The notes beneath the pieces are model-generated. The model was not told where the DNA came from. It saw only the letters and a list, made by a program, of their open reading frames with translations, and ran no database searches. Of a stretch of DNA of 64,000 nt, positions 1-64,000 are shown in pieces. Location of the stretch: contig NC_133933.1 of the NCBI RefSeq assembly GCF_031877795.1, positions 26,192,029-26,256,028 of the forward strand. The letters are read 5' to 3'. Position numbers and translations under genes: made by a program. Source of the DNA: Strix aluco. Lineage: Eukaryota > Chordata > Aves > Strigiformes > Strigidae. Each line of letters opens with the position of its first letter. Within the stretch, counting starts at the first letter, position 1.

Positions 1-783
1 CCCTGTGGCTGATAAACAAGGAAACAGGTTTTGAGCAGATGAGAGTTTGTTTAGATGCAAGCCAGCATATTAAAACATTGATATTAAAAATGCTGCCTCT
101 GGTATATAATGAAATAAAGTACTGACCAGAAGAAACATATTTCATACTCCTGATCAGCTGAAAAAGTCTGAACTCCCAGCTGTCTGTCTTGGTTTTCTTT
201 TGGGTTTTTTTTGGGGTTTTTTATTTGGGGTTTTTTTGTTTGTTTTTTAAAAAGTTTATCTCCATTGTTGAGATGCTTTAAAGCTGAGTATTTTTAGTGT
301 TATAAGTGACTTCTTTCCAATTTCTATCTTTAAAAATCTGTGCAGCTGTGAAAAGCTCCATATTTTTTCCGTATTAACTATATAAAAAAGCAAAAATGAG
401 AGATGAGAGTTCTGAAGTTATTTTTGAAGGGAATTTGCATAGCAAAATGGAAACTTGAGAACAACCTACTTAGTTTTTACCTGTAAGATCGTAAAGATAG
501 ATAGGCCTTAAGGAAATGGGATATGGTATCAGTTTTGCTGGAGCTAGTATTTGATAGAAGATAGGATTTTGTGAGTGTACTGTCAGAGGAACGCATGTAA
601 CACTTGTGAGTGAGAAACCTGAAAGTTGTGGAAGAATACTACAGCTTTGCGTTTCTGTTATTGTCCATATTCTATCTTTATCTATCTTCTATCATAAATA
701 AAGCAGTGTTTTGGAACTGCATTAACTTTAGTTGGCTTATATAATAACAATCTCTCCTTTCAAATTAAAATCATTATTCACAG
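1..783 (+). other. EPRS1: EPRS1 intron (5' part cut by window edge)
   Basis: This is non-coding sequence upstream of the first recognisable EPRS1 exon, ending in a TTCACAG acceptor at 783. It contains a G/T-rich tract at about 190-250 made of runs of T separated by GGG/GGGG, and a TATCTATC-like stretch near 660-695. I see no other exon or repeat. Calling it intron rests on the EPRS1 exon that follows and on the missing upstream GluRS exons. Confidence 0.8.
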
Positions 784-20650
<19,867 letters not shown>

Positions 20651-20875
20651 ATTACTAGTGAAAGCACCTTCTCCTTTATCTGTGAATTGAACTTTTTTTA
20701 ATAAGACTGAAATAGCCCCCAAACTTAATCGGTTTTGTGACTTTTTAAATGATTCAAAAAACAAAGCCATAAACCATAAACCCCCCCCAGTTGTCAGTCT
20801 TAGGCTAGCAGTAATTCACAGACTTTTCTGTAAACATCTCTAATAATAAACATGTATTGTGAGCTGTAATATGCT
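20651..20875 (+). promoter_or_regulatory. EPRS1: EPRS1 3' UTR and poly(A) signal
   Basis: A short AT-rich 3' UTR follows the stop. A canonical AATAAA lies at 20845-20850 with a GT-rich stretch (TTTGGTTGTTTTTTCTGTGTTG) about 25-50 bases downstream, as expected for a cleavage site near 20870. No earlier AATAAA is present after the stop; TTTTAATAAG at about 20697 is not canonical. Confidence 0.75.
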
Positions 20876-23800
20876 TTGGTTGTTTTTTCTGTGTTGCTCA
20901 ATGGGGAGGATAGGTATCCTTTGCTCATGTCTTTTTTCTGTTTTGGTGCATATATTTTCTTGTACATTGAGAAGATGCCTGAAAAATTGGAGAGAATGTC
21001 ATAAACATTCTACAGTACAGTTTAGTGTGCCAACATAAACTTTATAGATAAAACATTTGCTTCTAATTTTGCCTTCAAATTTTTCAATTTTCAGTACAGA
21101 CTTGCTGCTAACTTGTAGGCATGGTAAACACTACCGTTTTTGAAAACTCAGTCTGGAGCCAGGTGTTTCACAGCATATTTTTCACCTGATCATAAAACAA
21201 GTTTGAAAGGCTATCTTAGATTAAATGCCACAGTGTTAGCAAGATGCAGGTGAATGCCATTTCTTGCAGATATTTTGCAAAACCCTGTTTCTCTTGTCTT
21301 ATAAACTGGCATTTATAGCTGTCTCGCGGTGATACTGCAATGAGTAATGCAAATGCAATCTGAACAGAGGTAGTTTCAGTGCCAAAGATTTTAGGCTGTG
21401 GTTATATCTATAGTATGTTTCATAAAAGCCTTTTGCTTTTCCTACACTTACTATGTGTTGCTTTAGCAGAGAACGCTGGATGTTGCAGTTAGGAAATTAT
21501 TTTAAAAATAAAATTACTTCCACTCTGAGCATAGGATTGACTTCAGGGAAAAAAAAAAAAAAAAGAGATAGCCCTGGCACAAAATAACTTTTGGATGACG
21601 GATGCTTAATTTGTTACTTTTTTCGCCTGTATGTTTGAAGACTGTCTACGTAAACCCCTTTTTCTGAGAAGAGTTGAGTGAAAACTTGGCAATTAAAAAG
21701 TTGGACCAGTGAGATCCTCCCCAGACTCTTCCTGGGACAATACTACATGGCTGCTTGTTTCCAAAACCCTATTTTTATTTAGCATCAATAGTCTTAAAAG
21801 TCTTTAGCATAAGGAGACTTACAGTGCTATTCCCTGATCTTCACACTCCTCTGCTTTTCAAAAGCATGCGAAATGTTTGCTTTTGCCCAGATTCCTTTGG
21901 TCAGCCCTCCTAGTCAAAATTTTGAATATTAAATTTGAACCAGTGGCCTGTTTAGTTTAGGATCATGCACCCTGTGATAATACCCCAGTTTTCACAGAAA
22001 ACTGTGAAAATGATGAAATATTTCAGATCAGCTTGCTCAGAGTGCTTGAGCACTTGGAAATTCTCTGTAATATTCTTTGGATGATGGTTAGTCCTGTAGG
22101 GTTTGCTTCAGTTGCATCTTCAAATCATCTATCTTGCATTCATCTGTCTAGATATTTTCTCACTATATAGTAACGGGCAAAGGTTTTGGCGAACTATAGG
22201 TCAGAGTATGCATTCATCTTTCCTTCGCAGTTGATGTACCAGAAGAGCAGCCCTAAGGTCTTCCTATCCTGGTATGCTGTCTCTGACACTGACTGGAATG
22301 ATACTTTGAGAAAAAGCGTAAGTAGTAGTACCAGAGTGATGTTTTCCCAGCCTCAAATGGTGGGTAACTAAGACTAGTCTTCAGAGGTACTGCCTCTGCA
22401 CCTCACTTGTGCTGGGGGAATGGGAGAGGTGGCAACAAGCAGCTTCGGTGTCCTCAGGTGTAAGAGACAGGAGCATGCCAAGGTTTTTGACAGAGCAAAC
22501 CTGATTTTAAGAATAGATGAGCACTTTTAGTTCCCATCGAAACACTACAACACCGGTATTTTAAAAATTAACATGTGGAAGCTGTTAATAGCACAGAACA
22601 AAGGAAAGGCAAAACTAAATGCAGTCTCTAACAGTGCTGCAACCTTATCAGTTTGAACAAACAGCCAACCTTCAACCAGTTTACTGAATCAAATTCATGA
22701 GTAAACATGTTGACAATGTTGTTCTTAGAAATGAGTTGCTCTCAACTACAAAGGGGTTTGTTTGAAGCCAGAGATTTTACAGAAGGCCAGCCCCCTTTTT
22801 TTTTTTTTTTCCTTTATTGTTTTTCTTTATTTTCCCCAGCATGTTTCTTCCTGATCATAGTAGGGCTTGAAGTGTCTGGAATGTGGATGACTCACCTGCA
22901 GATATCTCTGTGGTGATCTTCCACAGAGAGGCTAATGTCTGCCTGGGAGAGACACATGTTTATGACAAGTATCCTTTTACCAGAAGCACATCTGAGCTTA
23001 TCTGTAAAGCATTAGAAAAACATCCATACTCTTAATTACACTGGTATGAAAACTTTCAGATTCTTAGTGGATTGTGTCTGTTAGAAAATAAGTATATGAT
23101 TCAGAATAATACACTATAGTTGATTAAATGATACTAATTTGTGTTTATAATAGAACTGCAAATTGCAGTTTTCCTTAGTTCTTATAGTTGTATACTGATA
23201 AATTTGGGTTAAACAGCATAGTAAGGTGGGATGTAGGGGAGCTGCTACATGGTTCTGCTCCTCGTTGACAAAATAGAGAACACTTGAGCATTGTAGCTCT
23301 GCTACAGAGGGAATGGTTCATTTAGCTCGAGCTCTTGTTTTGGTAATCAAAACCTTGTGTAAGGCAGGACTTTTGAGAGCTCTGAAGTTTGATCTTGATC
23401 TGTTCCCACTGAAAGGAGAATAACTTGAAAAAAATTCTCACTTTTCATGCTCTGTAGTTCAGATAATAAAATAATTAAGTAGTTGAAGAAGGAAGAAAAC
23501 ACCATAGAAACAGCTGGAATAGAAGCAGTAACACAGGTGGGAGATGATGAAGAGCAAGAAGGGCAAGTACCAGTTTCAATGTTGTAGTCAGTTCTACTAA
23601 TTCACCCTACCAGGGTTAGTGGTTGTTCTTAAAATGGGGGAAGGAGGGGAACCCTCAAGAGTTGCAGCTGCAATGTGTAGGTAGACAAATGACCAAATGT
23701 TAAAAATTACATCTGTTGGCAGGCAAGGCTTCTAACAAACTGGACTTTAAACATAAATATTTTGGCTGTTGGAACCCTGTGAGCAAAAAAATAAATGAAA

Positions 23801-24960
23801 ATTGGGGGTGGGTGTTTGAGTTTTTAACCTAAAGTTAATTCACCTTGGGAAGTCTTAAGGCCAGCAGGGACAGTTGGTCAGCTCAGGTTATCAGTATTAT
23901 TATCTTATCTATGGCTGTACTGATGTAATTTCCTTCCGTTTTATCTTGTAGCTAACTGTGTGTATATATGTACACAGATGTGCATTTCAAACAAAAACTG
24001 GATCATAAAATTTTCAAGGAAGGCACCTGGTCTTATCATCCATATTGCCTAGTGTGCTATTAGCAGCTAGTTTTCCTTCACCATGGTTTGTGAGTGCGCA
24101 TAAACTGTGCGTACACTCAAGAGCTCAGCAGGTACTACAATGAGTGACAAAAAATAGTTACTGCATCAGGTTCTTACTCTGTTCCAGAAATGGCATCAAG
24201 TACAAGCTAGGACTTCTGCAGCTCTTATTTCCCCCTTAACTTCTTGTTGTGATTTTCCCAAATCTGACCCTTCCTTGCAAGTGTATGAAGATTACTTTGG
24301 GATTTTGAGATAGTCAGGGGTTTTCTAAATGGGCAATAAGCAATGCGCTTTAGGTTTATTGTTAAGGCTCAACTTCCGTGTCTACTGGCTGCATATTTAG
24401 AAAATGGCCTCCAACTTTGCTCCATTTCCATGGGCAGTGTTAAAACGTGCTAAAAGTACAAGCAGTTGAAAACTCCAGACTGATAAAATGGAAAATCAAT
24501 TCAGTTGTCTTTGAGGCTGGCTCTGTGGACAAAACGTTCAACGACCCTCACAAGCAGTTCACATTTACCATGTTCTTAAAAATAATGTCCATCCAGCATG
24601 GATTTCAAATGTCTTCTTCCACAGGCACGTAGTAGTATTTTCTCAGTACTAAAGTTACCGGCAACCGAAATGCTGAAACAGACATCAGAGGAGAATTTTA
24701 TGCAAAAGAAATGCCTCTCTAACTGCTTAAAATTCTGAGCCACCTTCTTGTGCCTTCCTGTCTGGGCCTTACTCAGTGTCTCAGGACAGTGCCATTGGGT
24801 AGAGTAGCAAGTGCTGGTGCTTCCAGTAGTTTCCCTTGGTTTATTTTTGGTTTTGTAGAAATAAAAAAAGCCTCCTGAGGGTGGAACCCCTACAGGACTG
24901 GAGTCTTCAGGCTGTCTTCACATGACAAATCTTGCTAAACTGCCCTTTAAACTGATTTAT
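20876..24960. other. Intergenic region between EPRS1 and the SLC30A10-like exon
   Basis: About 4.1 kb with no recognisable exon. It has an A-run at about 21549-21564 and a T-run at 22796-22810. Open stretches of 60-70 codons occur but have no splice context or recognisable protein. AT-rich and unremarkable. Confidence 0.6.
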
Positions 24961-24975
24961 TGCTTTACTGCTTCC

Positions 24976-24983
24976 TATAAAAG
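24976..24983 (+). promoter_or_regulatory. Candidate TATA box for the SLC30A10-like exon
   Basis: TATAAAAG lies 124 bases before the ATG at 25100. A start site about 25-30 bases downstream would give a 5' leader of roughly 95 bases without an upstream ATG in frame. There is no CpG island here, unlike the SLC30A10 promoter. The call is based on match and position only. Confidence 0.4.
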
Positions 24984-25099
24984 TGGCTCCTGCATGTGAG
25001 CAATGCTGACAGGTGAAGGGCAGAATCGAGGGCAGTGAATTGCTCCTTGCACAGCTCTGTCTTGCAGAACCTCAGAGTAAGGGGAAGAGAGCAGCAGAA

Positions 25100-25552
25100 A
25101 TGGGCCGCTACTCGGGCAGGAGCATCAGGCTCATCCTCATGTCTGTGGTGAGCCTCGTGGTTTTTGCTGTTGAGATCTCAGTAGGCTACGTTGGCAATTC
25201 TCTTTCCTTAGCTTCAGATGCCTTTGCTGTTCTCTCTCACTTGATCTCCATGATCATCGGTTTGTTCGGTGTCAGGTTCAGTCGTATCAGATGGCACAAG
25301 GCTAACACTTTCGGCTTCAGCCGGGCAGATGTGCTGGGAGCTTTTGGCAACTCTGTTTTTGCCACCGCTCTGATGTTTAGCATCTTCATTGAGGCAATCA
25401 AGAGGTTTATCAATCCTCAGAAGACTGAGAAAGCACTGCTCGTCCTCATTGTCGGGATTGCAGGTCTGTTCTTCAATGTGTTCAACTACGTTATCTTCAT
25501 GGACTGCTGTTACTGTCATGCACCCCAAGGAGACACCGAAACAGGTAAATAA
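25100..25552 (+). CDS. SLC30A10-like orphan first exon (ZnT family, TM1-TM4 half)
   Basis: The ATG at 25100 has G at -3 and +4; the open frame continues upstream but begins only with GTG. The peptide opens MGRYSGRSIRLILM and aligns end to end with SLC30A10 exon 1 at roughly 45% identity by eye, with landmarks GYVGNSLSLASDAF, FGFSRADVLGAFGNSVF, EAIKRF and LLVLIVGIAGLFFNVFNY. It contains four predicted membrane segments (about residues 10-30, 36-56, 79-100, 112-133). A GTAAAT donor at 25545 follows ACA G, the same phase-1 position as the SLC30A10 exon 1 donor (GCA G). Unspliced, translation stops at TAA 25550-25552, giving 150 aa. Oddities: no TM5/TM6 or C-terminal domain exon is visible before SLC30A10; TM2 has Ala43 and His47 where SLC30A10 has Asn43 and Asp47; and the loop after TM4 has Cys/His (CCYCH) rather than an Arg run. 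The absence of any stop or frameshift at this divergence argues for long-term selection. It may be a tandem SLC30A10 paralogue with lost or unrecognised later exons, a truncated-protein gene, or a young pseudogene of an old paralogue. Confidence 0.7.
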   Translation: MGRYSGRSIRLILMSVVSLVVFAVEISVGYVGNSLSLASDAFAVLSHLISMIIGLFGVRFSRIRWHKANTFGFSRADVLGAFGNSVFATALMFSIFIEAIKRFINPQKTEKALLVLIVGIAGLFFNVFNYVIFMDCCYCHAPQGDTETGK

Positions 25553-26345
25553 CCTAATGCAGTTGCTCAATGTTCCCAGCCCTCTACAGTTCTGCTTAAC
25601 GACTTTCTAAATACTACTTCTCTGAGACAGGCGAGTAAAACATTGTAGTTTTCTTCATTCTTTTGTTAACAAGGGTCATGGGTTTTATGCCTGAACCCAT
25701 ACGTGTTTCTGGCTATTGCCACATGTGTTTCTCAGTAAGTAATGTGTAAGTAGTGTATGCGTTGACTTTCTAAAGTGTGCAGTGATCTACAAGAGAAATT
25801 TTCTCCCTAATCCACTGGCTGGCCAAACACGGGACAAAGTGTACTACCACCCTAAGGAGTTACTTATTAAGAAATACCTAATCCTGAAATACCAACCACC
25901 CATAATCTCCACTCTCAATGCTTTAGTAATTCTGCCATAATTTTTGTCTAGGACATGGTTATCTTTTGAGAAGTGTTCACAGTTTGTATGAAACAAAGGA
26001 ACAGGTAAACGCAAAAAGAGTCTCAGTCTTCCTTGATTTGGGGGTAAAAATTGTTTTGAGCATATTTGGATGCTGACCCAAAACCCTGTGAATACAGAGC
26101 TGAAGTATTCTTTGCTGATGTTTGTTAAACTGTGCTTGGGAGAGCGTGCAGGGGAGAAACAGGGATATTCTGCTACAGAAATCTTTTTCAGAAGGTTCTG
26201 TTGAGCGCACAGAGATTTAGCCTTTCAGTCTATTTTTCTTAGCATAGGATTTCAAAATTTATATATTTGGGAGGGGGGACGGGGACTGATTTTTTTATTC
26301 CTGCAGAAACTATCTCACCTTACTTGACATAAGATACAATTGAGT

Positions 26346-26390
26346 TCTCTTTCTCTCTCTCTGTACATATATATATATATATACACACAT
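26346..26390. repeat. Compound (CT)n-(TA)n-(CA)n microsatellite
   Basis: A CT tract is followed by alternating TA (about 9 units) and then ACACAC. Simple-sequence DNA with no associated gene feature. Confidence 0.9.
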
Positions 26391-29300
26391 GCAAACATAT
26401 TTGTAAAAATAGAAATATTTCAGTTGGGATAGGAACCAGACATTTGCAATGCATTAACTGGACATCCTGGGGGGAAAGCTGAAAGAACCCATCTAATAAA
26501 GCAGCTGCTGTTATGTACTGCTCTAGGTGAGGTAAGGTAAGTCTTATATTTGACTTTCAGGCTGGACAGGTCTTTGGAGCTAAAAATTGAAAGTTTTTTA
26601 GTTTACATTTCAGTGTTTAATGTGTTTTCTGTAGAACTTAAAATGAAAAAGATTTCTGTTCATTATTAAAGGTACCTCCAGATGATACTGAAGCGTTAAC
26701 TTTACTGGTGTATAACACTAAAACCAGTTTCACAACTTACTTTGCTGCCTGTTTGTTTCGATGCCCAACTGTTTAAAATTTGAGCTGCTCTTAGACTAAA
26801 GTGGTGATATGTAATTCACAGGGGGATTTAATGCACTTTTATGTTAGGAACCATCAGCAATTCCTGACAAAGTCTCTGTTTATGATGGCTTCTTGGAAGA
26901 CAACTTCCAAAATTGTGCCTCTGTGTGAAGTCAGGGAGGAGGAACACATTGGCACTTAAAAACCAAAGACAGAGTGTCAGGCAATTAGGAAATTAACTGA
27001 AATTAATGGCAAATGTTTAGGTAAACGCTGTTCTCGCTGGATTTCCAGGGTCCTGCTCCTAACAACTCTCTGGGACAACACAGCCATCCCTCTCCCTCCA
27101 ATAGACTCACATCCAGATACCTGACAACTCCACTTTGCATTCAACTGAATTTCAGTTGCATAAGCCAGGGATGAATTTTGTACCATCCCATAAACACAGT
27201 GTGTAGATTTGTCGGTGGTTTTGCCTCTCTATTTCTGATACAGTGAATATCTGCTTGTGGTAGTGTCTACAGGCAAGACAATGTCATTTTATACTGTGGA
27301 GGGAATGCTCCTTTCTTCGGGACTTGATTTTATAATCCACACTTAAGTAAAATTTCACATTTATTTCCTGTAATTCTCTCTATTCAGCCTGAGTGGGATT
27401 TTTATTACATTTCTTTCAAAAGAAATGTTATTCCCCAAATAGCTGTACTCTGACAAGTACACTTATACGCTTTATGTGTATTTTATGTATAGATTAAAAC
27501 ACATGAAAAAAGAGGGATTCCACCTCTCTCTCTTGTCATGCTGTGTATGAGGAAAAGATACTCTTTCCTGGAGACAGAAGTCAAGGTAAATTTTCAAGTA
27601 CGTCAGCACCATTAGTAGAAAATTACAGTGGATGGACATGGTCTCTGAATCCTGCTGGCGTAATCCGACTGTCCACAGGCAATGCCCTCAGTGACACCTG
27701 AGCAATCTCCTGACATCAGTGACGGTTTGCTGGAGGGTAAAGGTTTGTAGAGTAGCCCTCTACCTCTTAGGCTTTCTGGGGAAGTGGGAGAGCTGCCTTC
27801 AAATCTCTGTTCCCCAAGCAGTGAATGGATTTAAACAGCACTCTCCCTTCTTGTATGTGATTGTTTGCATTGCTTTGAAAAATATAAAGCAAAAAATAGA
27901 GTGAGCAGTTCAGTTGTCTAGTGCTGTATTGTGGGTGCTGAGGGCAATGGGAACATCTAAATCCACTGAAGCAAATTCTTCCACGTGGATTAGTGCCACG
28001 ATTAATCGCAACAGTCAGGAGTTCACCTTAGTCCTGTTGCATGGTCTACTGTCAGGGATGGAAAACTTAGCTGGTGGGTTTTCTAGATGCTGCTGACAGC
28101 AGGGACAGAGCGAGCCATGCCTAGCTATGCTAGCATTGCTAGCAAGGTCTGAGATCTGGTGGACACAGAGGGTGGTGTTTGCAGGTGCCAACCTACCACT
28201 CCATCCTTTTCCCTTTTGCTACTTCTTTACTCCTCATTTAGCTCATTGCAACATCCACGCCTCAGGTTCTTACCTCAGTACAAATATTCTTGTTGAGGAT
28301 GTATAAATGTGTTTTTCCAAGTTGCCATCCCTGCTTATCCAGGCATACCCAATTTCCCTCCTTCACCTATCAGCTGGGTTTGTTTTGCCTCTCACTCCTT
28401 ACTCTTCCGTCTGTCCCCCTTCTCTTTTTTCTGGTTCTTGCTACCCTTTTGCTCTGTGTCCAACTCCCTGAGTTTTCATCTCCTGCCATCCCCCTTTGCC
28501 TCTCTCTCTAGATCATTCAAATTCCTGTCTGTCCCCTCTGCCAGCTGTAAGCATCCATCTCTTCCCACGAGGTTAAACTGAGGTCTCTCTGCCCTCTAGG
28601 TCCATCTTTGTACTTGTTTCAGACAGTGCAGTTTCCCGTGCTACGTTAGGACTAAGAGGAGAGGTCAGCAAGAGTACAGGGAGGATGTGCCCCTGTTTGT
28701 TCTTTTGATGCTGGCCCAGAGCAGCCATTACAGGTATAAAATATTTCTACACTCTAAAGGAACTGCTGCATAGAAGTACTTGGGCCAGCTGGGCCATCTG
28801 TGGCGGTGTGGAGGGCAGCACAGACTAGTTACTGCTTTGACTTAAAAACCAGGAAATACTTCTTAAAACATAGAAGTATTAAAGCTTCCCTGGGAAACTT
28901 TTGCCAGAAGTTGACATTCACAAAACTCTTTTCTTACTGTTGCTGCTGGAAATGTCAGAGCAGCTTTAGCCAGAGTTTTCTGACAATTTTGAGGTCTTCC
29001 ATCTTACGCAGAAAGTTTTGGCACAAAAATGAAGAATATGGCAAAGTAATAAGCAGCTGAAAAAAATCAGGCTCTTTTAATAAATACCAGACAACTTTAA
29101 TACTGGCCATACCTTTTATAGTCAGTCATAAAAATACAGAAGCCTGTTTTACTGCACACTGAAATCAGCTTACTCATGTTTGTGTAGTTCACTGTAATTG
29201 TCTCTTCTACTTATTTATATACTGTTAAACTGTTAGGAGGGGCACAGTTTGTAAAGCACCATATTAGTCTGATTATAGTAATTCTCTGTTTGTCTTGAGA

Positions 29301-31820
29301 ATCTTAATAAAGATTTAACGTGGAGAAAACATTTGTCCCATTGTCTTGTGATCTGTACAGGGAGGTGGGGGGGGAAGTAGGAAATGGAGATGTCACTCAA
29401 CCCAACCTGTCTGATACTGAATTGCCCATAAAATGGCTGGGGCTGTGAGAAACAGCCGTAATGGTCTCATGAGAGACCTCATTGTCTTTGCACAGTTCAC
29501 AACTCGTTAAATGAAACACTTTCTGTGTTAGCAGCCAAGTGGCTTGCTTTTATATTCTGGTAGGTGCAATTTAGCAGCCATGTGTGTGAGCTTTTTATGT
29601 GGTGACACTGTTGGGTCTTGATTCTCCTATCTCACTGCACCAGTAGCCTGCTTCTCAGATAAGAGGTGGCATGTAAGCTAGCAGTCACATAAATGGAAAA
29701 CATACCTTCTTTCTCCTCCCGGACCTTATGCAGACTGAGTTTGTTTATTCTGAGGCTTACTGTGATGCATATCTTTTTTTACAGGCTTTTATAAGTAGGA
29801 GAGATTTGGGGGTATACATGTGTGAATGAAGAGAGGCACTGTCTTTAACTGGCTGGGTGACTTGGGAAGGATTTGTTGCAATAATATTGTGAACTCAACT
29901 TTCACATCTGTTGTTGCAAACATACTGATCCCAGGGGAAGTGAGAACACTTATAGGCTAAAATAAGTGGGTAAGTGGCTGCTTGACCCATATCTTAATGC
30001 TATAGTCCTTCCCAGTGGAGACCTGGTGAGCAGAAGTGTGCAGGTATTGAAAAGTGATTGTATTTGTAGCAGCACTCTCTGGTTCAACAGACCCAACAAT
30101 GTATACTGCAGGAGACAAAAGTGCTCTGGGGATTAGAGATCCAGAACAGAGGATTTCAGTTTCTTATGTTGTCAGTGTGAAGAATTTTATGATCACTTAA
30201 TTCACCTGCATTTAAGAAGGGAAAAAATAAGTTCCCTGGTCTGAACAGGTTTCTCTCTCAAATGTACTGCTGAAGGGGTGCCAGACTATGCCAGTCTAAT
30301 GGCTTGGAGACCTTTTTAAGGAATGGGAAGGAACCTTGGGTGTAACACCTGTAACAACAAACCTCTGGCTTACTGTGCTTTTCACACCTGAAAAGCCTGA
30401 CAGCTTTTCCTCAAGATCAGCATTACTACCTCCATTTTACCTCTCTTTTGAGTATATCTTCACTAGGTTGATACTATTTTTCTCCAAAAGCACCAACCCT
30501 TCAGTAAACACTTCATGCCAGTTCGTCCCCTGACTACATTCATAGACAGATGATTGTTGAATGCGCAGCACCGGAGTTTACCAGCAGACAGTTGTTTCAT
30601 TCACACAGTACATCCTCATCCTCATGGATTTGTGCTGCCTGTGTAGTACACTGTGGCATCCGAATCCTAAACACTTGCCAAAATAGTATGTATAAATGAA
30701 GGAACATATGCCTTATGCATTTATTTCCATAAATCCCAGAGGTGTTAGTGTGTTGGCATGCAGGTAACCAAAGCCTACTCTAACCAAATATTTAGATTTT
30801 CTGGCTTTGATTTCTACAGCATTACTGGATGTAGTCCTCTCAAATGGAATAAAAAGGCCAAGAGAAATTCTCAAAGTAATTAAGTGTTTATCAGATAACC
30901 TAAGACTGAACACGTATCTTTTCTGAAGGCCTTCTTTAGTTTAATAGTGTGCCAAGTAATCATCACCAAATTCTTCCAAAGCTTTTCTGAGCAGCTAACT
31001 CAACCGTAATCAGATCTGTGTTAATTTACATTAGCTGAAGCTCTAATCCAGAGTCTTTAAGAAAGGCAAGACAGCTGGGAAGACACTGTGAAAGTTTATT
31101 TAGCAACATGCTTCACTAAATTTTCTTCAGATCTGTTTTGAATGCTTTGCTCTCTTAAAAGAAACCTAGAAGATAATCTAAGGGAGAGACATTTTACTTT
31201 CCCCAATTGTTTTCAATGAGAAAATTTTGCATCAAAACAAGTAAATGCAAATGTTTTGGGGCTACTTTTTGGCCAAAATGGAAAGTGCAGAACGAAAATT
31301 TTAAGTCTATAAGTAAAGCCACCAAAGCATCCCTGAATGGTTTATGCAACAGCGTAAAGGTAAGATCAAAACTTGTGAACCTAGATTCCAACAGTTCTAG
31401 TGACACTGAACTTTGGGTACTGTATTTGCTCTTAACCTTGAACCAATTTCATAGCAAAGGCATAGATGGACTGTCTGAGTTACATCACAGTATCTGTGGT
31501 GAGCTGTAAGGAAATAAAAGGACTGTAAGATAACTGAGTTCAAAGTCATAAACAGTTTCAATACAATGGGGGTTTTTAAGGTTGACGTGTTATATAGGTT
31601 AACTGCAATTGTTTTATCTGGACAGCTATTCTGCAGAGGGTTTGCTACAGGCAGATGTTTGGTATCAGCTTCAGTCTAGAAATGCTGCTAGGATAGAAAA
31701 TTAAGTTTTTGCAGTAGGACTCAAATGTAATTTACAATGATGAAATCAGTGAGTGACTTTCTCCTCTTCACATTCTTTGCAACATGCTGTGCTACCTCCT
31801 GGTAGGAAAAGGTTATATGG

Positions 31821-31854
31821 GTATATATACACACACACACACATATATTTATAC
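31821..31854. repeat. (TA)n-(CA)n microsatellite
   Basis: GTATATATAC is followed by about six AC/CA units and then ATATATTTATAC. It lies about 150 bases before the CR1 fragment. Confidence 0.88.
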
Positions 31855-32000
31855 GGGAAACTTAACAGAACTACACTTTTTAAAAAGTGAATTATCAAGT
31901 AGTTGAAATATTCAGGGAAGCACTTACCCAGGTGCTAGAGCAAATACTGACTGGATATGTCTTAAAGTATGTAAAATGTTCCTTTTTGGGTTTTTTTGTG

Positions 32001-32374
32001 GTTGTTCAGCCTAGAGAAGAGAAGGCTCTGGGGAGACCTTACAGTGCTTAAAGGGGCCTACAGGAAAGATGGGGAGGGACTCTTCATCAGGGGGTGTACT
32101 GATAGGATGAGGGGTAATGGTTTTAAATTGAAAGAGGGTAGATTTAGATTAGATATAAGGAAGAAATTCTTTACTGTGAGGGTGGTGAGACACTGGCACA
32201 GGTTGCCCAGAGCAGTGGTGGCTGCCCCCTCCCTGGCAGTGTTCAAGGCCAGGTTGGACGGGGCTTTGGGCAATCTGGTCTAGTGGAAGGTGTCCCTGCC
32301 CACGGCAGGGGGGGTGGAACTGAGTGATCTTTAAAGGTCCCTTTCAACCAAAACCATTCTGTGATTCTATGATT
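32001..32374 (+). mobile_element. CR1 LINE 3' end fragment, sense orientation
   Basis: The plus-strand sequence encodes the CR1 RT C-terminal end ([60 protein letters not shown]), then the CR1 3' UTR ending ACCATTCTGTGATTCTATGA near 32372. It starts truncated inside the LFSLEKRRLWG segment. About 370 bp; in the opposite orientation to the CR1 in EPRS1. The frame before KDGEGLF shows small deletions, so it is non-functional. Confidence 0.93.
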
Positions 32375-35300
32375 TATGTTAGATATTAAGAGCAGGGAAT
32401 GGTGGTTTGTAACTAACAAACTAAACAACCATCTTAAAATAGAAAAAAAAAATCTAACAAAAAGACATTCCAGGCTAGGAACTAAATAATCCCTTAGGTT
32501 TATCATTTCAGACTGACCTAACAGTGTATTCAAGCCCTCTTTGAAAGGGCACGAAAAATCCATTCTGTGTCAGGCCAGCCCATGGTTTCTCCCCAGGACA
32601 GTATCAGGACCGTCATGAAGAGTCACAGCTGTGATTAAAAAGATCCAGGGACATTCACCTCTGTACTCTGCTGGGGATCCTGACAACATTTTCATCCAGA
32701 CTGCTGAACTGTTGCTGGAGGGCTAACTTTTAGGCTTCTGCTCCCTGGATTGAAGCAGACCTAATGAACTGATTTCCCAGCTGTTCCACCCTTCAGCGTA
32801 TCCCATGAAACCCCATCTTCTTCTTGCAGGTATGGTTCTGAGTGGAATGAGAGGGAGATACAAATAAAGCGAGCAAACAACAAGGAACACAACACCTGCA
32901 AACAGAACACTCTCGTACTAGCCACCTTTCACAACAAGGTCTGTTGGCCGATGTTTATTTTGTGATTAATTTTGAGATCAAATTTATCTGTGGCAGAAGC
33001 CAACCATGTTGTTTTAATTTAGATTTGCTATGAATTTGGCCCATCATTCCTAGTTTAAAGAAACAAACTTCACAAGCTTTATGAGAGCTTCTAGGGCTGT
33101 CACTAGGTCTTGGAATGAAGCTTAAAGGTCCACTCTCACCCACTCATTGCATTTGAGGCTCTTTCAGCTAGGGATGCTGCCTTTAGATGTAATGCACTTA
33201 GGATCAGCCTCAGCTTTTTAGTGCAAATGTCTTATTTTTCTCCCTGCAGTCTTAAAGAGACATGACTCCTTTATGACGTACAGTGATGTGTGGGTGTTTG
33301 TTTCTTTCATTCTCTGGTTTCTTCCAGATCATCTCTGAAATATCTTTTGTAAATAATTTTTATGATGGGTTAAAAAGTAATCTCTTCCAGGACTTTGATA
33401 AGCAGGAGGAAGAGTGATCTCCCCTAATTGCAGTGTTATAATTAGTTCTTTATTTTCATTATTTTTTTTTACTATCCAAATTTTATAGCACCACAAAGCT
33501 ATGAGTGATCTTATTATCATTCTTCATTCAGCAGTGGAAGGAAAGTGCTGTTACTGTTGTCATAATTCACAATAAGACAGAGATACCCTGTTTTCAAAGG
33601 CTGATAATGGCTTCCCTGGAAGGAACAACTAAGTAGATTTTAACCTGTCACCTTGAAAATGGGTAACTTAAGGAGGGTGTGACAGAAGTCTGCAAAACCA
33701 AGGGTGTCATAGGGAAGGTCAATAGTTGTTAAGTGTTTGTTCTGTTCTCTGGTACAAGAACAAGGATACATTAAATGAAACTAGCAGGATCCAGGTTCAA
33801 AACAAAGAGAAAGAGGTGATTCTTCACACCATGAGTAGATGTGTGGAGCTTGTTGCCAAGCAGTGTTGAAGTCTACATCAGTGAGTGAAAGGCTGAGCTA
33901 GTACATGGTAGAGAAATCCACTGAGGGTGATTAAATACAGATATCTAGCTCAGAAATTCACTTGATCTCAAAATACTTGAAGGATGGGAGAGTATTATGG
34001 GAAAGTATCATATATACTTACCCTGCTCTTACTATTATCTAAGCATCTCCTTATGGCCACAGGTGGGGATAGCCTGTTGGCTAGAAAGTCTGAATGCCAA
34101 TGGCTAAGTGTTAAAAAATGGTGTGTTGAAAACTTTAAAAAGTTGGTAGACAGAAATCTTGAAGCTCACAGGAGTGCTTTGTATCTTTGGGGTTCAGAAG
34201 GAAAGTTGTCTTGTTTGTAATAATTTTACCAATCCATAAGAATTTTACCAATTCATAAGAATTTTACCCATTCCTGCTCCTGATTAGGATAAGGAAACTG
34301 CAAGAACAGCTTTTCTAGCAGTATAGCAGCTGAAACTAAAGTTGGCAAATAATTCAGAAAATTAAGGTGTTGGACAACCTTTTCTGAACCTCCTAAGAGG
34401 GACTTGTCCAACTCAGCATAGCTAGAAACAGAGACACTGTTATTTAGGTTAATTGTTCTGTTGAATAGTATGTAGCTTGCTCAGGCAATCTCAGTACTGG
34501 ATGAATAAATGGAACTGTAACATTATATTGTTGAATGTCTGCAGTCAGTGTGAAACACAGGAGGATGGTAAGCACGCTGCAACCAACCAGAAACACCGTT
34601 CTTTTCTAAAAGGATTTGAGATCAAATGATCTGATACTCCAAGTGGATCGGTGCAAGGGGAATGGTAGAGCCCGTGAGGTGGGAAGAGCCCGAGTGAAAA
34701 CCCTGGTAAATTGGACTATGTGGGAGAAGATCAACGTCCAAAAGAGCTACGGGGATAACACACACTTTATTCTGAAGATTGAGCTAAATTAATTATTCTT
34801 GTTATTGAAAGCGACGACTTACTGAACAAGAATGATTAGTGTAGCTTTGTTCAGATGACAGTTTTAGGAGTTGTTTGTCTTGAAGTGATGGTGGTACCTG
34901 GATGAAGAGGGCCAGGAGACTTGTATGTATAGTGGGGTGAGCAAAAGCTTGGATTTGCAAGAGGCTTTCTAAGCAGCTGTAGTGTGAAGGGGAAAGCCCT
35001 TGTGTGGATAAATAACTGGTCAGAAGATGAGAAACAGAAAGCAGGAGAGAATGATCAGTTCCATACAAATGTTTGCTAAATGTTCAGAAGACAAAAGTGA
35101 ATCAAATGTGAGGCAGTACTGGGGAAGGAGTAAAGGAGATAGTTGGGACCTTTGCTGTGCCTCTGTATGAATCTGTGGCTGACCTGTGGTTTGAAGACTG
35201 TGCAGGTTTGGTTCCCTCATCTCCAAAAGATGGAGATAGGAACTGGAAACATTTCAGAGATGGACCTCTGGTCTAACCCAGCACAGACATTGCTCTGTTC

Positions 35301-37000
35301 CTATGTCAGCGTGCGGCTTTCAGCCTGACACTGTATTGTGAGAAGCAGATTGAGATGTGTGAGCTTGACAGGCAGAAGAAGGAAGAATCAGTGGCTCAGT
35401 AGACACAGCTTCAGAGCTGACGCTCTGAGCACATACTGCTTCTGACTTCTTCAGTGAGTCATCTGTAATAGTGCTCCATGTCAGAGGACTTAGTCACAGC
35501 CTTATTTGCTGAAAATAATATTTTTAGCACTATTTCTTCAAAACAACTGTGATATTCTTATGTTTTTGAAGTGAGTTCAGGGTATGACATTATTTTTTTT
35601 TTTTTTCACAGAGAATTAATGTATATTTTGCAGAGGAGGATTAAGGATGTTCCAGCTACTGTATTATACATCTTACTAAAATAAGAACCATTGGAAATTC
35701 GCTTCAGTTCTGTGCCCGTGCAATGAGCTGGGCTTCAGTGACATTTTTTTTTTTTTGATTGTAAGTGAAGTGCCAGAGGCAGAATTTTCTACCATTAATT
35801 ATAGTAAAGAAGATATAGCCTGCCATTTTAAAGTTTATATCTAATAGACTATTTAACTTCCTATAACTCTCATATATTTTTCTTTTGTTCTACCTATGTC
35901 ACACTTTTTATTTGGCACAACTGTTTAAAATTTCTCCTGCTTATGTTGGTAGATGTAATTATAGAGCTGAAATGTGTGTTGATGTAAATTATGCTATATG
36001 CTCCCACTATTGTGTTTGTCTTTTTGGTAAGGTTCTTTTCAATACATTTATTTTTAAGCATTTGTCAATTTTAATATTGCACGGTACTTTCATTGCTTGG
36101 GCATTGAATGTGTGAAGGACATGTACAAGAATCTCCAGTGAATTGGGAGTTGTATGTGTTAATCCTTGCAGATACACGGGAGATTATCCCCTGAGTGGCT
36201 ACTTAAATCCACTCTGGAGGTTAGGATATATCTTGGGTTATATGCAAGAAAGGATGGGGTTGTATACACAGAATTTGGGTGGAATTGAGAGCCCTCATTT
36301 AAAAGAGGTATTCAAGCAAGGGATGAAACTCAATTAACAGCATTACCAATCCAGTTGCTTCCGAGTTAGAATAAAGAGGAAACTCCCAAGGCCTTTAACG
36401 AATTTTCATTTGTAGAGAACACCACCTTTGGTAGGAGGGACATGATAGAGGTCCCTGGCCATGCTGGTTTATTATCTGATAGCGATGTATGCTTTGTCAG
36501 GTGTGGTGAAATGTTTGATGTGGCACTTCAGTGCGAATTGTAGTTGCTGAAGCAGTAACTCCAGCACTAGTGTGCCTTTTGCATACTGAAATACTGCAGC
36601 CTCTTGCAGGACATAATTTTAAGGACATCATTTTCTTTAGGTCTTATGTCTTTTATTTATTATTTCTGGCCTCAGTTCTGTTATCAAGAACCCCACAGTC
36701 GAGGGTGACTTCATTCCCAGCATTGATTATTGATTTGATTATTCAGTTGGTCCCGTTATCTTGAAATGCGGCACTAGCAGCCCAGCTCTGTCATTTTACC
36801 ATTTGCATGCAGGACCGTGGCTTTTGCAAGGACTGTCGTAACAAAAAAAATCATCTCCAAAGACAAGATAGAGGTTTACTCACTTATTATGCTTGTTATA
36901 GACTCTTCTGTAGGTTAGGAAAACGCATGAAATTACTTCTCTCATAGGTTGATGACAGAGTCACACGCACTTGGGTACTATTTTGACACACCTTTTTTAA
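32375..37000. other. Non-coding region upstream of SLC30A10
   Basis: About 4.6 kb without recognisable exons. It holds a 19-bp tandem repeat at 34222-34275 and T-runs at 35593-35606 and about 35745-35756. No second CR1 or other transposon was recognised. Distal regulatory elements of SLC30A10 may lie here but none can be named from sequence alone. Confidence 0.55.
34222..34275. repeat. Short 19-bp tandem repeat (about 2.8 copies)
   Basis: The unit AATTTTACCAATCCATAAG occurs at 34222-34240, again with one change at 34241-34259, then partially at 34260-34275. Too short to assign a role. Confidence 0.85.
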
Positions 37001-37119
37001 GGCTAGCGGCAGGCGATTACCGGGTTCAGTAGATGGCACTCTATCCTTCGGTTTGGTACTTCAGCCACCAACAAAGCACCGAAGGAGTAGAATTATTGGA
37101 CCCGTCACTGAAACTTCAC

Positions 37120-38040
37120 CGCCTTTGCCCAGCGCGGCGGCCCCCGCGCCCGGATGGCTCTGCCCACCCGCGCGGGACCTTCCCCAGCCGCCGCGCCAGG
37201 GCCGCGCCTCCGCACGGCCGCTTTAGCGCCTCTTGATTTCGGATTTCATTGTTTTCCTCCCACCCGCGGTCCTCGCTACCGACCCCTGAGCCCCGGGGGC
37301 TGCGCGGCGGCGGGGCGGTGGCGGGGCGGGGCGGGGGCCGGGTCCGTCCCCGCGGGCAGGGCGGCGGGCGGGGCCTGGCGCGGCGGGCGGCGGCGTTAAG
37401 GGCAGGGGCGGCCGCACTTGTTGCGGGCCGGCGGCTGGGCATGCCCCGGCGCTAACGGGGGCGAGGGGCGCCGGTGGGACCGGCCGCCGCCATGGGGCGG
37501 TACTCAGGGAAGACGTGCCGCCTCATCTTCATGCTGGTGCTCACCGTCGGCTTCTTCGTGGCCGAGCTGGTGTCGGGCTACCTGGGCAACTCCATCGCGC
37601 TGGTGTCCGACTCCTTCAACATGCTCTCGGACCTCATCTCTCTCTGCGTGGGCCTCTCCACGGGGCGCATCGCCCGCCGCAGCCGCCGGGGCCCCCGCGC
37701 CACCTACGGCTACAGCCGCGCCGAGGCGGTGGGCGCCCTCAGCAACGCCGTCTTCCTCACCGCCCTCTGCTTCGTCGTCTGCGTGGAGGCCATCCTCCGC
37801 CTCGCCCGGCCCGAGGCCATCGATGATCCCCAGCTGGTGCTCATCGTCGGCACCCTCGGCCTCGCCGTCAACCTCGTGGGGCTCCTCGTCTTCCAGGACT
37901 GGGGCGCCTGCTGCCGCCGCCGCCGCCGTCGTCGCCCGCCCGCCTCGCCGCCCGCCGCCGCCACGCTGCAGCCCGTGCCCGGCGGCGCCCCGACGGGGGA
38001 GGCGGATGAAGCAGGTGCCTTTCGGCTGCATCCTCGCCGC
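37120..38040 (+). promoter_or_regulatory. SLC30A10: CpG island and GC-box promoter of SLC30A10
   Basis: GC content and CpG density rise sharply at about 37.12 kb and stay high to the end of exon 1, in contrast to the AT-rich surroundings. Several Sp1-type GC boxes are visible: GGGGCGG at 37312-37318, 37323-37329 and 37328-37334, and GGGCGGGG at 37366-37373. No TATA box lies close to the ATG. This is typical of a CpG-island promoter, with the start site probably between about 37330 and 37450. Confidence 0.8.
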
Positions 38041-41000
38041 CTCGCCTCGCCACCCGGCCTTCCCCTCGTGTCCCGCACCTTTCCCCTTCCCTCCACCCTT
38101 CCCCATCCCTCCCTGTCCCCTCTGTCCCTCCCGTTTGTCCCCAGAACCCGCCAAGCTGCCGGGCCCATCCTCTGGGCCCTTTCTGAGCCCCAAACCCACT
38201 CGTGAGCCCCGGGGATTTCTCTGACCTCACTCTGACACCCGCCGTCTCTTTCACCTTGTACTTTACACTGGGCTGCTGGGCGTCCCCTCGGGATGGGAGA
38301 AGGAGGCGTTGCTCAGAGAGTGGCGTGGAAAATGTTTTGGTTTGTTTTGTTTTTTTTTTTTTTTTCTTCTCCTCATGTTTGAAATAAGTTGGTTTTGAGA
38401 AGGTTGATGTTTTTTCTGTTTGTAGAACTTATACACAACACAGCGTTTCTTCTTTGAATGCAGGTGATTCACCAAATGACCAAAAAAGCCCTGAAGAGGG
38501 GCCTGAGAAGAAAAAAGAAAAAAAGTCTGAAGCCTTGAACATCAGAGGTACAGCATGGGAGTATACTGCTAATATTATATTAACTTTAAACACTTTCTGG
38601 TTTTCAGATTTTTTTTTCTTTCTTTTTTTTTTTTTTTTTTCCCAAGTATCAGTTAAGAAATGGAGCAAAAGCCCAGGACTCTTCTATGTATATAAGCCCT
38701 GTTATCTTTAGCAAAAAGATTTTGGTTGTATGAAATAACATTGATAATAACAACATAATGTGATGCTGATTTGGCTCCAAGTGTGCTCGCATTTTGATTT
38801 TAATTCTGTAGAAGAGTGCAGCTGAACTTTTTGGAAAGGGGGCAAAGCCTACTGCACTAAGCTCAAGTCACAAGAGGCTTTATAGGAAGGTAAAGCAGAT
38901 AGCTATGAGGCACTTCTTTGAGTGTCACTGCTGTCATAGTTGAGCAGTTTTCAACTTTCAAATGCTTTTGGGCAGAAAACAGAATTTCTTTAAATCCTGA
39001 GGTTGATAATGTTTTGTTGTCAACACAAGGAAGAAGGTGCTGAAACTAGTGCTTCAGCACGTTGTTTTTCCAGGTCCTTGGACTGTGAACCTCTGCCTGA
39101 GAGAGTCTGTGATGGGATCACCCCTTCTTAGGTTGTAATTGGGCAGGTCTCTGGGTATATGTGGAGTGAAACAGTATAGCTACTTTAGAAATAAATTAAC
39201 CAAGCGTCTCTCTCCCTCTCTCTGTAGGTGTTTATACGCATAGATGTTTACATACCTATTCTGAGCCAAAAGCAGATATCTGAGTATGTTAGACATTGAG
39301 TTTGTCCCCAAAACAGGGGGGCTGACAAGGGCTGTCAGAAAGCTGAAACAGAATGGTAGTTTCGGGCTTCTTATGGTCACTTATCAGCATCTGAAATTCC
39401 TCCAAAGTCCTGTAAATTGACATCACATGAATTCAGCTTAAGAGGTTGACATGGCCACCAGGCACCTGTTTGGTTTTTTTTCTGGTGTGTGTGTCTGTCT
39501 ATCTGTCTTTCAAAAGTGTTTTCAGAGTTACAGAAATGTATCTCTAAGGGAAGACACTTTGGAAATCAAACCATGTGCTAGAGTCACAATACTTTCCTGA
39601 CTGTCTAGAAATTGGTGTCACTGGATATTATGGCATTATAGTGGTAAGATTATTGGAGCAGGAAAAGAAAACTGTCACTTTCAGGAATGGAGGAGAGAAG
39701 AATAAGAAACTGAAGAGTATATTTTAGAGAAGGCCTTACTTGCCTGAATGATAGTGCTTAGGCATAATGATGCTGGGAACTTTCAGAAATGATTGAAGGA
39801 TAAGGAGTTTTGTGTCAGTTATTTTAAGATACCTGTCGGCTTTGATTTTAAAAAGAGGATTTTTTTTTTTTTAAAGTGCTACTTTAGTATGTCATCTTTG
39901 CAAAATCTATTTTTATTGTCCTTACAAATATTCCTTGCTTCTGTAGCCAGTGCTACAGCTATGCGTCTTTAAAATTCTGTCTCAAATCTATGTTTTTCCT
40001 TTGAAGTGAGTTACATAGCTATACTTACTTCATAATTGCTTGGCAAAATTTCTGTACGTCATATAATTGGAGCCTCCCTGAAAAACATGGCTGCACAAAA
40101 TGGATTGGCAGAGGAACTGCTTCCTTGATTTTTAAAAGTGGTAGGAACAGGAATTCATACATTCTGCCTGACAGGGTTAATTATTGTAGTGTAAAATTAC
40201 TCCTTTTACTTGAGCATATGCAGAGTAGTTCAGACTTTCCAACACAAGCTGTTGGAAACCTACCTGTGTTACCTATGGTCTTACCACACTGCTTTATTTA
40301 ATTTAATAAAAATTCATTTTCAGTTCTGTCTTATAACCATAGCTTTTGGGGATCAACAGGGAAGTGGGTTCATTTCTGTCTAGGCCCTCATTATGTGATG
40401 TGTAACCAGGACGTACATATTAATAGTGTTAGTAATGTAAAATAAGCATTTTCCAAATTCTGTATTCTCAATTCATAATTTATCAACCTTTTCATTAATT
40501 CAAAAGAAGACTTTCTGAAACACTTCCCTGTTCTTTTTAAGCTGTGCTCTCTAGTTAGTTGCCTTGGAAATTGCATCCTGCCTGTCCCTCTTGTTAGTGC
40601 AATAGCTGATAGCCCATGCTGAATCGGGATTATTTGTAAATGAAAAGGAAACACTGCAACACTGTTAGGAGGAGTAAAACCCTGTGGGAGTCTGCCAAAT
40701 GGGGCAGAACATGCCTTACGCCAGCAGAAAGAGCTGGACTCACTGGAAGCTTGTACTTTCTTATCTGACCCAAGCGATTCGGAGGAACTCTAGTGGTTAT
40801 TGCCTTCACTTCTCACACAGAAGATCAATGTTCATGCACAGAGCTGGCAAGTAACAGCAGCACAGGCACAGCTCTAGGTGTAATCCAGTGTCCAGCATCA
40901 CCAAACAGTCAAAACTCTTTGCTGTGTTGTTAATGAGTTTTGGAAGGAGCCTTTTACAACTTCTCCAGCCCAGTGCAAGTGATTAAATTGGAGTGAAGCT

Positions 41001-43504
41001 CTTGAAAGTGCTTGTCAAAGGGATGTTAAAAGGAGGTGGTCCATTTTATTCTCTCACAGGCTTTGAATAAAAAGTATTGGCAAAGAAATTAACTTCATAT
41101 ATTTAGAGATGTAATGAATTAGGCATGGGTCGGAATGAAATCTGAGTCTGAACAGTAAAGACTGACAGAACTGGAGTGCATTTGGGCAATGATTGGAAGT
41201 GGGAAGATTATGTAAAGTAGCAAAAAAAAGGAAAAAAGGAGTTCTTAGATTATTGCAACTTTATAGTAAGAAGACTGCTTTGGTCACTGTAGTTGAAAGG
41301 GCAGCTAAGAATGTGGTATTACAAGAGCCTGTTTTGTGTCTTTACCTTTTGTGCAAAAACATGTCTACAGATGTAGAAAGTGGTACCCAGTGTTCCTCTC
41401 AATTTAGAGTAGTCCAGGCACATATTAAACTGTGTCATCCATGTGACTGACTCTCAAACCAGATTCTGATTTTTTTGGGGTCTGAGGGTCTAGTGTTGGT
41501 GGAACAGGGTTTAATATGACTAACAATCAAGCTTGATCCAAAAATTGGAGTTTGAGGGCATTTGGAGCCATAGGAATGGGCTTAGGTTTCACTTAGGTAA
41601 TTTTTCAGATTTCAACAGTGTCATAGAAGTGCTGGATGAGAATAAATGTTACTGGGGGTGGTCTGTGGCTCTCTTAGCTTCCAGGGTAGAACGGGTAGGT
41701 TTAGTCATCAATTTTTAATTGAGAATTGAGATTTAATGTGCCAGGATCTCTTAATAATCTGCAGGCATTTAAGCAAACACATTTTAGGTTGCCATGGCAT
41801 TGCAGTTGGACTGCAGTTGCTAGCATACCCTACATGTTTAATAATGCATCCCACTTAAGCAGCTGTGGTTCAGAGTCAGTATTTCCCTTGCTGTTTTGTT
41901 CTGAAAACTGTTATTGAAAACTCCAGGTATGATGTTAGTGCCTGAAATATTACGTTTTTCATGTCAAGTAGAACAGACTTGAAAAATGCAGCATTACTCT
42001 CCTCCTACCCCCCCAAAAAATGCCACCCCTAATGGAAATTATGCCATTTGTTTCAGGTGTTCTTTTGCATGTTATGGGAGATGCACTGGGATCTGTGGTC
42101 GTGGTAGTTGCTGCTACAATCTTCCATGTACTTCCTCTGGGGAATGCTCCTTGTAATTGGCAGTGCTACATCGATCCAAGCCTGACAATAATTATGGTGT
42201 TCATCATCTTGTCTTCTGCATTCCCACTTATCAAGGAGACTTCAATTATTTTGTTGCAGATGGTTCCCAAAGGTGTTAATATGCAACTACTGAGTAAGTA
42301 AAATATGTTGTTGAAATGCTATTAATTTTAATGATATGCTTCAATGCATATGTTATTTCTGGAATGACATGTTTGGATTATTTACTCATAATAGCTCTAA
42401 ATTCTCAAGAACTGTGAGGAATAGTCACATGCCTGTGTCTTAGCAACATGACTCAAATCTCTCTGGATTAGTTAAAGCATGTATTTTGAGAATGTGGTAC
42501 TCCAACAATACATCAAAAATACCAGGTCTTGAGCTGTTAATGCTTTGTGTGGGGTGTTTGTGAAAGAAACAATATTGAATTACAGTATTTCCCAACCCTA
42601 CAGCAGCTTCTTCCGAAAGGCTTCCAAAACAGCTTGGAAATTTCCATTGAGGTTGGTTAATTTTGTAGCTCTCCAGCATTGTTCACACAGGTTAATCGTG
42701 GGGTAGCCCTGGCTACTTCTGGAATTCTACCATGCTCAGGGCTAAGGAAACCCGAAGATGTGGGTTTAGCCAAGGAAGTGGTGCTCTAACATTGCTTCTA
42801 TGAACAGCTGGTAAATTGCTATTAGGGAGCCTGAGGGATGGGTGAACCCCAAAGGAGGCCTGCTCCTGTGGTCATCTGGAGGCTGAACTGAAGGCAGCTG
42901 CGAGTAGACATATTTTACTAAGTACAACTCTTTTAAAGAGATAGTTCAGACTGCTGCTTTTGGATAGGGTTCTTAATGAGAAAGCTAGGACACCAAAGCC
43001 TCTAATACCTTTCTCTTATGTCTTCCAGCTGACAGACTAGCTCGTGTCCCAGGGGTTAGCAGCCTTCACGAGGTGCATGTTTGGGAGCTTGCAGGTGGGA
43101 AGAATATTGCTACTCTTCATATCAAGTGCCAAACCCCTACTGATTACCAAGATGCTGCTTATAAAATACGGAAGGTTTTCCATGAAGCAGGGATCCATTC
43201 TGTGACCATCCAGCCCGAGTACATTGACCACAAGACCTCCCAGCTACTGTGCAGCTCACCCTGCATCTCAAAAGCTTGTGACTCTCAGCTGTGCTGCAGT
43301 CAGCGGGAGCCCCCCCTGGCTAAAACTAATGGCTATACTGAGAAAAATGATAGTTGCCTTTCTGCACTGCATAAAGACAATGGTTCAAGTAAAAATGATA
43401 TTGAAATCCCTATTGAGTACCCGCTGGCAGAGAATAGCGTTAAAAATGTGAAAAACTGTGACAGGTCTGATGGCAAATCACAGTTGAGCAGTACACGACT
43501 TTAG
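37492..43504 (+). CDS. SLC30A10: SLC30A10 (ZnT10), manganese/zinc efflux transporter
   Basis: This is a cation diffusion facilitator that exports Mn2+ (and Zn2+) across the plasma membrane. Coding exons are 37492-38014, 38464-38547, 42057-42293 and 43029-43504 (stop TAG), phase 1 at every junction, total 439 aa. The ATG sits in GCCGCCGCCATGG. TM1-4 are in exon 1, TM5-6 in exon 3 and the cytosolic C-terminal domain in exon 4. Metal-site residues are Asn43 and Asp47 in TM2 (SDSFNMLSDLIS) and His207 and Asp211 in TM5 (LLHVMGDALGS). The Asn43 variant, in place of the His used by zinc transporters such as ZnT1, is the ZnT10 signature tied to Mn selectivity. Exon 2 encodes a Lys/Glu-rich piece ending KKSEALNIR. 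Exon 4 has VPGVSSLHEVHVWEL, the CSSPCISKAC Cys motif and an acidic/Ser tail. The loop after TM4 is Arg-rich (seven Arg in a row), not His-rich. The protein is shorter than human (485 aa), mainly in that loop and at the C-terminus. Confidence 0.97.
37908..37972 (+). repeat. SLC30A10: GC-rich trinucleotide tract in SLC30A10 exon 1
   Basis: CGC/CCG triplets encode CCRRRRRRRPPASPPAAA in the cytosolic loop between TM4 and TM5. Imperfect triplet repeats of this type often vary in length between individuals and are easily mis-assembled. No frame disruption is seen here. Confidence 0.75.
38015..38463 (+). other. SLC30A10: SLC30A10 intron 1
   Basis: A short 449-base GT-AG intron (GTGCCT ... TTTGAATGCAG) containing a C/T-rich first half and a T-run at about 38350-38365. 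Reading into it from exon 1 stays open for about 64 codons before the TGA ending at 38205, so retention would not stop translation at once. Confidence 0.85.
38548..42056 (+). other. SLC30A10: SLC30A10 intron 2
   Basis: A 3.5 kb GT-AG intron with a long T-rich tract at about 38609-38640. No transposon or extra exon was recognised. The acceptor is TTTGTTTCAG, and exon 3 follows directly with VLLHVMGDALGS. Confidence 0.8.
42294..43028 (+). other. SLC30A10: SLC30A10 intron 3
   Basis: A 735-base intron with consensus donor GTAAGTA and acceptor TCTTCCAG. The junction splits ACT (Thr) between exons 3 and 4. Nothing else was seen in it. Confidence 0.88.
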
Positions 43505-46500
43505 GCAATTCCCTCTACTCTGCATAATGTTTTCGTAGAACATATGTATCCTGGCTGGGAAAGGGGTCATAGGTGGTTGTAGCTGAAGTTGGTGTGGTAA
43601 AAAGAACCTGTGCTTTAGCTGTAAACCAAAATACACCTAAACCCCCCTTGTATCTGAAATAAGGATTAATATTTCCACAAAGGGTATTGCATTCATCTAA
43701 GATTTTTCTGATACAGCCTAACTCAATTCCTTACCAAACTACGTGCGACTTTCTGTTGTTAGAGTGGATGGGGTGTATTGCTGTCTGCACTGATGCTTGC
43801 AGTTAACGGCCAGTGGCACTGGGAACGAAACTCTGGCCTTTTCTGCTGCAGTGAGCCATTTCCTGAAAGCCCTGTGGCCAGTTAATGATTGTAGTGGGCT
43901 GAAGTACTGTATATTTATAAAGGGCTTCAGTAGAGATGCTTTACTGATCGTTAAAACCCATTTTTGCATAGACAGTTCATGTTTAACAGTAACGTTTGTG
44001 CTTCTGGCCAGTGGGATTTGTGCATGAAATTAAGAGTGTCTAAGGGGGAGGGGAAGCACTCAGGAATTTTGACTTGCATTGTTTTCTTGATTGACTCCTG
44101 TATTTAGGGACAGAGCAGAAGCTGGTCTTGCTTCTCTACTAGTGATACTGGAGTCCTAGCCTAATCACAGATAAATATGCTAAAGAATAGACTACTTGTC
44201 ATGAAAGCAAAGAAATACTAACATCTGTACTGATCCGAGCAAATGGAAATACAAGCAGTCATCCAGTTAACTTTTCTCTTATTCACTGCTGTGATTGTAC
44301 AACTCGGTCTTCTTTATTTTCCCTCCTGAAACAGAAGTTATATTAGCCACGGTCTTAATTCATCGTTGTGCAGGATGATTGCAGTATCTTTAACACTGTC
44401 TGTCATTATTCATGCTGAATAAATAAGCTAATGTGTTTATTATGAAGAGTTAAAATTCTGCAGATCTATTATTAAGACATAATTTAATATTGTATTAATT
44501 AAGAAAGTCCCTTTGAAGTTTTATATGCAGTATTATCACTTAGAGGGAGCTTTAAAAAAAAAAAAACAAATTACAGGGAGTTTTTCCTGCTTTAGTCTCA
44601 AATATTTCTTGTTGGTTTGTTTTAAAGGTCTAAGCCCTCCCCTTTGCCCTGCCCCTCCTCTCCCTGCCCAAAGGTGTGTTTCAAAGTCTATCTAGTGAAG
44701 CAGTTCAATTATCTTTTTGCTGCTTGCTCTTTTTGAAGGCATGCAAGGGTGCTCTAAGGAAAGTAAGATGACATGCCCTGTCACCAGTGCTGGATTTAGG
44801 TCAGGTGTGTTCTCCAGGTTTCTGGGAGAGGAGACCCACTGCCTAATCCACACTGAGTATAGCTCTTAGCCTCACTGGCTGTGCAGATCAGATCCAGAAG
44901 CTTTCAAGTACACACTGTTGTCAGAAGCAGCCTTTCAATGGTCTGTGTGGCCTGGGCAGGCTATTTTATTCATTTATTCATGGGGACACCTTTATAAAAT
45001 AGTGGTGTCTTTACCTCAGTGACACGTTAACAGAAAGGGCAAATTGATTTCCCGCCTAGACTGGGAAAATACCAGGACCTCCTTGTAAGGCTGGCTTGAA
45101 AGCAACCAACTCCTTATTAATAAGGACGATTACATTAAGTGAATGAATATTAAAACACACAGCAGGATATTTTGCTGCTTGGAAAATAGTATTTACTGAA
45201 GCAGTGATTGCAGTCTAAATAGCATGTTTCTAGATTTGTAGTTACCCCTTCTCAACAGATTCTTGGGTGAATTAATATATTTGATAGACTTCCATTGTAG
45301 GTTTGTATTATATAAATTAAACTATGTGTTAGTATAATTAAAAGCTTGATCCTCCAGTCTGTTTGATTCTGTTGGCAGCAGCAGAGGTGAAAGCAGCAGG
45401 ATCTTGTTTAGCAGTTATTGCACGAATTAATGTAAATCAGGAAACATTTTAAGAATTGCTCTTTTAAAAGTGTGTGGCATGAAGTAAGATGGCCCTTTCT
45501 TCTGTTCTTTTTGTCCTTATTTTCATCTATGATGATGTTTAAATGTCGAGGTTTAGATGTAAATAACAAATGTATTCATCGGTTATTTGAGAACTGGAAT
45601 AGAAGGCTCCCAAAATAACAACAAAGTCTATGGGAGGACTTGCTTCCCAGATATCCTCTAAAACAAGCACTCTTTCATAATTATACATTTGTGTCTTAAG
45701 TCAGGTAATTTTTTTTATATGTACACTTTATTAAATGGTTGAAGGATGGAATGGCAGTATTGTTGTGTCTGGAATTAGAGAAAACTATTATCTATAATGT
45801 TGGGGCATTTGACAAAATGGACCATCTTTTTCTTTATCCCTTCCAGTGTTTGTTAAAACTGTGGTTATCTATTTTTTTTTTTAAGCTTTTAAAAGTGTTG
45901 TAACCTGAAAATACAATGAAGTAACATTCTTAAACTTTTTTCTTGTCTGGTTGTACTGTAATTGTTGCCTGTGAATAAATAGGAAAATACCAGGGATTAT
46001 AGAAATCTTCAGGTCTAGAAAACAAGCAGATTTTAAATTTGCTTTATTATTTGAGCAAGCAAAACCAACAGAGCTATGTTATTGATGAGATGAACCTTGC
46101 TTTTTCTGTGTGCAAACTTTCAGGGTATTCACCTAAGGTTTCTGACCCGATATCCTTGCCTTCCTTTGAGTCCTGCGACAAAATATTTTTCTCCTCTGTT
46201 TTAAGTGTTTCACAACTAGGCTGTACTAGGTGGCCCCTCTACTTCTGTAGAAGACTTCATTCCAATCAGTGTGTATTTTATATTGGCTGTTTTTCCTTCA
46301 GTTCTTGGCATATGTCTTCTAATTCTCTTGAAGTAGGCTTACCTCACTCTGAAATACAGAATATTTCAGTGTTTGCCCTTATCTGTGGGCACTTGTTCTA
46401 AATTCAGTTTTGTAGTGTATTGCACTGTCATAAAATCTCTTTTCTGGCCTCTTTAGCTTAATTGCTTTTTCCCCTCCAATTCAGTAACATAAAATTTCTG

Positions 46501-47505
46501 GCGATTACAGGTTGATTGTGCTGCTCTGTCCTCTTCAAGTACTTCCTTATGATTGCATCATTATGGCCTTCGGGTTCTCCTGCAGTAGTTGCCCCTATCT
46601 GTCCATCACTGTCTGTAGCAAAGGAAATCTACTTAAAATACAGTTGACTTTCAACTGGTTATCCAGCTTATGTGGTCTTCTGATCCACAACCAGTCATAC
46701 ATGTGACCTAGTTGTACAACCATGAAACATTTGCCAGCCTTCCCATATAGTTTTGGAGTAAAAGTGAAATCAGGAATCAATTAACAGTAAATACTGGCCT
46801 TCATTGGTCATGGGCCTTTTCTTAAAGTGAATAAATTTTTTGTCACCTTTTCATATGTGCCAAATGTGCCAATTTGATTGTTAATTTTTCCTTCTTCTGT
46901 AACTCTCTAAATGCAGGTCTTGTCTTTGTTCTTCTATGTAAAGAAAAATAACTGATGCTATTTTTAGGAGTATTGCCTTTGTTTTACCAAGTCTTTAGTT
47001 GACTTCCTTTTCCTTGTGCTCTTTATGATATTTTTTGTGACTTGTAGTGTGACCGTGATTCTTTCCTTTTAATGTTTTTCCTATTCTTTGTCTCAGCAAT
47101 AAAAGTGCTATGGTTTTGCTAGCCTCCTGGTCATGGTGATGTACCTATAATACAATTTAGAAATACCTCTTTTATGCACCGGTTTAATTTTTGCACTCCA
47201 TTTTATTCAAATTCACCCTCTTTCTGGTTTTGCTATGTGATACGCTTTACCATTTCAAACCACTTTTAGAACTTGTTTAGTTCTTCCTATTCTTTCCCCC
47301 TTCCCTACCTGTTTATAATGCTTACTGTCCTGAATGCTCCCTTTTATTCTGAACTTTGAAGGGAATATGCCAGCATACAAATTTTCCCTGACATGAAGTT
47401 CATCACCCAAGGTCTACGGATGGCTTGATGTGAGCTATTCCAAGGACTAATATATGTCCTGTGATCTGTGTAGAAGTGTTGTCTAAGTACTCATCCTGAG
47501 ATGTA

Positions 47506-47527
47506 AATATATATATATTTATATATA
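47506..47527. repeat. (TA)n tract
   Basis: AAATATATATATATTTATATATAC, a short AT dinucleotide run inside the probable SLC30A10 3' UTR. Confidence 0.8.
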
Positions 47528-48031
47528 CTTAAATTCTTTATAAACACTCCACCTGAACCAACTTTTTAAAGAAGGTTGGTTTCTAAACCTGAAAAGGTAT
47601 AATGAAATCAGTAGGGTTCATTAGTCATTCATTGACACCTTAGGGGAAGGCTTGGATCACTAATTGGAAGGCAGGTAAAAGGGATGTTTCTGAAAGGATA
47701 ATACAAAAGCTATGAAGATTTCTATAGGTTCTACTACTTACTCTGCTGTACAGTGGAAGCACTTTCTATGTTAAATACATTATTTGAACAGTGATACCTT
47801 GATATGAGGATGTCACTGTATAAGATTGTTACATTTATGGAGTTGTGTTGCTTAAAAGTTTCCTCCAGTTTTTCTGTTCATTATGTGATTTAAATAATGT
47901 GCCAAAATGTAATTTCCATGATTGCTGAATCAATGAATTGTAAATCCACTGTGGTTTTATTAACTATTAGTGAAAAATTAAAGTTTTATGTACAGTTATA
48001 TTTTTTTCAAAATGAAGTTGGAATGTCTTGT

Positions 48032-48055
48032 AAATAAAGTGTATTTTTAAATAAA
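48032..48055 (+). promoter_or_regulatory. SLC30A10: Tandem AATAAA poly(A) signals, probable distal end of SLC30A10
   Basis: AATAAA at 48032-48037 and 48050-48055 are separated by a short AT-rich spacer. TGTTCCGAGCTTGATGTATG follows as a plausible GU-type downstream element. Confidence 0.5.
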
Positions 48056-48075
48056 CCTGTTCCGAGCTTGATGTA

Positions 48076-51000
48076 TGTTAGCAATAGGGAGCTTGTGTCA
48101 GTTTGGATAACTTTAAGACCTTTGTATGAGTAAAGTCTGTTCTTAACCTATGAGCTTGTTAATGCTGCAAATTTTGTTGGTATTTGGAAGAAAAGGGGAC
48201 AGACACTCAAAAGCTTTTCCTCTGCAAGCGTCCTAGCATTGCCTAACCTGGGAGTGAATTTAGAGTCTGTAACTCCCGGGTACCAGACAAGCAGCTTGGC
48301 TGCAACTGGATGGGCTCTTCACAGAATGTAGGTGCTGTTTCATTACCCAGCTCTGCTAGGTTATGCCTGCTCATTTGGTGTTTAGCTTCTACTCAACAAC
48401 TCGCCTGCCTTCTCTGTCTTCAGGTGCACATCTCTATGTGTGTGAGGATGTTGCTGCATGGAGAAAGTTGACTGTATGTGTAATATCAGGCTCAGAAGAG
48501 CTTTGAGATTCTCACTTCTGGGTTTCAGAACCTGAATGTGCATGTTAAAAATGAGATGTGGCCTAACACTACAAGCTTAGGTGCTGGTTTTGGAGCAGCA
48601 GTCAGAGAGGTGCCCTCATATGTTCCTCTCTCCTTAGCATTGATATCAAGTCATCTGCCACCTGGGTCCTACTCCATTGTGTCTGATTCTCCAGTTGTCC
48701 ATGTGCCTACACATTTTTCTTAATAATGATCGGTAAGAAGACAGTAGAAGTTATGCCTGGCTTTTTTTAAATCATCTTCTGAGTATGTCCAAATTGCAGA
48801 ATCTATCTGAATGTTCCATAAGAAATTCAGTTCAGTTTTGGCCAATATGTTGCCTGTGTCCTGTGCTTGGTTGATGTTCTTCAGCTTGTAGCTGATGGAC
48901 CACTGGTGTTTTAGGAGACAGAAATGAAAAATCTATAGAGCAATTCCTGACAAAATTAAAATAATAGATATGCTCAAGAGAAAAAAAAAAAAAAGAACAG
49001 AACATAAATGTTGAGGGTTTAACCTAACTGTTACTGGTTGTACATGAAAATGATCGCAGCAAGGCTGCCCAAGTGATCCTGGAATTGCTTTTCAAAGAGG
49101 TAAGATCATGCTCTGATCAATAAATGTTGAAAAACACCATTTTAGGAACAAGGAAGAACAAGGGCTTGATAGATTTGGAGCATGCAGCTTTAATCACATT
49201 TAGTGAACAGTTGCCCTGCTGCACAGACTGGCATAAGGCAATTGAAATTTAAGGACTTCTCCTCTACACAGAGGCCCTTATTTTGTATCTGAGTCCTTCT
49301 GTAGCAGAAGGTATTTTCCCCATTAGAGGGCTGCTACTGTTTTGATACTTGGCTACCCTCCAAGAAGTCACAGAAGAACTAGGATGAATTTGGCCTGGAT
49401 GTAATATTGCATTTTTAAAAACAGTCTCTAAATTGAAAATTCACGATCTGTATGTTTTTTTATGTGTCCAATATTTATATATGCAAAATGCTTATGCATT
49501 CAAGTTATAATATATATTTGCAATTACAGTTTGTTGGGCTTTCAAATGTGTGGTTTTAAACCTGTACACTTCTGTAAGAATATTTTAAGAGGCTGCTATG
49601 GATTCCCCACAGATGTGTGCACAACATCTATCTGCTGAGGGGAAATACTTTCTGATCTGGTGGAGATCCTGTCCTGATCCAAAGTTGTAGTAAGAAGTGG
49701 GGAAATAGTGGTCACAAATGGGTGATGAAGCATCAGTTAAATTCACTGGCAAATTTAGAATACAGTTGGGATGAAATTAGTGAATCTTCCAGTTAGGACG
49801 AGGTGGAGGTTCAGTAAAACTGAGAGTAGGAGATGTGCAATGAAATGTTGAGGGAAGTTGATGAGGTACTCAGCAGGGATAAGTAAGCCTCTGCTTCTTT
49901 AGGGACAGAAACTTTGCCCTTTGATGGAAAGATGGAATTTATTGTTGAGTCCTAGCTGTATTTTACAGTCAGAGAGCTATTTTGCTATAAAATTCTGGAT
50001 GGAGGGACATAATTTAATGCTTACCATCAACTCTCCAGAGAAGTCACCAGAGCAGCCCTATAGGTTTGTGGCTGAACTCATCTCTGCTAAAGTGACATTG
50101 GCTGTGTGATGAAAGAAGCACATATCTTGGTCAACAGAGATAGCAGGCATTTGAATAACTGTGAAGTGTTATTGACTACTTCTATAGTAGTAAACTAATT
50201 ATACCTGGGAATATTCCCAGGCAAAGAGACCAGCCAGCATAGAAGAGCTTGCATCTATGCAAGTAAAGTATCATCCACTTTGAAAGAGGGTGGCTCTGTG
50301 CTGATGGCCAACTGAGATTAGGTCCTTTACTCTGGACTGTGCCCAGGAACGGCCATGGAGAGCAGTAATTGCTGCAGGCCATGAAATGCTTGAACAGCTT
50401 ACTAGTATAGATGATCATGTTTCATGCCCAGTCACTTTTTAATTTGCTAATATTGATGAGGCCCTTGGTCCCTGAGCCTTTGTGCTGTTTTGCAAGGTAG
50501 CAGTACCTGCAGGAGGAGATGAAGCTGGTGGTGGTTTCTTGGGATCTGGGGCTGAAAGGTTTCCTCTTTTTCCACACCTATGCTGTGCTATACCAGTGTG
50601 CAGGGTGAGCTGGGAGGGGAAAGGCTGCCTGGATCAACAGTGCAGTCAGCAGATAACGCTATCATCACAGCTGCTTGCATGGCTCTGGAAACAAAAGGCA
50701 CAAGGCAAGTGGCACGTTCGATATGGTGTTGCACTTTGCTTTACCTCCTTCCAGTCCTAGTACTTTTTTTTTTTTCAGCATTCACCCATGTTTAATAAAG
50801 CTCTGTGTCTGTTTAACCCCATATCTCAGACCACCCTGTAGTGAGGAGATGAAAACAAAACTATGGCAAGAGGCTTCAGAATATGTATGGGAAAATAAAC
50901 CCGTGAAGACATTCTACAAGTTATTGAAATGGTACAGTAGGTCCACAGTCTAGGGTACAGAAAGTTTTGTAAGTAAAGTATTGCATAATTCAAGAGGTAG

Positions 51001-52690
51001 AAAACAACCCTTTTTTCAGTATACACTTTAAAAATCAATCATTTAAAAAGCATCTGATGCGGATGAGCTGATCCCCCAAGTTTTAAGCCAGGAAGTACAA
51101 CAGGCGGCAGGAAATCAGTACAATGAATGCCATGACATCTCGCAGAACAGCACGTGCTTTAATCAGCTATTTCTTTTTAAAATTGCCATATGAAGTAAGG
51201 ATGGTAGCCTTTCTGCATATCCCAGTTTCCTTTGCCCAAATTGTTCACTGAAAGTGTTTTCTTACGGCTGGGCTTAAGGGCCCAGCAGTGTGTGGGGTCT
51301 ACCCTGCAACAAAGCACCCACCAGCAACACAGTACCCGCAACTCTTGTGCTGGCTGGTGCATGCTTCAAATATTTGCACACAAATGAGTTTGGGGACGTT
51401 GCCATCTGGGGAGCACTGTTCTACTTGTGAACGGCTCTGGCGCTGTGTGATTTCCAAGAGTATAAGTGGGTGTTTGGTCAGCCCTGAATTGTCTGGGTAT
51501 AGATTGTTAAGTCACAGTAAAGGATGCCAATAATGGTGCCAAGAGGAGCTGCTTCCCACCCCTCGCTGAGGAGGAAGAGGGTCTTGTTTCTTCCCCAGAG
51601 CCATGCCAGCTCTCGGGGAGAAGACCTGTGTTGGAGCAGACCCATAGCTGTGCTGTGGCAAAGGGACATTGTGCATCCCCCGGGACAAACTACTTCAGCT
51701 GCTGCAGGGGAAGGATTTGCTGTGGCTTTCAGAGAGGGAAGAGTGGGAACCTGTGCAACTCCCTTGGTAGCCCCCGAAACCCCGTTCTCTGAGTACCAGC
51801 TTTGCTTTCAAGCACAGTTCTGAGGCCATCCAGGAGTGGGCAGTGGTGTATGCGTCAGCTTTCTGCCTTCTACTCCTGGATGCTTTTTATGTGAAGGGAA
51901 AGGACTTAGAAATGTGTTGGGTGTTTTTTATGATTTCCCTTAATTCCCATTGTCTGCAGATGTGAGCTTTTTCATTTGTTTGCTGTAACTCTAATTTGCC
52001 TCTGCACTTTAGTATCCAAAATATGAAATGTGATCTTAACTGACCAGCTCCTTACAGTCGCAGTCACAGGAAGTCTATCGACCCCTGACAGTAACAGAGG
52101 CTTGTCTTTTATGCTAATATGCTGGCACTGTATGTCTGCACTGAAAAAGGAAAAAGCAAAGGCAGAGATCCCAAGGTATAGTACTCCTAAGGGTTATGAA
52201 GTTCTATAAATGATGAAATGGATTATGCTTCCTCCTGGTGTAAGGCAGGGTACTGCTCCTCCAAGAAGAAAACTGATCATTTTGGGTTAGTAGTTGGGCT
52301 GACGTGAAGGCTATACCCAAAGCCTGCCTTCAGCAGACTGAGCATCACTGTCCTTGTGGTTCTTTCAGCTTTGCCAACCCAAGAAGGAAGGGATTTGGCT
52401 CCTGATGCAGGAACAGAGGAGCAAATTATCTGCGGGTGGAAGTGAGCACAAGTGTGTTGGCTAGAAGTTCTGGCTATTTTCACCAGCTGAAAATTTGTCC
52501 CTGTGCTCTGCTCTACTCTATGTGGCAGGGAACTGGGCTATTGGCACAGCAAGGAGGGGTTACGCAGAGACTCAGTGGTCATCTTAAGGGGATAAAAATT
52601 TATTTTTCTGGCTACAGTAGGGATCTCCAGGGGCCATGGAGCAGTAAGGCAATGATCCCCTGCTCCTGCTGACAGTGGCGCTTGTTCCTG
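48076..52690. other. Intergenic sequence downstream of SLC30A10
   Basis: No exon, RNA gene or transposon recognised. Contains an A-run (48981-48994), a T-run near 50766-50775 and an 11-bp inverted repeat at 51827-51882. GC content rises moderately at 51.25-51.85 kb without CpG-island character. Confidence 0.5.
51827..51882. repeat. Perfect 11-bp inverted repeat (potential hairpin)
   Basis: CATCCAGGAGT at 51827-51837 and its exact reverse complement ACTCCTGGATG at 51872-51882 are separated by 34 bases. Probably chance, but long enough to form a stem. Confidence 0.6.
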
Positions 52691-52695
52691 TACAG

Positions 52696-52721
52696 ATATA
52701 TATATATATATATATATATAT
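52696..52721. repeat. (AT)13 microsatellite
   Basis: Uninterrupted AT dinucleotides. Expected to be length-variable. Confidence 0.95.
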
Positions 52722-53044
52722 TATTTCTGGCAGAAGGCAAAGGCTTCTGCTAATTATGTTATATTTGCAACCCCCAACTAACACTGATGTCGTGTTTCCT
52801 TCTGAAAGACAAATACTGTCTCTCTTAAGCACTCTGTGTCCTGGCCAAAGAGTAATCATGTGAGGCAGCAGCAACGGGAGACCAAGGGGAACAAAGAGGA
52901 GACTGGCTCACAGAGCTCTTTCAAAGTAGTTGTTCACTTGGCCAAGGAGTTCGGCAGCTTGCCTGTGCATTTTTTGAATCCAGTGTCTATCATACAGCCC
53001 CATGCCTGTGGCTGTGTGGGTAAGGGTAACCTGCTTTGTATGGG

Positions 53045-53059
53045 ACACACACACACACA
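53045..53059. repeat. (AC)7 microsatellite
   Basis: GGG followed by seven AC units and an A-run. Confidence 0.9.
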
Positions 53060-53244
53060 AAAAGCAAAACACAGTCTGGGCAAATGTGACTTCAGGACAA
53101 GGAGCCGTAAGGAAGAGAGGGATGGAGCACACCTCTTTTGTAGGATAGAGGTTGTTTCCACAGCAAGTGCCAGCAGCAGCTCTGCTGCCCGAAAGGCAGT
53201 CAGCAGAGAGGGGCTGATGAAATGGAGAAATGTCTTATATTTAA

Positions 53245-53335
53245 CACAGACACGCACATACATGTATGCGCATGTATTTGTTTTTGCATGCACACACACG
53301 TGTATACACACACGTCTACTGACATATATATGAGT
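53245..53335. repeat. Imperfect CA/TG-rich alternating purine-pyrimidine region
   Basis: About 90 bases of ACACAG, CGCACATACATG, TATGCGCATG, CACACACACGTGTATACACACACG and ATATATATG. Alternating purine-pyrimidine DNA of this kind can adopt Z-form and is usually polymorphic. Open frames through it on both strands result from the repeat. Confidence 0.8.
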
Positions 53336-56300
53336 GTATGCTACTGACTGTATCTTACCGTATTTATTACCATTCAGCAAATGAGAGTTTTTGCTTTAGT
53401 CACAGTGCCATACAAATACCACTTGCTGGTTATCCCTGATACCTTCTATCTGGTATATCCTTCCTGCTTATCACTTTGAAATTGGGCCTATTCAGTATGT
53501 CAGGCTTGCATAGTTGCCCTTTAAACAGTTGTGCATCTGCCTGACAGAAACTTCCAGGGTCTAGCAGCAGGGTTTTGTGTGTATTTGGTATATTTTCTGT
53601 TCCATTAATGAGCACTGCCGTGTGGATCGCAGCTGTGTGAGGCCGCTTTCTGCTAGGTACTGAAGTTGTGTAAAGGGCAGAGGCATAATAAGTGGTCTTT
53701 CCTTGTCATGAGGTTCATGCTGATTTTCCCTGCTGTGGTTGATCTGAGAGCAGAGAAGTGTGCAAAAGTAGTCTTTAAAAGGTAGCTAGACATGCACAGG
53801 GAGAAAAGAAAAGGGCATGTATGGCCAAATACATCCATTCCCCTGGGAAAAGTTGTCCTGCTGCTTTGTTCAGTGGGTAACTGCTACTGCAGTGTGTTTT
53901 TTGGCTGGCAACAGCGTCCATAATCCGACCAGCTCTTATCGCCCCTCCTCAAGCGTGTCAGGTCCTGCTCCACCCTGACTGTATCTGGGGGCTCCAAACT
54001 CTGTCCCCTCTGATTCCTTTGATTATTTTCTTTCCACTTGCTCTTCTCAGATGCTTTCTGTCTTGTCACCCAGCACCTTCCTAATCTTTCTTCCTTGCCC
54101 AGCTGTCCAGGGCTGCCAATCTCTTCCTCACCAGCATGCTGTTGGCCATCTTGCTCTTGCTGTCTTTCTTCTTGGAGGCCTCTTTAGCTTAGTCCTGGAA
54201 AAAGTCGAAAAGGGAGGTGTTCAGAGTGGCCAGGTCTAGGGCTTGAGAAACCATCCAGCTTGAAAACTAACTTGCTCTTTAAACTGCTCAATTTTATATC
54301 TAGATCTGGAGGTTGAAAATACTGATGGCAAATTTTCTCTTTATTATTGAAAACTATCCAATGGTGTGTTAGAGGTTAGAAAGTTTGAAGACGTGAGAAC
54401 TCAGCTCAGTTACTGTGGCTAAGTAGAACTGTTTTTAAATACTATTACTACTAACAACAAGAAAAGAAAAGGCTGTGGTGACTAGTTTCAAGCAATTCAG
54501 AGAAGGGGATCAACACAAAGATAGCCTGCAATATTGCTACTTAAGGAAATATTTGTGAACCCTCAAAACTTTTGTGGGAAACCATGTAAATTCAAGGGTA
54601 CAGGAAGAATTTGGCTAGACCATTTTCCACAGCCTTCTTCAGGGTCATGCAGTGACCCCTGACACAAAGCTCCCTCCAGCTGCTTGAGTGCTCTCCCTTT
54701 GGCAAAGATCACAGATGTCCTCAAAACTATCCTTGAGGTCCTGCCCATCCACAGCACTGACAAACCACCTCTTTTTTAAACCTGATTTTCATCTTGTTTG
54801 AGACCAGGCTGGCCTTTGCCACCTTGGTCTGATGCCTCACAATGGCAGCATTCGGAAAAATGCAGAGCATCCTTCTGATGTGTGATTTTTCTCAAGACAT
54901 CAAAAGCATTTTAGAGAGCTTGGGGTGAATACAAAATCAAGAACAATGTGCCTCTGTGTGTGTGTCTTGTTCTCAATTTATTGTTTGGGGTGGGGAAACA
55001 AAGAGGGTTCAGGTACAATAGAGATTCATATGTGCTCTTTACTCAGCACTATGTGCTTTAGCATAAACCTCCTAACCCCTGTGGAGCTGCTGCTGTCTTG
55101 ATAACAAGCAGACATTATGAGTTAATGCTTATAATAACATTTCATTTGGTAAAAGATTTCCAGGGTTTACAACTTTGAACCTGTTATCCTATACCAGATT
55201 AATACAACTGTATTTACCAAAGTGATTACAAGGGCACTTCTCTTGAGATAGGCAACTTTTCTTGTATGAATGATTAAACAATTCTGACTAATTTGACTGC
55301 TGTATCACTTTTTAAGGAAAGAAGTCTAACAGATCTTGAGCAAAGATTCCAGGCACTTAACCTTTTAATCTGATTAATTAAAAATGAAGTTCTGCTGATT
55401 TGAAAGACTGGTGATTCTGCCTTCACTACACTATGGGTATTGCAAGAGCTGTGAGACTGAACGTCATGAACCTCCACTGTGACACTCATCACTGCTACTT
55501 CTTTTGTCCAGCTGAACCAATGCCTCTGTCCTCTCAGATTTTTTTTTTTTTTAATCTGTTCCCCACTGCTGCCCCCCTGCCAAGCTTTCAATGATAAGAC
55601 TATGTTAATAAAGCTGAATTTTGTTTGCCCAGCTGAGCATTGTAAAGAAACCCTCTGAAGTCTTGTTTGACTATATACTAAGGAGTAAATGTTTAAAAAT
55701 GTTAATCTGCATGGAAATGTCCTAAAGTTTATTGCTCTTAATATTACTAATCGTTCCTTTATTAGGAGAGCACGTGAGAATGGGTGAAGGTCAGAACCCT
55801 GTTTTGCCAGATGTACTAGAAACATAAAATGAGTGGCACTTCTGAAGCCTGAAGAATTTAAAATGTAGACCAAATTCTCAAAATTCCTGCTAATTTGGGG
55901 ATATTTTTGATGTGAGTTTTGCTTTTAGTGGGGTTTGGTGTGAGTACCCAGTGTAGCTATGGTGAAAGGGGTGTCAGGAGTATGTGTAACTTTTGCTTCA
56001 TGGTTGCTTTGTCTTGACTTCAGATTTAGTGATGTTGAGTCCAGATATAAGTTAGTACATCAGGATTTATGCATGTAGATATATAGGATTTATGCATGTA
56101 GGTATATATTTATCAGTGAACTTGCTGATTTCAGTTCTATAAATAGCTTAGGCTTAGTAAAGAGACTAAGAAGTTAACGAGTCCATTCTTCAGCTCTGAC
56201 AGGAGTGCTAGTCCTCGTATCTGTCAGGCTTCGTGCTTCACCTGTGGATTCAGAAAGGAAGTTATTTGGTCTCTGGTCCCAGGCCTGTGGCATTCAAGGG

Positions 56301-59300
56301 GTGATACCCTTTTGTATATTTTGGGTTGGCAATATAATTCAATTAATGCTTTTCAAGAAATATTTAATGAAGTCCTATGTGAATGGCAAACACAAGCAGC
56401 CAGGAAACAGCCTTTACTTTTACAGAAATCATGCTGAATTGGAGTATAGGCTGTCTGGGAGTACAGGCTCTATGCTATCAGGAATTTTATTATCTGCCTG
56501 ACCCAGTTCCCTTTTTTCTTATCTGCTTACCATACTGTGTAGCCAGAAATCTGCTTTGCATGCTATACACAGAACAACTTTAGCATTTATTTTAAACAGT
56601 GTGGGTTTCTTAATGAGCCAGTAATGAGCTACTTAGCCTGACTTTTGGTAGCATGCATCTCTTCTTTTACACTGTGCAGGGACCTTCTGGGTCTGGCTCA
56701 GGGTTTTGAATTGCACACTCAGGGCTGGGAATCCCAGTGCTGCTGCTGGAAGTTTCTAATGGGCCTTGAGCTCTCTAGTCATATAATGGGTTTCAGTAGG
56801 ACAGCAAAGAGCATTAACAAGACATGCAACTACACCAAAGCTGAAGAGCTTTTTCAAAGGTGAGACGAAAGAAAAACCTTAAAATGAAGAGCATGGCAAT
56901 TCTCTGATGACTTGTTTCTTTGCTTTAATGTCATTTGTTGAATAAGAGCCTGTTGAAACAAGTGGTAGCTTAGTCCTTATGTGCCAGAGTGATGCTAGTA
57001 GGGTGTTTTGTGAAGGCTGCAGGGTTTCTAAACAATACAAATCTTTGCTACTCCTCTTTTCAGTACAGAAAGGACTGGTACAGGGAGTCCGGCTGTGGGG
57101 TGGCAGCAAGGAGTCAGCAAGATTCATCTGGGGTGGGTTGATTTGACTGACACAAGGACAGGCTGCTCTCTGGAAAGCTGAACTTCTTCACACCAAGAGA
57201 GATTTCAGGAGATGGCAAGAAATAACAGACTACTGGCATTTGACAGCTCCTGTTGGACTTGCTTTCCTGATCAGAAGCTGCTTAGTGGTGAGGGAAACAT
57301 GCTTTACATGGTAATTCCCTGGCAGTCTTGCATGGTACTTAAAAGGCACAACCCTGATGAGCTGCCCTATACTTGCTGTGCCGTTTCAGTCAGACGCTTG
57401 CATCTCAGAATGAAATAAACTAACTTAATGTAATCTGAACCACATCTCACACCAAGAATGGGTTATGATATCAATGATGTCTTTGGTTACACATACATCT
57501 GTCTCAGCCTGATGCAGATAAGCAGAAAATAACATGACACATGGGATCTGATGTATTTGTCCTACAGTTGATATAACAGATTTCCCCTCATCCCCAGGTA
57601 CTTAAGCTTTCCTTCTTACTCATTTTTTCAAGCGCTAACTGTTGAATGCCTGTCTTTTTCTAATGCTTTTCTTGTTCTTTTAACTTATCTTTAGTATATG
57701 ATTTCCTAGGGTTTTTCTTTGTGTACATAGGAACAAACCAAAATGGCAGTGCCCTCAGGGTTCTGGAGTCACATATGGGAGCACAGCAGTGAGGGGACCT
57801 CTGACTCGAGCAGACACCTTCCATGTGTGCCAGCACTTCAGTAGGATGTTTTTTTGATGATGAGTTTCACAGACAGGCAATGAACATTCCTGTTGAACAT
57901 ACACTCTTGCTGACATTATTTCCATCCTTGTTTCTTTTTGTTTTTCTCTTTCTTTTCTTTTACATCTCCACCATCAGGAGCTAGTCTTCATTCCTCTGGT
58001 TTTTTTATGTCTATTTGACCAGCAAGTCTTGTATCCTCTGCACTTTCCCCATCCCATTCCCAGTTACCTCCTCTCACCTTCTCTCTTCTAAATTCATCTA
58101 ATCATGGTCTTCTAAGTGTTGGGTTCACAACCTTGGCAGTTACAGCCTTGGCCAGCGTGAGCAGTATATACATGATTTTAGATTGACAAATAAGGTCAGG
58201 GGACATGCTGGGATTGTAGGTGAGAATCCCACAGCCTGGGGAGCAGGACTTGTCATGCCACAACACCCAACAATCCTGTTTTTTATAGGGTAGTGCTAAG
58301 TACGCTTCTGACAAACAAGGAAGGAATCTATTTCACCACATGGTCTGACACCCTCCAGTCAGGGTCCAGTTTGGCGTTTACTTTAAGGCATTTAAAGCAG
58401 CCTGCTTAGACTTTGGGTTTATTTCTGGGGAATGGAGGGTGACTGATAACCTTCCTCCCCATCCCACACCTGTATACAAAATCCCCCAGGGAGATGTCAG
58501 TAAAATAGAGAAATTAAATGGGAAGTCATACTAAATGGTGGGACGAGTGAGAGCTGAGTCAGTCTTTTTCACCTTTAGACTTGAAGATCAGCATAATCTC
58601 CGGAGCCATGATGTAACAACCCAGCTCTAGGTGTTGGTCTCTGCCTTGACATAAGCCAGAGATGCAAGCCTGATAAATATTGTACTGAGTTAAATCTTTC
58701 ACTTACACTGGCTTCATATTGATGTTGCAAATGGTATTAATCCTGATTCATCCTGGAATAAATCAGGGGAGAGTCTGTGCCATGGTAACTTGCAGTCTCA
58801 TTAAGAAGTCTAATCTGAAGTGCAATAGATTTAAAATCTTAGTGAGTTTACTAGACACTGGATCATGGTCAAAGTCAAGGTTTAGGATGACTTGTGTACC
58901 TTTGATATCAACAGGAGGTTGGTTCTTGAGTCATTAATAATTAGTAATAATGATTTGTAGAAGAGACAGAAAATGGTGGTCAAAGGTGAGAGGAATCATG
59001 CTGCCAGTGAAGCCCCATTTTGCTACCAATCCATGTCTTCCTAAGCCTTGGGCTTTCCCCTTTCAGAAGAAATAGCAATTCTGTGAAAAGCAGCTGTGAG
59101 AATGGCTTCAGGGGAGTCTACATTTTTTATTGACCAATGTTTTGTGAACAAGAGCATCCTGCTCTTGTTTAAAACCAGCATTTTCTCTCCTCATCGCCAG
59201 TCCTAAATATACTCATGGCTTTATATCCTTATATATTAACCTCACACAGAGTGAGACTTGTAATGCCAGGGCTGTTGACTACCAGGGCTGTTCCTCCAGC

Positions 59301-62300
59301 GGTGCACAGGAGGAGCTGCATCATGGAGCAGGTTGTGAAGTACCTGGGACATTGTTAGCTGCTGTCCCTCTGCCAGAAGGGGCATGGCCTATTAATATTT
59401 CCTCTTGCTCTTCATTTTGATCTCTTTATTAAAGGTGCTGCTATTATCACCTCCATTGCATTGCCATCTGCAGCACTTTAGCTACAGGTAAGCTCCCTCT
59501 GCAAAGGCAACATCAGGTCTTTGCTAACATTAGTTGAATTCAAAGTCTGTTGAAGATCCAAAGTTCATTGAAGTCCTTACAGGGAGTCATACATGACTGT
59601 CCTGGAGATCAGGAGCCAGCTATATGAGTTTTTGGATGTGGGAGGGACCTCTTGCTGGACTTCTCACTCATTCTTTAGTTCAAGTCAGTATTTGAAGGAG
59701 AAGACACATTTGTTCAAAGCACGAGCAGGTTAATGTGTGCTAAGACCCACTCCCAAAATAGCAGCACTTGTGTACTCAGTACAAACAGTCCCAAAGTAAT
59801 AAATCCAATTGTTTCAAGATGTTGTTGGATAAAAGTAGATGAAACAGCATAGGGGAGGAGACATCCTGCGCTGGTTGGCTGTAAGCTGACTGGCACATTA
59901 TCTCAGAGTATTCCTCATACAAGCATTCCTCACACAAGGAAATGATAATGAATAAACTAGTGACCTTATGCTCAGCCTTCAGGTGAAGTGTGCAGCAAGG
60001 CTTGAAGAAGTATGTAAAGGAAGATCTTTGCACAGTACTGATCTTTCTTAACTTCCTTTTCCCCCAAAATATGATTTAAAAACCTATTTAGTGAAATTTC
60101 TCCTGCAGAAAGAATATCCTTTAGGGAGTTCATTTGCAGTATTATGAACAATACCATTCATCTAGCAAGCAAAAGCATGCAAGATTATTTAATAAAATAT
60201 TTAATAAACCACTGTTATTATTAGTGGGCAGTACTGAAAACAGGTGATGTTAAAACATTTCTTATTGAAAGGAAAGCCATGCTGCAATTACCTCAGATGA
60301 ACACAACAAATTTCAGGTCTGAATACCTTAAGAAATTGATCAGCCAAGGTAATCTTTGTAAAATTAGATCTTTGTCTCAAGAGATAGCCCAAAGGAATAC
60401 ATTTGTTCTTTGCCTTAGGAGGCATGTTTTTTTCAGCTATCTGTCCATTTACCACTGAACTCTGATGAGGTGTGGAGTTGAAACCATCTTCAAGATACAT
60501 TTCTCCATGATGTCATTAAAGTTTGGGAGAGAGAAACTGCCCTAGGAAGGCTATTTTAAGTTCAATTGCAGCAGACCAATGATCCTGGTTGATAGATGTA
60601 GATTTTTTCTCTACAGTTATTTTCCTTATTCTAATTTCTGAGAAGACAGGCGGTTTTTATTCAGTCTCTACCTTGGAAAGCTAACAGTCTTCCCGAGGTG
60701 AGTTGTTTAGGAAAGGGTTAAACATGTCTGTTGGGACACAGTTTGTGATGATGGAGGTGAGACCAATGTGCAGGGAAGAGTGGATTTTAAGAAGGAGCTT
60801 CCAGAGGAAGTTAGAGGTCTTCCACAGTAAAAGTGGTAAAATATTCCAAGTATGGGAGTAATTATTAGAAAACAGGACAGAGTAGAAAAAAAAAATTATT
60901 TCAAAGTCTGGGAACTATCTAAGGAAAGAGGTAGAAGAAATATTAGTTAAAGGCTATCCCATTTCCTTTCATCTGAAACCTTTCCTTCAAAAACTTTTTG
61001 AAAATTGATTTTTTCAAACATTCATCTTTGTTTGAACTGACTACATCTGAGCTGGGAGAAAACTTGGCTGTTTCAAAAGGCCCAACACAATTATAAGTTA
61101 AAAAATAAACCAGACCAATCCACCACCCTAAACCCAGTCCCTTTAATTAAAGGTGCTTCAAAAATATTTTCTTGCAGACTGTTGAAATTAATTTTTAACC
61201 AGTTCTTCCCCAATGTGCATGACAGTCCTTGTTTCTTCTCTGTTCTGTAAACTAGAAAATAGTAGATTAATTGTTATTATCGCTGCATGCTACCAATAGT
61301 TGGCACAAAGGTAGCAAAGCCTGTGACACAGGCATCCACACACGTTTTTGACATTTGAGGCATTTTAAATAAAAGTGAGAAATATGGCAACTAAAGAGAA
61401 TATCACCTAGGGTAATTAACACAGTTTGAACCTGATAACTCTCATAACCGTAATGGGCAAGAATTTTCCATTGCACTTTCTCCTCTACAATGTTCATATA
61501 TGTTTTTCTTCGGAGATGGTTAAAGCATTTCTGGCCAGATGTAAGATATGGCCTCTTTTCCCTGCAAGGAGTGGGATGTCCTGGACACAAGTTATGTGCG
61601 TCTTCTGATCGCAGGAGGAGCCAACACTGCTGAAGCTTCCATGGAGGCTGGGAGGTCAATCATTTAGCTCCTCTTTCTGCCACTGCAGGATGCTTCCCTA
61701 CATTAAATTTCTCTATAGTATCAGGGCCAGTTTCAAGTGGAAGTGATTTCCCTTGCAGAAGGCATTCCTTATTTGACTAGATAAATGGTGAGAAATGACG
61801 GAGAATTACTTTACTGTAGCCAGGAGATATGGTCTAGGGGTCTGCAGCTAGAAGATGACGTTGCAGAGTCTTTCTTTAAAAAAAAGTTTTGTTTGCTGAA
61901 ATACAGCAATAAAAGAGAGGAAGAATGAGACGCTTTCTACCAAATAGCAAGACACCATGATGAAACCTCTGCCTACACAGCAGTTTTCAGATTCAGATGA
62001 CGCGGGTCCTGGAGCCCATTTGTGCAAGTTATCAGAGCAGTCTGGTGACAATGAGTTTGCTCCTTTGCTATCAGCCTTTCCTAGTAGCCATTGGGTTCAC
62101 CTTATAGTTTGAGTTCACGTACGAGGCGGCTAATAACTCTTTAAGAATTTGCCTTTATGTATGTAAAGATGAACTGCATACCCTGAACTCTTTTAATCTC
62201 TGGATGCTATAAATGCTTGTATGTCCTTGGCGCACACATTGCTTTTGCAGACAAGGCCCATTCAGTGCTCACCTTGAGCAAAGGCACCAGCCTCTGGGCT

Positions 62301-64000
62301 ATCTGCATCCACAGGCTCTTTTTGCCTTCCTAGGACAGAGGTCACCTCTGGGGCACTGGCAGTATCCATGCAGCCCATTCCTGCCTCCTGTTTGTGTCAT
62401 TCCCCAGTGCCCTGAATAAGAGCAACCTCTCACTGTATGGACAAACAAGACACCATTTGCTCAAGGGTCAGTCTCAGTCCTCACAACCGGTCTATTTGTC
62501 TCATTTTACAGCTGCTTTCCACTAAAGCTTCTGAAGAGTTACTGAAAAATCAGTAACAATAGCAAAGTTGCTAGCAGGTTTTTTGGAGTGTCTGGCGTTT
62601 CACACCTCTCAGAGAAAACCCATCCTTTTGGATGAGTTTTTATTTGCCTTTGATTTCTTTTTTTTGTATCGTTTTCATTGATCTCATTTTTTAAAGGTAT
62701 ATTTTTGTTTTGAGATAATTCATACTTCTTTTCTAGCACTTTGGAGTGTTGCATGCTTGGGAATATTATGAGTGTGGTTCTTAGGGGATAAAGGACATTA
62801 CTATGTTAGAAAGAGAACAGATGGAGGGGAGGAGAAAGGCAGGGCTTCTACCCCACAGATGAATGAAGAAACTGGTGCCCAGCAAGCTGGTGCTTTGCTA
62901 AAGGCCCCAGCTGCACAGAGTGCACTGCTGGCAGTGGGGACTTTCGGCTCCCTCCTCTACCTGAGACCTGCCAGGGTGGGCTGCAGGCAGGGAAGGGATG
63001 CACAAGATGTATAACACTTGTAAAGGGACTCTGGCACCTGCAAGGGTACACAGTCACAGGGGAGGGGGAAAGGATCCCTTAGTCTCCAGGATGGGATTGC
63101 TTCAGCTTTTTCAGTTGCTTTTGTTTCTCATTGCGGACACTAGAAACCTCCTTTCTCCCAAATGAAAGCTCAAGTCACCCATGATTTCATCACTTGAGTG
63201 GCTTAATAAACCCACGCAATGACATGAGACTTGCCACCATTTTAAGCCTGCCAGTGGCACTATGGCTTGTACCAGCTCACAAACCAGCTCAGCTCCCCCA
63301 GCAGAGCTGCGTGGGGTGGGCGACGGGTGAGTGCTCCAAGGACACAGTGCTGCTTGCTGTGCTGCTGGCACTCGGCCCTGCTCTGGGCTTCCCTGGGTGA
63401 GAGCTTGGGAGATTCAGGTGTGGTTCATTGCAAATTAGTGAGGCTGCAAGGTGGGCAAGATCCTTAAGGGTGCTTTAACGTCCAGAAAGTAGATGCTCCA
63501 TGCTCTTGTGGGATGGACACTCAGGCAGTGAGTCTAATTTTTGTGTCTTATACATCTTGAAGGAGACTGGGAATTTTACAAGGTGAAGAACTTACTGCTT
63601 GTTTAGTGAATTTTCACTCCTTCCTCTATCTTAACTAAATCCCATTTTGTCAGACAAGCCCTCCATTTATTTCAGTGGGCTTTAGACATATATGTTTATA
63701 TACCAACTTTTCTTTTTTAAATTTTCTCATTTAACTGTGCTTTGTTGCTGGGTTGTATCAATCTTTTACTCTGAGGCTAATTTTAATTGCAGATGTAAAA
63801 TAACTTAAAGAACTGAGTCAAATAATTCACTCTCATAAATCAGGCAATAAATATGCATTGGGTGACTGAGATGTTGCTGAATCATTAATACTCCACAACA
63901 GCACAAAGGCGTATGGGTGCTCATAATGGCATGGTTTGACTGACAAGGATTTTGGTGCTTCTAAAGAGATTTATTTGCCTTCTGTGCAGCTGTAGCGCTA
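53336..64000. other. Intergenic sequence to window end
   Basis: About 10.7 kb. A 199-codon minus-strand open frame at 55274-55873 and a 130-codon one at 61267-61659 have no recognisable domain or splice context. A 23-bp tandem duplication lies at 56062-56107. No CR1, LTR, tRNA or snRNA signature was recognised. The 62.8-63.4 kb segment is relatively GC-rich but lacks CpG clustering. Confidence 0.5.
56062..56107. repeat. 23-bp tandem duplication (two copies)
   Basis: The unit begins AGGATTTATGCATGTAG and ends TATAT; copies are at 56062-56084 and 56085-56107 and differ at one base. Confidence 0.88.

Follow-up and report, generated by a model that had tools for sequence, protein, structure and literature searches.

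The window analyzed here, a stretch of 64,000 nucleotides of the Strix aluco genome (NC_133933.1, positions 26,192,029 to 26,256,028), contains no N and carries EPRS1, SLC30A10 and, between them on the same strand, a single exon resembling the first exon of SLC30A10, referred to below as exon A (Table 1). The EPRS1 frame ends at 20650; its WHEP domains were matched, and we take its C-terminal peptide to be that of EPRS1. Human EPRS1 has three WHEP repeats. In the linker found here (window 3211-7297, + strand) all five scanned frames matched PF00458, and there seem to be five repeats, one whole and four read as split across neighboring exons. The four SLC30A10 exons, when joined, encoded 439 aa with zero internal stops, all three acceptors end in CAG, and exon 1 matched the solved SLC30A10 chain with an E value of 1.5e-73. 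Frames at 31975-32283 (+) and 9972-10739 (-) resemble the protein ends of CR1 LINEs; a Pfam scan gave no match for the piece 31975-32280 and a single match, below its cut-off, for the piece 10446-10739. A scan of viral contigs matched 7 stretches, none of which was confirmed.

Table 1. Exon A, its putative control signals and the SLC30A10 exons (window positions)
Feature	Position	Strand	Remarks
Candidate TATA box TATAAAA	24976..24982	+	124 bases upstream of the exon A ATG
Exon A	25100..25544	+	148 codons plus 1 base; diverged duplicate of SLC30A10 exon 1; predicted TM1-TM4
5' splice site GTAAAT after CAG	25545..25550	+	phase 1; matrix score 4.88
SLC30A10 exon 1	37492..38014	+	canonical, CpG-rich context
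SLC30A10 exon 2	38464..38547	+	84 bases; exon A is proposed to splice to it
SLC30A10 exon 3	42057..42293	+	bears HxxxDxxxS of metal sites
SLC30A10 exon 4	43029..43504	+	C-terminal part up to stop

The frame of exon A stays open from its ATG until a TAA at 25550-25552, corresponding to 150 aa without splicing. When compared with SLC30A10 exon 1 by BLASTP, 64 of 141 positions were identical and 90 of 141 positive (E 1e-37). The two exons have the MGRYSG start in common, both end at phase 1 donors in homologous position, and the start codon of exon A lies 12,392 bases upstream of that of SLC30A10 exon 1. An intact homologous frame with these features, some 12 kb upstream of SLC30A10, was what the sequence-only reading had described, and this description held up. 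The Pfam profile Cation_efflux (PF01545) of the CDF family matched exon A with an E value of 3.6e-21, but the alignment was confined to the first half of the profile (positions 1-122 of 198). Among solved structures, SLC30A10 was the best match (9kvx, E 8.1e-33; SLC30A1, E 5.5e-25). Structure prediction from three sequences placed helices at 6-32, 35-62, 75-104, and 112-139, although the model was weak (mean pLDDT 54.4, pTM 0.33). The fourth helix is followed by Cys-Cys-Tyr-Cys-His (CCYCH; window 25505-25519, + strand). The loop after this helix is rich in His in other ZnTs; the CCYCH of exon A sits at the start of the loop and is a possible metal-binding cluster.

The base composition of exon A (GC 0.49, CpG observed/expected 0.52) stood out from its flanks (0.405 and 0.19). 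When the genome (1.41 Gb) was searched with the exon A protein, six matches were found among the scored best candidates. Apart from exon A itself, they comprised exon 1 of SLC30A10, an exon of SLC30A1 type lying 3.7 Mb away on this contig, and three weak matches with E values from 0.014 to 0.38. The DNA of exon A matched only itself in a genome search that skips common words. A recent or repeat-borne origin found no support, as both exon A and the 800 bases preceding it matched only themselves in the same kind of search. We conclude that exon A is a real duplicated first exon and that the duplication is probably old.

Exon A was identical to SLC30A10 at 67 of 147 aligned positions and to SLC30A1 at 53 of 132, but a tree did not distinguish between the two placements. 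Among four topologies tested with six sequences, the best had exon A beside ZnT1 (p-AU 0.71), which was indistinguishable from exon A beside both ZnT10s (p-AU 0.483). Support was lower for exon A outside both ZnT10 and ZnT1 (p-AU 0.0555) and for exon A beside the SLC30A10 of this genome alone (p-AU 0.038, p-KH 0.07, p-SH 0.08). A bird-only origin is weakly disfavored by this test, with long-branch attraction as a live caveat.

It had been argued from the sequence that a neutral copy at such divergence should carry stops. This proved too strong: in neutral simulations carried to the observed identity, with indels excluded, 10-11% of runs were stop-free, and in other neutral runs, which assumed a nucleotide distance of 0.23 or 0.45 for the exon A branch, the proportion was 25% or 2%, respectively. 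The open frame by itself therefore proves little, and at a distance of 0.23 the amino acid identity alone gives no sign of selection either. Other features of exon A did depart from the neutral runs. At apolar TM sites (with segment limits that are approximate and were set by us), exon A had gained a polar, charged or Pro residue once, compared to a mean of about 10 in the simulations, and at most 1 in 1500 runs was as low. Its amino acid changes were also more conservative than neutral (P 0.003-0.005), while the tally of positions with a positive score departed less sharply (P about 0.015). The membrane core shows a single length difference, of a whole codon.

Codon-based comparisons pointed in the same direction. 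Over 135 codons, exon A and SLC30A10 differed at 61, 40, and 82 first, second and third positions, respectively, and counting methods gave a dN of approximately 0.5-0.6 and a dS of approximately 1.7-2.2. In a codon model of three sequences of this one genome (exon A, SLC30A10 and the SLC30A1-like gene; 131 codons), an omega of 1 for exon A was rejected with likelihood ratios of 16.8 (p 4e-5, pooled codon frequencies) and 25.1 (p 5e-7, branch-specific frequencies). Synonymous sites were saturated and branch lengths reached their upper bound, which makes the omega value itself (about 0.08) unusable, and we relied on the likelihood ratio alone. Exon A has also kept 23 of the 34 residues invariant among ZnT10, ZnT1, and ZnT7, compared to 21 of 64 at sites that differ between ZnT10 and ZnT1 (Fisher p 0.0013; ancestral differences could account for part of the lower identity at these variable sites) and 39 of 99 at all other compared sites (p 0.005). 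Conversely, 11 of the 34 invariant residues are lost in exon A, Asp47 among them, and only 3 in SLC30A10 exon 1, which indicates that the constraint on exon A is looser. Together, protein-level constraint averaged over the history of exon A is supported; the tests cover that history as a whole and are compatible with a recent loss of function.

The donor of exon A is strong. Scored with a splice-site matrix, it exceeded 3778 of the 3806 GT dinucleotides of the window, the 28 that score as high including the donor itself, and the three SLC30A10 donors all scored lower (1.16, -0.69, and 1.52). Upstream of the exon, the TATAAAA listed in Table 1 is the only TATAWAW in 24100-25099 on either strand. 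Across the 64 kb window the motif occurs 64 times on the + strand, approximately once per 1 kb or 0.12 per 120 bases by chance, and a TATA in this position is thus no commoner than chance. The 1 kb upstream of exon A is CpG-poor (observed/expected 0.22), in contrast to the region upstream of SLC30A10 exon 1, which is CpG-rich (0.93) and has no TATA match. Exon A is possibly driven by a TATA, CpG-poor promoter of its own. VDRE, MRE, and HNF4 motifs were sought upstream of it and none was found, while two HRE-like matches, for which there was no control set, were noted. A pyrimidine-containing stretch ending in CTTGCAG (window 25041-25067, + strand) ends 32 bases before the ATG; it is a candidate 3' splice site, and exon A could follow an upstream non-coding exon.

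We also looked for the rest of a second gene. In tblastn searches of the window, SLC30A10 exons 2, 3, and 4 each recovered themselves, and no second copy was found: the next best E values were 0.046 for exon 2, which is short and Lys-rich, 0.20 for exon 3 and 0.58 for exon 4. Genome searches with exons A, 3, and 4 score only the best candidates, and exon 2 was searched within the window only. With exon 3, the four matches were exon 3 itself, two SLC30A1-like pieces and one with E 0.8. With exon 4, there were five matches: exon 4 itself, the SLC30A1-like gene (42%, E 7e-20), one on another contig with E 0.003 and 29% identity, which contains three stops and was read as chance, and two weaker ones. 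The evidence that the genome lacks another set of exons 3 and 4 is thus strong, if short of conclusive. Since no such set was found and the window contains no N, the duplicated unit appears, as far as visible, to be SLC30A10 exon 1 alone.

These results bear on the earlier proposal of an old tandem paralogue kept by selection. Its age and the selection on it were partly supported, within one genome, but a second gene was not, since second-half exons of its own were found neither in the window nor among the scored genome candidates. A complete paralogue, its exons 2-4 escaping notice through divergence or distance, would fit the retained phase 1 donor and the location between EPRS1 and SLC30A10, and the genome searches score best candidates only; however, the window tblastn and the genome searches with exons 3 and 4 produced no candidate, although the same searches did detect the SLC30A1-like gene at 42-48% identity, and we regard this as the least probable reading, at the far end of the scale. 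Hardly more credible is a stand-alone unspliced gene, read through to the TAA and yielding a 150-aa four-helix half-subunit acting on SLC30A10 or SLC30A1. The frame does stop two codons past the last full codon of exon A, and the nearest downstream AATAAA is at 26495, but a stop two codons into an intron is unremarkable, and a gene that is not spliced has no need to preserve so strong a donor where the homologous exon has its own.

Exon A might instead be an unexpressed relic, i.e., the last survivor of a complete tandem copy or a disused alternative exon that has not yet acquired a stop or frameshift. The replacement by His of Asp47, common to ZnT1, 7, and 10, the further invariant residues lost and the share of neutral runs in which the frame stays open, all seen in one genome, fit this explanation. 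Against it stand the apolar TM pattern, the conservative changes (mean BLOSUM -0.16, compared to -0.69 under neutrality), the rejection of omega = 1, a donor within the best 1% of the GT of the window, and searches of the window and of the scored genome candidates in which no remnants of exons 3-4 were found. We consider a relic unlikely. It is simpler to read exon A as an alternative SLC30A10 first exon, because exon 1 alone appears to be duplicated and its phase and frame match the downstream SLC30A10 exons. The donor that exon A carries agrees in phase with the constant exons; joined on paper, exon A runs in frame into exons 2-4 (413 aa) and equally into exons 3-4 (385 aa). The donor, the homology and the frame all favor this reading, as does the search for other downstream partners, none of which turned up among the scored genome candidates; we consider it reasonably probable.

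As an alternative first exon, exon A would be transcribed from a separate TATA, CpG-poor promoter, with transcription continuing into and past SLC30A10. Splicing would bypass canonical exon 1, itself a first exon that has an ATG, and would join exon A to exon 2. The predicted 413-aa product would differ from the usual one in its TM1-TM4 half, share the remainder with it, and could dimerize with the usual SLC30A10 form via the shared half. No description of a second first exon of SLC30A10 was found in the literature covered, from which most subscription journals and the annotation databases were absent, so that an annotated isoform is possible.

The metal-site residues give some indication of what such an isoform would do. 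For SLC30A10, a Mn site formed by D40, N127, D248, and S252 has been reported, with conflicting results for N43, in the accessible part of a 2026 review (PMC13272668), and residue 43 is tied to the choice between Zn and Mn in the available portion of PMC11633486. Exon A retains E25, D40, and N127, while Ala43 replaces Asn, His47 replaces Asp, and Ile52 replaces Cys. The first-half residues of the Mn site, D40 and N127, are thus present, whereas the TM2 metal ligands of the CDF family (Asn or His at position 43 and Asp at position 47) are not. Exon 3 holds H, D, and S in matching spacing (H207, D211, and S215 of the 439-aa protein of this genome). With D and S from the shared exon 3, an exon A isoform, for which we infer every step from transcription to transport, would keep all four Mn-site residues and have an altered canonical site (N43A, D47H).

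The most likely action, held tentatively, would be that of an isoform that differs in metal choice or in turnover and dimerizes with the usual form. Nearly as likely, though still doubtful, and equally compatible with use of exon A as an alternative exon, is a partner that does not itself transport but modulates SLC30A10 within mixed dimers. The replacement of N43 and D47 and the shared C-terminal half would suit such a role, and ZnT6, which lacks a full metal site, offers a parallel. According to the part of PMC5666860 available, ZnT6 is the auxiliary subunit of the ZnT5-ZnT6 heterodimer; it differs from exon A in being a complete gene of its own, exon A encoding half a protein. The retained D40 and N127 argue against a non-transporting product, as does a structural study cited in the accessible text of PMC13272668, in which Asn43 had no significant effect on Mn transport.

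Compared to the Mn exporter SLC30A10 (ZnT10; CDF/SLC30 family), with which it shares its start, its intron phase, and E25, D40, and N127, exon A has a short tail after TM4 in place of the Arg-rich stretch, along with its divergence in sequence. The arrangement resembles the UGT1, GCNT2, and PCDH clusters, in which, as covered by the accessible part of PMC1885805, duplicated first exons lie upstream of one set of constant exons. Unlike in those clusters, there are two variable exons here, and it is the membrane half of a transporter that would be swapped. A fuller scenario, which we put forward as speculative, is that two swappable TM1-TM4 first exons pre-date the bird-mammal split and were lost in mammals, the changed-site isoform being expressed from a tissue-restricted promoter.

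If exon A is used, the one SLC30A10 gene of this lineage would yield two transporters. Expression studies assuming a single product, such as the transcriptomes of chicken uterus and femur (PMC7385972 and PMC6937697, as far as accessible), could then be measuring a mixture of the two. A natural variant with the Mn site but without Asn43 and Asp47 would also bear on the dispute over residue 43, as set out in the available part of PMC13272668.
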